Positions 1-64,000 of a stretch of DNA of 64,000 nucleotides are shown piece after piece. Origin of the DNA: an uncultured SAR86 cluster bacterium (GTDB lineage: Bacteria; Pseudomonadota; Gammaproteobacteria; Magnimaribacterales; D2472). The position numbers and the translations under genes are program-made. Below the pieces are notes generated by a model that had not been told where the DNA came from, ran no database searches, and saw only the letters and a list, made by a program, of their open reading frames with translations. Location of the stretch: the NCBI GenBank assembly GCA_902547295.1, contig CACCNJ010000002.1:62001-126000 (forward strand). The letters run 5' to 3'. The first letter of the stretch is position 1. Each line of letters opens with the position of its first letter.

Positions 1-7
1 ATATTAT

Positions 8-445
8 TTAAGTTTTAAAATTAAAAGTTACTGGTCCTATGTTAATCAAAGATATTTCCATAAAAGCTCCAAATTTACCTTCTTTAACATTAGGGAATAA
101 TTTTTTAAATTCACGTACAAATTCATCATACATTAATTTGGCATTATCTGGTTCTGCTGCCATATGAAAGCTTGGCTTATTACCTTTATTTGTAATTGCA
201 GCCAAGGTGAATTGACTCACTATTAGGACTTCTTTTCCTGAATTATTTAAAGGTGATGAGGTTATCCCTTTTGGGCCATCTAACATCCTAAAATTTAAAA
301 GCTTGTTCACCATATTATTTATGTTCTCAGACACATCACCTTTCTCAATGCACACAAATATTAAGCATCCATCATTAATAGAAGTAAAAATTTTTTCGTC
401 AATAACTAATTCTGCGTTTGAGACTCTTTGAACAGTTGCTAGCAA
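8..445 (-). CDS. dtd: D-aminoacyl-tRNA deacylase
   Basis: The enzyme hydrolyses D-amino acids from mischarged tRNA in the cytosol and works as a homodimer. The 145-residue product has the normal family length and both signature motifs: SQFTLA at residues 77-82 and NIGPVT at 135-140, whose Gly-Pro pair forms the chiral selector across the dimer. The start is a TTG at 445-443, only three bases after the stop of the upstream aldolase gene. It is the only in-frame start that keeps the conserved QRV strand at the N-terminus. It is probably cotranscribed as the last gene of the tkt-pgk-fba cluster. Identification is firm; the weak ribosome binding site makes the exact start less so. Confidence 0.93.
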   Translation of the reverse strand: MLATVQRVSNAELVIDEKIFTSINDGCLIFVCIEKGDVSENINNMVNKLLNFRMLDGPKGITSSPLNNSGKEVLIVSQFTLAAITNKGNKPSFHMAAEPDNAKLMYDEFVREFKKLFPNVKEGKFGAFMEISLINIGPVTFNFKT

Positions 446-448
446 GTT

Positions 449-1465
449 TTATCTGTCTTCAAGTTCTTCTTCCCATTTACCAAGGGAAGCGAGTTTATTC
501 ATTTCCGCCCTATGAGATAATTCATCTTGAGAAATGAAAACATTTTCTGGCTTTCCACCCCATGCTTGCAATGCTGCAGCTTGAAGAGCTCGTCCATAAG
601 AAAAGCTTAATTTCCAAGAAAAGCCACCAATCTTGTTCATCGCATCTAAATGAGCAGTAGCCAAGATATCTGACTGACCTCCAGATAAAAATGCTATGCC
701 AGGAAGATCAGACGGAACATTCTCAGTTAAACATTCTAAAGTTCTCTTAGCGACCTCGCCAATGCTGGCTTGAATGTCTGAGTCTTTTCCAGAAGTAACC
801 ATATTAGGTTTTAGGATAGTGCCCTTTATATTTACCCCCTTTTTATCAAGATGATCAAACAGCGATTTTAAAGAACGAGCAGATGCGTCATAGCAATCAT
901 CAATAGAGTGAATTCCATCCATTAATACTTCTGGTTCTACTATAGGAACCATTCCATTATCTTGAGCACATTTTGCATAATCCGCTAATGCTTGCATATT
1001 CGCGTCAATACATTTATCAGTTGGAATTCCTTCACCTATATTTATAACAGCCCTCCATTTAGTGAATTTAGCTCCCATAGATGAATATTCTTTTAATCTT
1101 TCATCTAATCCATCCAATCCAACTGTCACGGTTTCTCCAGGACAATCATCAATAGGTTGAAGACCCTTATCAACCTTTATTCCAGGAAGGGCATCTTGAC
1201 TAGTTATTAAATCTCGAAGTAAAGTTCCGTCAGCAGCTGATTGTCTTATAGTCTCATCAAATAATATTACTCCACCAATATTGCCTTTCATTCCTTTAGA
1301 CCTAAAAAGCATTTCTCTGTAATCTCTTCTATTCTCTTCGGTGGACTCAACACCAATAGAATCAAATCTTTTTCCACAAGTTGGATTGCTTTCATCAGCA
1401 GCTAAGATACCTTTACCATCTGCGACAATATAGGCTGCTATATCTTCGATATTATTTAGTGACAT
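449..1465 (-). CDS. fba: Fructose-bisphosphate aldolase, class I (animal-type)
   Basis: The enzyme cleaves fructose 1,6-bisphosphate to dihydroxyacetone phosphate and glyceraldehyde 3-phosphate, and runs in reverse in gluconeogenesis. The 338-residue protein belongs to the metal-independent, Schiff-base class. LKPNMVT at residues 218-224 carries the Schiff-base lysine (K219), PIVEPE near 174-179 carries the acidic catalytic residues, and AKFTKWR near 132-138 holds the second conserved lysine. It lies 11 bases after pgk and 3 bases before dtd. In E. coli and Pseudomonas the gene beside pgk encodes the unrelated zinc-dependent class II aldolase, so an analogous enzyme appears to occupy the same position here. 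Family assignment is secure. Confidence 0.95.
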   Translation of the reverse strand: MSLNNIEDIAAYIVADGKGILAADESNPTCGKRFDSIGVESTEENRRDYREMLFRSKGMKGNIGGVILFDETIRQSAADGTLLRDLITSQDALPGIKVDKGLQPIDDCPGETVTVGLDGLDERLKEYSSMGAKFTKWRAVINIGEGIPTDKCIDANMQALADYAKCAQDNGMVPIVEPEVLMDGIHSIDDCYDASARSLKSLFDHLDKKGVNIKGTILKPNMVTSGKDSDIQASIGEVAKRTLECLTENVPSDLPGIAFLSGGQSDILATAHLDAMNKIGGFSWKLSFSYGRALQAAALQAWGGKPENVFISQDELSHRAEMNKLASLGKWEEELEDR

Positions 1466-1476
1466 AAATTAACTCC

Positions 1477-2622
1477 CTATTTTTTTGAATTTAGAGCTTT
1501 AATAGAAGGTAAAACTTTACCCTCCATAAATTCTAAAAAGGCGCCCCCGCCTGTTGAACAATATGATACATCATCTGATTTAATATATTTATTTATTGCC
1601 GATAAAGTTTCGCCTCCTCCAGCAAGAGAAAAAGCATTAGACTTAGCAATTTCTTTAGAAAGTTCCTTTGTGCCATTTTCAAATAAAGAATTTTCAAATA
1701 CTCCCATGGGTCCATTCCAAAGAATAGTCTTAGCATTATTAATCAATGTCTTTGTCTCCTGCTCTAGGTATAAATCTAAAATCATTTCATCATTACCAAT
1801 ATTGCTTATTGAGGTTTCTTTTATATCCTCTCCTTCAAATGTTTTAGATGTTAATACTCTATTAGGTAGTATGATTTTACCTTTATCCAAGATGCTCTTT
1901 GCTATTTCTAACATTGATTCTTCAGTTAGTGAGTCTCCAACATTAAAGCCTAAAGACTTTATAAAAGTATTTGCAATACCTCCACCTACGATAATATGGT
2001 CTGCGACTTCATTAATATGCTTTATAAGATTAAGTTTTGTAGAAACTTTTGCGCCACCTATGATAGCAACATAAGGTCTTTCATATTTTTTAAGTGCCTG
2101 CGATAAGAAATTTTCTTCTTTCTCTAGCAATAGCCCAGAGCAAGCTATTGGAGCATTCATTATTGCAGCATGAGTCGATGCCTGTTCCCGGTGCGCAGTC
2201 CCAAAAGCATCAAAAACATATATATCTCCAAGAGATCCTAATTTCTTACCTAATTCTTGAGAGTTCTCTTTTTCTCCTTTAAAAAATCTTATATTTTCTA
2301 AAACTTGAATATTTGATGATGACTTAAAAATTTCATTAGATTCTAATGTATCAATAAGTTCAACATTTCTGTTTATGATTTTGCTTAGTTCATTTGCAAC
2401 AGGTTTTAGTGAAAACTCTTCCTCAAAGTTTCCTTCAATAGGTCTGCCCAAGTGACTTATCAAAAGAACTTTTGCATTATTTTTAAGTGCATATTCAATA
2501 GTTGATAAGCATGCCTTAATTCTTGTTGAATCAAGAACATCCCCGCCTTTAATTGGGACGTTCATATCCACTCTAATGACTAAGTTTTTATTATTAAGAT
2601 CTAATGATGATAGGTTAATCAT
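1477..2622 (-). CDS. pgk: Phosphoglycerate kinase
   Basis: The enzyme interconverts 1,3-bisphosphoglycerate plus ADP and 3-phosphoglycerate plus ATP in glycolysis and gluconeogenesis. The N-terminal substrate-binding half shows RVDMNVP at residues 17-23 and SHLGRP at 56-61. The C-terminal half shows the glycine-rich nucleotide-binding segments GGGIANTF, GGGETLSA and STGGGAFLE. At 381 residues it is close to the usual 385-395. Its start overlaps the end of tkt by 8 bases, which indicates translational coupling, and fba follows 11 bases later. The gap/epd gene that sits between tkt and pgk in Pseudomonas and E. coli is absent here. Confidence 0.97.
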   Translation of the reverse strand: MINLSSLDLNNKNLVIRVDMNVPIKGGDVLDSTRIKACLSTIEYALKNNAKVLLISHLGRPIEGNFEEEFSLKPVANELSKIINRNVELIDTLESNEIFKSSSNIQVLENIRFFKGEKENSQELGKKLGSLGDIYVFDAFGTAHREQASTHAAIMNAPIACSGLLLEKEENFLSQALKKYERPYVAIIGGAKVSTKLNLIKHINEVADHIIVGGGIANTFIKSLGFNVGDSLTEESMLEIAKSILDKGKIILPNRVLTSKTFEGEDIKETSISNIGNDEMILDLYLEQETKTLINNAKTILWNGPMGVFENSLFENGTKELSKEIAKSNAFSLAGGGETLSAINKYIKSDDVSYCSTGGGAFLEFMEGKVLPSIKALNSKK

Positions 2623-4603
2623 TTAGTAATGATATAGCTGAATTAACAACATTTTCAGTATTAAACCCAAAATGCTCAAGTAATTCACTGCCTGGAGCAG
2701 ATTCTCCAAAACTCTCTATTCCAATTACTTTATCTTTTCTATTTAAAATTCTGTACCAAGAATTAGGATGACTGCACTCAACAACAAGTATTGGTTTATC
2801 AGGATTAATTATTGAACTCTGAAATTCCTCAGATTGCTGTAAAAATACATCTAAAGATGGCATTGATACCACATTTGCTGTGATAGAGTGATTTTTTAAT
2901 TCTTTTGCTGCATCTATAACCAATTGAACTTCGCTTCCTGATGCAATGAGAGTAATATCAGGGTTGTCAATTTCATCGATAATATAACCACCCTTATTTA
3001 TTAAAGATAATTGGTCTTCAGTTCGTGATATTGCTGAAGTTCCTTGTCTGCTAAAAATTAAACAGGTGGGAGTTTCTTTTGATTTAACTGCCTCGTTCCA
3101 AGCTACCGCAGTTTCTACAAGATCTGCTGGCCTCCAGCTATTTAAATTTGGAGTAGATCTCAGAGTTACCATGTGTTCTACAGGCTGATGTGTTGGTCCG
3201 TCTTCGCCTAAAGCTACCGAATCATGTGTATATACAAAAATACTTGGTATCCCCATTAAGGCTGATAATCTTACTGCGTTTCTAGCATAATCAGTAAATA
3301 CCAAGAAAGTTGCACCATACGGTTTTATGCCACCATGAAGAACCATGCCGTTCATAATCGCTGACATTCCAAACTCTCTTACTCCATAGTTAATATGATT
3401 ACCTGAAGGATTTTCATTTGAGAAAGTAGAACTTGATGATGAAAAAGTATTGTTTGAGGGAGTTAAATCAGCAGATCCACCAATTAATTCTGGTAATTCT
3501 TTTACAAAAAAATCAAGGCATGCTTTTGAGCACTTTCTTGTTGCCATTGGCGTATTATTTGTATCACATTCTGACAAGAAGGTTTTAAAACTATTCTCAA
3601 AATCATTAGGTAAGTCGCCCTTAATTCTTCTTTTAAGTTCTGCTGATTTATCAGGATATTTTTCGTCATAGGTTTTAATCAAATTATCCCAATCCAAATT
3701 TAATTCAGAGCCTTTTTTGGTTGAATCCCAAAAATCATAAGCCTCTTGAGGAACTTCAAATGCATCATGATCCCAATTTAAAGCTTCTCGGGTTTTTATC
3801 ACTTCTTCCTCACCCAAAGCTGCTCCGTGAACATCAGCAGTTCCTGACTTATTTGGAGAACCAAAACCAATTATTGTCTTACAAAAAATCATTGTTGGTT
3901 TATTTGTTTCATTTTTTGCATCGACAATGGCTTTATCAATTTCCTTAATATTGTGTCCATCTACACATATAGTTTGCCAACCATAACTATCAAACCTTTT
4001 TATGGAGTCATCTGTAAACCAATTTTCAATTTCTCCATCAATTGAAATTCCATTTTGGTCATAAAAACAAATTAGTTTTCCTAGTTTGTGAGTTCCAGCA
4101 AATGAACATGCCTCATGTGAGATTCCTTCCATAAGACAACCATCACCTAAAAAAGCATATGTATAATGATTAATTGGTTTAATATCATCTTCATTAAATT
4201 CCGCTGCCATTATTTTTTCTGATACCGCCATGCCAATAGCATTTGCAATACCTTGACCTAATGGACCTGTGGTTGTTTCAATTCCAATATCTATATCGTA
4301 TTCGGGATGTCCAGGTGTTTTAGAATGTAACTTCCTAAAATCTTTAAGATCATCCATTGATATATCGTATCCAGTTAGATGAAGTAAGCTATACAAAAGC
4401 ATAGAACCATGTCCATTAGAAAGAACAAATCTATCCCTATCAAACCAATGAGGATTTAGTGGGTTATGATTTAAATGCTTGCCCCATAACGAAGTTGCTA
4501 TTTCTGCCATTCCCATAGGCATGCCTGGATGACCAGAATTAGCTTTTTGAACAGCATCTATTGATAGAAATCTTAATGCGTTAGTAGGAACTGTATGCTG
4601 CAA
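2615..4603 (-). CDS. tkt: Transketolase
   Basis: This thiamine-diphosphate enzyme transfers two-carbon ketol units between sugar phosphates in the non-oxidative pentose phosphate pathway. The 662-residue protein has the full three-domain architecture. The N-terminal domain holds the TPP/metal motif starting GDGCLMEG near residue 152. The middle pyrimidine-binding domain holds FGMSAIMNGM and the substrate-binding segment around THDSVALGEDGPTHQP. The C-terminal domain carries FGESAPGSELLEHFGF. It is the first gene of the minus-strand tkt-pgk-fba-dtd cluster and is divergent from metK across a 171-base spacer. The start ATG follows the motif-poor, AT-rich spacer directly. Confidence 0.97.
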   Translation of the reverse strand: MQHTVPTNALRFLSIDAVQKANSGHPGMPMGMAEIATSLWGKHLNHNPLNPHWFDRDRFVLSNGHGSMLLYSLLHLTGYDISMDDLKDFRKLHSKTPGHPEYDIDIGIETTTGPLGQGIANAIGMAVSEKIMAAEFNEDDIKPINHYTYAFLGDGCLMEGISHEACSFAGTHKLGKLICFYDQNGISIDGEIENWFTDDSIKRFDSYGWQTICVDGHNIKEIDKAIVDAKNETNKPTMIFCKTIIGFGSPNKSGTADVHGAALGEEEVIKTREALNWDHDAFEVPQEAYDFWDSTKKGSELNLDWDNLIKTYDEKYPDKSAELKRRIKGDLPNDFENSFKTFLSECDTNNTPMATRKCSKACLDFFVKELPELIGGSADLTPSNNTFSSSSSTFSNENPSGNHINYGVREFGMSAIMNGMVLHGGIKPYGATFLVFTDYARNAVRLSALMGIPSIFVYTHDSVALGEDGPTHQPVEHMVTLRSTPNLNSWRPADLVETAVAWNEAVKSKETPTCLIFSRQGTSAISRTEDQLSLINKGGYIIDEIDNPDITLIASGSEVQLVIDAAKELKNHSITANVVSMPSLDVFLQQSEEFQSSIINPDKPILVVECSHPNSWYRILNRKDKVIGIESFGESAPGSELLEHFGFNTENVVNSAISLLND

Positions 4604-4774
4604 ATTTTTTCCCCGTTAGATAAAAAGATAATAATATTTTTGTAATAAAAAGCAACGACATAATTTAAATATTTCATATTTTTTGATATAAAATAGAAAT
4701 ATTGTGATCTCAATTCTTTTTTAGTAAGCGCTCTATAAAATAATTCTTCACAGTTTAAATTCAGGGAGAGAAAA
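4604..4774. promoter_or_regulatory. Divergent spacer between tkt and metK
   Basis: This AT-rich spacer must hold the promoters for both the tkt cluster on the minus strand and metK-ahcY on the plus strand. A purine-rich GGGAGAG sits just before the metK ATG and serves as its ribosome binding site. Several TATAAA-like hexamers occur, for example at 4687-4692, but none has a convincing partner at minus 35. I looked for the conserved cores of S-adenosylmethionine riboswitches and did not recognise one. Confidence 0.4.
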
Positions 4775-5929
4775 ATGAGTTATATATTTACTTCAGAATC
4801 TGTTTCGGCAGGACATCCAGATAAGGTCTGTGATCAAATTTCAGATGCTGTTTTGGACGCATATTTAGCAGAAGATCCTAATAGTAGAGTTGCATGCGAG
4901 ACTATGATTAAAAATAATATGGTATTTATTGCTGGTGAAATAACTTCAACTGGAAGCCCTGATTTGGAACCTGTAGTAAGACAAACCATTAAGGATATAG
5001 GATATGATAATGATGAATATGGCTTTAATGGTGATACTTGTGAATTTACAAATTTAGTATTTGAACAATCTCCAGACATTTCTCAAGGTGTTACCGAAGG
5101 AGAAGGCGAAAACCTCGAACAAGGTGCTGGAGATCAAGGGCTTATGTTTGGTTATGCCTGTACTGAAACTGAAGCACTTATGCCTCTTCCAATTGATCTT
5201 TCTCACAGACTAGTACGACAACAAGCAGAAGTTATGAAAAGCAACGAGCTTTCATGGTTAAGACCTGATGCAAAAAGCCAGGTAAGTGCAATTTACTCAG
5301 ATGACGGAAAGACGATTGAGGGTCTTTCAGCAATAGTACTCTCAACCCAACACGATGAAGATGTAACACAAGATGAAATTAAAGAAGGAGTAATGGAAAA
5401 TATCATTAAGCCAATTGTTCCTCAAGAATGGATACTAGATTCAACAAAGATATATATCAATCCAACAGGGAAGTTTGTAATTGGTGGTCCAGTTGGTGAT
5501 TGTGGTCTTACTGGAAGAAAGATTATTGTAGATACCTATGGCGGTATGGCAAGACATGGTGGTGGTGCATTTTCAGGAAAAGATCCATCAAAAGTTGATA
5601 GATCAGCAGCCTATGCAGCAAGATATGTTGCCAAAAATATTGTTGCAGCTGGGCTTGCAGATTATTGTGAAATTCAAGTTTCATATGCAATTGGAGTAGC
5701 TAAGCCTACATCAATTAATGTAAATACATTTGATAGCGAAAAAATATCAAAAGAGGCCATTGAAAAAATAGTTGAAGAAAAATTTGATCTTAGACCTAAA
5801 AGTCTTATAAATATGCTTGATCTCAAAAGACCGATCTATCTTCCAACAGCGGCTTATGGTCATTTTGGAAGGACTGATATTGATCTTTCGTGGGAAAAGA
5901 CTGATAAAGCATCAGAAATTTCACAATAA
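4775..5929 (+). CDS. metK: S-adenosylmethionine synthetase
   Basis: The enzyme makes S-adenosylmethionine from methionine and ATP, with release of phosphate and diphosphate, in the cytosol. The 384-residue protein has the family motifs in order: [13 protein letters not shown] near residues 13-25 with the catalytic histidine, [12 protein letters not shown] near 117-128, and the glycine-rich P-loop [16 protein letters not shown] near 261-276. The ATG at 4775 is preceded by a strong GGGAGAG Shine-Dalgarno sequence. ahcY follows after 20 bases, so methyl-donor synthesis and removal of the product S-adenosylhomocysteine appear to be cotranscribed. The gene order tkt / metK is also seen in Pseudomonas. 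Confidence 0.98.
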
Positions 5930-5949
5930 ATAAATATAAGGAAATTAAT

Positions 5950-7344
5950 ATGGAAAACGATTATAAAGTTGCTGATATAAAACTTGCTGAATTTGGAAGG
6001 AGAGAAATATCTCTTGCAGAAAATGAGATGCCGGCCTTAATGGCTTTAAGGGATAAATATAGAGATGAGCAGCCTTTGGCTGGTGCAAAAATAATGGGAT
6101 GCATTCACATGACTATTCAAACTGCTGTTTTAATGGAAACATTACTCGATCTCGGAGCAGAATTAAGATGGTCATCCTGTAACATATTTTCAACACAAGA
6201 TCATGCAGCAGCAGCAATGGCTGCAAAAGGAGTCCCTGTATTTGCTTGGAAAGGTGAAACTGAAGAGGAGTACGAGTGGTGTATTGAACAAACTATTTGT
6301 AAAGATGGAAAACCATGGGATGCAAATATGATTCTTGATGATGGAAGTGATCTTACAGCTATGGTGCATGCCAAATTTCCTGACATGTTAGAGACTATTC
6401 ATGGTGTTTCTGAAGAAACAACCACTGGAGTGCATAGGTTAAAAGAGATGCTAGAAAAAGGCGAATTAAAAATTCCTGCTATTAATGTAAATGACTCAGT
6501 TACAAAAGCAAAAAATGATAACAAATATGGATGCAGACATAGTCTTAATGATGCTCTAAAAAGAGGAACCGATATGTTGCTTTCTGGTAAGAAAGGATTA
6601 GTGATTGGGTATGGAGATGTTGGTAAAGGTTCGGCTGCAAGTTTGGCTCAAGAAGGTATGATAGTTAGTGTCGTTGAATCAGATCCAATTTGTGCGATGC
6701 AGGCATGCATGGATGGATTTGCAGTTGTCTCATGTTACAAAAATGGTGTGGTAACCAGAGATCCTAAGGATATTAATATGGATGTCATGGGTGATACGGA
6801 TTTAATAGTAACTACCACTGGTAATGTAAATGTTTGTGATTCTGCAATGATAAGCACTTTAAAAAATACTGCAGTTGTATGTAACATCGGTCATTTTGAT
6901 AATGAGATTGATACTGCTTATATGAGAGAAAACTATTACTGGGATGAGATTAAACCACAGGTTCATAGAGTTTTTAGAGATACAGCTCCAGATGGAACTC
7001 CTGATTTGTCGAGCAAAAACTATATTATTTTGCTAGCTGAAGGAAGATTAGTAAATCTTGGAAATGCAACAGGACATCCTAGTAGAATTATGGATGGATC
7101 TTTTGCCAATCAAGTCCTTGCACAAATTCATTTATATAAACAGGGCTTTGCAAATGTAAATGATGCTGATAAAAAAGCAGAAATGCTAACTGTTGAAGTT
7201 TTGCCAAAGAAACTTGATGAAGAAGTTGCTAGCCTTATGGTTGAAGGCTTCGGAGGAACAGTAACTCAGCTTACAAAAGAACAAGCAGATTATATTAATG
7301 TTCCACAAGATGGCCCTTTCAAAGAGGAATCATATAAATACTAA
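5950..7344 (+). CDS. ahcY: Adenosylhomocysteinase (S-adenosylhomocysteine hydrolase)
   Basis: The enzyme hydrolyses S-adenosylhomocysteine to adenosine and homocysteine using bound NAD, relieving product inhibition of methyltransferases. The 464-residue length matches the proteobacterial form with the extra internal segment of about 40 residues. The NAD-binding Rossmann motif reads [10 protein letters not shown] near residue 219. [11 protein letters not shown] near 311 and [14 protein letters not shown] near 368 are the usual substrate-domain signatures. The C-terminus ends in the conserved P-x-x-YKY. It lies 20 bases after metK on the same strand and presumably shares its promoter. This organism therefore uses the single-step route rather than an Mtn/LuxS pair, as far as this window shows. 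Confidence 0.97.
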
Positions 7345-7380
7345 AAGCTTTTATATCAATTTAAATAATTTAAATTCACA

Positions 7381-7470
7381 ATGTTACTTATGAGCTTTAA
7401 AAAAATTTTTAGTTTAGTTGTATTTTTGCTTTTGTCTGGATGCGGTGTAAAGGGTCCTCTTATCTTCTAA
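7381..7470 (+). CDS. lptM: LptM-like (YifL) small lipoprotein
   Basis: A 29-residue open frame encodes a lipoprotein signal: a Lys-Lys N-region, a hydrophobic stretch and a lipobox LLSGC with the lipidated cysteine at residue 21. The mature part is only CGVKGPLIF. This tail matches the conserved CGxKGPLY core of LptM/YifL, an outer-membrane lipoprotein known in E. coli to assist maturation of the LptD translocon. Position supports the call, because lptM directly precedes dapF in E. coli, as here. Two ATG codons (7381 and 7390) could start it; the second gives a more typical signal length. It is easily missed by gene callers because of its size. Confidence 0.82.
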   Translation: MLLMSFKKIFSLVVFLLLSGCGVKGPLIF

Positions 7471-7500
7471 AAATCAAATTTTTGTAAAATGAGGTAAATC

Positions 7501-8280
7501 TTGTATCTTAATTTTGAAAAATGGCATGGCAACGGTAATGATTTTATTATCATTAATTCTATTGAGAGTGAATTAAAAATTACTCGTAATAAAATAACTA
7601 AGATTTCTGACAGAAATATTGGAATAGGATTTGATCAGCTGATAAAAATTGATCTTCCAACAAAGCCTAATCAAGACTTTTTTATAAGATTTTTTAATGC
7701 TGATGGCTCAGAAGCTGAGATGTGTCTTAATGGCATAAGATGTGCTGCAAAATATATATGGAATAATAGTTTTGCGCCAACAGGAACAGTAAATTTCCAA
7801 ACTAAAACAAAAAACATTATTTGTGAACCTAAAACGAAAAAAATGATTCAGGTTCACATTGAACCACCAGATAAAATTGAGCATAAAAGTTTATATAACA
7901 AATTAAAAAATAAAGGTGTTAATAATTTCTTTATCTCAAATATTGGAAATAATCATCTTTGCATAAAAATGAAATCTATTAAAAAAATTAATCTTAATGA
8001 AATATATAAAAATCTTGAGGGGGTTATAAAGGAACTCGACATTAATTTGTCAATATTTAAAAAAGGTGGAAGCACTATTGATATAAGAACATATGAAAAT
8101 GGCGTTGGGGAAACCTTGTCATGTGGATCAGCTGCATTATGCGTTGCTTCATATTTTCTTAAGGATAAACTTCTAAAAATAAGGTCAATTGGTGGTGAAT
8201 TAGTCTTTAAAAAAAATAAAAATGGTATATTAATGGCAGGTCCTGCAAGTTTTATATATAGAGGAAATATAAGTGACTAA
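7501..8280 (+). CDS. dapF: Diaminopimelate epimerase
   Basis: The enzyme converts LL- to meso-diaminopimelate for lysine and peptidoglycan synthesis. The two-cysteine racemase mechanism is visible: C75 in the segment MCLNGIRC and C208 in GETLSCGSAAL. The N-terminal KWHGNGNDF motif is also intact. The 259-residue product is slightly short of the usual 274. The start is a TTG at 7501 preceded by GAGG at a good distance; no ATG gives the conserved N-terminus. The next gene overlaps its end by 8 bases, so the block dapF-DUF484-xerC-yigB is tightly coupled, as in E. coli. Confidence 0.95.
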   Translation: MYLNFEKWHGNGNDFIIINSIESELKITRNKITKISDRNIGIGFDQLIKIDLPTKPNQDFFIRFFNADGSEAEMCLNGIRCAAKYIWNNSFAPTGTVNFQTKTKNIICEPKTKKMIQVHIEPPDKIEHKSLYNKLKNKGVNNFFISNIGNNHLCIKMKSIKKINLNEIYKNLEGVIKELDINLSIFKKGGSTIDIRTYENGVGETLSCGSAALCVASYFLKDKLLKIRSIGGELVFKKNKNGILMAGPASFIYRGNISD

Positions 8281-8893
8281 AGAATTAAATCCCAAAGATG
8301 TTGAGCTTTTCTTGCTTGATAATTTAGATTTCTTTGAAAGCAGAGAGTCACTTGTTGGAGAGATGAGATTTAAACATTCCTCTAGTTCTGCCTCATCGAT
8401 TCTTGAAAGACAAATATTAAAACTTAGAGAAGAACATAAGAATCTTATAAATTTATTATCTTCGTTCGTTGAAACAGCTAACATAAATGAAGATCTATTC
8501 AATAAATCAAAAAGTCTCACATTAAAAATTCTTCAATCTAATTCTAAACAAGAGATTATAAAAGTAGTCGAAGATGCTTTTAAAAAAGACTTTAAGGTGG
8601 ACAAGCCAATACTTAAATTTTATAAAAATGAGAAGATTGATGAACTTGAAAAAGTAACTGATCTTTCATTTCATAAAGGGGCTATTCATTGCGGATCATT
8701 CTCATCAGAAAAAATGTCAGTTTTATTTAAAGATAAAAAAGTTGAATCTATGGTGATTTCAGTAGTGCTTATTGAAAGTCAAATTGGTCTTTTGATGTTA
8801 GGAAGCTATGATAGATCTAAATATCTTGGAGACGAAGATACCACTTTTATAGAGTATATAAGGGATGTTTTAGAGAAAAAATTATCAAAATAA
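8273..8893 (+). CDS. DUF484 family protein (YigA-like)
   Basis: This 206-residue protein belongs to the DUF484 family, which sits between dapF and xerC in many gammaproteobacteria. The start is a GTG overlapping the dapF stop by 8 bases. The N-terminus (LFLLDNLDFFESRESLV) matches the usual family opening of short acidic helices. A helical segment follows (residues about 40-70), and the C-terminal half has the alternating pattern of a GAF-like sensory domain with the GLLMLGSYD strand. Its molecular function is not established. Its fixed position beside xerC suggests a role linked to chromosome processing, but that is inference. Confidence 0.82.
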   Translation: MTKELNPKDVELFLLDNLDFFESRESLVGEMRFKHSSSSASSILERQILKLREEHKNLINLLSSFVETANINEDLFNKSKSLTLKILQSNSKQEIIKVVEDAFKKDFKVDKPILKFYKNEKIDELEKVTDLSFHKGAIHCGSFSSEKMSVLFKDKKVESMVISVVLIESQIGLLMLGSYDRSKYLGDEDTTFIEYIRDVLEKKLSK

Positions 8894-8896
8894 TAT

Positions 8897-9793
8897 ATGC
8901 AGAATACCTCGCCTATTCTTAATGACATTAATGAATACCTCGTTTTTGTTTCACAAGTAAAAAATCTCTCAGAAAATACAACAAAATCATACGAAAGAGA
9001 TCTTAAAAAACTTTATCTATTTCTAGAGAAATTAAACGTAACAAATTATTCAGACATTAAAGAAGAAATCTGTTCTGCATGGATAGGCGACCTATATTCA
9101 CAAAATAATAAGCCTAAAAGTATTCAGAGGCACTTATCATCTGCAAAAGGATTTTTTAGATTTTTAAAAAAAAACAATCTTATAAGCTCATCACCTTTTG
9201 AACTAGTTACTGCGCCAAAATCATCAAATACTTTACCTGACGTTCTTTCACCAGAGGATGTTGAACAACTTTTGAACTTTAAGCCTTCTAATACGATAGA
9301 GATTAGAGACATGGCTATAGTTGAACTAATGTATTCATCAGGATTACGAGTTTCGGAGACTGTAAATATAAATATTAGTGATTTTGAAGAAAATATGTCT
9401 TTTCTGCGGGTAATAGGAAAGGGTTCCAAAACAAGATTGGTACCAATGGGTAGATTTGCTATTAACGCAATTAATAATTGGTTGAATGAGCGGGAGAAAA
9501 TTTCAAATAATACCGATGCACTTTTTTTAAATTCAAAAGGTTCAAGACTCTCGGTTAGAAGCATTCAGCTGAGGTTAAAAAAAATGGCAATAAAGCAAGG
9601 CTTGCCACCAGTTCATCCTCATATGCTAAGACATAGTTTCGCTACTCATATGCTTGAATCCAGTGGTGATCTTAGAACTATTCAAGAACTTCTTGGTCAT
9701 AGTTCATTATCAACCACACAGATATATACAAAATTAGATTATCAGCATTTGGCAAAAATTTATGACAAATCACACCCACGAGCAAAAAAGTGA
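8897..9793 (+). CDS. xerC: Tyrosine recombinase XerC
   Basis: XerC resolves chromosome dimers at dif together with XerD during division. The 298-residue protein has an N-terminal SAM-like core-binding domain (about 1-100) and a C-terminal catalytic domain with the complete active-site set: R151 in SSGLRVSE, K175 in GKGSKTR, H242 and R245 in [15 protein letters not shown]268 in LLGHSS, and the nucleophile Y277. The context dapF-DUF484-xerC-yigB favours XerC over XerD. The gene starts three bases after the previous stop and its stop overlaps the next start as GTGA, so the operon continues. Confidence 0.95.
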
Positions 9794-10497
9794 ATAAGAA
9801 AATAAAAATGATAACTTTTGATCTGGATGACACCTTGTGGGATAACCGTCCAACAATAATTAAGGCAGAAATAGACACAAGAAAATGGATAGAAGATAAA
9901 GTTGGCAAAGTTGAGTGGGGGGATTTTAATGATTTTTTAGAACTTAGAGAAGAATTAATAAAAGAAGACAAAAGCATTGCATGGGACATAAGCAAGCTCA
10001 GAAAGGAAATCTTTAGAAAAAAACTATCTCATGTAAATCCAATAAAGTTAAGGAATGAGATTGTAGAAAGTGCATTTGATATTTTTATATCTAAAAGGCA
10101 TGAAATTGTGTTTTTTGATGGAGTGGAAGAATGTATTGCAGACTTATCAAAAAAATACTTACTCGGGATATTAACCAATGGAAATGCGGATATTTATAAA
10201 TTTAAGATTGGAAAGTATTTTAAGTTTTCTATCAGCTCTCTTGAGGCCAGAGACAGCAAGCCAAACAGATCTCATTTTGATATGGCCTTAGTCCAAGTTA
10301 ATGATATTACTTTTGAAAATATGCTTCATATTGGTGATCATCAAATAAATGACATGTATGCTGCTGATAATCTTGGTATAGATTGCTTATGGTTTAATAA
10401 TAATAATGATGAATGGGAGCAAAATTTTAAAAAACCAGATGAATTCTCATCTTGGCAAAATTTAACAAATATAATAAAAGATAAATATGAAAGATAA
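9790..10497 (+). CDS. yigB: HAD-superfamily hydrolase, YigB-like
   Basis: This is a cytosolic haloacid-dehalogenase-type phosphatase of 235 residues. Motif I is [10 protein letters not shown], with the nucleophile Asp and the acid/base Asp at residues 10 and 12. The LTNGN segment provides motif II, a lysine in DSKPNRSHF provides motif III, and [14 protein letters not shown] provides the motif IV metal-binding acids. E. coli YigB, encoded just after xerC, dephosphorylates FMN and other small phosphates. Here too the gene follows xerC directly, with a 4-base GTGA overlap. The substrate cannot be read from the sequence. Confidence 0.85.
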
Positions 10498-10717
10498 AGA
10501 TCTAACAGAAGCGCTTAAAAACATTATTGAGAAAGAGCTTAAAATTTTTAGCAAGCTAATTCCAAAAGATGCAGTTAAAAATATTGAGGACAGTATTTTT
10601 CCTCAAATTGAAAAAATTGTAGAACAAAGTGGCTATGTCAAAAAAACAAAATATGAAAATCTTAAAAGAATTATTGATAACCTTGAGGAAAGGATCTCTG
10701 ATTTAGAAAAGAATTAA
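10487..10717 (+). CDS. ubiK: UbiK-like accessory factor (BMFP/YqiC family)
   Basis: A 76-residue, mostly helical protein resembles UbiK/YqiC. It has an amphipathic N-terminal half followed by the family signature in which a residue pair before KYENL leads into a C-terminal leucine-zipper-like coiled coil (about 55-76, LERISDLEKN). UbiK assists the soluble ubiquinone biosynthesis complex in E. coli, and related proteins have membrane-fusing activity in vitro. The gene overlaps the end of yigB by 11 bases. Its own end overlaps the convergent copper-protein gene by 4 bases. The low complexity of the family makes this a good but not certain call. Confidence 0.75.
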   Translation: MKDKDLTEALKNIIEKELKIFSKLIPKDAVKNIEDSIFPQIEKIVEQSGYVKKTKYENLKRIIDNLEERISDLEKN

Positions 10718-11301
10718 AGTTGATTTAAATATGTATCAATTCTTTCGGCATTCATAACAAAAGATGATTTAAGACTATTTGATGCAGTTTTAATTTCACT
10801 CATATTTACTGCCTCACCAACTTGGATAACACCAATCATTGCCATCATTACGTGTGGATCACATTGATAAACATATACACCTTCGGTATCTAGAGTAACA
10901 CTTATATCCATATTCATTTGACCAGACCAAGATTCTGCTCCGTCTGGCAGCATTCCATCTATGCTTGCAGAATTATGAGACATGTCCGATGCTTTGAAAT
11001 GAATTGTGTCACCTACAGACACTTTTAAAACAGCTGGTTCAAAAATCATTTGTCCGCCTTCACCAGAATTTAACATTTTTACTGTATGTTCTGATCCTTC
11101 TGATAGCTCGACTTTCTTTACTTCCATAGGGGCGACAGCTGCAACTGACTGAGATACTTGTGCTGCACTTCCGCAATCTTGACCCTCTAAACAAACTTTC
11201 ACCGGTACAGATAATCTATCAATAACAGCTTGCTCATATTTCTTTCCATTAAATAGAAAGAAAAAACATAATGTAACTAATAATAATTTACTATATTTCA
11301 T
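10714..11301 (-). CDS. Pseudoazurin-like blue copper protein with a cytochrome-c5-like leader
   Basis: The C-terminal 110 residues form a type I copper cupredoxin closest in pattern to pseudoazurin: VKMLNSGEGGQMIFEP, the copper His in MSHNSAS, then the Cys-x2-His-x4-Met ligand loop in YQCDPHVMMAM. The N-terminus has a signal or anchor helix (residues about 5-17). It is followed by a segment YEQAVIDRL and then VCLEGQDCG that resembles the linker in front of the haem domain of gammaproteobacterial cytochromes c5, followed by an Ala/Ser-rich stretch. The protein is probably periplasmic and carries electrons, for example to the aa3 oxidase or from cytochrome c4, encoded two genes away. The c5 resemblance is from memory and needs alignment. 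Confidence 0.8.
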   Translation of the reverse strand: MKYSKLLLVTLCFFFLFNGKKYEQAVIDRLSVPVKVCLEGQDCGSAAQVSQSVAAVAPMEVKKVELSEGSEHTVKMLNSGEGGQMIFEPAVLKVSVGDTIHFKASDMSHNSASIDGMLPDGAESWSGQMNMDISVTLDTEGVYVYQCDPHVMMAMIGVIQVGEAVNMSEIKTASNSLKSSFVMNAERIDTYLNQL

Positions 11302-11308
11302 ATCATTT

Positions 11309-11929
11309 TTAAGAATTAGGCCTTTGAAGTTCTACAACATGATCAACGACTTTCATTATCTTCTCATATGAACCTCTAGATTCAATAATATATTTACCAT
11401 CAACTATCATCATAGGTGTTGAGGATACTCTTAACTGTCTGGCTTGTTTGGATGCTCTGCTTACCTGCTGTTTTACAGTGAAAGAATTTAGATATTTAAT
11501 TGAAACCTCTGGTGCTACTCCAAATTTTTCCAAAAACTCTTGAATAGCCTTCGTATTTGGCAAGAAATTACCTTCTTTGTGCATTGTTACAAAAACTGCT
11601 GAATGCGTTGAAGGATCCAACTTAAGCGCCTCAACGGCGTAATACAACTTGGCGTGTTCTTGATGAATTTTGCTCCATGTAACAGGCACTTTTGTAAACT
11701 TTATATCTTCTCCTTGACTTGCAGCCCACTTGTTTATAACTGGATCAAACTGATAACAAGCATTGCATCCATACCAAAAGGTTTCCATAACCTCGACCAC
11801 TCCATCTTTTTTTACAGGAAGTGGATTATCAGCAATCCTATAATCAACTCCTAACCTATATTCAGCTTCTGCAAATGTTGAAATTGTAAAAACTAAAATT
11901 GTAAATATTTTTATTAATTTTTCTTTCAT
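11309..11929 (-). CDS. dsbA: Thiol:disulfide interchange protein DsbA (CNAC variant)
   Basis: This is a periplasmic thioredoxin-fold oxidoreductase that introduces disulfides into exported proteins. A signal peptide covers residues 1-22. The active site FWYGCNACYQF aligns with the DsbA position but reads C55-N-A-C58 rather than the usual CPHC. The cis-proline loop reads SSTPMMIVDG, with Thr171 before Pro172 instead of the usual Val. The 206-residue length and helical insertion are normal for DsbA. The start overlaps the cytochrome c4 stop by 4 bases, and a DsbB gene lies about 6 kb away at 17396. The non-canonical dipeptide should change redox potential, so function as an oxidase is inferred, not shown. 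Confidence 0.88.
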   Translation of the reverse strand: MKEKLIKIFTILVFTISTFAEAEYRLGVDYRIADNPLPVKKDGVVEVMETFWYGCNACYQFDPVINKWAASQGEDIKFTKVPVTWSKIHQEHAKLYYAVEALKLDPSTHSAVFVTMHKEGNFLPNTKAIQEFLEKFGVAPEVSIKYLNSFTVKQQVSRASKQARQLRVSSTPMMIVDGKYIIESRGSYEKIMKVVDHVVELQRPNS

Positions 11930-12591
11930 TGATAAAGTCCATGCATATAATTTGCTAATGCATCTATTTCGTAATCTGTTAGGTTTGCTGCAATAGATTG
12001 CATCACTAATGAGGATTCTCCACTATTTCTTTCTTTTGATCGATATGCCTTAAGTGTAGAAGTTAAATAACCGACCTGTTGTCCAGCTACTGAAGGGTAG
12101 CCTGCCAAACTATTACCCTGACCATATACTGCATGACATGATGTGCATGCTGGGATTTGTTTTTTAATATTTCCAAACCTATATAATTGCGTTCCTAATG
12201 CCAAAAGCTCTTCATCATTTTTGGCCTGTCCAGTTGTGCTGTTATATTGAGAATAAAAAGCAGCGATATGTTTTAAATCATCATCGCTTAATGTTTGCAG
12301 GTATGGTGTAACTGACATCATTAAAGCATTCATTCTTGCTCCGTCTCTAAAGTATTTAAGTTGCTCATAAAGATATCTTTGATTCTGTCCTGAAAGCTTT
12401 GGCCAATCGGTACTAATACTATTTCCATCAACGCCATGACATGCAGCACATGAGTCTACTAATTGAGCTCCCACGCTTGCGTTTCCAGAAATAAAAGTTT
12501 CTGGCAATTCCATTTCTTTAGATTTATCATCAGCAGCATTTACATCAACTGAGAGGACAAAAAAAATAAAATATAGTAATGAATACTTCAT
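11926..12591 (-). CDS. Dihaem cytochrome c4
   Basis: This periplasmic protein has two c-type haem domains and donates electrons to terminal oxidases. The signal peptide spans residues 1-19. Haem-binding motifs are CAACH at residues 48-52 and CTSCH at 149-153. Each is followed by the family pattern of a Met axial ligand (ALMMSVTPYL near 89-98 and LVMQSIAANL near 195-204). The 221-residue length and the repeat of two about 90-residue halves fit cytochrome c4. It precedes dsbA with a 4-base overlap and is divergent from engB, as in Pseudomonas, where a c4 gene also neighbours engB and polA. Confidence 0.93.
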   Translation of the reverse strand: MKYSLLYFIFFVLSVDVNAADDKSKEMELPETFISGNASVGAQLVDSCAACHGVDGNSISTDWPKLSGQNQRYLYEQLKYFRDGARMNALMMSVTPYLQTLSDDDLKHIAAFYSQYNSTTGQAKNDEELLALGTQLYRFGNIKKQIPACTSCHAVYGQGNSLAGYPSVAGQQVGYLTSTLKAYRSKERNSGESSLVMQSIAANLTDYEIDALANYMHGLYQ

Positions 12592-12659
12592 TGAATATAT
12601 AAATGTGTGTCTTGTTGATGTGTATTATAAACATAGGTTGATATGATATAAACGATTAA

Positions 12660-13241
12660 ATGAAAAACCTTTTTAAAAAAACAGAGTTTGTTTTTGGTGT
12701 AACAAGCTATAAAAATCTACCTGAAGATATTGGGTATGAAATTTTGCTAGCAGGAAGATCGAATGCTGGAAAATCTAGTGCATTGAATGTTCTAACTGAT
12801 AATAAAAAACTAGCAAGAATTAGTAAGACTCCCGGTAGAACAACAGAAATTAATTTCTTTAAAGTAAATGAAGATTTGAAGCTTTTGGATTTACCTGGAT
12901 ATGGATTTGCAAAGTCTAGTAAAGCAAAAAAACAAGACTGGGGACCATTGTTGGGACAATACTTTCAAAAACGACAAGCTCTCACCGCAGTCATTATATT
13001 TATGGATATTCGTCATCCTCTGAAAGAAAGCGACTGGGACATGATTCAGCTTTGCAGAGATTTCAACATTCCTTTTCTACCAGTTCTTACAAAAAGCGAT
13101 AAATTATCAAACAATAAAATTGCAACTACTATTAAAAATGTTAAAACTAAAATTCACGAAGTAGATGCTTTGGCTATTTCGTCTCAAAATGGAACGGGTT
13201 TTGACAAATTTTCTGCTGAAATATTAAAATTCATTCCATAA
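12660..13241 (+). CDS. engB: Ribosome-biogenesis GTPase EngB (YsxC/YihA)
   Basis: This small GTPase of 193 residues is needed for assembly of the large ribosomal subunit. The nucleotide-binding motifs are complete: G1 AGRSNAGKSSALN near residues 31-43, the G2 threonine in KTPGRTTEINFF, G3 DLPGYGFAKSS near 76-86, G4 TKSDKL near 140 and G5 AISSQNGTG near 170. The start ATG is divergent from the cytochrome c4 gene across 68 bases. The next gene begins on the last base of its stop. Proximity to polA matches the order in E. coli and Pseudomonas. Confidence 0.95.
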   Translation: MKNLFKKTEFVFGVTSYKNLPEDIGYEILLAGRSNAGKSSALNVLTDNKKLARISKTPGRTTEINFFKVNEDLKLLDLPGYGFAKSSKAKKQDWGPLLGQYFQKRQALTAVIIFMDIRHPLKESDWDMIQLCRDFNIPFLPVLTKSDKLSNNKIATTIKNVKTKIHEVDALAISSQNGTGFDKFSAEILKFIP

Positions 13242-13744
13242 TGTTAGATTATCAAAATCAAAACTGCGACCTTACTTTGCAAGAAGCTCTAGAGTGTTAC
13301 TACAATTCTTTCCCTGATACTAAAGAAATATTTGAAGATAATAAGGATTCTGGAACTCTCTTAAGAGATCATGACTGTACTCATGTAATTTTTGGGCTGG
13401 ATATATCTCTAGAGCAAGAGTCTATTCTTGATACCTGGGTATTATGGGGCAGTAAATGGGAACTGAAATATATATTAGGCTATCAAAAGCTCCCTCAGAT
13501 AAAGCAACTATATAAAGACTTAATAAAAGAAATAGGATATTTTGGAATAATTAAAATTATTTGGAAGCTCGGTGGAATTAAAAGAAAAGTGATGTTTAGA
13601 GCTTTAAAAATGAAAAAGAAATGGCCATTTAAAATGCCCGAGGAGTATCTTTCAATGAAAGTTTCAGATCTAAGAGAAATGCATGGCATCAAAGTTCTTC
13701 TTCCTGAGGAAATGAATTACATTCCATTAGAAAGAGCTAATTAA
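13241..13744 (+). CDS. Coq4-like protein
   Basis: This 167-residue protein contains LLRDHDCTHVIFG followed by a glutamate. It gives an exact HDxxH-x11-E spacing (H-D-C-T-H, then E twelve residues on), which is the metal-binding signature of Coq4, a ubiquinone biosynthesis factor. The rest is helical, with a basic segment near residues 110-130 (KIIWKLGGIKRKVMF) that could meet the membrane. The start overlaps the engB stop by one base. Bacterial Coq4-like proteins of this size have no firmly established role here. A link to quinone metabolism is an inference from the motif, and the nearby ubiK is compatible with it. Confidence 0.6.
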   Translation: MLDYQNQNCDLTLQEALECYYNSFPDTKEIFEDNKDSGTLLRDHDCTHVIFGLDISLEQESILDTWVLWGSKWELKYILGYQKLPQIKQLYKDLIKEIGYFGIIKIIWKLGGIKRKVMFRALKMKKKWPFKMPEEYLSMKVSDLREMHGIKVLLPEEMNYIPLERAN

Positions 13745-14650
13745 TTGAAACGAATTTTTTTTCTTTTATCAATATTTATTCTTATTCCAGTTTGTTTGTA
13801 TCTCGCTCTTGATAGAGAAAACATTGATATAAATGAATTTAGATTAGACTCTGGATATGAAGAAGTTAGGTTAAGTGATGGTATAACCTCTTATAAAGAC
13901 ATTGGAGATAAAAATAACAAAGTTATTGTTTTGGTTCATGGTGCCACTTTTGGATCACTGGCATATGAGGAATATGTAAATGTCTTTATTAAAAATAATT
14001 ATAGAGTAATAACCTATGATCAATATGGTAGAGGTTATTCAGATAGAATAAATAGTAACGTAAGCATTGAGCTTATGGAAAGACAACTTAAAGAGCTGAT
14101 TGAGCATTGTAAAGTTGAAGATGTAATATTATATGGTGTCTCTTTTGGTGCTGCAGTTGTAGCTAAATATTCTGCAAATAATCCAGAAAACATTAGTTTC
14201 ATTGGTTATCAAGTTCCACTTATTAATTCTGCAAATATACCACTGCTATCAATAGTAAAGATTCCTTTATATGGTGACTTATTAATAAGAGGATTTTTAG
14301 TTCCTGGTGTTTTAAAAAGAATAGAAGAATATGAAGATTTAATGAGTAAAAAACTACTAGATCATTACATTGGACAATTTAATGTGAAAGGAACTGAAAA
14401 ATTTTTTAAAAAATTCTTTTTAGGCAATGCCACAGGAAATAGGCTTGAAGATCATAGTATTATCGGAAATAAGTCTATACCAAGTTATTTTGCATATGCA
14501 GAAGATGATACTGAAATAGATTCTAAGCTGGTTGAAGAAACAATTAAAAAATATCAGAGTCCAATAGTTAAGAAATATTCTGGTGGTCATTTTTTTGCAT
14601 CTGGTATAGAAAGAGAGGTTGCTCAGGAATTCATTGATAGTATTAAGTGA
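13745..14650 (+). CDS. Membrane-anchored alpha/beta hydrolase
   Basis: An N-terminal signal anchor (residues 4-22) leads into an alpha/beta-hydrolase fold of about 280 residues. The oxyanion-hole segment is VLVHGATFG near 62-70, the strand ITYDQYGRGYSDR follows, the nucleophile elbow is GVSFGA with Ser133, the acid is in the AEDDTEID region and the catalytic His is in SGGHFF. This is a complete catalytic triad, so an esterase or lipase-like activity is likely, probably at the periplasmic face. The substrate cannot be named. The start is a TTG immediately after the stop of the Coq4-like gene, so the two are coupled. The gene ends 9 bases from the convergent polA. Confidence 0.8.
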   Translation: MKRIFFLLSIFILIPVCLYLALDRENIDINEFRLDSGYEEVRLSDGITSYKDIGDKNNKVIVLVHGATFGSLAYEEYVNVFIKNNYRVITYDQYGRGYSDRINSNVSIELMERQLKELIEHCKVEDVILYGVSFGAAVVAKYSANNPENISFIGYQVPLINSANIPLLSIVKIPLYGDLLIRGFLVPGVLKRIEEYEDLMSKKLLDHYIGQFNVKGTEKFFKKFFLGNATGNRLEDHSIIGNKSIPSYFAYAEDDTEIDSKLVEETIKKYQSPIVKKYSGGHFFASGIEREVAQEFIDSIK

Positions 14651-14659
14651 TATATCAGG

Positions 14660-17332
14660 TTAATGAGCTTCATTCCAGTTATAGCCGATAGCAGCTTCAG
14701 CTATTAGAGGAATATTTAATTTAACAGTTTTCTCCATAGTGTCTTTCATTTTTTGCATGACCATATCAGCGTTATCTTTTGGACACTCAAAAACTAATTC
14801 ATCATGAACCTGCATAATCATTTTTACTTCTTGCATTTCATTTAGTAAAAGCTGATCGATGTCGAGCATAGCCTTCTTAATAATATCTGCTGCTGATCCT
14901 TGAAGTGGAGCGTTGATGGCAGCCCTTTCCGCTGCTTGTCTTCTTAAACCATTTGCTGCATTGATTTCATTTAAATAAAGTCGTCTACCCATAATCGTTT
15001 CAACAAACTTATCTTCCTTTGCTTTTGCTTTTATATTGTCCATATAATCCCGAACACCTGTATATCTCGCAAAATATGTATCTAAATATTCTTGTGCTTC
15101 GCCTCTTGGGATTCCAAGTTGTCTTGTTAATCCAAAAGCAGACATTCCATACATTAACCCAAAATTAATCGCTTTAGCGCTTCTTCTTTGATCTTGAGAA
15201 ACATCTTCAATTGAAACTCCAAAAACCTCAGCCGCTGTTGAAGAGTGAACGTCAATATCATTATTAAATGCATTAGTTAAATTTTTATCATCTGATAGGT
15301 GAGCCATTATCCTAAGTTCAATTTGAGAGTAATCTGCTGATATTAATATATTGCCTTTTTCAGGAACAAAAGCCTCTCTAATTCTTCTGCCTTCAGCAGT
15401 TTTTATAGGTATATTTTGTAAATTTGGTTCAGTAGATGACAGCCTGCCAGTTGAAGTTACGGCTTGTTGATATGATGTATGAATTCTTTTTGTCTTAGGA
15501 TTTTCAATATTTATTAAACTATCTGTATAAGTAGACTTTAATTTTGCTAGCGTCCTATATTGCAGAATAATTTTTGGCAATTCGTATTCTTCAGATAATC
15601 TTTGAAGTGTGTCCTCATTTGTAGATGGTTGACCTTTGGGTGTTTTTTTTAGCACAGGTAATCCTAATTTTTCATATAGTATTTCTAGAAGTTGTTTTGG
15701 AGAATCTAAATTAAATTCTTCACCAGCAATCTTAAAGGCTGCAGAAGATAATTCATCAATCTTTTCACTCAACTCCTTAGAGTGGTTAGCTAATTTTTTC
15801 TTATCAATCTTTGCACCATTTTGTTCAACTCTTGATAAAACATGAACAAGCGGATATTCAAGATCCTCGAGTAACTTTTCCTGAATGGGCTTTTCTTTTA
15901 GCAATGGAGATAACACGTTATATAGTCTTAATGTAATATCTGCATCCTCAGCAGCATAATCAGTGGCTACATCTAATTTAACTTGGGCAAAACTTATTTG
16001 TTTGGAGGCAGTTCCAGTTACATCGGTGTATTTTGTAGTTGTATAGTTTAAATAATAATCAGCGAGTCTATCCATACCATGTCTTGTGGCTGTGCTATTT
16101 AATACATATGACATTAACATTGTGTCTGCCAAAAACTTTGTTATGTTAATACCGTGTCTTGATAATATTGGGATATCAAATTTTAGATTCTGTCCAACAA
16201 TCTTATCTTGATTTTCTTCTATAACAGGACCAAGGACTGTAATCACCTCATCCATAGATAATTGTTCTGGGCAGCCTTCATAATCATGTCCAATTGGAAT
16301 ATAACAACCTTCGTTTTCTGCTACTGAGAGAGATATCCCTAACATGTTAGCAGAAACAGTTTGGACAGAATCTGTTTCAGTATCTATTGCAAAGGCTTTT
16401 GATTTCTTTATTTTGTTAATCCAGGAATTTAGATCTTTTTTGCTAAGGACTGTTTGATATTTTCCATTTTTTTTAGGAGCCTGCTCATCTTTATCTTTAT
16501 TTATTGGTGCAAATTCTAAATCTTTGAAAATTTTATCTAGCTCTTCTTGGTTTGGATTTAGTTTTAAAAGATCTTCAAAGTTTACATTTAAATCAACATC
16601 TTCCTTTAAGGAAACGAGGTCAACATTTCTTTGAAGTTCACTTAAGCTATTTCTTAAATTATCTCCAACAACTCCTTTTATCAAGTCAGCATTTTTTATA
16701 ACTCCATCCAAATTGCTATATTCGTTAAGCCACTTTGAAGCAGTTTTTTGACCTACTTTTGGAACACCTGGGATGTTATCTGATGAATCACCAACAAGAG
16801 CTAGCATGTCTCTTATTTGATTAGGTTTTACGCCAAACTTTTCAAATACCTTTTCCTCATTGAAAATTTCATGCTTCATAGTATTCATTAAAGTTGTATC
16901 TGGGTCTTCAACAAGTTGCATTAAATCTTTATCTAAGGATGAAACAACACATTTATATTTAGCATCTTTCGCCATTCTGGTTATTGTTGCTATAACATCA
17001 TCCGCTTCAACGCCTTCGATTTCTATAAGTGGGAATCCTATAGCTCTACAAATTGATTTGACTGGATCTAATTGCAATCTAAGTTCATCAGGCATAGGGG
17101 GTCTGTTTGCTTTGTACTCCGAATAAATTTCGTTTCTAAAAGTTTTTCCTTTTGCATCAAATACAACAATGATAGGTGAACCCTCACTGTCTTTTTTTAA
17201 ATTCAGAAGCATATTTGTAACGCCTTTTACTGCGCCAGTTGGCTGTCCTTTTGAAGTGCTAAGTGGTGGCATAGCATGAAAAGCTCTATATAAATAAGAC
17301 GATCCATCTATGATAAAAATTCTATTTTTCAT
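14660..17332 (-). CDS. polA: DNA polymerase I
   Basis: The polymerase removes RNA primers and fills gaps in replication and repair. All three domains are present in 890 residues. The N-terminal 5'-3' flap nuclease begins FIIDGSSYLYRAF and has EGVEADDVIA and GDSSDNIPGVPKVGQKTA. A 3'-5' exonuclease follows, with the DxE motif in AIDTETDS and later exonuclease residues in NLKFDIP and YAAEDADITL, so proofreading looks intact. The C-terminal polymerase has SADYSQIELR (motif A), RRSAKAINFGLMYG (motif B) and MQVHDELVFE (motif C). The gene faces the hydrolase gene across 9 bases and is divergent from dsbB. Confidence 0.98.
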   Translation of the reverse strand: MKNRIFIIDGSSYLYRAFHAMPPLSTSKGQPTGAVKGVTNMLLNLKKDSEGSPIIVVFDAKGKTFRNEIYSEYKANRPPMPDELRLQLDPVKSICRAIGFPLIEIEGVEADDVIATITRMAKDAKYKCVVSSLDKDLMQLVEDPDTTLMNTMKHEIFNEEKVFEKFGVKPNQIRDMLALVGDSSDNIPGVPKVGQKTASKWLNEYSNLDGVIKNADLIKGVVGDNLRNSLSELQRNVDLVSLKEDVDLNVNFEDLLKLNPNQEELDKIFKDLEFAPINKDKDEQAPKKNGKYQTVLSKKDLNSWINKIKKSKAFAIDTETDSVQTVSANMLGISLSVAENEGCYIPIGHDYEGCPEQLSMDEVITVLGPVIEENQDKIVGQNLKFDIPILSRHGINITKFLADTMLMSYVLNSTATRHGMDRLADYYLNYTTTKYTDVTGTASKQISFAQVKLDVATDYAAEDADITLRLYNVLSPLLKEKPIQEKLLEDLEYPLVHVLSRVEQNGAKIDKKKLANHSKELSEKIDELSSAAFKIAGEEFNLDSPKQLLEILYEKLGLPVLKKTPKGQPSTNEDTLQRLSEEYELPKIILQYRTLAKLKSTYTDSLINIENPKTKRIHTSYQQAVTSTGRLSSTEPNLQNIPIKTAEGRRIREAFVPEKGNILISADYSQIELRIMAHLSDDKNLTNAFNNDIDVHSSTAAEVFGVSIEDVSQDQRRSAKAINFGLMYGMSAFGLTRQLGIPRGEAQEYLDTYFARYTGVRDYMDNIKAKAKEDKFVETIMGRRLYLNEINAANGLRRQAAERAAINAPLQGSAADIIKKAMLDIDQLLLNEMQEVKMIMQVHDELVFECPKDNADMVMQKMKDTMEKTVKLNIPLIAEAAIGYNWNEAH

Positions 17333-17395
17333 GTTTAGCTTTTATATAATGTATTATGACTCTTGTTTTTCTATAATGGAAAAAATTAAAGAAAA

Positions 17396-17914
17396 ATGTA
17401 CAACAAAATATCAGCAATTGTTAAAAATATTTTCCAAAACTATTTTGAACTGTCGGTTATGTTTTCTGCTTTAGCAATAATTTTTGCAGCGATAATAATG
17501 GATCAGGTTATGTATTTACAGGCCTGTCCCTTATGTATACTTACTAGATATGTTTTTGGATTAGTGGCAATTTCTGGGTTGCTAGGATATTTAATTAATA
17601 AGCAGTTTATAAGTGCTATATTAATTACAATTTCTTCTTTGATTGGATTATTCGTAACCTCAAGACAAATATATATTCAAAGCATGTCTTTGGATGAATT
17701 GGTCAACCTATCAGGTTGTGGAATGCCTTTTCATGCTCAAGTAGATTATTTTGGACTTATTGAAGCTATAAATAGAACGCTTGCCGGTGGTCCAAGTTGT
17801 GCTGAGGATGGGTGGAGATTTATTTTTAACTTTGCAGAGTATGGCTTTATATTTTTTGCGACTTACCTAATTGCTACAATTTTTAAGTATAGAGGTTTGA
17901 TTAAATTAGCCTAA
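17396..17914 (+). CDS. dsbB: Disulfide bond formation protein DsbB
   Basis: This inner-membrane protein reoxidises DsbA and passes electrons to quinones. The 172 residues form four transmembrane helices (about 20-36, 50-68, 72-90 and 145-163). The first redox pair is C44-P-L-C47 at the start of helix 2, and the second pair, C108 and C135, lies in the periplasmic loop, as in E. coli DsbB. It is divergent from polA and about 6 kb from dsbA. With DsbA it forms a complete periplasmic oxidation pathway, though the partner's CNAC site is unusual. Confidence 0.93.
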   Translation: MYNKISAIVKNIFQNYFELSVMFSALAIIFAAIIMDQVMYLQACPLCILTRYVFGLVAISGLLGYLINKQFISAILITISSLIGLFVTSRQIYIQSMSLDELVNLSGCGMPFHAQVDYFGLIEAINRTLAGGPSCAEDGWRFIFNFAEYGFIFFATYLIATIFKYRGLIKLA

Positions 17915-17917
17915 CTT

Positions 17918-17940
17918 TGTAGCATAACTACATCTTTTTA
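17918..17940 (+). terminator. Weak intrinsic terminator after dsbB
   Basis: Four bases after the dsbB stop, TGTAG and CTACA form a 5-bp stem with a 5-base CATAA loop, followed by a T-rich run (TCTTTTTA). The short AT-rich stem makes it weak, but its position at the end of a single-gene unit supports the call. Confidence 0.45.
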
Positions 17941-18034
17941 TCTTTCTAAACCCCTTTAATATAACAAATTTATAGATTATTGACTTAATAATGCTTTAAT
18001 TTTTTAATACACTACATAATAATTCGAAATATTG

Positions 18035-18117
18035 CTAACGAATAAAATATTATAGGTACATAATTATCACCTCAACATATATAATTATTCCCCCCAAGTA
18101 CCTATAATATTTGTTAG
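18035..18117 (+). promoter_or_regulatory. Long inverted repeat abutting the pckA start
   Basis: AAATATTATAGGTAC at 18045-18059 is perfectly complementary to GTACCTATAATATTT at 18098-18112. The stem can be extended by CTAAC (18035-18039) pairing with GTTAG (18113-18117) across a 5-base bulge. Inside the loop, two copies of the self-complementary ATAATTAT (18060-18067 and 18081-18088) can pair as well. The right arm ends four bases before the pckA ATG, which has no Shine-Dalgarno sequence. It could act as an RNA hairpin controlling pckA translation, or as an operator around the TATAAT in the right arm. Neither is shown. Confidence 0.6.
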
Positions 18118-18121
18118 TAAT

Positions 18122-19672
18122 ATGAACACCCAACCAAATACCTCGGAAGCTCTAAGCTTGAGCAATGAAGAGCTTATACAAGAAGCTGTAAATAACGATG
18201 AGGGTGTTATTGCTTCTAATGGTGCATTTTCAACATCTACTGGAGAAAGAACTGGAAGAAGCCCTAATGACAGATTTATTGTTAAAGAAGCAGGAACAAA
18301 AAATCTTATTGATTGGGGTGAAATTAACAAGCCTTTTGAAGAAGAAAAATTTGATGCACTGTGGAATAAAGTTGAAACATATCTAGCTGAAAAAAATAGA
18401 TATATTTCTAACGTTCATGTGGGTTCTCATGATGAGCATTATTTGCCAGTTAAAGTTACAACAGAAACTGCGTGGCATTCTTTATTTTCTAGACTTATTT
18501 TTGTAGCTACCGATGATTATAATCCGGCCAATAAGCAAGAGTGGCAGATAATAAGTGCTGCTAATTTTGTTTGCGACCCCTCTGAAGACGGAACAAATTC
18601 TGATGGTTGTGTGATTATAAATTTTGCAAAAAGAAAAGTTATTCTTGCTGGTATGAAATATGCAGGTGAAATGAAAAAATCTATGTTTTCCGTCCAAAAT
18701 TTTCTACTTCCAGAAAAAGGTGTTCTGCCAATGCATTGCTCTGCAAATGTAAATTCTAATGGAAACGTAGCTTTATTTTTTGGTTTATCTGGTACAGGAA
18801 AAACTACGCTATCAGCTGATCCTAAATGTTCACTCATAGGAGATGATGAGCATGGATGGAGCAAAGGCTCAGTTTTTAACTTTGAAGGCGGGTGTTATGC
18901 AAAAACAATTAATTTAACTGAAGAAAATGAACCTGTAATTTATAAAGCTATCAAACATGGAAGTGTTATAGAGAATGTTTTTATAAATGAAGATGGTACG
19001 CCTGACTATAGTAATACTTCGCTTTCTGAAAATGGAAGATGTTGTTATCCAAGGTCTCACATTCAGGATGCTGTTGAAAGCAATGCAGCTGGCGAGCCTA
19101 AAACAGTTATTTTTTTAACTTGTGATCTTACAGGTCTTATCCCTCCTGTCTCATTATTATCTAAAGAAGCAGCTGCCTATCATTTTTTGAGTGGATATAC
19201 AGCTAAAGTTGGTTCAACTGAAATGGGATCAGGATCTGATATAGAATCGACTTTTTCAACGTGTTTTGGGGCACCGTTTTTTCCGAGGCCTGCAAATGAA
19301 TATGCAGACCTTTTAATGGAACGCATTGAGAGTTTTAATTCTAAGGTTTTTCTTGTAAACACCGGTTGGACTGGAGGGCCTTATGGAGTAGGGTCTAGAT
19401 TTAAGATACCCACAACTAGAAGAATTGTTAACGCAATTCAGGATGGTGAGCTTGATAATGTTGAAACAACAACTGTTCCTGGATTAAATCTATCTGTACC
19501 CATAAAAGTTGATGGAGTAGATAGTGAATTACTAAATCCAATTAATACATGGAAAAATAAAGATGAATACGAAAAATATCTTTCAGAATTAATTACAAAA
19601 TTTCAAGAAAACTTCAAAAAATTTAATGCAAAACCTGAAATAGTAAAAGCTGGTCCAGGGTTTAATGACTGA
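18122..19672 (+). CDS. pckA: Phosphoenolpyruvate carboxykinase (ATP)
   Basis: The enzyme converts oxaloacetate and ATP to phosphoenolpyruvate, CO2 and ADP, the entry step of gluconeogenesis. The 516-residue protein has the ATP-type signatures: [15 protein letters not shown] near residues 40-54, the P-loop [14 protein letters not shown] near 221-234, and the metal-binding LIGDDEHGW near 238-246. The usual ATP-type [10 protein letters not shown] is also present near 417-426. The ATG directly follows a long inverted repeat and lacks a Shine-Dalgarno sequence, suggesting special control of initiation. Its end overlaps gshA by 8 bases. Confidence 0.96.
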
Positions 19673-21170
19673 TGCATTACTAAAAAGTAGATTAGAGAAT
19701 TTAAAAGACTCAGGCTTCTTTAAAAATCTAATTATTAAAAGAGGTATAGAGAAAGAATTTTTTAGAGTAGATAAAGAGGGTGGTATATCTAAAAAACCTC
19801 ATCCAGAAGCTTTGGGGTCTGCTCTTACAAATAAATTTATAACTACAGATTTCGCAGAGGCACAGGTCGAGCTAGTTACACCCACATTTGAAGATGTTAA
19901 TGATCTTTATAATTTTTTATATTCTCTTCACGTATTTGTAGGACAAAATATTGATGATAATGAGATGTTATGGCCTTTTTCAATGCCTCCACAAATTGAA
20001 GATGAATCAGATATAAATTTGGGCTTTTATCACCAAAGCAACATAGGCCTGCTTAAACATGTATATAGAAAAGGACTAAAAGTAAGATATGGACCAACCA
20101 TGCAATGCGTTTCTGGTATGCACTATAACTTTTCTATAAATCCTGATTCTCTTGCTTTTTTAACTAATTCAAATCACCAAGTTGATATTGATGAAGCCTA
20201 TCTTGGATTAATAAGAAACTTTAAAAGATTGTTTTGGTTTGTCCTTCTAGAATTTGGTCAAACGAATGTAGTTGATAAGTCTTTTATTAATAATAGAGAA
20301 CATAAACTAGAAAAGCTTAACTCTAAAGATATGTATCTTTTAGATGCAACGTCTTTAAGAATGAGTGATATAGGATATCAAAGTAAGGCTCAGAAAAATT
20401 TGAATATTAAATATAACTCGCTGTCAGGTTTTCTAAAAAAGATAAAGGATGCAATTACTGTTCCTTACAAGGACTTTGAAGCACTTGGTTTGTTAGATTC
20501 TAATGATGAATACCATCAGATTTCAAATGGAATTATTCAAATAGAAAACGAATATTATGATGCTATAAGGCCTAAAAGATCATCTTTAAATGGCTTAAGA
20601 CCATACAATCTTTTAAAAGAATACGGAATTGAGTATCTTGAAGTCAGAGGTGTTGATCTATTGCCTGATGACATAACTGGTACATCAGTTCATCACATGC
20701 AATTTTTAGATATTATTCTTATTTATTGTTTAATCGATCAAAGTCCTAAGATATCAGATGATGAGAAAGAAAAAATTGATTTAAACGATTCAAAAGTTAT
20801 TTATAAAGGAAGAGATAAAGATACAAATATAGATAAAAACAATCGTGTGGTAAATATCAATGAGGCAAGAAATGAAATAATTGATGATCTTAAGCTAGTT
20901 GCATCTTTTTTTGAGAATAGTGAATCATTCATAGAATCTATTGAGTATGTTATTGGCTCAGTAAAAGGAAAAATACCTGATAATAGCTTTCATTCAGATG
21001 GTGTTAAAAAAGCTAAAGAAAATATTAAAATTTTAAGATCTAATGGCTCATTAAATTTAGATGGTATAAAAAAAGAAGCAGAGTTATCATTAAATAAATT
21101 AAAAGAAATTCCAGAAAATACAAACGAAGAAATGAATGAATTCGTTAAAAACTACAACTTAAGGTTATAG
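19665..21170 (+). CDS. gshA: Glutamate-cysteine ligase
   Basis: The enzyme makes gamma-glutamylcysteine from glutamate, cysteine and ATP, the first step of glutathione synthesis. The 501-residue protein is of the gammaproteobacterial GshA type (E. coli 518 residues). It opens with the family segment [10 protein letters not shown], contains [14 protein letters not shown] near 63-76, the active-site region GMHYNFSI near 151, the arginine-rich YEVRGVD equivalent [11 protein letters not shown] near 325, and a helical C-terminus. It overlaps pckA by 8 bases and is followed by a quinone-reductase gene after 9 bases, so the three plus-strand genes may be one transcript. No gshB is in the window. Confidence 0.94.
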
Positions 21171-21179
21171 GGGGAAATT

Positions 21180-22178
21180 ATGAAAGCTTTACAATGTGTC
21201 GAGCTGGGCATGCCAGATAAATTACAAATTAATGAGGTGCCTGATCCTGAAATTCTACCTGGACATGTGCTAATTAATAATAAAGCTGGTAGTGTTAACT
21301 TTCCTGATGTTTTGATGATACAAGGGCTTTATCAATTTCAACCAGAACTACCTTTTACTCCCGGAGGTGAATCATCAGGTATAGTTGAAGCAGTCGCTGA
21401 AGATGTAAAAACTTTAAAAGTGGGTGACAGAGTATTTGCAATGACTGGTTTGGGGGCTTTTGCTGAAAAGATTGTAGTTCCAGAAACAGCTACTGTGAAA
21501 ATACCAGACTCTATGAGCTTCGAAACTGCTGCTGCTTTACCAATGACGTATGGCACATCCCTATATGCTCTCAAACAAAGAGCGGATTTGAAAGAGGGAG
21601 AAACTTTATTAGTTCTTGGAGCGGCAGGAGGTGTTGGTCTTGCTACTGTAGAGCTTGGAAAAGCTATGGGAGCTAAAGTCATAGCTGCAGCATCAACTGA
21701 AGAAAAAATTAATCTTTGTAAAAAACATGGCGCTGATGAAGCTTTTATTTATCCATCAGGAAAGCTTGATAGAGATCAGCAAAAGGAACTCTCATCTAAA
21801 ATAAAAGAATTAACAGGAGGCATTGGTGCTAACGTTGTTTATGATCCTATTGGTGATTCATATTCAGAGCCTTGTATCAGAGCTACTGCATGGGATGGCA
21901 GATATTTAGTAATTGGATTTGCAGCAGGTGAGATTCCAAAAATTCCAATTAATCTTGCTCTACTAAAGGGTATGAAAATTGTTGGAGTTTTCTGGGGAGC
22001 ATGGGTTGGAATGTTTCCTGAAGAAAATAAAAAGAATTTTGAAGAGCTGTTTAAACTTCACTCGGATGGAAAAATTAATCCAGAAGTCTCTGATTCATTT
22101 AGTTTAGATGATGGTGCACAAGCAATTGCTCATCTTAAAGACAGAAAGGCTAAAGGCAAAGTAATTATTAAAATATAA
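21180..22178 (+). CDS. Zinc-independent NADPH:quinone reductase-like oxidoreductase
   Basis: This is a medium-chain dehydrogenase/reductase of 332 residues. The N-terminal GroES-like fold carries FPDVLMIQGLYQ and TPGGESSGIVE. The nucleotide-binding Rossmann domain carries GAAGGVGLATVELGKAMGAKV near 145-165. The zinc-ligand cysteines of alcohol dehydrogenases are missing, which places it with the quinone reductase/NADPH-dependent group. The likely activity is NADPH-dependent reduction of quinones or enones. A good GGGGGAAAT ribosome-binding stretch lies in the 9-base gap after gshA. It ends three bases from the convergent sco gene. Confidence 0.85.
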   Translation: MKALQCVELGMPDKLQINEVPDPEILPGHVLINNKAGSVNFPDVLMIQGLYQFQPELPFTPGGESSGIVEAVAEDVKTLKVGDRVFAMTGLGAFAEKIVVPETATVKIPDSMSFETAAALPMTYGTSLYALKQRADLKEGETLLVLGAAGGVGLATVELGKAMGAKVIAAASTEEKINLCKKHGADEAFIYPSGKLDRDQQKELSSKIKELTGGIGANVVYDPIGDSYSEPCIRATAWDGRYLVIGFAAGEIPKIPINLALLKGMKIVGVFWGAWVGMFPEENKKNFEELFKLHSDGKINPEVSDSFSLDDGAQAIAHLKDRKAKGKVIIKI

Positions 22179-22181
22179 AGA

Positions 22182-22814
22182 TTACTGAGTTACCGATTGA
22201 TAAGTCAAAGATAGTCTTGATAAGTCGAATGGAGGTCTAAATACTCCTGCAAATTCCCCATTTGGATTTAGCAGTATTATATTATTTACATGATTGTCCA
22301 AGTGAGAATGATCAGTCTCTCCTCCACTTGGCATTACATTATTCACAGATAGCTGTGTTGCAAGATTTATCAACATCGGCCTGACATTTGATACGCCAAT
22401 AAATGCTTCATCAAAGCCCTTTGCATACTTATTAATCTGTTCTGGTGTATCTCTTTCAGGATCAATGGAAACCAGAACAAATTGTTTGTCTTCTAATGGA
22501 AAGTTTTTTTCTCTTAAAACTTTGACAAGTTTTGACATTTGATACATTGAGGTTGGGCACTCGTCAGGACATCTTGTAAATCCAAAATACATTAAAGTCC
22601 ATTTTCCAATTAAGTCATCTTTTTTAAATTCAATATTATCTTCTGACAAAAAAGTAAAATCTGATATTTGCTTTGGAGTTTCAAAAAGAAAAAGACCATT
22701 GATTAAAAGTTCATTTTCACTCAAAACTCTTGGCGATGTTAACTTGTTAATGAAAAGGGCTAGAACCGTGAGTATAAAAACAAGAATAATTAGTATATTT
22801 TTCTTAATCGTCAT
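22182..22814 (-). CDS. sco: SCO1/SenC copper chaperone
   Basis: This membrane-anchored thioredoxin-fold protein delivers copper to the CuA centre of cytochrome oxidase subunit II. The 210 residues start with one transmembrane anchor (about 6-23). The copper-binding CxxxC is in TRCPDECPTSM (C82 and C86). The third conserved ligand, a histidine, is likely in the DHSHLDNHVNN stretch. It is the last gene of the long minus-strand oxidase operon. Its start overlaps the ctaB stop by one base, and the order ctaA-ctaB-sco matches the Pseudomonas cox locus. Confidence 0.93.
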   Translation of the reverse strand: MTIKKNILIILVFILTVLALFINKLTSPRVLSENELLINGLFLFETPKQISDFTFLSEDNIEFKKDDLIGKWTLMYFGFTRCPDECPTSMYQMSKLVKVLREKNFPLEDKQFVLVSIDPERDTPEQINKYAKGFDEAFIGVSNVRPMLINLATQLSVNNVMPSGGETDHSHLDNHVNNIILLNPNGEFAGVFRPPFDLSRLSLTYQSVTQ

Positions 22815-23680
22815 TAGGCCACAATTATAAAATGATCTACCAATAAAGCTAAAAAAATTAAAAAAATGTAATAAATTGAAAACTGAAAAGTGCTCATCGC
22901 ATCTTCATCATCGTCACTGTAATAAAGATTTATTGAGTAATATAAAAAGACTGAACTTAATATTAGAGCAGAAACTAAATAAATTATTCCAGACATCAGA
23001 ACCACATATGGCAACAATGAGACTATGAACAAAATAATCGTATATAAAACTATTTGAAGTTTAGTAAATATTACTCCATGTGTGACAGGCAACATTGGAA
23101 TTGATTCCTTGGCGTATTCATCCTTTCTATAAATTGCAAGCGCCCAAAAATGCGGAGGAGTCCATACAAATATTATTAGAACTAACAATAAGGCGTAAGG
23201 ATCTATTGTATTTGTTACAGATGACCAGCCCAATAATGGTGGAGCTGCACCAGCAAGACCTCCAATCACAATATTTTGTGGGGTTGCTCTCTTCAAATAA
23301 ACGGTATAAATAAAAGCATAGCCTATTAAAGATGCAATTGTTAGAACCATTGTTAATGTATTTACATATACATATAAAATTGTTGCGCCCAAGCCTCCTA
23401 TAAACAAAGCAAACATTGATGCATGCATTGGTGACAGATCACCCTGAGGCAATGGTCTTTGATCGGTTCTTGTCATAGAGGCATCAGATTCACGATCAAT
23501 TACCTGATTAATTGCAGCTGCAGAAGCTGCACAAAATGCAATACCAACTAAAGACACGATCAGATAACTGAAAGAACTTACAGATTTTTCTGCTAACAAC
23601 ATTCCTACAAAAGCGCATATCAACATCATGTAAACTACATTTGGTTTACAAAGTTGATAATAGCTTTTAAGAAGGGTCAT
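22814..23680 (-). CDS. ctaB: Protohaem IX farnesyltransferase
   Basis: The enzyme farnesylates haem B to haem O, the precursor of the haem A used by aa3 oxidase. The 288-residue polytopic membrane protein of the UbiA superfamily has the two Asp-rich prenyl-diphosphate motifs: NQVIDRESDASMTRT near 58-72 and YRKDEYAKESIPMLP near 184-198. The RPLPQGDLSP segment typical of haem O synthases follows the first. Its start overlaps ctaA by 4 bases. It lies between ctaA and sco as in other gammaproteobacterial cox operons. Confidence 0.95.
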   Translation of the reverse strand: MTLLKSYYQLCKPNVVYMMLICAFVGMLLAEKSVSSFSYLIVSLVGIAFCAASAAAINQVIDRESDASMTRTDQRPLPQGDLSPMHASMFALFIGGLGATILYVYVNTLTMVLTIASLIGYAFIYTVYLKRATPQNIVIGGLAGAAPPLLGWSSVTNTIDPYALLLVLIIFVWTPPHFWALAIYRKDEYAKESIPMLPVTHGVIFTKLQIVLYTIILFIVSLLPYVVLMSGIIYLVSALILSSVFLYYSINLYYSDDDEDAMSTFQFSIYYIFLIFLALLVDHFIIVA

Positions 23681-24651
23681 TTCTTCCAGGCTAAGTAATT
23701 TACAGTAAATGTTGCTAAAAGAAGACAGGCTGCAAATAAATTATGAGCAATCGCCACGTATAGAGGTAAAACATATACAACATTAGTAATTCCCAGTGCT
23801 ATTTGAGTTAGAAGAAGAATTCCGAGAGTTGAGGCAAGCGGAGCTGCTTCGGAAAACCATAGTCTAGACATAAGTATAAGAAATATAAACGTAACTAATA
23901 TTGCTGAAACTCTGTGAGAATAATGTATGGCTACTCGCGCAGGATTGTCTAATAATCCATACAAATAGTTTGGGCCAACTTCTTGGTTTAAATTAAATCC
24001 ACTCTTAAAGTCCATCTCTGGCAAATAAGTTCCTTGGCATGTTGGAAAATCTGCACATGCTAGAGAGGCGTAATTAGTACTAGTCCAAACTCCAAGAAAT
24101 ATCTGAAATATTAAAGCTAAAAATGCTACGCCAGCAATAGTTTTTAAATTTGAAATATTTATCTGGTTAAATATTTCAAAATTTCGAGATTTTAAATAAA
24201 TAAAATAAAACAGAGTTAACGTGGTGAATCCTCCAAATAAATGCAATGTAACTATTATGGGTAAAAGTTTTAAGCTTACTGTTAAATATCCAAAAATGCC
24301 TTGGCAACATATAAAAAATAATAAAAATGACGACCAACCTTGTATTGATCTATCATTTGTCTTTCTAAAAGACAGATAAACGAGAAAGATTGCTATTAGA
24401 CCAAGTCCTGCTGCAAAATATCTATGCACAACCTCAGGAATTGCTTTATTAATATCATATGGAAATAACGGATATCTACTTTCTGCTATAGCAATGTCTG
24501 CCTCGTTAATAGGAAAAACAACAAAACCATAGCATCCTGGCCAATCTGGACATCCAAGACCAGCATCTACAAGACGCGTCCATGCCCCCAATGCAATAAC
24601 TACAAATGCAAAGCAAATACCAAAAAGAGACAAATTTTTAATTTGATTCAT
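23677..24651 (-). CDS. ctaA: Haem A synthase (COX15/CtaA)
   Basis: The enzyme oxidises the methyl group of haem O to the formyl group of haem A in the inner membrane. The 324-residue protein has about eight transmembrane helices. Its signature pieces include GAWTRLVDAGLGCPDWPGCYG near 22-42 and the haem-ligand histidines in PEVVHRYFA, TLHLFGGFTTL, IHYSHRVSA and IAHNLFAA. A cysteine pair in the CADFPTCQG loop fits the proteobacterial type. It overlaps both neighbours by a few bases, so assembly factors and oxidase subunits are made together. Confidence 0.95.
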   Translation of the reverse strand: MNQIKNLSLFGICFAFVVIALGAWTRLVDAGLGCPDWPGCYGFVVFPINEADIAIAESRYPLFPYDINKAIPEVVHRYFAAGLGLIAIFLVYLSFRKTNDRSIQGWSSFLLFFICCQGIFGYLTVSLKLLPIIVTLHLFGGFTTLTLFYFIYLKSRNFEIFNQINISNLKTIAGVAFLALIFQIFLGVWTSTNYASLACADFPTCQGTYLPEMDFKSGFNLNQEVGPNYLYGLLDNPARVAIHYSHRVSAILVTFIFLILMSRLWFSEAAPLASTLGILLLTQIALGITNVVYVLPLYVAIAHNLFAACLLLATFTVNYLAWKK

Positions 24652-25226
24652 TAAATTAACACCTTCAAGTCTTTTAAAATTAATTTTGGGTCAGTATCTG
24701 GTAAAAAATACATAACTGCCCTTCCATATGGATCGATTACAAATATTGGATTTTCAATATTAAAATCAAGCGATGAATTTCTTTGTAAAACGTTTAACAA
24801 TACCCCGTTTTTATCCTCGATAATTTCAACTCGTGGATATTGTAATTTAATATCTTTAAGATTGGGTTCAAGTAATTTATTTGAATAAAAAATTACTCTT
24901 TTAAGCTTATTGATATCTCTATTAAGTGCGACATTTAGTTGTCTTGCAAGGTATATGGATTCCTCGCTGCTATCTATATTTGTAACATATACAGATAATA
25001 TCCATTTACCATCTTCAAACTTAATAAGGTCTTGTTTACCTTCTATATTTTTAAAGTCATTTAAATCAAAATAGCTTTTAAAAAATACGCCATTGTTTTT
25101 AGTGCCTTCTGGAGACATGCCTGATAAAAAATATAAGGTCGAGAAAGTAACAACCAGTATTGGTGTAAGCAACAAAACTGCAAGAAAAATTTTACTTCTC
25201 ATTTTTTTTGTATCCGTACCAGACAT
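24651..25226 (-). CDS. Cox-operon membrane-anchored protein of unknown function
   Basis: A hypothetical protein of up to 191 residues lies between surf1 and ctaA, where gammaproteobacterial cox operons regularly carry an uncharacterised gene. It has one N-terminal transmembrane helix (about 12-31). The soluble part has the strand-helix pattern of a thioredoxin-like fold (WILSVYVTN, helix with LARQLNVAL, then KRVIFYSN and FVIDPYGRAVM) but no CxxC. A role in oxidase assembly is inferred from position only. The given start overlaps surf1 by 35 bases; the Met at residue 9 (25202) would cut this to 11 and leave a cleaner signal anchor, so the shorter form may be correct. Confidence 0.7.
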   Translation of the reverse strand: MSGTDTKKMRSKIFLAVLLLTPILVVTFSTLYFLSGMSPEGTKNNGVFFKSYFDLNDFKNIEGKQDLIKFEDGKWILSVYVTNIDSSEESIYLARQLNVALNRDINKLKRVIFYSNKLLEPNLKDIKLQYPRVEIIEDKNGVLLNVLQRNSSLDFNIENPIFVIDPYGRAVMYFLPDTDPKLILKDLKVLI

Positions 25227-25893
25227 ACATGCCGCATAAAACTATAAACATTAAAAACCATTGAGCTGAATAACCATAATGTTTTACTGGCGTCATGTTT
25301 GTTGGATTAATTTTAATATATTCTAAGCTATATCTGCTTATTGGGTCTGCTAAAAGAATTAATGGATATATTGATTCATTGTACTCTTTTGATATTACAT
25401 CAATATTCTTAGTTTGCGATATTTTTGGCCATTCACTAGACACTAGCTCGTCTGAGAGAACAAGCCCAAGTTCAGGTGATTCTAATATCCCGCTTACTCT
25501 TTCTTTAATATCCTTAATACTTATATTTGGTAAGTCTGACATATTTCTATTTCTTTTTATCCATCCTCTATCTATCAGGATTAGATCACCTGTTTCGTTT
25601 AGCCTGAAAGGTGTAAGCACTTTATATCCAGCAATACCTCCATTTATTACATTATCAATTAATATTTGATTGGCTCCATACCAAGTTCCTTCCACATATA
25701 CTCTTTCCCATTTTTTTGAATCCTGTTTGATCTCTTGGGGTTCTATAACTGAGTTTTTATCGAATTCATCAAGCAATAATGTTTTTGCTTGTCCTCTTTC
25801 GATTTGCCACAATCCTAATGAGAAAAAAATAATTGCAAACGTAACAAAAAAAATTGTAATTCTTGCTCCTGGATTAAATTTATTTTTTTTCAT
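25192..25893 (-). CDS. surf1: SURF1 family oxidase assembly protein
   Basis: SURF1 proteins help insert haem A into cytochrome oxidase subunit I. The 233-residue protein shows the family topology of a transmembrane helix at each end (about 11-27 and 207-226) around a periplasmic domain. Signature residues are the LGLWQIERGQAK helix near 26-37, the W-E-R-V-x-V-x-G-T-W segment near 62-71, LIDRGWIKRN near 105-114, and the C-terminal HYGYSAQWFLMF near 203-214. It is divergent from the DUF2909 gene across 34 bases and is followed by the unknown cox-operon gene. Confidence 0.92.
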   Translation of the reverse strand: MKKNKFNPGARITIFFVTFAIIFFSLGLWQIERGQAKTLLLDEFDKNSVIEPQEIKQDSKKWERVYVEGTWYGANQILIDNVINGGIAGYKVLTPFRLNETGDLILIDRGWIKRNRNMSDLPNISIKDIKERVSGILESPELGLVLSDELVSSEWPKISQTKNIDVISKEYNESIYPLILLADPISRYSLEYIKINPTNMTPVKHYGYSAQWFLMFIVLCGMYVWYGYKKNEK

Positions 25894-25927
25894 ATCTATA
25901 AAAGTATATATGCATTAAAATTTTATT

Positions 25928-26146
25928 ATGATTACTACCTTAATTTATATCGTAATACCTCTGTTACTTCTTTCACTTGCTGGCGGTCTTTTTTTTCTAC
26001 TTGTAGATAAGGGCGAGACAGGAAGAAAAAGAACAGTTTACTTGCTTGGTCTTAGAGTTTTCTTTGCTACAGTTTTAATCATTTTAATTGCAATTGGTTT
26101 ATATACTGGCGAACTTGGTAACAGCGTTCCTTGGGAAGATTCCTAA
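25928..26146 (+). CDS. Twin-transmembrane protein (DUF2909)
   Basis: A 72-residue protein with two transmembrane helices (about 6-26 and 39-60), separated by a basic loop (DKGETGRKRTVY), matches the DUF2909 family. In Pseudomonas and relatives such a gene sits between coxC and surf1, as here. It is the only plus-strand gene in the oxidase cluster and lies exactly between the two divergent or convergent minus-strand blocks, ending one base from coxC. Function is unknown; position suggests a link to cytochrome oxidase. Confidence 0.82.
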   Translation: MITTLIYIVIPLLLLSLAGGLFFLLVDKGETGRKRTVYLLGLRVFFATVLIILIAIGLYTGELGNSVPWEDS

Positions 26147-27061
26147 TTATAAAATATAAACAAATATAAATAGCATTAGCCAGACAACATCTACAAAATG
26201 CCAATACCATGATGCAGCTTCAAAGCCAAAGTGATCGTGTTGCTCAAAGTGACCTGCAAAAACTGATCTTGCAAGCATAATAGCTAACATAAAACCGCCC
26301 ATCATCACATGGAAGCCATGAAAACCAGTAAGCATAAAAAACGTTGATCCATATATTCCAGAATTTAATTTAAGGCCATAATGTGCGTAAGCTTCATAAT
26401 ATTCAAGAGCCTGCAGTCCAACAAAAATTAAAGCCAAAAGAACTGTAACTCCAAGATATACATTAAACTTTTTTCTATTTCCTTTTTTTAAACCAAGGTG
26501 GGCTAAGTGAACAGTCCATGATGAACTCAAAAGAACAATTGTGTTCCACAAAGGCAGCCATAAAAGAGCCTTACTCCATCCTGGCCATGCCATGCTCTTG
26601 TCAGCCAAATCATACTCATTACCTTGATCCGGTGTGGTCATAACCGGCCATGAAGACTCAAAGGCTGGCCATAGTTCAATGGCTGTAATTGCTGCTCCTT
26701 TTGATCCTTCGCCAGCTAACCAAGGAACTGCTAGAGTTCTAACATAAAATAAAGCACCAAAAAATGCAGCAAAAAACATGACTTCAGAAAAAATGAACCA
26801 TGCCATTCCGTATACATAAGATTGTTTTAATTGATTAGAATCTAGTCCAGCAAGATGCTCTTTTATTACTTGTCTGAACCAAAAAAACATGGTCAAAAAT
26901 AAACATGCAAATCCTGAATATAGTATATATACAGAGTTGCTGGTTGGGTCATCTAAGTTATTTATCGTACTTGAAGCTCCCATAACCAATAGAAACAAAG
27001 AAACCGCCATAAAAATTGGAAATCTGCTTTGATCTGGAACGTAATAACTTCCCCCACTCAT
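26147..27061 (-). CDS. coxC: Cytochrome c oxidase subunit III
   Basis: This integral membrane subunit of the aa3 oxidase supports proton uptake and stability of the catalytic core. The 304-residue protein has the seven-helix pattern: an N-terminal two-helix part, an extended polar segment (about 125-160) and a five-helix bundle. Family signatures include FSEVMFFAAFFGALFY near 91-106, the GFHGFHVMMGG motif near 249-259 and SWYWHFVDVVWL near 284-295. It follows ctaG by 7 bases and abuts the convergent DUF2909 gene. Confidence 0.96.
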   Translation of the reverse strand: MSGGSYYVPDQSRFPIFMAVSLFLLVMGASSTINNLDDPTSNSVYILYSGFACLFLTMFFWFRQVIKEHLAGLDSNQLKQSYVYGMAWFIFSEVMFFAAFFGALFYVRTLAVPWLAGEGSKGAAITAIELWPAFESSWPVMTTPDQGNEYDLADKSMAWPGWSKALLWLPLWNTIVLLSSSWTVHLAHLGLKKGNRKKFNVYLGVTVLLALIFVGLQALEYYEAYAHYGLKLNSGIYGSTFFMLTGFHGFHVMMGGFMLAIMLARSVFAGHFEQHDHFGFEAASWYWHFVDVVWLMLFIFVYIL

Positions 27062-27068
27062 ATCTGCT

Positions 27069-27629
27069 TTACTCCATCGCCATTTGATTATGAGCTAAAA
27101 CCTCATCATCATAATCAGTTATATCAAAAATTGTATAAGATAAAATTATGTTTTTAATATTTGAAGGTAGTTCATTTGAAACCAATAGTTTGACTGGAAG
27201 CAGTGCTTCTTCACCTGGCATAAGTTCTTGCTGCTCAAAGCAAAAACATTCTAGTTTTTTTAGATGTGCAGCTGCATTTGATGGAGCAACACTTGGAACT
27301 GCCTGAGCAGTCATTTTTTTATCAGTTGTATTTTTAACGTAAAAAGTCGCGCCATGGTACTTGCCCGTTTCAATCTTCATAACTTGTTCGGATGGTTTAA
27401 ATGTCCACGGCATATTCTCATTATTTGTAGATATAAATTGAATTGCTATAGTTCTACCATCATCAGTAACTAGCTCTTCAGAATATTCGGATTGAAAAAC
27501 CTTTCCATTGATCCCTGTAACCTCACAAAAAACATCATAAAGAGGAACAAGTGCGAAGCCAAAAGCAAACATCAAAGGAACAGCCACAACTAATTTAATT
27601 AATGTTTTCTTAGCTTCTTTCTTCATCAA
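27069..27629 (-). CDS. ctaG: Cytochrome c oxidase assembly protein CtaG (Cox11)
   Basis: This copper chaperone loads the CuB site of oxidase subunit I. The 186-residue protein has one N-terminal transmembrane helix (about 10-30) followed by an immunoglobulin-like periplasmic domain. The copper-binding CFCF motif is at residues 128-131, and a further conserved cysteine is at 35 just beyond the membrane segment. Its start overlaps coxA by 4 bases, and coxC follows. Confidence 0.95.
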   Translation of the reverse strand: MMKKEAKKTLIKLVVAVPLMFAFGFALVPLYDVFCEVTGINGKVFQSEYSEELVTDDGRTIAIQFISTNNENMPWTFKPSEQVMKIETGKYHGATFYVKNTTDKKMTAQAVPSVAPSNAAAHLKKLECFCFEQQELMPGEEALLPVKLLVSNELPSNIKNIILSYTIFDITDYDDEVLAHNQMAME

Positions 27630-29209
27630 TCAACCTTTGGTGGTGTTGAAAATGTATGGTACGGAGCTGGTGAAGCAACTGTCCACTCAAGCCCTTTGGC
27701 GCCTTCCCAAACTTGATCTGTTGCCTTTTTGCCACCCATCACAGTCTTGATAACAATAAATAAAAACAGTAATTGAGAGAACCCAAATAGAAATGCTCCA
27801 ATACTAGAAACCATGTTCCAGTCAGCAAATATTAGAGCATAATCAGGGTATCTTCTTGGCATTCCAGCCAAACCAATAAAATGTTGTGGAAAGAATGTAA
27901 CGTTTACACCTATAAATGAAAGCCAAAAATGAAGTTTGCCGAGTCTTTCGTCATACATATTTCCAGACCATTTTGGAATCCAATAATAAACAGCGGCCAT
28001 GATAGAGAATATTGCTCCAGGAACCAAAACATAGTGAAAATGAGCAACAACAAAATATGTGTCATGATATTGGAAGTCAGCAGGAACAATAGCAAGCATC
28101 AATCCTGACAATCCTCCGATAGTAAATAAAACAACAAATGCAACTGCAAAAAGCATAGGCGTTTCAAATGTTAGAGATCCTCTAAACATAGTCGCTACCC
28201 AATTAAATACTTTTACACCAGTAGGCACCGCTATCAACATAGTTGCCCACATAAAAAATATTTCAGCTGCTAATGGCAGACCAACTGTAAACATGTGGTG
28301 AGCCCATACCACAAAAGAGAGGATTGCAATTGAAAGCATAGCCCAAACCATTGAAGAATAACCAAATAGTTGTTTCCTGGAAAAAGTCTCAATGATATGG
28401 GAGACAATTCCAAAGGCTGGCAGAATCATTATGTAAACCTCAGGATGGCCAAAGAACCAAAAAATATGTTGAAAGAGAACAGGATCTCCGCCACCAGCTG
28501 CATTGAAGAAACTTGTTCCAAAGTGGATGTCCATTAACATCATTGTTACTGCTCCGGCCAAAACAGGCATTACAGCTATTAACAAATATGCAGTTATTAG
28601 CCATGACCATACAAATAATGGCATTTTCATTAAGGTTACGCCTGGTGCTCTCATATTCATGATTGTTACAACCACATTAATTGCACCCATAATTGAAGAA
28701 GCTCCCATTATGTGAACAGAAAATATAAAAAACGTTACGCTTGGCGGTGCATATGTTGTTGAAAGTGGTGCATAAAATGTCCATCCAAAGTTAGGAGCTC
28801 CGCCCTCCATGAAAAGGGATGATAAAAGAATAAAGAAAGCAAAAGGCAATATCCAGAAACTCAAATTGTTCATTCTCGGTAATGCCATGTCTGGTGCCCC
28901 AATCATCATTGGAACCAACCAGTTAGCGAGTCCAACAAACGCCGGCATAACGCCACCAAATATCATGATCAAACCATGAAGCGTTATCATTTGGTTATAA
29001 AATTCAGGCTCAACTATTTGCATGCCAGGCTGGAAAAGCTCAGCTCTTATTATCATCGCCATTGCTCCGCCTATAAGGAACATTGCAAAACTAAACCATA
29101 AATATAGTGTTCCTATATCTTTATGATTAGTTGTGTATAACCATCTAGTGATTCCTTTTGCTGGGCCATGATCGTGATCGTCATGGTGATTCTCTATTAC
29201 TGCACTCAT
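27626..29209 (-). CDS. coxA: Cytochrome c oxidase subunit I (aa3)
   Basis: This is the catalytic subunit with haem a, haem a3 and CuB, reducing oxygen to water and pumping protons. The 527-residue protein has twelve transmembrane helices. The haem a ligand lies in MITLHGLIMIF, the CuB His and crosslinked Tyr in FFGHPEVYIMILP, the other CuB histidines in VWAHHMFTVG, and the haem a3/haem a ligands in VVAHFHYVLVPG. The glutamate before the His-Tyr motif marks the D-channel A1 type typical of mitochondria-like oxidases. It lies between coxB and ctaG. Confidence 0.98.
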   Translation of the reverse strand: MSAVIENHHDDHDHGPAKGITRWLYTTNHKDIGTLYLWFSFAMFLIGGAMAMIIRAELFQPGMQIVEPEFYNQMITLHGLIMIFGGVMPAFVGLANWLVPMMIGAPDMALPRMNNLSFWILPFAFFILLSSLFMEGGAPNFGWTFYAPLSTTYAPPSVTFFIFSVHIMGASSIMGAINVVVTIMNMRAPGVTLMKMPLFVWSWLITAYLLIAVMPVLAGAVTMMLMDIHFGTSFFNAAGGGDPVLFQHIFWFFGHPEVYIMILPAFGIVSHIIETFSRKQLFGYSSMVWAMLSIAILSFVVWAHHMFTVGLPLAAEIFFMWATMLIAVPTGVKVFNWVATMFRGSLTFETPMLFAVAFVVLFTIGGLSGLMLAIVPADFQYHDTYFVVAHFHYVLVPGAIFSIMAAVYYWIPKWSGNMYDERLGKLHFWLSFIGVNVTFFPQHFIGLAGMPRRYPDYALIFADWNMVSSIGAFLFGFSQLLFLFIVIKTVMGGKKATDQVWEGAKGLEWTVASPAPYHTFSTPPKVD

Positions 29210-29223
29210 AATATTTTCCTATA

Positions 29224-30375
29224 TTAAATCTTTGGTTCCTTATAATCCACGATATCTTTGGGTATTACGATTTCTCCATCTCCCTTCTCAGCGTTACCCC
29301 ATGATTGTCTTGTGTAAGTAATTACTGCCGCAAGTTCAACCTCTGAAAGATAGCTAAATGAATTCATGGCTGCTCCTTGAACACCTTCCATGAGAATTTC
29401 AATATTTCTATCTTTGTTATTCATGACGATGTCACTTCCTGCAAGCGCCGGAAATATTCCAGATATGCCTTGACCAGATGTTTGATGACAAGCAACACAA
29501 TTTACTTCATAAATGCTTTCACCTCTTTCAACCAACTCAGCAGCCGTCCACTCTTTTGTTGTTAACTCAGCTAATTTGATTGCTTCTTGTTTTTTAGCAA
29601 AAACCCATTCGTCATATTCAGCTTGTTCAACAACTTTTACAACTATTGGCATGAAGCCGTGATTTTTTCCACACAACTCGGTGCACTTGCCTCTGTAGAT
29701 TCCAGGTTCGTCGACAATAGTCCAAGCTGTGTTTACAAATCCAGGTATTGCATCTTGTTTAATTGCAAATGCAGGCAACCACCATGAATGAATTACATCA
29801 TTAGCTGTTATTAAAAATCTTACTTTCTTGCCAGCAGGAATTACAACCATCTCATCAACTTCTTGTAAGTAATTTTCTCCCTTAGGAACTAGGTTGTATA
29901 TTTCATCCAAATCAGTTGATAGGTTCGAAAAGAAGCTTACATCGTCCTCAAGATATCTGTATTGCCATTTCCACTGATATCCAGTTACTTGAATATTGAT
30001 ATCGCCTGCCTCATCATCATAAATTTTGACAAGCGTTTTTGATGCTGGAACAGCCATAGCTATCAGGATCAAAAATGGAATAATGGTCCAAGCTATTTCA
30101 AGCTTATGATTTTCATGAAACCTAGCAGGTACTGGATTCTTTTTCTTTGTATGAGCCCACATCGAGTAGAACATAACGCTGAAAACTATGACTCCGATTG
30201 CAACACATATCCAAAAAATTAGCATGTGTAACTCAAAAACTTCGTTACTTATATCGGTACTACCTCTAGTCATATTTAATGCAAACCAATCAGCTTGCAT
30301 AAATGGTGAAACTAGCAAAAGTAAAGCTATAAGAAAGGTATTTCTCTTTAAAAAGCTAAGAAGATTAAATAACAT
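29224..30375 (-). CDS. coxB: Cytochrome c oxidase subunit II fused to cytochrome c
   Basis: This subunit takes electrons from cytochrome c through the CuA centre. Of its 383 residues, the N-terminus has a signal/anchor and two transmembrane helices (about 50-70 and 94-112). The CuA domain has H196, then C231, C235, H239 and M242 in CTELCGKNHGFM. A C-terminal cytochrome c domain with C293-x-x-C296-H297 is fused to it, making a caa3-type subunit as in Pseudomonas. It is the first gene of the cox operon. Cytochrome c4 and the blue copper protein elsewhere in the window are possible donors. Confidence 0.97.
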   Translation of the reverse strand: MLFNLLSFLKRNTFLIALLLLVSPFMQADWFALNMTRGSTDISNEVFELHMLIFWICVAIGVIVFSVMFYSMWAHTKKKNPVPARFHENHKLEIAWTIIPFLILIAMAVPASKTLVKIYDDEAGDINIQVTGYQWKWQYRYLEDDVSFFSNLSTDLDEIYNLVPKGENYLQEVDEMVVIPAGKKVRFLITANDVIHSWWLPAFAIKQDAIPGFVNTAWTIVDEPGIYRGKCTELCGKNHGFMPIVVKVVEQAEYDEWVFAKKQEAIKLAELTTKEWTAAELVERGESIYEVNCVACHQTSGQGISGIFPALAGSDIVMNNKDRNIEILMEGVQGAAMNSFSYLSEVELAAVITYTRQSWGNAEKGDGEIVIPKDIVDYKEPKI

Positions 30376-30425
30376 TATCCGCCCAAATAAGTGTGTCTTA
30401 TAATAATAAAATTTAGTTATAGTAC

Positions 30426-30455
30426 ATTATAAGCTATTTATATATATACAACCAA
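30426..30455 (-). promoter_or_regulatory. Putative promoter of the cox operon
   Basis: On the minus strand a perfect TATAAT (30431-30426) has TTGGTT 18 bases upstream (30455-30450). It lies about 50 bases before the coxB start. Sigma-70-like match by eye only. Confidence 0.4.
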
Positions 30456-30456
30456 G

Positions 30457-30479
30457 TAAAAAAGCACTTTTTTGTGCTA
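30457..30479 (-). terminator. Intrinsic terminator of the purE-yheV operon
   Basis: Read on the minus strand, AGCAC and GTGCT form a 5-bp stem around an A6 loop, directly followed by six T residues. It lies about 30 bases after the yheV stop and just upstream of the cox promoter, where a terminator is needed to separate two same-strand operons. It is the clearest terminator in the window. Confidence 0.6.
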
Positions 30480-30508
30480 CGTATGATATATGTTTGAGGG
30501 TTTAATTT

Positions 30509-30721
30509 CTATCGATTTTCTTCCCTATTTTTTTTAAAATCTTCTAAATTGACCACCTTAATTTCATTGATGTTATCTTTAGATTTTTCTTTAGGTCTTT
30601 TTTCAACAAAATCACAATTAACACAATAAATTTCATCATCTGCAGGGTTAAGAGCAATAGTATCTTGTGATTTACATTCAGGACAGATTGCTCCAGCTAT
30701 GAATTGTACAAATCGTTTCAT
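30509..30721 (-). CDS. yheV: YheV family zinc-ribbon protein
   Basis: A 70-residue protein has two CxxC pairs (C13/C16 and C33/C36), forming a likely zinc ribbon, followed by a charged tail. The opening RFVQFIAGAICPECKSQD closely resembles E. coli YheV (RFIAGAKCPACQAQD), a DUF2387 protein of unknown function. The gene overlaps the aroE stop by 4 bases and is the last in the minus-strand purE-tsaC-hemF-aroE group, ending just before a terminator. A nucleic-acid or metal-binding role is a guess. Confidence 0.82.
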   Translation of the reverse strand: MKRFVQFIAGAICPECKSQDTIALNPADDEIYCVNCDFVEKRPKEKSKDNINEIKVVNLEDFKKNREENR

Positions 30722-31536
30722 TCTCTCATTTCCTCAAGATCACTAATAACACTATCTGTTTCAGGAAATACATCAAACCATTTTTCAAAAGAGAATGCTG
30801 CTTGATACACGAGCATCCCTATGCCATCAAATACATGTTTAGAATTTTCACTAGCCCATTTACAAAAAGGCGTTTCAGTTAAAGAATAATTCAAATCATA
30901 AAAGTAAGTATTAGAATTTGTAAAGATTTCTTCTATTGGCTTAAATTCGCCTGTTAATCCTGCTGATGATCCATTTATAACAACATCGAAAGCAGAATTT
31001 TGTTCTTCATGAAATAAGTCTATTTTTCCCATATTAGAAAATTTTCTAATCAGCCTATTTGCTTTTTCTTCAGTTCTATTAAATAAGGTAATACTTTTAG
31101 TGCTGCTTTTAACGACTCTATACAATACACTTTCTATAGCTGCTCCGGCTCCAATCATCAGAACTTTCTTATTTTTTAAATCAAAGCCTTTTGAATTAAT
31201 ATCGTTAATGAAGCCTTTGCCGTCAGTTGAATATAGTGAAAGTTCTCCATTTGATTTAACCAGTGTATTTACTGCATTTATATATTTAGCTTCTGATGAG
31301 ATATTTCCATTAAGATTGGCAGCATTTTTTTTATATGGAAGAGTTACATTTAATCCTTTTGAATCTTTATCAGAGAAAAATTCTTTTATGAAGATTTCAA
31401 AATCAGACTCATCTACTTTATAGGGCAAATACTCAATATTAATATTTTCATTCCTTGAAAATCTTGAGTGTATAAACGGAGATAATGAATGCTCAATAGG
31501 CCGCCCAACAACACCAAGTTTGTATTTTTTATTCAT
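30718..31536 (-). CDS. aroE: Shikimate dehydrogenase
   Basis: The enzyme reduces 3-dehydroshikimate to shikimate with NADPH in aromatic amino acid synthesis. The 272-residue protein shows GRPIEHSLSPFIHSRF near 11-26, the catalytic lysine in LNVTLPYKK near 78-86, the NADP-binding GAGAAIESVL near 128-137 with NRTEEKA after it, and VVINGSSAGL near 184. The start overlaps hemF by 8 bases. The order tsaC, hemF, aroE is as in Pseudomonas. Confidence 0.94.
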   Translation of the reverse strand: MNKKYKLGVVGRPIEHSLSPFIHSRFSRNENINIEYLPYKVDESDFEIFIKEFFSDKDSKGLNVTLPYKKNAANLNGNISSEAKYINAVNTLVKSNGELSLYSTDGKGFINDINSKGFDLKNKKVLMIGAGAAIESVLYRVVKSSTKSITLFNRTEEKANRLIRKFSNMGKIDLFHEEQNSAFDVVINGSSAGLTGEFKPIEEIFTNSNTYFYDLNYSLTETPFCKWASENSKHVFDGIGMLVYQAAFSFEKWFDVFPETDSVISDLEEMRE

Positions 31537-32434
31537 TCCAATTTCTATTAAGATTTTTAAGTAGAGCTCTTTCCATTAATTTGTATTTTTTATTTTTTTT
31601 ATACTTCCATTTAACCTCTGTTGGAAGTGAAGCTAAGATTGATTCAATTCTTCCGTTTGATTGAAGCCCAAATGACGTTCCTCTGTCATATATTAGATTA
31701 AATTCAGCATATCTTCCTCTCCTAATTAGCTGAAAATCTTTCTCATCTGAGGAATACTTTATTTTCTTTCTTTTAGTAACAATATCTAAATATGAATTTA
31801 AATAGGTGCTTGCAATAGAATTTAGCATTTTCAAACTATCGTCTAAGCTTAAGCTAGATAGATTATCAAAAAAGATACCTCCAACACCCCTTCTTTCTTT
31901 TCTATGAGGTATATAAAAATATTTATTACAATTCTCAGAAAATGACCTATAAAAATTTTTGTTATATTTATCAAGGGTTTCTTTTGCTGAGTTATGCCAA
32001 TTAATATTGTCTTCTGAAAAAGATAAATAAGGCGTTAAATCATACCCGCCTCCAATCCACCAATCTTTTATGTTTTTATTTTTGTCTAATATTCCGAATA
32101 GACGAACATTCATATGACTAGTTGGAACATATGGATTTTTTGGGTGAGAGATCACAGAAACACCCATGGCTTGATAGCCATGATCAATTTTTTTGGCTAA
32201 TTTTTTTCCAAGTGCGCTTGTAGGCATATTTTTACCATATATTGACGAGAAATTTACAGCACAATTATCAAAGAAATTACCATTAGATATTACGAAGGTT
32301 TTCCCTCCACCACCCTCAGGTCTTTTCCATGCATCAGATGAAATTTCTGCAGAAGATGAACCCTCTAGAAGTTTAAAATTTTTAATGATTAATGATTGAA
32401 TTTTTTTAAAAGATTTTTCTAAATTTATTAACAT
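31529..32434 (-). CDS. hemF: Oxygen-dependent coproporphyrinogen III oxidase
   Basis: The enzyme oxidatively decarboxylates coproporphyrinogen III to protoporphyrinogen IX using oxygen. The 301-residue protein carries the family signatures: GGGGKTFVISNG near 36-47, HMNVRLFG near 107-114, WIGGGYDLTPYL near 126-137, HRKERRGVGGIFFDNLS near 177-193 and RRGRYAEFNLIYDRGTSFGL near 238-257. It lies two bases after the tsaC stop and supplies haem to the oxidase and cytochromes encoded nearby, though on a separate transcript. Confidence 0.96.
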   Translation of the reverse strand: MLINLEKSFKKIQSLIIKNFKLLEGSSSAEISSDAWKRPEGGGGKTFVISNGNFFDNCAVNFSSIYGKNMPTSALGKKLAKKIDHGYQAMGVSVISHPKNPYVPTSHMNVRLFGILDKNKNIKDWWIGGGYDLTPYLSFSEDNINWHNSAKETLDKYNKNFYRSFSENCNKYFYIPHRKERRGVGGIFFDNLSSLSLDDSLKMLNSIASTYLNSYLDIVTKRKKIKYSSDEKDFQLIRRGRYAEFNLIYDRGTSFGLQSNGRIESILASLPTEVKWKYKKNKKYKLMERALLKNLNRNWNE

Positions 32435-32435
32435 A

Positions 32436-32996
32436 TTATTCTCTAATAATTGCTCTAGATTCTAAATCAATAATAGTTGAAGGACTTTTATTATTACCTA
32501 ATATTTCATCATAATATGCCATCTCTTCGTATTCAAAATAATTCATAATTTGGTTTGGATCATTAATATTTTCTTCACCAGATATGTTCGCTGATGTTGA
32601 AACAATAAAGCCAGAAAAACTTTCAAATAGATGTCTTATAGGTAAGTGATTACTCACTCTTAATGCTATTTTACCAGATGCATTTTTTAAATGAGGTGGG
32701 AGTTTTTCATTATATTTTATTAAGAAAGTATATGGTCCAGGCCAATGTTTATTTAAAAAAGTTTTATCTTCCGCATTTATTTCTTCTAAATATTTTTCAA
32801 ATGATTGGAGTGATTTTACAAGCAAAATAAAGTTCTTTTTTTTATCTCTTTTTTTTATCTTAAAAATAAGATTCACTGCTTCTTCATTCAATGCATCACA
32901 ACCCAAACCCCAAATTGATTCAGTTGGATGAGCTAGAATTTTTCCGGCATTTAACCACTCAACAGATGAGTTGATATTTAAAGAATTATTTTTCAA
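32436..32996 (-). CDS. tsaC: Threonylcarbamoyl-AMP synthase (TsaC/YrdC)
   Basis: The enzyme makes threonylcarbamoyl-AMP from threonine, bicarbonate and ATP for the t6A37 modification of tRNAs. The 186-residue single-domain form matches TsaC rather than the longer Sua5. Key segments are HPTESIWGLGCDALNEEA near 22-39, KKRDKKKNFILLV near 47-59, WPGPYTFLI near 84-92 and the SANISGEE ATP-binding region near 134-141. It lies directly after purE (stop and start adjacent) and two bases before hemF. Confidence 0.93.
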   Translation of the reverse strand: MKNNSLNINSSVEWLNAGKILAHPTESIWGLGCDALNEEAVNLIFKIKKRDKKKNFILLVKSLQSFEKYLEEINAEDKTFLNKHWPGPYTFLIKYNEKLPPHLKNASGKIALRVSNHLPIRHLFESFSGFIVSTSANISGEENINDPNQIMNYFEYEEMAYYDEILGNNKSPSTIIDLESRAIIRE

Positions 32997-33497
32997 TTAT
33001 GAATTAAGTTTTTTGTCTTTTTCTAAAACTTCAGATCTCATTTTTTGTTTATATTCAACCAGCTTGTGTGCAAGATCATCATCACTAGTTGCAAGAATTT
33101 GAACTGCAAGTATTGCACTGTTTTTTGCCCCACTTTTTCCAACAGCTACTGTTGCAACAGGAACACCCGGTGGCATCATAGCAGTGGATAGCAAGGAATC
33201 AATTCCACCCATGCCACCTGATTCTATTGGAATACCTATTACTGGTTTTGTTGAGTGAGCTGCAACCGCTCCGGCAAGATGAGCTGCCATACCAGCCGCT
33301 GCTATAAAAACCTTACATCCGTTTTCCTCAGAGTTTTTTATTAGCTCCATTACATCATGCGGCGTTCTATGAGCAGACATGACGTTTTTGGTATATTTAA
33401 CACCAAAATCATCTAATATTAAAAAACTTGCCTCTACAACAGGTAGGTCTGAGTCAGAACCCATTATAATTGCTACTTGAACTGTTTCATTTGTCAT
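32997..33497 (-). CDS. purE: N5-carboxyaminoimidazole ribonucleotide mutase
   Basis: This purine-biosynthesis enzyme moves the carboxyl group of N5-CAIR to give CAIR. The 166-residue protein has IMGSDSDLPVVE near 11-22, SAHRTPHDV near 42-50 with the catalytic His, and AGMAAHLAGAVAAHS near 68-82, all typical of class I PurE. It heads the minus-strand operon and is divergent from def across 65 bases. No purK is adjacent, unlike the usual purEK pair. Confidence 0.96.
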   Translation of the reverse strand: MTNETVQVAIIMGSDSDLPVVEASFLILDDFGVKYTKNVMSAHRTPHDVMELIKNSEENGCKVFIAAAGMAAHLAGAVAAHSTKPVIGIPIESGGMGGIDSLLSTAMMPPGVPVATVAVGKSGAKNSAILAVQILATSDDDLAHKLVEYKQKMRSEVLEKDKKLNS

Positions 33498-33523
33498 ATT
33501 TATGTACTCTTAGATTGTTAACT

Positions 33524-33535
33524 GGATTATAATCC
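33524..33535. promoter_or_regulatory. Palindromic TATAAT between divergent purE and def
   Basis: GGATTATAATCC is a perfect 12-bp palindrome that presents TATAAT on both strands in the 65-base divergent spacer. A second TATAAT follows at 33542-33547. It could provide minus-10 elements for one or both genes, but no good minus-35 partner is seen. Confidence 0.35.
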
Positions 33536-33562
33536 CGAAATTATAATAAAAAAAAAGAGAGA

Positions 33563-34072
33563 ATGGCTAATAAATTAAAAATTTTAATATTTCCTGACCC
33601 TAGATTAAGAAAAGTTGCTGAAAAAGTTGTTAAATTCGACAAATGTCTAGAAAAATTAGCTTCTGATATGCTTGATACTATGTACGAGGCTAATGGAATA
33701 GGTTTAGCAGCAACTCAGGTCGATCATCACATTAGATTAATTGTTATGGATTTATCTGAAGCCAGAAATGAACCAAGAGTATTTATAAATCCAAGCTACA
33801 AGATTCTTGAAGGTTACAAAATGTTTGACTATGAAGAAGGGTGCTTGTCAATTCCTGGATTTAACGAGGTCATAACGAGGCCTGATAAAATAGAGCTTTC
33901 ATGGCAGGATTTAAAGGGTAAAACACATGTGGATACCCCTGAAGGCCTATTAACTGTGTGTATACAGCATGAAATTGATCATTTAGAGGGTAAATTAATG
34001 GTTGACTATGTCAGTGCTTTAAAAAGAGATCGCGTAAGATCAAAACTTTTAAAAGAATTTAAAAGAAATTAA
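33563..34072 (+). CDS. def: Peptide deformylase
   Basis: The enzyme removes the N-terminal formyl group from nascent proteins using a metal ion. The three motifs are complete in 169 residues: GIGLAATQVD near 46-55, EEGCLSIPG near 91-99 (metal cysteine) and QHEIDHLEGKL near 134-144 (metal histidines and catalytic Glu). A purine-rich AGAGAGA precedes the ATG. fmt, which adds the formyl group to initiator tRNA, follows after 136 bases, the usual pairing. Confidence 0.97.
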   Translation: MANKLKILIFPDPRLRKVAEKVVKFDKCLEKLASDMLDTMYEANGIGLAATQVDHHIRLIVMDLSEARNEPRVFINPSYKILEGYKMFDYEEGCLSIPGFNEVITRPDKIELSWQDLKGKTHVDTPEGLLTVCIQHEIDHLEGKLMVDYVSALKRDRVRSKLLKEFKRN

Positions 34073-34208
34073 GTGATTATAGATGTGAATATAATTTGTT
34101 TATTTACAGAAAACTCTTATAAATTAGATAAATCTATAAATTATTTATCTAATGAATCAAATAAAACATTAAAAAAGAACTAATTAAATACTTTAACAAG
34201 ATGGTGAT
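34073..34208 (+). other. Spacer between def and fmt with an AT-rich hairpin
   Basis: The 136-base spacer holds a perfect 11-bp inverted repeat, ATTAGATAAAT at 34123-34133 and ATTTATCTAAT at 34143-34153, with a 9-base loop. No T-run follows. A GTG-started 36-codon frame (34073-34183) is open but has no ribosome binding site of its own and no recognisable product, so I do not call it a gene. Confidence 0.5.
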
Positions 34209-35129
34209 ATGAATATTTTATTTGCTGGAAGTCCTAAAAGTTCCTCTAAAATTTTAGAGTCTTTGTATAATGAATCAAATATAAACATTAAAGCAGTTAT
34301 TACTCAGCCAGACAAAAAAGGAAAGAGAGGGAATAAACTTATTGAGTCTGCCGTAGCGAGTAAAGCAAAATCTTTAAATATTAAAACCTTTAAACCAGAA
34401 CATTTAAATAACGATAGCTTGAAAGCTGAACTTTCATTGCTAAAGGTTGAATTTCTAATTGTTGTAGCTTATGGAAAGCTTATACCCGATTGGTTATTAA
34501 ATTTACCGACAGTTTCTCCAATTAACATTCATTTTTCTATCTTGCCAAAATATAGAGGAGCGTCACCAATACAATCGTCAATTTTAAATGGCGAAACTTC
34601 TACTGGAATATCAATAATCAAAATAAATAGTAAACTTGACTCAGGTGACATCTATTCGGTCTTTGAACAAAATATTAATGAAAATGACGATAAAATTTCA
34701 CTTGAAAAAAAATTAACTGAATTATGTAATGTGAATCTATTTAATATTCTTAAAAAAATTAATTCAAATGAATTGATTGCTTCATCTCAAGATCATTCAA
34801 AAGCGACTTATTGCAATAAAGTTGCAAAGCATGAATCAGAAATAAATTTTAATGATTGCAGCAAAGATATTATTAATAAATATAGAGCATATATTGAATG
34901 GCCAGGCATATTTTTCAAATACAAAAATAAGGTTATTAAAATACATAAAATTCAAAAAACTAACGAAAATAGTAGTGATGTTCCTGGGACTATCCATAAA
35001 ATTGAAAAGACAGGATTGTACATAAATACAAGTGATAAGGTAGTAGTGATTACTTACTTACAATTCCAAAACAAGAATATTATTTCATCAAATGATCTTT
35101 ATAATTCACATAGAGAATTTTTTTCATAA
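34209..35129 (+). CDS. fmt: Methionyl-tRNA formyltransferase
   Basis: The enzyme formylates initiator Met-tRNA with 10-formyl-tetrahydrofolate. The 306-residue protein has the N-terminal formyltransferase domain with LFAGSPKSS near 4-12, the catalytic region INIHFSILPKYRGASPIQ near 106-123 (Asn and His) and the Asp in SKLDSGDIYS near 138-147, followed by a C-terminal OB-like tRNA-binding domain. A GATGGTGAT ribosome-binding stretch precedes the ATG. In E. coli and Pseudomonas rsmB separates fmt from trkA; here trkA follows after 58 bases and rsmB is missing. Confidence 0.95.
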   Translation: MNILFAGSPKSSSKILESLYNESNINIKAVITQPDKKGKRGNKLIESAVASKAKSLNIKTFKPEHLNNDSLKAELSLLKVEFLIVVAYGKLIPDWLLNLPTVSPINIHFSILPKYRGASPIQSSILNGETSTGISIIKINSKLDSGDIYSVFEQNINENDDKISLEKKLTELCNVNLFNILKKINSNELIASSQDHSKATYCNKVAKHESEINFNDCSKDIINKYRAYIEWPGIFFKYKNKVIKIHKIQKTNENSSDVPGTIHKIEKTGLYINTSDKVVVITYLQFQNKNIISSNDLYNSHREFFS

Positions 35130-35187
35130 AAAATAAATTTATACGATAAGTCTTGCTTTATTTAAAAAGAGGTTTAATTTACACACT

Positions 35188-36543
35188 ATGAAAGTACTAA
35201 TTTTAGGTGCTGGTCGAGTTGGTGGAAGTCTTGCCACTGCATTAGTAAACAATAACTATGATGTTTCAATTGTTGATTTTGATAAATCTTCTCTTACTGC
35301 ATTAGAGGATAAGTTGGATATTTTGACAGTAGAGGGACATGCTTCACACCCTCTTTCAATAAAGAAAGCTGGTGCTGACGAATCTACAACTGTAATTGCA
35401 GTTACCTCAAATGATGAAGTAAATTTAATTGCTTGTCAGATAGCAAAAAATAGTTTTAATGTGAAGAAAACAATATGTAGATTGTCAGAAGACACTTATT
35501 CTGAAAACTTAGGTATATTTGGTGCTGACATTGTCGACATTGTTATTAGCCCTGAAGAAGAGGTTATGAACCATCTTAAAGAGCTCATAAAACACCCTGG
35601 GACAGAACAAATAGAAAAATTTGCTGACGGAAAAGTAAATCTTGTCAGTGTGAAGGCAAAAAAGAAGGGCAAGCTTGTTGGGAGAGAGCTAAAGGGCATT
35701 AAAGATGACATGCCAGATGCAAATGCTTTTGTTGCATCCATTTATAGAAAAGGAAAGCCCTTTATCCCTTCCGGTGAAACTATTATAAAAGAAGGTGATG
35801 AGGTCTATTTTGTATCCTCTGTTTCAAATATTGATCAAATTGTTAATGAATTTAGAGATAAGGTCGATGTTTATTCTAGGATAATGATTGTTGGAGGGGG
35901 AAAGATAGGATATTCATTAGCAAAAGAACTAGAAAATGATTACAAGATAAAATTAGTTGATTCAAATAAACAAAAATGTAAAGAATTATCAAAGAAACTT
36001 GATAAAACAATAGTCCTAAGTGGATCAGCAACTGATGAGGACCTCCTTAAAAGCGAAAATATATCAAATATTGATATTTTTTGTGCTCTAACTGACGATG
36101 ATGAGACAAACTTAATGTCTTCCCTTCTCGCTAAAAAAATGGGGGCAAAAAAAACAATGATTATTTTAAATAATCCATCATATCTTGGTTTAGTACCAGG
36201 CTTTATTGACATATATATAGCACCCTACAGGCTAACCGTTTCTTCAGTACTTCAAGACCTTAGAGAAAGTGATGTTACTCAAGATGTATTATTAAAAATG
36301 GATACTGGGGCAGAAGCAATTGAAGGTGTTGTTCATGCAAATGAATTTACATCTAATTTATTTGGGAAGTCAGTAAAAGAAATACCCTTGCCTGAGGGTG
36401 CTTCAATTGGCGCAGTCGTAAGACATGGTGATCTAATAATGCCCGATTCTAATGTTGAGCTCTGCTTAAATGATCACTTAATTATATTTCTAGCAAATAG
36501 AGACATGGTTTCTGACATCGAGGTTTTATTTAAAACACAATAA
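35188..36543 (+). CDS. trkA: Trk potassium uptake protein TrkA
   Basis: TrkA is the cytosolic NAD(H)-binding gating subunit of the Trk potassium transporter. The 451 residues form the expected tandem of two RCK units: a Rossmann domain starting MKVLILGAGRVGGSLA, a TrkA-C domain about 140-220, a second Rossmann domain with MIVGGGKIGYSLAKEL near 232-247, and a final TrkA-C domain. The stop overlaps the trkH start by one base, so channel and regulator are translationally coupled. The context fmt-trkA is as in Pseudomonas apart from the missing rsmB. Confidence 0.96.
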   Translation: MKVLILGAGRVGGSLATALVNNNYDVSIVDFDKSSLTALEDKLDILTVEGHASHPLSIKKAGADESTTVIAVTSNDEVNLIACQIAKNSFNVKKTICRLSEDTYSENLGIFGADIVDIVISPEEEVMNHLKELIKHPGTEQIEKFADGKVNLVSVKAKKKGKLVGRELKGIKDDMPDANAFVASIYRKGKPFIPSGETIIKEGDEVYFVSSVSNIDQIVNEFRDKVDVYSRIMIVGGGKIGYSLAKELENDYKIKLVDSNKQKCKELSKKLDKTIVLSGSATDEDLLKSENISNIDIFCALTDDDETNLMSSLLAKKMGAKKTMIILNNPSYLGLVPGFIDIYIAPYRLTVSSVLQDLRESDVTQDVLLKMDTGAEAIEGVVHANEFTSNLFGKSVKEIPLPEGASIGAVVRHGDLIMPDSNVELCLNDHLIIFLANRDMVSDIEVLFKTQ

Positions 36544-37979
36544 TGAATCCTAAATCAATATTAAACCTCTTTAGTATCTTGGTTTTATTTTTTAGCTTTT
36601 CATTTATTTTTCCTATTTTTATATCAATTATTTTTAATGACGGTGCCATCTATATTTTTTTAAAAACGTTAATATCGATAAGCTTGATAGGTATTGTTGG
36701 CTTAATGTTAACCAGAAATATAAATAATGAATTATCTCAAAAGGATGGTTTTGTAATTATAGTTATGTTCTGGGTTGTTCTTTCCGTTGCAGGCTCAATT
36801 CCATTTTACCTCAGCGGAATGAGCATAATTGACTCTTTTTTTGAGTCAATGTCAGGAATTACTACTACTGGAGCAACTGTTATTTCGAATATAGATGCCC
36901 TACCAGAATCTATTCTATTCTATAGACAAATGCTCCAATGGATGGGTGGAATGGGTCTTATAGTTCTTGCAATTGCTGTTATGCCATTATTGGGCATTGG
37001 CGGTGGTCAGATATATAAGACTGAAATACCGGGCGCTATGGGCGAACAAAGACTAACGCCAAGAATAAAGGAAACTGCTCAAGCCTTGTGGTCTATATAT
37101 CTTGGACTTACTATTATTTGTGCACTTTTGTATTACTTGGGTGGCATGTCTTTGTTTGATGCAGCATCACACGCAATGTCAACAGTTGCAATTGGAGGAT
37201 TTTCTACCCACAACGAAAGCATTGGATATTTTAATAGCACAACGATTGAGATTATATGCATTGTATTTATGCTTTTATCTGCATTTAGTTTTACGCTTCA
37301 TTATTTTGCAATCTACAGAAGAAAGCCATTGAAGTACTTTTATGATCCAGAATTTAGATTTTTCTTATCAATACTGTTATTAGTTTTAATTGTTTCGTTT
37401 GTAATAAATTTACTCTCTAATTATGAAAATGGTCCTAGCTATAAAGAAATTGTTTTTCATTCAGTTTCAATGATAACGACAACAGGCTTCTCAATTTCTG
37501 ATACTTCAAACTGGCCGCTATCTATATCCTTTCTTCTACTTATGGGAGCTTTTATTGGAGCTTGCTCAGGCTCAGTTGGGGGTGGAGTAAAGTCTTGGAG
37601 GGTTATGATAATGTTAAATCATGCCTACTCTAATATTATGAAGATAGTTCATCCTAATTCAGTAGTATCTTTAAAAATAGGTTCGAGAAGTGTAGATGAT
37701 GAAATTGCAACATCTGTATGGGGCTTTTTTTCTATTTATGTAATTTCCTTTATGATACTTTTACTTGCCGTTTTAACCTCGGGTCTCGATTTAGAATCTG
37801 CATTTTCAGCAGTAGGCGCATGCCTTAACAATCTTGGTCCTGGATTAGGAGCGGTATCAGAAAATTATTATAATCTAGGTGCTTTTACAAAAAGCATTTT
37901 AGCTTTTGCAATGCTATTAGGAAGATTGGAGATATTTACATTGTTAGTAATCTTGACTCCAATGTTTTGGGCAAAATAA
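36543..37979 (+). CDS. trkH: Trk potassium transporter membrane subunit TrkH
   Basis: TrkH is the K+-conducting inner-membrane subunit. The 478-residue protein has about ten to twelve hydrophobic helices and the four pore-loop repeats of the superfamily: SGITTTGATV near 113-122, STVAIGGFSTHN near 213-224, MITTTGFSISD near 311-321 and the GACLNNLGPGLG loop near 422-433. The conserved Arg-bearing helix region GSVGGGVKSWR is near 345-355. It starts within the trkA stop and ends next to the convergent acyltransferase gene with no spacer. Confidence 0.96.
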   Translation: MNPKSILNLFSILVLFFSFSFIFPIFISIIFNDGAIYIFLKTLISISLIGIVGLMLTRNINNELSQKDGFVIIVMFWVVLSVAGSIPFYLSGMSIIDSFFESMSGITTTGATVISNIDALPESILFYRQMLQWMGGMGLIVLAIAVMPLLGIGGGQIYKTEIPGAMGEQRLTPRIKETAQALWSIYLGLTIICALLYYLGGMSLFDAASHAMSTVAIGGFSTHNESIGYFNSTTIEIICIVFMLLSAFSFTLHYFAIYRRKPLKYFYDPEFRFFLSILLLVLIVSFVINLLSNYENGPSYKEIVFHSVSMITTTGFSISDTSNWPLSISFLLLMGAFIGACSGSVGGGVKSWRVMIMLNHAYSNIMKIVHPNSVVSLKIGSRSVDDEIATSVWGFFSIYVISFMILLLAVLTSGLDLESAFSAVGACLNNLGPGLGAVSENYYNLGAFTKSILAFAMLLGRLEIFTLLVILTPMFWAK

Positions 37980-38846
37980 CTATATACCACTGTATAAATT
38001 TTTTTCTTCAGGCAAGCTTCTTTTAAACCTTTTATATTCCCATGAATAATCAATTGGTCTTCTATTAATTAACTTTTCTATATCTTTATTTACAAGTTGT
38101 AAGTGCTTACTACTATCATAAATATCATTACTACAGTGTTTTATGGATACAGAAAGAAAACCATTAATATTTGAATTCATACAAAAATATATTACCGGAC
38201 TATTAGTTTTTGATGCTAAATTTTGTACAAGTGTGGTTGTATATGCCAATTTATTATATAACTTGATATGCTCTCCTAAGCCTCTTTTGGGAACCTGGTC
38301 TGCAGCAAAACATATTACTTTTTTTTCTTTTAAGGCTTTGAAAATTGTTCTAACTCCAGAGATTGAGGTCTTAACACTTATTGAGTTATTTATTTGTCTT
38401 TTATTCTTTACAAATGTCTCAATGTATTTATTTTTAATCTCCTTATAAAGACTCACTGTTGATGTTTGCGAATTGATCCACGTTAGCAACATATCAACAC
38501 TTCTGTTATGTATTGCCACACAAATTAAACCTTGATCTCTTAAAATATTTCTTTTTAATAAAAAATTGTTTTCAATTTTAAAAATTAAATTGTTTGATTC
38601 TGAAGATACTCTACCCCATGAATATATTGTTTCATACCCAGACATTATTGACTCTCTCATGCTTCTTCTTGATAACAATTCGATATTAGACAAACTTAGC
38701 TCTGGAAAAGCTATTTTAAGATTAATTTTTGTTATTTTATAAGACTTAGTAACTTTATATAGACGCAAATAAATAAATAAATCAATAAAAAAAACAAAGA
38801 TAAATCTAGGAATGTAAGAAAGAACATAAAATAGTGCAAATATCAT
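37980..38846 (-). CDS. Lipid A lauroyl/myristoyl-type acyltransferase
   Basis: This inner-membrane enzyme of the LpxL/HtrB family acylates a lipid A precursor with a secondary fatty acid. The 288-residue protein has an N-terminal membrane helix (about 5-27), the catalytic HX4D motif in AIHNRSVDMLLTW near 112-124, and FAADQVPKRGLGEH near 184-197 as the second conserved block. Pseudomonas has a homologue in the same neighbourhood between trkA and the glycyl-tRNA synthetase genes. Whether it adds laurate, myristate or another chain cannot be read. It abuts trkH and is divergent from the glycyl-tRNA synthetase gene. Confidence 0.85.
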   Translation of the reverse strand: MIFALFYVLSYIPRFIFVFFIDLFIYLRLYKVTKSYKITKINLKIAFPELSLSNIELLSRRSMRESIMSGYETIYSWGRVSSESNNLIFKIENNFLLKRNILRDQGLICVAIHNRSVDMLLTWINSQTSTVSLYKEIKNKYIETFVKNKRQINNSISVKTSISGVRTIFKALKEKKVICFAADQVPKRGLGEHIKLYNKLAYTTTLVQNLASKTNSPVIYFCMNSNINGFLSVSIKHCSNDIYDSSKHLQLVNKDIEKLINRRPIDYSWEYKRFKRSLPEEKNLYSGI

Positions 38847-38950
38847 GATAATAATTTATAAGCTTGATATATAATCATAGAAGCATTAATTATACACAGA
38901 TAATGTAAAAAATATGCCTCTTTATATAAGGGACAAATGTTAATTTTTAT

Positions 38951-38954
38951 GGAG
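38951..38954 (+). promoter_or_regulatory. Ribosome binding site deciding the TTG start of glyS
   Basis: GGAG lies 7 bases before the TTG at 38962, the only start that keeps the full N-terminus of the synthetase. The next in-frame ATG at 38977 has no such signal. Confidence 0.7.
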
Positions 38955-38961
38955 TTTAAAA

Positions 38962-40308
38962 TTGCCAGCTAAAAATATGGAAGAATTAGTTTCTTTATGT
39001 AAAAGAAGAGGATTTATATTTCAATCTAGTGAAATTTACGGTGGTCTTCAGGGAATTTACGATTTTGGACCACTAGGTGTAGAACTAAAAAATAATATCA
39101 AAAACGCCTGGTGGGAAGCAATGGTTTATGAAAATGATGATATTGAGGGACTTGATTCATCTATACTTACAAACCCACTTGTGCTTGGGTATTCAGGCCA
39201 TGAAGACACCTTTTCAGATCCAATGGTCGATTGTAAGTCATGTGGTCTTAGATTTAGAGCTGATCAAGTACCAAAAGAGTGCAAAACAGAGGATTTGACA
39301 GAGCCAAGACAGTTTAACTTGATGTTTAAGACAAATGTAGGTCCAATAGACGATGGTTCAAGCTTTGCATATCTGAGGCCTGAAACAGCTCAACAGATAT
39401 TCACTAATTTTAAAAATGTCATTGATTCAACATCCAAACCAATTCCATTTGGAATTGCACAAATTGGTAAAGCATTTAGAAATGAAATAACACCGAGAAA
39501 TTTTATTTTTAGAGTAAGAGAATTTGAACAAATGGAATTAGAATATTTTGTCATGCCAGGTGAAGACGAAAAATGTCATGATATATGGGTACAAAAAAGA
39601 CTAGAATGGTGGAAAAACCAAGGTGTACCCATAGAAAGTATTGAGCTTTACGATGTACCCTCAGAAGAGCTTGCTCATTATTCTAAAAAAACTATTGATC
39701 TAATGTATAAATTTCCTCATGGCCTTGAAGAGCTTGAAGGTATTGCAAACAGAACTGATTTTGATTTGGGTTCACACTCTAAGAAGCAAAATGAATTAAG
39801 TATCGGGTCATCTGTAAAAGAAAACAAACACTCAAATAGTAAAATGGCAGTACAGGACAATTCTGGTAAATGGGTTGTGCCATTTGTAATTGAACCATCA
39901 GCAGGTGTAGAAAGAGGCTTTCTAGCAATATTAAATGAAGCTTATTTTGTTGAGGAGTTAGAAAATGATAAAACTAGGGTAGTCTTAAGACTAAAACCTC
40001 ATTTGTCACCAATAAAGGCAGCTGTTATACCTTTAAAGAAAAACAACACAGAATTAGTTGAAGCTGCAAAAAAAATAAAGAATGAACTTCAAAAAATTGG
40101 TTTAGGAAGGGTTATTTTTGAAAATACTGGAAATATTGGTAAAAGCTACCGAAAACACGATGAGATTGGAACGCCAGTATGTATTACGGTTGACTTTCAA
40201 ACGCTTGAAGATGAATCAGTTACAATAAGAGACAGAGACTCGATGGATCAAAAAAGGTTAGATATTAATGATCTTAACAATTATTTGATAAATTTAATAA
40301 ATCACTGA
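38962..40308 (+). CDS. glyS: Glycyl-tRNA synthetase, single-chain (alpha2) type
   Basis: The enzyme charges tRNA-Gly with glycine. It is the homodimeric class IIa form found in eukaryotes, archaea and some bacteria, not the alpha2beta2 GlyQ/GlyS form normal in gammaproteobacteria. The 448 residues begin [19 protein letters not shown] and then YDFGPLG. Motif 2 is [19 protein letters not shown] near 172-190, motif 3 is [13 protein letters not shown] near 313-325, and a C-terminal anticodon-binding domain follows (about 345-448). The TTG start has a GGAG at 7 bases. It occupies the acyltransferase/plsC neighbourhood where Pseudomonas has glyQ-glyS. Confidence 0.95.
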
Positions 40309-40310
40309 TA

Positions 40311-44012
<3,702 letters not shown>

Positions 44013-44014
44013 TT

Positions 44015-45118
44015 TTAGATAAGAAGTGGCATTACGACATATTTAAGATTTTCAGAATTTGGATCTGTTATTAAGCAGCTTTTTTCTGAACCAAAAAAAT
44101 TAATTTCTATTTTTTCAGAATTAATAGTAGATAATATTTCTTGTAAATAATTAACATTAAAAGCTATATCAATTTCTTCACCTTGATATTCACATGAAAG
44201 ATTTTCTTCACCCTGTTCCTTCTCAGGATTATTGGCAGATATATTTAAAGAATCTTTTTTAGTAATTATTCTTACTCCCTTATATTTTTCACTTGATAAA
44301 ACACTAACCCTGCTTAGACTTTCTGAAAAATTTTTTCTATCAACAACTAAAAGTGAACTTTCACCAGATGGAATTACTTGTTCATAGTCTGGAAACTTGC
44401 CTTCAATTAGTTTACTAACAAAAGTAGTACCAGAAACATTTGCTGAAATTGAGGTTTGCCCAAGTTGAATCACAACATTTTCAGATTCGTCACCAACAAG
44501 CTTACCAATTTCATTAATAGATTTTCTTGGAACAATTCCGCATGTTGATTCAGGCGAAGCTTCGTTGAGTGATGAGGTTGCCATGGCAAGTCTATGAGCA
44601 TCAGTTGCTACGGTGGTAATAACTTTATCATCTATCATCATATAAAGACCGTTTAAGTAATGACGCCAATCCTGATTACCCATAGCAAAAGATGTTTTAG
44701 TAATTAAATTTTTCAAATTCTGAGATGAAATATTAATTTGAGATTGAGCGTCCTCTGTTTCAAAAACAGGAAAATCTTCGCTTGGAAGAGTTAAGAGATT
44801 ATACTTACCAGACTCGGTCTCTATTTTTAAATTATCCCCATCAAGAAAAAAATGAATTTCAGCCAGGTCTGGCATAAGCCTGCACAGGTCACTTAATTTT
44901 CTTGCCGGAGCAGTGGTTTTTCCACCGCTCTTGAAATTCGATATTGTTGAAGTTGTTGATATTTCACTCTCTAAGTCAGTGGCAGTAAGTTTTAGTGATG
45001 ATTCATCAACCTCAAACAAAACATTTGATAAAATAGGCAACGTTTGTCTCTTTTCAACTACTCCAAGTGTTAGATTTAGTGATTTAACAACCTCTTCTTT
45101 GGTTATATAGAAATCCAT
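44015..45118 (-). CDS. dnaN: DNA polymerase III beta subunit (sliding clamp)
   Basis: The clamp encircles DNA and tethers the replicative polymerase. The 367 residues make the usual three domains of about 120 each. Typical sequence points are LPILSNVLFEVDESSLKLTATDLE near 24-47, the second-domain RHYLNGLYMMIDDKVITTVATDAHRLA near 152-178, KFPDYEQVIPS near 242-252 and the C-terminal end VVMPLLI, which closes the clamp as in other DnaN proteins. The start shares one base with the dnaA stop, so dnaA, dnaN and recF are coupled. Confidence 0.97.
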   Translation of the reverse strand: MDFYITKEEVVKSLNLTLGVVEKRQTLPILSNVLFEVDESSLKLTATDLESEISTTSTISNFKSGGKTTAPARKLSDLCRLMPDLAEIHFFLDGDNLKIETESGKYNLLTLPSEDFPVFETEDAQSQINISSQNLKNLITKTSFAMGNQDWRHYLNGLYMMIDDKVITTVATDAHRLAMATSSLNEASPESTCGIVPRKSINEIGKLVGDESENVVIQLGQTSISANVSGTTFVSKLIEGKFPDYEQVIPSGESSLLVVDRKNFSESLSRVSVLSSEKYKGVRIITKKDSLNISANNPEKEQGEENLSCEYQGEEIDIAFNVNYLQEILSTINSEKIEINFFGSEKSCLITDPNSENLKYVVMPLLI

Positions 45119-46410
45119 TAGTTGGTTAGGGCCCTATTTAAATTTCTGTAGTCCTCTTCATGTGAGGGACTTTCTTTTCTTAATTCTTTGATTTTTTTAC
45201 AAGCATGGAGAACGGTTGTGTGATCTCTTCCATTATATGCTTCTCCAATTTCTGGAAGGCTGTGGTTTGTAAGTTCTTTTGTTAATGCCATTGCCATTTG
45301 TCTTGGTCTTGTTATCGACCTGCTTCTTCTTTTTGAAAGAAGGTCTGAAAGTTTAATGTTGTAGTATTCTGCAACTGTTTTTTGTATATTCTCTACGCTT
45401 ATCATTTTTGCGGAGATTACAAAAAGATCTTTTAGTGCATCTTTCACAAGAGCAAGGTCAACTTCTTGATTTGTAAATCTAGCATTTGCAACAACCCTCT
45501 TTAATGCTCCCTCAAGCTCCCTGATGTTAGATCTTATTCTTTGGGCGATGTATATTGCACAATCGTTAGGAAGAGAAATACCCATTGAGTTTGCCTTGTT
45601 TAGTAAAACCGCTGCTCTTGTTTCGAGCTCAGGTGGATCGATAACAACAGGCAGGCCCCAACCAAGTCTTGATTTTAACCTTTCTTCCAAGCCATCAATC
45701 TCTTTCGGGTATTTATCACATGTTAATATCATTTGATTGTTTCTATCCAACAAAGCATTAAAAGTATGAAAAAACTCCTCTTGAGACTGCTCCTTGCCAG
45801 CAAAGAACTGAATGTCGTCAATCAAAAGAGCGTCGGCATTTCTATAAAATGATTTGAACTCATTCATTGCGCCTAATTGAAGTGCCTTCACCATATCGGA
45901 CACAAATTTCTCTGAATGAACATAAACAATCCTTTTTTTTGGTTCGTTTTTTAGAATCTCATTACCAACAGCATGCATTAGGTGTGTTTTTCCCAAACCA
46001 ACCCCGCCATAAATAAAAAGCGGGTTATAGTCTCCTTTTGGATTGGCTGCGACTTGTTTGGCTGCAGCTAAAGCAAGGTGATTTGACTTTCCCTCAACAA
46101 AACTATCAAAAGTATATCCGTCAACTAGTTTTATTTCTGAGTTTTGGTTGTTTTTATATTTATCAATAAAGGTTTCTTTTGTGAGCGTTTTAAATACAAG
46201 ATTTATGTTTGACTTTGACTGTGCTTTAACAATTTTTTTGATTTCTTTGGAATAGTTTTTTTCTATGTAGTCTAAAATAAAGTCGTTAGGTGCAACGAGC
46301 TCTAGGGTATTTTTATCTATTTTTGCCTTTAATGGCCTAATCCAGGTGTTGAAATCTTCTTGAGAAAGGGTATTTTCAAGCTTTTCAGAACACTTATTCC
46401 AAAGTTCCAA
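45118..46410 (-). CDS. dnaA: Chromosomal replication initiator DnaA
   Basis: DnaA binds DnaA boxes at the origin and opens it. Of 430 residues, domain I is about 1-75 ([16 protein letters not shown]), the linker is short, and the AAA+ domain has Walker [14 protein letters not shown] near 134-146, Walker [10 protein letters not shown] near 193-201 and the arginine-containing [10 protein letters not shown]. The C-terminal DNA-binding domain has the DnaA signature near 395-415 ([14 protein letters not shown]). The start is TTG, with AGGAG 7 bases upstream (minus strand). It is divergent from rpmH across a 176-base spacer with a perfect DnaA box, which may autoregulate it. Confidence 0.97.
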
Positions 46411-46484
46411 TTATTATCTCCTATTTGATTCATAGTCTATTAAAAAATCCACAAGATATCTACAGAATAAATATAGGAATTTGT

Positions 46485-46493
46485 TGTGGATAA
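46485..46493 (-). promoter_or_regulatory. DnaA box
   Basis: TGTGGATAA on the plus strand is TTATCCACA on the minus strand, identical to the E. coli high-affinity DnaA box. It lies 75 bases upstream of the dnaA start, so it may serve replication initiation or dnaA autoregulation. Confidence 0.85.
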
Positions 46494-46529
46494 CTTGTAT
46501 ATAAAAAAAATTGTGTTTTACAGCAATTT

Positions 46530-46560
46530 TTGTGGTTTTAAAAACTTATTGCGCTATAAT
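46530..46560 (+). promoter_or_regulatory. Putative rpmH promoter
   Basis: A perfect TATAAT at 46555-46560 lies 26 bases before the rpmH ATG. The best minus-35 candidate is TTGTGG at 46530-46535, with a long 19-base spacing. No Shine-Dalgarno sequence is obvious before rpmH. Confidence 0.5.
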
Positions 46561-46586
46561 CCTCATCACTTTTAGCATTAGATATT

Positions 46587-46721
46587 ATGAAGAGAACTTT
46601 TCAACCAAGCAACTTAAAAAGAAAAAGAACCCATGGTTTTCGTGCGAGAATGTCAACCAAGGCTGGAAGAGCTGTTTTATCCAACAGAAGAAAAAAGGGT
46701 AGAAAGGTTCTTAGCGCTTAA
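46587..46721 (+). CDS. rpmH: 50S ribosomal protein L34
   Basis: This 44-residue, strongly basic ribosomal protein begins [20 protein letters not shown] and ends [11 protein letters not shown], the canonical L34 sequence. It lies between dnaA (divergent) and rnpA, the universal bacterial order. A longer out-of-frame reading overlaps it and should not be confused with it. The gene is too short for many gene callers but unmistakable. Confidence 0.98.
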
Positions 46722-46722
46722 T

Positions 46723-47037
46723 TTGTCCAATTCCAATCAACAGTTTGCCTCGCTTGAGTGTTTATATTCCTGTAAATTTTTTAGAATATTTTATAAGCGA
46801 TCAAAAAATAATGGTCTTGAAATATCAATCTCGAAAAAGTTTTTTAGGCTTGCGGTTGAAAGGAATAAAACAAAAAGAAGGATAAAAGAAATTTTTAGAA
46901 AATTATCAATAGATATGCCAAAAGGAATTTTGGTTTTTTCTGTATTTAGGCCTTTTGGAGAGTTATCATATGAGGAGGCGGTGATGGAGATCTCTTCAGC
47001 CGCGAGATCTATTGCTGATAGTATGGATAAAAAATGA
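46723..47037 (+). CDS. rnpA: Ribonuclease P protein component
   Basis: RnpA is the protein subunit of RNase P, which trims the 5' ends of tRNA precursors. The diagnostic basic block KFFRLAVERNKTKRRIKEIFRK is present, followed by the family ending with AARSIADSMDKK. I place the start at the TTG at 46723, one base past the rpmH stop, giving 104 residues. The frame stays open upstream to an ATG at 46633 inside rpmH, which would give 134 residues, but the extra part ([16 protein letters not shown]) only mirrors rpmH in another frame. yidC follows with a 4-base overlap. Confidence 0.88.
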   Translation: MSNSNQQFASLECLYSCKFFRIFYKRSKNNGLEISISKKFFRLAVERNKTKRRIKEIFRKLSIDMPKGILVFSVFRPFGELSYEEAVMEISSAARSIADSMDKK

Positions 47038-48578
47038 ATATAAGAAGTTTTTATTTGGCTCTGATTGTTTTTCTTTCTTTGGCATTGTTGTATGAATGGA
47101 ACTCAGAACAAAAATCAAAATCAATTAAGCAGCACCTTGATATGGTTGGGTCTTCCTCTTATGGAGATGATGGTAGGTTTGTTTCAATTGAAAACGATGA
47201 ACTTTCGTTGGTTGTTTCAATATCTAATGGCTCTATTGTTGAGGCGAGGTTAAAAAAATATCCTGTTGAAAATGTAAGTGGTTCTATGGGATTTAGGGTG
47301 TTTGGGTCTTCAGAGTCTTCTGCGTTTCAATATTATTTTAAGAGTGGGTTTACCGGAATCACCCCGGTTTATGAGGTTTCAGAGAGGGGTGATGATTATG
47401 TGGTTTTATTAGATCCAGAGCTTGGTGTATCTAAGGAAATATCTTTTTCTGATGCTAGTTACGAAGTAAGTGTTTATGATTCAACGGCTAGTGGGGTTAG
47501 TGGAAAGTCGTTTGCGGGTTTGTATCGTTCTGAAGGAAGGGCTCTTGATTTAAAAAGAGGCGCTCTTGAGGGTGGAATGATGAACAACAGCTCTTATGAG
47601 GGTGTTGCGATAAGCACAGAACTTGACCCTTATTCTACATCGAGGTTAAGGTCGGTTGATGAGCCCCTTGAGGTTTTGTCAAAGTCTGGTTGGGTAGCTT
47701 TTGTTCAAAAATATTTCTTTGCGGCGATTATTGGGTCAGATGAATATATTTATAATTATTATGTTTTTCCAAAGGAGTCTGGGTTTTACAGAATGGGTTA
47801 TACAGTAGAGGGCTCCTCAACAAGCAACTTAGTTTATGGTCATGAGCATAGGCTGTTTATTGGCCCAAAGATTAGAAAAGATCTAATGGAAAGAGCTGAC
47901 AATTTAGAGCTAGCAATTGATATGGGTTGGTTTTGGTTTTTAGCACAACCCATGGTGTTTGTGATGGATTTTATTAATGGATATGTTAATAGTTGGGGTT
48001 TAACAATAATTATATTTACTATATTGATTAAGTTGTTGTTTTGGCCTGTTACAGCTAAAAGCTTTAAATCTATGGCTGCGTTAAGAAAAATCACTCCAGA
48101 GCTAAATGAGATAAAGGAGAGATATAAAAATGATCGCCAGACTGCTGGAACAGAAACAATGAGGCTTATGAAAAAAAATGGCGCCAACCCTCTTGGGGGG
48201 TGTTTGCCTTTATTTATTCAAATGCCTTTTTTTATAGGGTTCTTTTTTGCTCTGAGAGAAATGGTTGAGCTGAGGTTTAGTCCCTTGGTTTTTTGGACAG
48301 ACCTTTCTGCTCCCGATCCTTATTTTGTTTTACCTGCGGCGTTTGGTCTGCTTATGTTGTTAACACAAAGACTTAACCCGCAACCAGCTGGTATGGATCC
48401 TACCCAGGCGCAGGTTATGAAATATATGCCAGTAATGTTTTCAGTTTTCTTTCTGTTTTTTCCTGCCGCTCTATGTTTATACACTGTTGTCAACACGGGG
48501 GTTCAACTTTTGCAACAAACCTATTTATATAAACAGCATGGGGCTTTGGGTTCGGGTCAAGGGCCTGGTGCGTTTTAG
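47034..48578 (+). CDS. yidC: Membrane protein insertase YidC
   Basis: YidC inserts and folds inner-membrane proteins, alone or with SecYEG. The 514-residue protein has the Gram-negative layout: an N-terminal helix (about 4-20), a periplasmic beta-domain (about 40-300), then five core helices beginning FLAQPMVFVMDFINGY. The second core segment WGLTIIIFTILIKLLFWPVTAKSFKSM and the cytoplasmic hairpin with RLMKKNGANPLGGCLP are typical. Its coding strand is unusually rich in G and T, with many Val, Gly, Phe and Ser codons, shared with mnmE but not with mnmG beyond. mnmE starts 2 bases later. Confidence 0.96.
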   Translation: MNIRSFYLALIVFLSLALLYEWNSEQKSKSIKQHLDMVGSSSYGDDGRFVSIENDELSLVVSISNGSIVEARLKKYPVENVSGSMGFRVFGSSESSAFQYYFKSGFTGITPVYEVSERGDDYVVLLDPELGVSKEISFSDASYEVSVYDSTASGVSGKSFAGLYRSEGRALDLKRGALEGGMMNNSSYEGVAISTELDPYSTSRLRSVDEPLEVLSKSGWVAFVQKYFFAAIIGSDEYIYNYYVFPKESGFYRMGYTVEGSSTSNLVYGHEHRLFIGPKIRKDLMERADNLELAIDMGWFWFLAQPMVFVMDFINGYVNSWGLTIIIFTILIKLLFWPVTAKSFKSMAALRKITPELNEIKERYKNDRQTAGTETMRLMKKNGANPLGGCLPLFIQMPFFIGFFFALREMVELRFSPLVFWTDLSAPDPYFVLPAAFGLLMLLTQRLNPQPAGMDPTQAQVMKYMPVMFSVFFLFFPAALCLYTVVNTGVQLLQQTYLYKQHGALGSGQGPGAF

Positions 48579-48580
48579 TC

Positions 48581-49894
48581 GTGTCGGCGGTATTTGCTTT
48601 AGCTACACCACCAGCTAAATCAGCAATATGTGTTTTTAGGGTTTCGGGTGCTGGTTGTCATTCTGGGCTTAAAAAACTCATTAAAAATAAAGGTTTTGAA
48701 ATTGGTCGTTTTCATGTCAGGAGTTTTTATAATAAAAATGTTTTAATTGACAGGGCTGGGCTTGTTGTTTTTGAAGGTCCTAATAGTTATACCGGTGAAG
48801 ATTCTTTTGAGGTTTATGCACATGGGAGCCTTGCTGTTATGTCTTCATTTGTTTCTTTGTTTAAAAGCGTTGGTTTTGATGAGGCGGCTAGGGGTGAGTT
48901 CACTAAACGAGCTTTTTTAAATAATAAAATGAGTTTGAATGAAGCTGAGGCTTTAGGAGACCTTATAGATGCTACTGACGAGAGGGGTGTTTTGTTGTCT
49001 GGGGGTTCTTTGTTCGGTGATATGTCTTCAAGCATATCTTCTTTTGCAGATGAGATTGATCGGATTAGGGTGCGGGTAGAGGCTGAAATTGATTTTTCTG
49101 ATGAAGGTAATGAATATATGGATCGGGGGTTGGTTGATGATTTGAGCAGCCTTATAAACAGGTTTGAGTCTTTTATATCTGGATGTATTAATAAAAATAT
49201 GTTTTCTCAAAAAAATAATGTTCTTTTGGTTGGTCCTGTTAACTCGGGTAAGTCTTCTGTATTTAATAGGCTTCTGGGTTTTGAAAGGGCTATTGTTTCA
49301 AACACCCCTGGAACAACTAGAGATATTATTAGCAGTGAGCTTTTTTATGAGTCAAATGTATTTTCCATACAGGACTCTGCTGGTATAAGAGAAACTAATA
49401 ATAAAATTGAAGGCGTGGGTATTGATTTGTCTTTGTCTCAAATTAAAAGTGCGGATTTAGTAATGGGGGTTTTTGATTTGTTTGATAAGGCTTTAATCAA
49501 AAGTTTTAAGGATTTAGCAAAGAACACATCTTTTATATCTGTTCAAAATAAAACTGATATTAATAAAAAGAACTTAGAGTGTTTTGATTGTTGTGTTTCG
49601 GCTAAAACCGGTGATGGTTTTGATGATCTAAAAAAATTAATCTTATCTTCTTTTAATAAGGGTGTTAAAAAAGATGACTATAAATTTATGATAAGAGATA
49701 GGCATAATAAGTTGTTTCAGGATGTTGTTAAAAACTTAATCTCTGCTCAAAAAGGTTTAAAAGAGAATTTATCTTTGGATTTGGTTGCTGAGGACCTTAG
49801 GTTGGCAAGATCGTGTCTTGATGAGCTTGTTGGTGAAAAATTTTCTGATTCATTATTGGGAGATATATTTAGTAATTATTGTATTGGTAAATAG
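48581..49894 (+). CDS. mnmE: tRNA modification GTPase MnmE
   Basis: MnmE works with MnmG to place the aminomethyl or carboxymethylaminomethyl group on U34 of certain tRNAs. The 437-residue protein has the N-terminal tetrahydrofolate-binding domain (SAVFALATPPAKSAICVFRVSG), a helical domain carrying an inserted GTPase, and the catalytic C-terminal CIGK with Cys434. The G motifs are GPVNSGKSSVFN near 217-228, TPGTTRD near 243-249, DSAGIRE near 266-272 and NKTD. The start is a GTG with no ATG alternative. The coding strand is extremely G and T rich (20 G to 3 C in 49081-49140). Confidence 0.96.
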   Translation: MSAVFALATPPAKSAICVFRVSGAGCHSGLKKLIKNKGFEIGRFHVRSFYNKNVLIDRAGLVVFEGPNSYTGEDSFEVYAHGSLAVMSSFVSLFKSVGFDEAARGEFTKRAFLNNKMSLNEAEALGDLIDATDERGVLLSGGSLFGDMSSSISSFADEIDRIRVRVEAEIDFSDEGNEYMDRGLVDDLSSLINRFESFISGCINKNMFSQKNNVLLVGPVNSGKSSVFNRLLGFERAIVSNTPGTTRDIISSELFYESNVFSIQDSAGIRETNNKIEGVGIDLSLSQIKSADLVMGVFDLFDKALIKSFKDLAKNTSFISVQNKTDINKKNLECFDCCVSAKTGDGFDDLKKLILSSFNKGVKKDDYKFMIRDRHNKLFQDVVKNLISAQKGLKENLSLDLVAEDLRLARSCLDELVGEKFSDSLLGDIFSNYCIGK

Positions 49895-50105
49895 GTTGTT
49901 ATTTATTTGTTAATAATTTTGTATTGTTTTTTTTGCTAACAACTTGTTAAGTATTTGTTACATGTTTCTAAACAAAGCTTAACCGTTTTTATAAATTAAA
50001 AAATCCTATATAAAGAAAGGGTTTGCAGGGGTTTTTAACATAAAACGATCAACACAATAGAAATAACAAAAAGTATATAATATAGATATTAAAGTTTAAT
50101 TATTA
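49895..50105. other. AT-rich spacer at the strand-composition switch
   Basis: This 211-base gene-free stretch lies between mnmE and mnmG, the position of oriC in E. coli. The plus strand changes within it from T/G-rich (49861-49920 has 32 T, 19 A, 9 G and no C) to A-rich (50041 onwards). It contains paired TTGTTA repeats at 49896-49965 and a palindrome TAACAACTTGTTA at 49937-49949. A TATAAT at 50076-50081 could serve mnmG, without a good minus 35. I see no perfect DnaA box here. Confidence 0.6.
49896..49965 (+). repeat. Two pairs of 11-bp TTGTTA iterons
   Basis: TTGTTA begins at 49896, 49907, 49944 and 49955. The spacings are 11, 37 and 11 bases, so the copies form two tandem pairs of 11-bp units (TTGTTATTTAT, TTGTTAATAAT; TTGTTAAGTAT, TTGTTACATGT). 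A fifth, inverted copy (CTAACAA, 49936-49942) precedes the second pair and makes a palindrome with it. One-turn spacing suggests a protein-binding array, but the AT-rich background raises chance matches. Confidence 0.55.
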
Positions 50106-51950
50106 ATGAACAAATACGATGTGATAGTTGTTGGAGGTGGTCATGCCGGGGTTGAGGCAGCATACGCTGTATACAGATTAGGTATGTCATGCGCTCTTGT
50201 CACCTTTAACAAAAATGCCATAGGTCAGATGTCTTGCAATCCCGCAATTGGGGGTTTGGGTAAATCACATATAGTCAGAGAGATTGATGCTATGGGTGGC
50301 TTGATGCCAACAGCCACTGATATGTCAGGTATCCAATATAGAACACTTAATACAAGAAAAGGAGATGCGGTTCAGGCTTTAAGGGTTCAGTGTGATAGAG
50401 ATCTTTACAAAAAAGCAGTTCAAAAAATACTAAAAAAAACAAATATCGATGTATACGAAGATGAGGTTGAGGATATTTTAATTAAAAACAATAAAGTAAC
50501 CGGGGTAATAACAAGCAACCAAATCATATTAGCAAAAAGAACCATCTTAACCACAGGTACATTTTTAAACGGAAAGATGTATGTAGGAAATGAAGTAACC
50601 AAAGGTGGAAGAATGGGTGATGGAACGGCTATACCACTATCTGAAAAACTTTATTCACTAAAACTACCCATGGGAAGATTAAAAACAGGAACCCCAGCCA
50701 GGATAAAGCTTTCAAGCATTTCAACATCCTTCATGGAAGAGCAGCCCGGTGAAAAACCTACGCCATGGATGTCCCTATACAACAGACCAAAAAAACATCA
50801 AAAACAACTCTCATGCTTTATAACAAGAACCAATAAAAAAACCCATGAAATAATAAAAGAAAACACTCATTTGTCAGCTATGTATTCTGGAGATATTGTA
50901 GGAATAGGGCCCAGGTATTGCCCATCAATCGAAGACAAGGTAAATAGATTTAGTGACAAAGAAAGCCACCAAATATTTATTGAACCCGAAGGCATAAACA
51001 AAAACCTAATATATCCTAATGGAATATCAACAAGTCTGCCCAGAAGGGCACAAGAAGATTTTATACGCTCTATTAAAGGTCTCGAAGGGGCGATCATAAC
51101 CGAGTTTGGCTATGCTGTAGAGTATGATTTTGTAGACCCAAGAAACCTAAAAACATCATTAGAAACAAAGTTCCTTAACAATTTTTATTTAGCGGGACAA
51201 ATAAACGGAACAACAGGATATGAAGAAGCCGCCGCCCAAGGTTTAATAGCCGGCCTTAATGCTGTGAGATCAATTCAAAAAAAACAACCCATGGTTTTAA
51301 AAAGAAGCGAAGCATATATAGGAGTTTTAATAGACGACCTAACAACACACGGAATTACAGAGCCCTACAGAATGTTTACAAGCAGAGCAGAACACAGACT
51401 TATGCTTTCTCAAAACAACGCAGAACAAAGACTTTTAATAAAAGCGTTTAATGCTGGGCTTGTAGATGCCGAAAGAAAAAACAGTTTCACAACCAAAGAA
51501 GTGGAATATAAAGAATTCCTAGAAGCAATAAAAAAAATCAAAACAACGAAAATCATAGACAGAAAAAACAAAACACTAAAACTAAACGAAAGCAAAAACG
51601 TCTTTGAGCTTTTAAAGAGAACAGATATTGATACAACAAAAATTTTTAAACCAAAAAAGAAAGACAGAAACCTTTATAAAAGAGCCGCAACCGAATCAAA
51701 GTACATTGGCTATGTTGAAAAACAAAAAAGAGAAATTAAAAAAACACAAAAACAAAACAACAAAAAAATACCCCAAGACCTTAAGTATAACAACATACCC
51801 GGACTCTCCAACGAGGTTAAAGAAAAACTTATCAAACATAAACCCGAAACCATAGGGCACGCATCAAAAATTGAAGGCGTTACACCAGCAGCAGTAAACC
51901 TTATATTGATTCAAATAAAGAAAAAAGAAATTTTAAAACAACATGCCTAA
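50106..51950 (+). CDS. mnmG: tRNA uridine 5-carboxymethylaminomethyl modification enzyme MnmG
   Basis: This FAD-dependent partner of MnmE modifies U34 of tRNAs. The 614 residues begin with the FAD-binding motif [14 protein letters not shown] near 6-19 and contain [22 protein letters not shown] near 38-59 with the conserved cysteine. TTGTFLNG and GRMKTGTP-like [11 protein letters not shown] follow, then [11 protein letters not shown] near 272-282 with the second catalytic cysteine region. [15 protein letters not shown] is near 368-382, and a helical MnmE-binding C-terminus ends the protein. The C-terminal third is very lysine-rich, reflecting an A- and C-rich coding strand that contrasts sharply with mnmE. 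It overlaps rsmG by 8 bases. Confidence 0.96.
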
Positions 51951-52530
51951 AGTCTTTTCAGACGAACAAGAAAACAAAATAAAAACATTTATAAACCTTG
52001 CTCTAGACTTCAACAAAACCCACAACATTTTTTCAAGAGAATCCTATGACGAGGTATATGAGAACGATATTTTAGACTGCCAGCCACTAATTAATTATAT
52101 AAAAAAGAATGAAAGCGTATTAGATCTTGGTTCGGGAGGGGGCTTCCCAGGAATACTATTATCAATAATAAAACCAGAAAACAAAATAAACTTATTAGAG
52201 AGCAATAACAAGAAGTGCTATTTTCTAAAAAAAGTATCCTACGAGCTGAACCTAAAGAATACAAAAATAATTAACAAAACAATCACCAAAAAAAACAAGC
52301 TAGGCAAGTTTGACATCATTACCTCAAGAGCTTTTGCCACTATTGAAAAAACAATAAACCTCACAAAAACAAACACTCACGAAAACACAAAATACCTTTT
52401 ACTTAAAGGAAAAGCATCAAATATTAAAAAGGAGCTAAAAGATATCGACAAAAATATGCTCAGATATGAAATAATCAATCAAGATACAACAAAAGAAAGA
52501 AACATAGTTTTATTAAGCAAAGATGAATAA
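51943..52530 (+). CDS. rsmG: 16S rRNA (guanine-N7) methyltransferase RsmG
   Basis: The enzyme methylates N7 of G527 in 16S rRNA with S-adenosylmethionine. The 195-residue protein has [23 protein letters not shown] near 24-46, the SAM-binding motif [13 protein letters not shown] near 60-72, [12 protein letters not shown] near 86-97 and the SRAFA segment near 127-131. Its coding strand is strongly A and C biased (17 C to 4 G in 52321-52380). It overlaps mnmG and parA by 8 bases each, so translation of the block is coupled. Confidence 0.94.
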
Positions 52531-53284
52531 AGTAATTGCAATTGCTAACCAAAAAGGAGGGGTTGGCAAAACAACAACAGCAGTTAACCTCGCCGCAAGC
52601 CTGGCCGCAACCAAAAGAAAAGTATTATTAATAGACCTTGACCCACAAGGGAATGCCACAACCGCGGCAGGTATTAAGGAAAACGCCACCACAAACCTTT
52701 ACAACCACTACTTTGAAAATACCTCAATAGAAGACTGCGTCTATGAAAGCAGCGACGGTTATAAAATTATACCTGGAGGAGAGGAGCTCATTGCCCTCGA
52801 AATAGCAATAAGAAATGATAACAAACAAGGTTTCATGTCTAAAAGCTTAGAACCAATTTCTCAAAACTATGACTATACAATTATTGATACACCCCCGACC
52901 CTAAACCAACTTACTATCGAGGGTTTGTTTTGTGCCTCTGGAACGCTTATCCCACTTCAGTGCGAATATTACTCACTCGAAGGAGTAACAGGGCTTATGA
53001 ATACTATTGAAACAATATCAAACAAAAATATGTCATCAAACAGGATCCTTGGGATAGTAAGAACAATGGTGGATATGAGAAACAACCTTGCAAAAGAGGT
53101 TTCTGATGAGCTTGAAAAACACTTTGAAAGCTTGGTGTTTAATACCCTTATTCCCAGAAATGTAAAACTGGCCGAGGCCCCAAGTCATGGAATATCTGGT
53201 ATAAAATACAAACCAGATTCTTATGGAGCAAGAGCATATTTAGCGCTAGCAGGAGAGCTTATTAGAAAGGTGGAGTATGTCTGA
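52523..53284 (+). CDS. parA: Chromosome partitioning ATPase ParA (Soj)
   Basis: ParA binds DNA in its ATP form and moves ParB-parS complexes to segregate origins. The 253-residue protein begins with the deviant Walker A QKGGVGKTTTAVNLAA near 8-23, then LLIDLDPQGNATTAAG near 35-50, the Walker B-like YTIIDTPPTLNQLTIEGL near 113-130 and the C-terminal PRNVKLAEAPSHGI near 212-225. The lack of an N-terminal extension marks the chromosomal Soj type. It overlaps rsmG and parB by 8 bases each. A matching parS is in recF. Confidence 0.96.
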   Translation: MNKVIAIANQKGGVGKTTTAVNLAASLAATKRKVLLIDLDPQGNATTAAGIKENATTNLYNHYFENTSIEDCVYESSDGYKIIPGGEELIALEIAIRNDNKQGFMSKSLEPISQNYDYTIIDTPPTLNQLTIEGLFCASGTLIPLQCEYYSLEGVTGLMNTIETISNKNMSSNRILGIVRTMVDMRNNLAKEVSDELEKHFESLVFNTLIPRNVKLAEAPSHGISGIKYKPDSYGARAYLALAGELIRKVEYV

Positions 53285-54002
53285 AGAAAATAAAACACTA
53301 AACAAGGGACTAGATGCGCTTTTGGGACAATCTAATACCAACCAAAGATCTGTAAAAGAAATAGAAATATCAAAAATTAAACCAGGTAGGTTTCAACCAA
53401 GATCAAACTTTGATAATGAAAAGCTTCAGGAATTAACTGAATCGATAAAAAAACAAGGAGTTCTTTCACCCATTTTAGTCAGAGAGCTTGGTCTTAATGA
53501 GTATGAGGTTATTGCTGGCGAGAGAAGGTTAAGATCATCAAAAATGGCGGGACTATTAACGATACCTTGTTTGGTAGATCAAAAAAAAGATCAAGACGCC
53601 CTTGTGTCGGCCCTTATAGAGAACCTTCAAAGAGAAGACCTTAATCCTGTTGAAGAGGCAAGAGGTCTTGATAGACTAAAAAGAGAGTTTGGACTTACAC
53701 AAGACGAAGTGGCGTCTTCAACAGGCAAAGCAAGAAGCACAATAGCCAACTCACTTAGAATATTATCTTTACCAACATCGGTTCTTGATTTGCTTTCAGA
53801 GGGAAAAATTGAAAAGGGACATGCAAAACTTTTAGCATCAATGCCACCCTCTGATGCGGAAAAAATGGCAAGAAAAATAATTAAGGAAAGATTGACCGTA
53901 AAAGATCTCAGTAACGTTTCTTTAAAAAAACAAATCCAAAAACTCACCAAAATCCAAACAAAAAGATACCGATATGTTGAATATAGAACAAGAGATGTCT
54001 GA
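53277..54002 (+). CDS. parB: Chromosome partitioning protein ParB, frameshifted before its C-terminal domain
   Basis: ParB is a CTP-dependent clamp that loads at parS and spreads along DNA. This frame encodes the N-terminal ParB/Srx CTPase region (RFQPRSNFD near 39-47, GVLSPILVR near 62-70, EVIAGERRLRSSKMAG near 78-93, ENLQREDLNPVEEA near 114-127). The helix-turn-helix follows (LTQDEVASSTGKARSTIANSLRIL) to about residue 215. It then ends RYRYVEYRTRDV, which is not ParB-like. The proper dimerisation domain continues in the plus-one frame from about 53926 to 54117. One A fewer in the A7 run at 53924-53930 would restore a full protein of about 279 residues. It could be a sequencing error, a real mutation or slippage. 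Confidence 0.9.
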   Translation: MSEENKTLNKGLDALLGQSNTNQRSVKEIEISKIKPGRFQPRSNFDNEKLQELTESIKKQGVLSPILVRELGLNEYEVIAGERRLRSSKMAGLLTIPCLVDQKKDQDALVSALIENLQREDLNPVEEARGLDRLKREFGLTQDEVASSTGKARSTIANSLRILSLPTSVLDLLSEGKIEKGHAKLLASMPPSDAEKMARKIIKERLTVKDLSNVSLKKQIQKLTKIQTKRYRYVEYRTRDV

Positions 54003-54117
54003 ATCATTTGGACATAAGGTTGAAATAGAAACCAAGAATAAAAAATCTGGAAAAGTAACTATTTTTTACAAAAGTCTTGATGAACTTGATAATATTATTG
54101 CAAAGATAAAAAAATAA
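53926..54117 (+). pseudogene. parB: Displaced C-terminal dimerisation domain of ParB
   Basis: In the frame one base ahead of parB, an open stretch from the A7 run encodes a lysine-rich linker (SKQKDTD) followed by MLNIEQEMSESFGHKVEIE and then GKVTIFYKSLDELDNIIAKIKK. This is the typical ParB C-terminal leucine-zipper domain, which normally ends in a Y-x-S-LDEL helix. It has no own gene start with a ribosome binding site, although an ATG at 53974 is available. It belongs to parB and shows that the upstream frame is interrupted rather than naturally short. Confidence 0.85.
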
Positions 54118-54129
54118 CTGACAAACAAC

Positions 54130-54158
54130 TTGTTTATCAATGATTATGTTTCTATAAT
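54130..54158 (+). promoter_or_regulatory. Promoter of the atp operon
   Basis: TTGTTT at 54130-54135 and a perfect TATAAT at 54153-54158 are separated by exactly 17 bases, a good sigma-70 pattern. It lies 42 bases before atpI and 12 bases after the restored end of parB. It is the best promoter match I found. Confidence 0.7.
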
Positions 54159-54200
54159 TCTCGCCAGAAAAAATATATAAATATATCCCAAAGCCTGAGT

Positions 54201-55429
<1,229 letters not shown>

Positions 55430-55443
55430 TCCTCAAATTATAG

Positions 55444-55674
<231 letters not shown>

Positions 55675-55693
55675 AAAGTATAGAAGCTAAAAA

Positions 55694-56164
55694 ATGAACA
55701 TAAACGCAACCTTAATTGCCCAAGCAGTTGTAATGATTGTATTTGTAGCAATCTGTTGGAGATATATTTATCCTCCTATTCTCTCAGTTATGAAAGAAAG
55801 AGAAAAAAGGATATCTGACGGTCTTGAGGCTGCAAAAAAAGCTGATGATTCATTAGAAGAAGCCAAGCTTGCCTTTGATAAAGAACTCAATCAGGCAAAG
55901 GCCGAAGCAGCAGAAATTCTTGATAAAGCAAATGCTAGAGCATCTCAAATTGTAAGTGATGCTGCATCTAAAGCAGAGGCAGAAGCTGAAAAGATACTAA
56001 CCTCAGCATCAACAACAATAGAAAATGAAACCAATAAAGCTAAAGAGGAATTGAGGCAGCAGATGTCAGACATAATAATTGATACCACTCAAAAAATTCT
56101 TGGGGATGAGATATCAAAGGAAAAACATGAAGAAATCCTCAAAAAAGCTGCTGAGGAATTATAA
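55694..56164 (+). CDS. atpF: ATP synthase F0 subunit b
   Basis: Subunit b is the peripheral stalk that links the membrane sector to F1. The 156 residues comprise one N-terminal transmembrane helix (about 5-26, ending WRYIYPPILSVMKER) and a long charged, alanine-rich helix forming a dimeric coiled coil. It ends near the delta-binding C-terminus. The length matches E. coli (156). It lies between atpE and atpH with 19- and 3-base gaps. Confidence 0.95.
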   Translation: MNINATLIAQAVVMIVFVAICWRYIYPPILSVMKEREKRISDGLEAAKKADDSLEEAKLAFDKELNQAKAEAAEILDKANARASQIVSDAASKAEAEAEKILTSASTTIENETNKAKEELRQQMSDIIIDTTQKILGDEISKEKHEEILKKAAEEL

Positions 56165-56167
56165 AAA

Positions 56168-56704
56168 ATGATTGAGTTAACGCCTCTTGCCAGACCATAT
56201 GCCAAAGCATTATTTGCCTCGGCATTAGAATCTAAAAACATTGACGAAATGGCGTCTGAGTTAAAAACTATGGCGCTAGCATCAAAAACCGATGGTGTAA
56301 TTAATACCATTGAAAATCCTGTCTTATCAAGACAAGATGTTGTAACTGTATTGGTTGATATATTTGATGAAAGTATTTCTGATACCTCAAAAAAGCTAAT
56401 AGAAATATTATCAGAAAATAAACGCCTAAATCTTCTCGAATCAATCTATATAATTTATCAAGAACTTTTAGAAGAGCATAAAGAACAAAAATCAGTAGAA
56501 GTTTTTGTAGCTGTTGATCCTGGGGAAGAGGCCAAACAAAATATTGAAGACAAATTAAAATCAACCTATGGCAAAGATGCCAATATTTATTTTTCTAAAG
56601 ACCCATCAATGATGGGCGGCCTATCAATAAAGATAGGAGATGAGACATTAGACCTTTCCATTAAAGGTAAGGTTAAAAAACTTATAAACCAATTAAATTT
56701 TTAA
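56168..56704 (+). CDS. atpH: ATP synthase F1 subunit delta
   Basis: Subunit delta joins the peripheral stalk to the top of the alpha3beta3 head. The 178 residues open with the family helix ARPYAKALFASA near 7-18, form the N-terminal six-helix bundle, and end with the conserved DPSMMGGLSIKIGDETLDLSIKGKVKKL region near 143-170. Spacing to both neighbours is 3 to 9 bases. Confidence 0.95.
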   Translation: MIELTPLARPYAKALFASALESKNIDEMASELKTMALASKTDGVINTIENPVLSRQDVVTVLVDIFDESISDTSKKLIEILSENKRLNLLESIYIIYQELLEEHKEQKSVEVFVAVDPGEEAKQNIEDKLKSTYGKDANIYFSKDPSMMGGLSIKIGDETLDLSIKGKVKKLINQLNF

Positions 56705-56713
56705 GGTGAAAAT

Positions 56714-58258
56714 ATGAGCCAATTAAATCCATCAGAAATTTCCAGCGTTCTAAAAGAGAAAATTGCTGGCCTTGATCTATCAGCTGAAAGAAAAAATGAA
56801 GGCATAGTTGTAAGTGTCTCAGACGGTATTGTAAGAATTCATGGTATGGGTGACGTCATGTATGGTGAGGTTATTGAATTTGAAAATGGCACAAAAGGAA
56901 TGGCACTTAACTTAGAACAAGATTCTGTTGGCGCAGTTGTTCTTGGTGATTATCTTGAAATTATTGAAGGTCAAAAAGCTGTTTGTACTGGAAAAGTTTT
57001 AGAGGTGCCTGTTGGGGAGGCAATGCTTGGTAGAGTTGTAAATACATTGGGTGCACCTATTGATGGTAAGGGTGAAATTAATGCTGAACACTCCTCACCA
57101 GTTGAGGTTGTTGCTCCTGGAGTTATTGCACGTCAGTCAGTAGATCAACCCGTTCAAATTGGCTTAAAAGCTGTTGATGCTATGGTTCCAATTGGAAGAG
57201 GCCAAAGGGAGTTAATTATTGGTGACAGGCAGACTGGTAAAACAGCTGTTGCAATTGACGCAATCATTAATCAAAAGGGTACAGGCATTAAATGTATCTA
57301 CGTTGCTATTGGTCAAAAACAATCAACTGTTGCTAATGTTGTTCGAAAACTAGAAGAGTATGGAGCTATGGAGCATACCATTGTTGTTTCAGCCACAGCT
57401 GCTGATCCAGCACCTATGCAATATTTGTCAGCCTATGCTGGATGCACAATGGGAGAATATTTTAGAGATAAAGGGGAAGATGCTCTAATAGTATACGATG
57501 ACCTCTCAAAACAAGCTGTCGCATATAGACAGGTATCATTGCTTCTTAAAAGACCTCCAGGAAGAGAGGCATATCCTGGAGACGTATTCTATCTTCACTC
57601 AAGGTTGCTTGAGAGGGCTGCGAGAGTAAATGCCGAATATGTTGAACAAGTTACCGGTGGAAAAGTTAAAGGTAAGACAGGTTCACTAACCGCATTACCA
57701 ATTATTGAAACTTTGGCTGGAGACGTTTCGGCTTTTGTTCCAACCAATGTAATTTCCATTACAGACGGACAAATATATTTAGAAACAGAATTATTTAATT
57801 CAGGCGTAAGACCCGCGATTAACCCAGGTTTATCTGTATCAAGGGTTGGCGGATCAGCGCAAACGAAAATTATGAAAAAATTAGCTGGTGGTGTGAGAAC
57901 TGCGTTAGCTCAATATCGTGAATTAGCTGCTTTCTCTCAGTTTGCTTCTGATTTAGACGATGCTACCAAACAGCAACTTGCAAATGGTAAAGCTTTCACA
58001 GAACTTCTAAAACAAAAACAATATGCGCCAATGAGTGTTGCTCAACAAGCATTAAGTTTATTTGCAGCTGACAGAGGATACATGGCAGATGTTGAGGTTG
58101 AAAAAATTCTTGATTTTGAAGAAGCCCTTCATGGATATTTGACCTCTGAAAAAGGTGATCTTGAAGAGCAAATTAACTCAACAGGCGATTGGAACGATGA
58201 TATTGAAGCACAATTCACGGCTTTGGTTGAAGACTTTAAGAAAACACAAACTTATTAA
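56714..58258 (+). CDS. atpA: ATP synthase F1 subunit alpha
   Basis: The alpha subunit carries the non-catalytic nucleotide sites of F1. The 514-residue protein has the N-terminal beta-barrel, the P-loop [13 protein letters not shown] near 169-181, the [17 protein letters not shown] region near 258-274 with the Walker B acid, and the alpha/beta signature [17 protein letters not shown] near 364-380 with the conserved arginine finger. Length equals the E. coli protein within one residue. Confidence 0.98.
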
Positions 58259-58268
58259 ATTATAAATA

Positions 58269-60540
<2,272 letters not shown>

Positions 60541-60542
60541 GT

Positions 60543-60956
60543 ATGAATACCATAAAAATAAATATAGTTTCTTCAAGTGAAGAGATCTATTCTGGAGAAG
60601 CAACTATGGTGTTTGCTACTGGAACTCTAGGAGAGCTTGGAATCGCACCAGGCCACACACCTCTTTTAACTGGACTAGCTGCTGGACCTGTAAGAGTTCA
60701 AAATGGATCGGATGAAGAAACATTTTTTTGTTCTGGTGGTTTTTTGGAGGTTCAACCTGACTTAGTAACTGTTCTATCTGATACTGCAGAAAGGGCGGAA
60801 AGCTTGGACGAGTCCGAAGCGATTAAAGCAAAAGAAGTCGCAGAACAGGAACTTGCAAATAAAGACACCACAATTGATTATGCTAAAGCTTCAGCTCAAC
60901 TTGCAGAAGCTGTTGCAAGACTTAAGACTATTCAAAAATTGCGAAAAAAACAGTAA
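60543..60956 (+). CDS. atpC: ATP synthase F1 subunit epsilon
   Basis: The epsilon subunit sits on the rotor and inhibits ATP hydrolysis. The 137 residues comprise the N-terminal beta-sandwich with GELGIAPGHTPLLTGLAAGPVRV near 30-52 and FFCSGGFLEVQPDLVTVLSD near 61-80, followed by two C-terminal helices (about 88-135). It is the last gene of the atp operon, two bases after atpD, and glmU follows after 22 bases, as in many gammaproteobacteria. Confidence 0.95.
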   Translation: MNTIKINIVSSSEEIYSGEATMVFATGTLGELGIAPGHTPLLTGLAAGPVRVQNGSDEETFFCSGGFLEVQPDLVTVLSDTAERAESLDESEAIKAKEVAEQELANKDTTIDYAKASAQLAEAVARLKTIQKLRKKQ

Positions 60957-60978
60957 GGTATCTATTTAGCCTTATATT

Positions 60979-62334
60979 GTGAAAATTCATACTGTAATTC
61001 TAGCTGCTGGAGAGGGCTCTAGAATGTTATCAAACAAAGCAAAATCTCTTCAACCTGTTGGCGGACTTTCAATGCTAAGGCGCATTTATGATACTGTTTC
61101 AAATTTAACAGACGAAACTTCTTTTGTAGTTGGTTTCGAAAAAGATTCTGTGACTAATGAAATAGAAAAATTTTCTGGAATAAATCATATTTGTCAACAA
61201 AAAAAGCCAATCGGCACTGCAGATGCAGTGAAATCTGCACTAGACTCCATAAAACAAAACTCAAAGGTTTTAGTCTTATATGGCGATGTTCCCTTAATAA
61301 AAAAAGGAACACTTAATAATCTAATTTCAATGACAGATGACAGCCTAACGATTTTGAGCACAGAACTTAAAGATCCAACTGGCTATGGAAGAGTGAAAAA
61401 AAACGAAAATGGATTGGCAATATCAATAGTTGAGGAAAAAGATGCGTCTGAGGAAGATAAAAAGATAAAAGAAATTTTTACAGGGATACTTTGTTGTAAT
61501 AAAAAATTACTTGAAGAGGCAATAAATGAAGTAAATAACGATAATGCTGCATCAGAGTTCTATTTAACAGATATTGTTTCTATAATAAATACAAAAGGGT
61601 TTAGAATTAATACATGTATTGTCCCCAATGATGAAGTAAAGGGGGCAAATACAAAAGAAGAATTGTCAGAGTTAGAGGGAATATATAGAGAAATGAAAGC
61701 AAACGAGCTATTAAATATGGGCATAACTATATCTGATCCATCTAGAATTGACGTCAGAGGAGATGTTTCAGCTGGCAAAGATTGTTTTATTGACGTAAAT
61801 GTAATTTTGGAGGGTAATGTATCATTAGGCAATAACGTGTCTATAGGCCCAAATACAATTTTAAAAGACGTTGAGATTGGAGATAATTCAAAAATTGAGG
61901 CTTTTTCTCATTTAGTATCATCAAAAGTCGGGAATAATTGTTCTATTGGCCCATATGCAAGATTAAGAGAGGGTAGTCATATAGACGATTCAGCAAAAAT
62001 AGGAAATTTTGTTGAAACTAAAAAAACAAAAGTTGGTAAAGAGTCTAAAGCTAATCATTTTGCATATCTAGGAGATGCTGATATTGGTAGTGACTCCAAT
62101 ATAGGAGCAGGAACAATTACATGTAATTATGATGGCAAGGAAAAACATCAAACAAAGATTGGAGATAACAGCTTTGTTGGAACAAACTCATCACTAGTTG
62201 CACCGGTAACAATTGGCTCAAATGCTTATGTTGCAGCAGGATCTGTAATTACAAAAGATGTTCCTGATAATGCTCTAGGTGTAGGAAGGGCAAAGCAAAA
62301 TAACAAAGAAAATTGGTCTAAAAAGAAGGGCTAA
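60979..62334 (+). CDS. glmU: Bifunctional GlmU: GlcN-1-P acetyltransferase / GlcNAc-1-P uridylyltransferase
   Basis: GlmU acetylates glucosamine-1-phosphate and then makes UDP-GlcNAc for peptidoglycan and lipopolysaccharide. The 451 residues contain an N-terminal nucleotidyltransferase domain (VILAAGEGSRMLS near 5-17, QKKPIGTADAV near 75-85, LYGDVPLIK near 99-107). A C-terminal left-handed beta-helix follows with many hexapeptide repeats and FVETKKTKVGKESKANHFAYLGD near 338-360, which includes the acetyl-CoA site residues. The start is a GTG. It follows the atp operon and precedes glmS, the standard pairing for amino-sugar synthesis. Confidence 0.96.
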   Translation: MKIHTVILAAGEGSRMLSNKAKSLQPVGGLSMLRRIYDTVSNLTDETSFVVGFEKDSVTNEIEKFSGINHICQQKKPIGTADAVKSALDSIKQNSKVLVLYGDVPLIKKGTLNNLISMTDDSLTILSTELKDPTGYGRVKKNENGLAISIVEEKDASEEDKKIKEIFTGILCCNKKLLEEAINEVNNDNAASEFYLTDIVSIINTKGFRINTCIVPNDEVKGANTKEELSELEGIYREMKANELLNMGITISDPSRIDVRGDVSAGKDCFIDVNVILEGNVSLGNNVSIGPNTILKDVEIGDNSKIEAFSHLVSSKVGNNCSIGPYARLREGSHIDDSAKIGNFVETKKTKVGKESKANHFAYLGDADIGSDSNIGAGTITCNYDGKEKHQTKIGDNSFVGTNSSLVAPVTIGSNAYVAAGSVITKDVPDNALGVGRAKQNNKENWSKKKG

Positions 62335-62340
62335 AAAATT

Positions 62341-64000
62341 ATGTGTGGAATCATAGCTGCTGCCTCAAATCGTAATGTTGGAAAATTACTTGTTCAAGGG
62401 CTTCATAAAATGGAATACCGTGGTTATGATTCTGCTGGAATTGCCCTACATCAAAAAGATCAAATAGCTCATCTTAGAACCCTAGGAAAAGTAAAACTAC
62501 TTGAAGAAAAAATGATTGCTGAAAAGCCAAAAAGCAAGCTTGGTATTGCTCACACTAGATGGGCAACTCATGGAGAACCATCAGAAGAAAATGCACATCC
62601 ACATATGTCAAATGAAAGAGTTTATATTGTTCACAATGGAATAATTGAGAATTATCTAGATCTCAAAGATTTTTTAAAAAAGGAAGGTTATTCTTTTTCA
62701 TCTCAAACAGATTCTGAATTAATAGCTCACCTTCTTGAATATTTCCTTAATCAAGGAAACAACATGTTGGATTCGATGTATTTAACCAAAGAAAAACTTG
62801 ATGGTGCATATGCAATAGCAGCCATAGACAAAGAAGATGATCAAAATATTATTATTGCTAGAAGCAAATCTCCACTTTTAATAGGGATTGGAATGGATGA
62901 ATTTTTGGCTGCCTCAGATCCTCTGGCAATTGGCCAACTGACAAACGAGTTTATTTTTTTAGAAGACGGAGACGTTGCAGAATTATCATCTGAGAGTTAT
63001 ACCATTTTTGATGAGTCTAAGAAAAAAGTTGAAAGAGAAATTTCTCAAATAGATATTTCAAGCCAGGCCACATCTAAAGGCGAGTATCGGCATTTTATGG
63101 AAAAAGAAATTTACGAACAACCAGAAGCAATTCTTAAGACCATTGATGGAAGAGTGGGTGGAGATGATGTTTTAGATAATATATTTGGTCTTGGCTCATC
63201 TGAAATGCTTGAAAAAGTTAAGAGAGTTCAAATAGTGGCTTGTGGTACAAGCTTGCATGCTGGAAGAGTTGCAGCTAATTGGTTTTCAGCAATTTCAGAA
63301 CTTCCTACTCAAATAGATTATGCTTCTGAATATAGATATAGAAATCCTCATGTGGACGACGACTCTCTTCTGGTAACAATTTCTCAATCTGGAGAAACAG
63401 CTGATACTCTTGCTGCATTAAGATATGCAAAAGAAAAAGATTATTTGTCGACTTTATGTATATGCAATGTTCCTACGAGCTCTCTTGCAAGAGAGTCAGA
63501 GTATTCAATTTTTACTAACGCCGGTCCCGAAATTGGAGTTGCATCTACAAAAGCCTTCACAACTCAACTAGCAGCTCTAATGCTGCTAGCTTTATCTCTT
63601 GCAAAAAGCAGAGGAAAAAATCCAAAGCTAAGATCAAGAGTAATAACCGCATTAAGATCATTGTCAGATACGGTTGAAGAAACTTTAAAACTTAAAGACA
63701 CAATTTTAGAAATAGCACCTGAAATAGCCAATAAAGATAATGCTTTGTTCTTAGGTAGAGGTATTTTTTACCCAATTGCAAAAGAGGGAGCACTAAAGCT
63801 TAAAGAAATTTCTTACATTCATGCTGAAGCCTATCCAGCTGGCGAGTTAAAACATGGCCCACTCGCTTTAATTGATGAAGAAATGCCTGTTATTGCTTTA
63901 GCGCCGGAGAGTGAGATAGCTGAGAAGTTAGTTTCTAATCTCGAAGAAGTTAAAGCTAGGGGCGGAACTCTATATGTATTTTCTGATCCTTCAATTTCAA
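62341..64000 (+). CDS. glmS: Glutamine-fructose-6-phosphate aminotransferase, 3' end outside the window
   Basis: GlmS makes glucosamine-6-phosphate from fructose-6-phosphate and glutamine, feeding GlmU. About 553 of the usual 610 codons are inside the window. The N-terminal glutaminase has the catalytic Cys2 in MCGIIAAAS and HKMEYRGYDSAGIA near 22-35. The two sugar-isomerase domains show VACGTSLHAGRVA near 300-312, TISQSGETADTL near 347-358 and ASTKAFTTQLAAL near 401-413, and LKEISYIHAEAYPAGELKHGP is near 487-507. It lies 6 bases after glmU. The open frame runs off the right edge. Confidence 0.96.
   Translation, partial: MCGIIAAASNRNVGKLLVQGLHKMEYRGYDSAGIALHQKDQIAHLRTLGKVKLLEEKMIAEKPKSKLGIAHTRWATHGEPSEENAHPHMSNERVYIVHNGIIENYLDLKDFLKKEGYSFSSQTDSELIAHLLEYFLNQGNNMLDSMYLTKEKLDGAYAIAAIDKEDDQNIIIARSKSPLLIGIGMDEFLAASDPLAIGQLTNEFIFLEDGDVAELSSESYTIFDESKKKVEREISQIDISSQATSKGEYRHFMEKEIYEQPEAILKTIDGRVGGDDVLDNIFGLGSSEMLEKVKRVQIVACGTSLHAGRVAANWFSAISELPTQIDYASEYRYRNPHVDDDSLLVTISQSGETADTLAALRYAKEKDYLSTLCICNVPTSSLARESEYSIFTNAGPEIGVASTKAFTTQLAALMLLALSLAKSRGKNPKLRSRVITALRSLSDTVEETLKLKDTILEIAPEIANKDNALFLGRGIFYPIAKEGALKLKEISYIHAEAYPAGELKHGPLALIDEEMPVIALAPESEIAEKLVSNLEEVKARGGTLYVFSDPSIS

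Follow-up and report, generated by a model that had tools for sequence, protein, structure and literature searches.

Mirror-image strand bias about the mnmE-mnmG spacer of SAR86 bacteria probably records an unusual initiation of DNA replication

INTRODUCTION

At origins of the E. coli type, the leading strand carries an excess of G (and T) to either side of the start point. It is hard to observe where and how leading-strand synthesis first begins at a bacterial origin, or for how long the template remains uncoupled. Strand bias of other kinds is described for animal mitochondrial DNA, which replicates by strand displacement and has one strand poor in A+C and rich in G+T (available part of PMC3269012), and for mismatch repair-deficient P. 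aeruginosa, where the accessible portion of PMC4702332 reports an A>G asymmetry in which the mutating A lies on the lagging-strand template and the two whole replichores are reciprocal. The bacterial origin unwinding module (BUS), as outlined in the available sections of PMC8287927, comprises a DnaA box separated by 10-13 bp from a trio repeat.

The bias analyzed here, found in the SAR86 order, resembles each of these systems in part. As at an E. coli-type oriC, the keto (G+T) sign changes at a probable origin, but the polarity is opposite, so that the presumed leading strand is not the one richer in G (T), and the bias is confined to 3-4 kb. One strand is poor in A+C and rich in G+T as in the mitochondrial DNA of PMC3269012, yet SAR86 has two short mirror-image tracts about one chromosomal point, and its C>T asymmetry is not clear. 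The A>G asymmetry and the lack of mismatch repair are shared with P. aeruginosa as presented in PMC4702332, whereas the SAR86 bias is local and lies on the presumed leading-strand template. Like BUS in the accessible text of PMC8287927, the predicted SAR86 module consists of a DnaA box, 12-13 nt and a trio-like repeat, here followed by an AT-rich stretch; unlike BUS, its box is degenerate in the analyzed sequence, and the middle adenine is kept by the first trio-like triplets only. In the literature searched, we found no earlier report of such a reversed bias.

RESULTS

Strand bias in the window

The window is the whole 64,000-nucleotide stretch of SAR86 DNA that was analyzed; those of its close relatives that bear names belong to SAR86. 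An earlier note on it had described a reversal of strand asymmetry, and its base counts were exact in all six recomputed blocks (starting at 49081, 49861, 51721, 52321, 52681 and 45961). In a 1-kb profile, GC skew is +0.19 to +0.36 and AT skew negative at 46.5-50.0 kb, while at 50.0-53.5 kb AT skew is +0.24 to +0.42 and GC skew +0.08 to -0.16. The reversal persists at synonymous sites. Restricting the count to third positions, as the note had proposed, left the sign change near 50.0 kb in place. At 4-fold sites, G+T account for 303 of 426 bases left of the flip versus 134 of 398 to its right (p ~1e-26). The keto share of these sites is 71% in rnpA-yidC-mnmE, 34% in mnmG-rsmG-parA and 51% in six atp genes, all on the plus strand. 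The reversed asymmetry about mnmE-mnmG is thus confirmed as real. Its parts are:

46870..50030, plus strand: left half-zone, plus strand G+T rich at synonymous sites (rnpA, yidC, mnmE)
50030..50400, no strand: flip region, from the last part of the mnmE-mnmG spacer into the first part of mnmG
50400..53130, plus strand: core of the right half-zone, plus strand A+C rich (mnmG, rsmG, parA)
53130..54500, plus strand: right taper (parB, atpI)

Across 21 genomes of the window's family, the zone is symmetric about the mnmE-mnmG spacer. A step model fits better than linear decay and the profile is plateau-like, the best-fitting step extending roughly from -3.2 to +3.0 kb relative to the flip and tailing off to about +4.5 kb. 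The best-fit flip lies about 0.2 kb inside mnmG. In window coordinates this gives a step at ~46.9-53.1 kb and a flip at 50.0-50.4 kb. Residual skew is about zero over the first 250 bp of mnmG; whether parB seems to belong to the zone varies among the relatives. Beyond -3.5 or +4.5 kb, no consistent opposite bias was seen in the 21 genomes (single bins, -0.18 to +0.25).

A single-amino-acid effect was rejected, as the majority of codon families move. According to a tally from the codon table, 16 of 18 amino acids show the expected codon shift in the left half (exceptions Asn and Ile) and 15 of 18 in the right half (exceptions Glu, Leu and Arg). The proteins change as well: Phe and Ser are raised on the left, and Lys, Asn and Thr on the right. 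This movement of protein composition could arise from selection, unconnected with replication, that acts on codon usage or the operon's proteins. Such selection is nevertheless improbable, given that most codon families move jointly and in opposite senses in neighboring co-directional genes, that the spacer sequence is biased as well as the codons, and that other gammaproteobacteria with mnmE adjoining mnmG are free of the flip. The opposite signs of co-directional genes also led to the rejection of transcription as the cause. Exposure linked to transcription, through R-loops or a long antisense transcript, is more improbable still: exposure of the non-template strand is compatible with the left half alone, but the right half has the opposite sign under the same direction of transcription, and the atp operon shows little bias.

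Distribution of the flip

The flip was found in all 39 evaluable members of the order examined (41 loci, two of them not evaluable). Within the window's family, all 21 genomes examined had flip scores of +0.46 to +0.73; the 18 evaluable genomes from three other families of the order all scored +0.08 to +0.40. In 23 loci from other gammaproteobacteria, among them E. coli with its annotated oriC, the flip was weak or missing (-0.17 to +0.12), and control loci with mnmE adjoining mnmG had no such flip. The site of the flip and its restriction to the SAR86 order are well supported among the genomes examined. A property general to gammaproteobacteria or to AT-rich genomes was rejected, the controls being near zero. 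In a first look, mnmG alone gave keto values of -0.37 to +0.26 across 30 loci of the class; the two most negative loci (L149 and L150) are GC-rich and, having no mnmE within reach, yielded no flip score. Queries for mnmE and mnmG matched 149 and 138 of 151 order genomes, respectively (E<=0.001), some of the mnmE matches being weak and probably other GTPases. By eye, the two genes appear adjacent at the positions listed.

Gene order is identical in 40 relatives, as far as their contigs extend. The comparison with relatives of the same gene order, which the earlier note had suggested, recovered the zone. An assembly join or a past inversion at 50 kb, for which nothing favorable emerged, is in effect refuted by the common gene order and flip sign of the 39 evaluable genomes. 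Separately assembled relatives speak against the join, and the past rearrangement considered earlier finds no support in an unchanged gene order.

In the closed relative G034, the mnmE-mnmG zone is the strongest flip of the whole chromosome (0.54; runner-up 0.19). Leading and lagging genes farther than 5 kb away differ by only ~0.01, compared with ~0.2-0.35 inside the zone; a bias tail past 5 kb was looked for on this chromosome and not found, nor was the replichore-wide bias expected of mismatch repair-deficient replication. The polarity of dnaA and the atp operon, earlier ascribed to forks leaving the region, is accordingly mostly coding-strand bias. The sign change lies at the spacer and the start of mnmG, a putative origin, and the minimum of the cumulative GC walk of G034 lies elsewhere, near 110 kb.

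Substitutions and mismatch repair

By parsimony, polarized recent changes differ between the strands and mirror each other: A>G 20.4% versus T>C 11.9% on the left, and T>C 21.8% versus A>G 8.6% on the right. No clear asymmetry is seen for C>T versus G>A (41% versus 33% left; 31% versus 30% right). A non-reversible maximum likelihood (ML) model gave the same mirror for A>T versus T>A (0.286 versus 0.078 left; 0.030 versus 0.289 right). In the right half, the expected changes do not exceed those of the flanks (T>C 0.378 versus 0.412; T>A 0.289 versus 0.311), and it is the opposite changes that are lowered; the excess of T>C on this side has the same direction as the coding bias of the flanks. 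The total substitution rate is 1.29x that of the flanks on the left and 1.01x on the right. Between the window and L084-L086, 4-fold divergence exceeds the flanks for yidC and mnmE, but not regularly over the ten pairs computed, and a raised mutation rate was rejected as inconsistent.

MutS had no matches in 7 of 7 SAR86 genomes, and full MutL was found in none of the seven (two sub-cut-off fragments in one). Mismatch-repair loss as the sole cause is not sufficient, because a MutS/MutL-negative control with mnmE adjoining mnmG (genome G213, locus L222) shows no flip.

A double-strand break or unjoined nick that recurs at the centre, followed by outward resection or nick translation over 3-4 kb and by refilling of the exposed 3'-ended strands with errors, would presumably yield the same strand polarity. 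All 9 genomes tested have a full-length Pol I, nick translation is within its abilities (accessible part of PMC11253446), and break repair and strand-coordinated mutation clusters are treated in the available portions of PMC6786661 and PMC3521656. We nonetheless regard it as unlikely: full-length RecB was not matched in 7 of 7 genomes (AddAB and RecQ/RecJ lay outside the search), the spacer does not fully contain any 60-aa open frame, and the substitution rate is little raised.

The mnmE-mnmG spacer as a candidate origin

The following elements are relevant to the origin:

49895..50105, no strand: mnmE-mnmG spacer, proposed oriC
50032..50040, plus strand: degenerate DnaA-box-like TTTTTAACA (in relatives TTATTAACA, TTATCCACA, TTATGCACA)
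50054..50068, plus strand: trio-like element after a 13-nt spacer (in relatives CTAATAATAA, CTAATAGAAATAACA; layout compared with the available part of PMC8287927)
50069..50105, plus strand: AT-rich stretch, candidate unwinding element, largely conserved in the genus
46485..46493, minus strand: DnaA box TTATCCACA in the dnaA-rpmH spacer

The spacer's DnaA box is exact in L117 and L110, has one mismatch in others and is degenerate in the window. A strict scan, its pattern defined after viewing the spacers, found the box, 12-13 nt and the trio-like element in 29 of 41 spacers versus 157 of 8200 shuffles; a looser first scan did not discriminate, hitting 35 of 41 spacers and 972 of 2050 shuffles. 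Only one of eight f3 genomes has the module. The flip adjoins mnmG, as does E. coli oriC. Together, these features support the placement of a predicted replication origin at the zone's centre. Rfam gave no matches at 44-56 kb, and parS has one match, with one mismatch, at 42946 (chance expectation 0.53 with up to three mismatches).

The only TTATCCACA of the window lies in the dnaA-rpmH spacer, 3.6 kb from the proposed origin and near the zone's left edge, and may serve dnaA regulation or a rival origin. It is one reason to consider two start points, in this spacer and near parB-atpB, whose inward forks would meet at 50 kb and leave an ordinary lagging-template bias. Two TTTTCCACA matches (54596 and 55335) directly right of the right edge, the plateau-like profile, and the finding in the accessible part of PMC4702332 that mutation of A and C is highest on the lagging template in mismatch repair-deficient P. 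aeruginosa agree with such an arrangement. The earlier note had offered it with starts near 46.5 and 53.5 kb. It is disfavored and, in our judgment, rather unlikely, though slightly less so than a break or nick. Opposite skew on either side of each start is expected of multiple origins, but neither edge has a consistent opposite bias outside it; ordinary forks leave almost no bias in G034; DnaA-box matches in the window are not above chance (9 versus 12 expected); and the recurring origin-like module sits at the centre.

DISCUSSION

An explanation has to account for the site, polarity and extent of the zone, its clade restriction among the genomes examined, the codon-wide shift and the asymmetric recent changes. 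The mirror-image bias probably records an unusual initiation of DNA replication. More specifically, the mnmE-mnmG spacer may be oriC and the zone the mutational footprint of replication starting there, a tentative reading to which we give nearly half of our confidence. DnaA would open the AT-rich stretch and two helicases would depart. The first 3-4 kb of each leading-strand template (plus strand on the left, minus strand on the right) would then be copied in a mode unlike that of the rest of the chromosome: probably late or uncoupled from the helicase, or else by another polymerase. Compared with its complement, this template would lose A and, less clearly, C; past 3-4 kb, the coupled fork would treat both strands alike. 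With neither MutS nor full MutL detected in SAR86, polymerase errors would persist and composition would drift to equilibrium. We infer the distinct copying mode near the origin, and the enzyme responsible, from these patterns.

Several observations stand against an oriC footprint, namely the window's own degenerate box, the GC-walk minimum of G034 away from the spacer, ML rates and a total rate that on the right are not raised over the flanks, and the step fit, as a gradient would have favored exposure more. Of the causes suggested in the earlier note, some special handling of the leading-strand template while the origin opens fits the polarity best. Simple cytosine deamination in single-stranded DNA, however, fits poorly because C>T is not clearly asymmetric and the total rate is little above that of the flanks. 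That leading strands throughout the SAR86 order start late at oriC, or through another polymerase, and that these 3-4 kb are written into composition, is a conceivable but somewhat less than probable generalization. If true, the normally invisible start-up of leading strands would be readable as a fossil across an order without mismatch repair.

Many SAR86 genomes carry a sharply bounded, strand-specific signature at a single point. Were it an initiation footprint, the SAR86 origin would be placed to within a few hundred bases, and the zone's length would measure the start-up tract in nature and be comparable across clades. Skew-based origin finders face a reversed signal in SAR86, and mutation is a partial driver of the composition of SAR86 MnmE and MnmG.

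Strand bias at synonymous sites

The mirror-image strand bias around the mnmE-mnmG spacer is real and strong, and it is present in every evaluable genome of the SAR86 order that we examined. The genes concerned, named from their translations and the familiar features of these families, are arranged in this way:

gyrB, recF, dnaN and dnaA: minus strand
rpmH, rnpA, yidC, mnmE, mnmG, rsmG, parA and parB, then the atp operon: plus strand

This order is kept in 40 fetched relatives as far as their contigs extend (tblastn with the window proteins). Since the nearest named records bear the name 'uncultured SAR86 cluster bacterium', we regard the organism as SAR86. Its own assembly has 1.05 Mb in 23 contigs (completeness 77%). 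The earlier note had described the asymmetry through base counts; the six blocks that we recomputed were all exact.

On the coding (plus) strand, C occupies 7-18% of 2-fold pyrimidine sites in the left half of the zone (rnpA, yidC, mnmE), and 47-58% in the right half (mnmG, rsmG, parA); for the atp genes the figure is 18-31%. At 2-fold purine sites of the same strand, G makes up 30-44% in the left half and 17-27% in the right. At 4-fold sites the G+T counts are 303/426 (left), 134/398 (right) and 426/833 (six atp genes); left versus right gives a chi-square of 114 (p about 1e-26). The expected codon shift is seen for 16 of 18 amino acids in the left half (exceptions Asn and Ile) and 15 of 18 in the right (exceptions Glu, Leu and Arg). 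Because most amino acids shift codons, no single one accounts for the skew, and we ruled out such an effect as its cause. Protein composition also tracks the skew (window 48581-51950). In the non-coding spacer, keto skew is positive at -225 to -75 and negative at -75 to -25 relative to mnmG, turning positive again in the last 25 bases.

Distribution of the flip and of repair genes

We defined the flip score as the mean residual over the 3 kb to the left of the mnmG start minus the mean over the 3 kb to its right. The window's family (the window and 20 relatives, genera g1-g3 only) scores +0.46 to +0.73 in 21/21 cases, and two more named SAR86 loci (L037, L038) match this at the level of single genes (mnmE +0.34 and +0.68; mnmG -0.19 and -0.26). 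For the three other families of the order (f2-f4) 20 loci were fetched; two near contig ends (L103, L117) were not evaluable, and all 18 others score above zero, at +0.08 to +0.40. Twenty other gammaproteobacteria, picked for long contigs from the 183 that the class search matched, score -0.16 to +0.07, and E. coli K-12, with ordinary polarity, -0.17. Controls in which mnmE directly or nearly adjoins mnmG (L213, L218, L222, L225, L231) score -0.05 to +0.02. L040 and L074, two further named gammaproteobacterial loci that share the gene order, reach +0.12 and +0.09; from mnmG to parA they display a weak one-sided version, the right side being low in G at purine sites.

Repair proteins were searched with HMMs in nine genomes: seven of the SAR86 order in one or two contigs (G034, G015, G011, G037, G039, G041, G044) and controls G107 and G213. 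None of the seven gave a MutS match and six gave no MutL match, the seventh holding only two sub-cut-off fragments; a missing match is not proof of absence. Both were detected in G107 and neither in G213. As G213 has no flip (locus L222), loss of mismatch repair is not sufficient, and we rejected it as the sole cause. No full-length RecB was detected in any of the seven, which gave only helicase-like partial matches. Pol I was full length in 9/9 genomes, and Dam had no match in 9/9.

Extent and uniqueness of the zone

We averaged residuals against flanking genes over the 21 family genomes (250-bp bins, 19-21 genomes per bin). Between -3.25 and about -0.25 kb the mean stays on a plateau at +0.19 to +0.46. 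Between 0 and +0.25 kb it is close to zero; between +0.25 and +3.0 kb it lies at -0.18 to -0.41, and a noisy tail then reaches +4.5 kb. Outside the zone this profile has no consistent sign (individual bins -0.18 to +0.25). dnaA itself gives a mixed signal, and parB falls within the zone in some relatives and mostly outside it in the clade to which the window belongs. The profile is fitted better by a step (AIC -296) than by linear (-290) or exponential decay (-278), a weak preference because the bins are not independent.

In the one closed relative examined (G034; a single contig of 1.23 Mb, analysed except for 16 kb) the flip is the strongest on the chromosome: 0.538 at the spacer, against an SD of 0.057 over 2400 positions and a next non-adjacent maximum of 0.185. 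The maximum of its cumulative GC skew, at 594 kb, is roughly opposite the spacer, but the minimum, near 110 kb, is away from it; gene orientation can displace this walk, since leading-strand genes hold only 52% of the synonymous sites that lie no more than 100 kb from the spacer. More than 5 kb out, the difference between leading and lagging genes is close to 0.01 (+0.001 to +0.016 over ten distance bins, sides pooled), so in G034 synonymous strand bias is almost limited to the zone.

The centre as a probable origin

The centre of the zone is probably the replication origin. The spacer (211 bp in the window, 214 with the mnmE stop codon, 189-266 in relatives) adjoins mnmG, like the annotated oriC of E. 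coli K-12. It often carries a module of a DnaA-box-like 9-mer, TTATNNACA (at most one mismatch), then, after 12-13 nt, a CTAATA-like trio element. The published layout comprises a box, a spacer peaking at 10-13 bp, and trios with consensus 3'-GAT-5' whose middle adenine is conserved (PMC8287927). The module occurs in 29/41 spacers across the order (f1 19/21, f4 6/6, f2 3/6, f3 1/8) and in 157/8200 shuffled spacers, a descriptive contrast because the pattern was picked after viewing the spacers and the genomes are related. All loci together (1.52 million bases, both strands) hold 100 matches, those in spacers included.

Counting against a central origin, the sole TTATCCACA of the window lies in the dnaA-rpmH spacer (46485-46493), at the left edge of the zone. 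It is conserved in the family: of the 20 loci reaching that spacer, 19 have the exact form. We read it as a putative element of dnaA regulation, but among possible rival origins it is the best candidate. The looser TTWTNCACA has 9 matches in the window against 12 expected, the others near the zone being at 48814, 54596 and 55335.

Substitution types and possible mechanisms

Parsimony in five close groups with outgroups (rates per ancestral site) gave A>G 20.4% versus T>C 11.9% in the left half and T>C 21.8% versus A>G 8.6% in the right; the flanks have a coding-strand pattern (T>C 14.7%, compared with about 9%). C>T lacked clear asymmetry in these groups (left, C>T 41% versus G>A 33%; right, 31% versus 30%).

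Table. Substitution rates under a non-reversible maximum-likelihood model on a shared tree, without confidence limits and with saturated deep branches
Region; sites; A>G; T>C; A>T; T>A; scaled tree length
Left half; 229; 0.364; 0.245; 0.286; 0.078; 18.3
Right half; 300; 0.134; 0.378; 0.030; 0.289; 14.3
Flanks (coding); 1052; 0.203; 0.412; 0.273; 0.311; 14.2

Under this model the left half has the expected A>G above the flanks. In the right half T>C and T>A are not above the flanks; instead A>G and A>T are below them. The right-half result differs between the two methods, and its T>C excess points the same way as the coding bias of the flanks. What unites these results is that, in relative terms, A is lost from the plus strand on the left and from the minus strand on the right; given a central origin, these would be the leading-strand templates. 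Because the total rate changes only a little, the process reallocates changes more than it adds them, and this favours a different mode of copying over heavy damage.

The zone appears to belong to the known phenomenon of replication-linked strand asymmetry, with the mechanism as a proposal. Its polarity requires that the strand 5' of the centre be treated differently over 3-4 kb, on each strand. Four mechanisms would give it. The leading strand may start late or uncoupled at oriC, or its first tract may be made by a different polymerase, including nick translation from leading-strand 5' ends; we favour these two, taken as one class, at a little under even confidence. Resection outward from a recurrent break would give the same polarity, as would forks running inward from two outer origins, a cause that the earlier note had listed. 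In mismatch-repair-deficient P. aeruginosa, according to one study, A and C mutate most as lagging-strand template (PMC4702332), which counts for inward forks, since the zone would then show their pattern; ordinary forks in G034, however, leave almost no bias. In open-access literature, by title and abstract opening (a scope mostly outside subscription journals), we found no description of a bacterial origin surrounded by a local zone of reversed skew.

Observations on individual genes

Between SAR86 families MnmE is less conserved than MnmG (window 48581-51950; among the longer matches from f2-f4, identity is mostly 28-39% for MnmE and 44-54% for MnmG). The window's yidC and mnmE (47034-49894) differ from those of locus L083 at 8% and 5% of 4-fold sites and diverge by 28-35% from L084-L086, the remaining genes of those pairs by 0-25%, as if a block had been swapped by recombination beside the origin. 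The window parB (53277-54130) encodes 241 residues, with an early stop at a poly-A stretch and the usual C-terminus in another frame, and its counterpart has 279 residues in 4/4 relatives checked; the short form is perhaps a sequencing error and possibly real.
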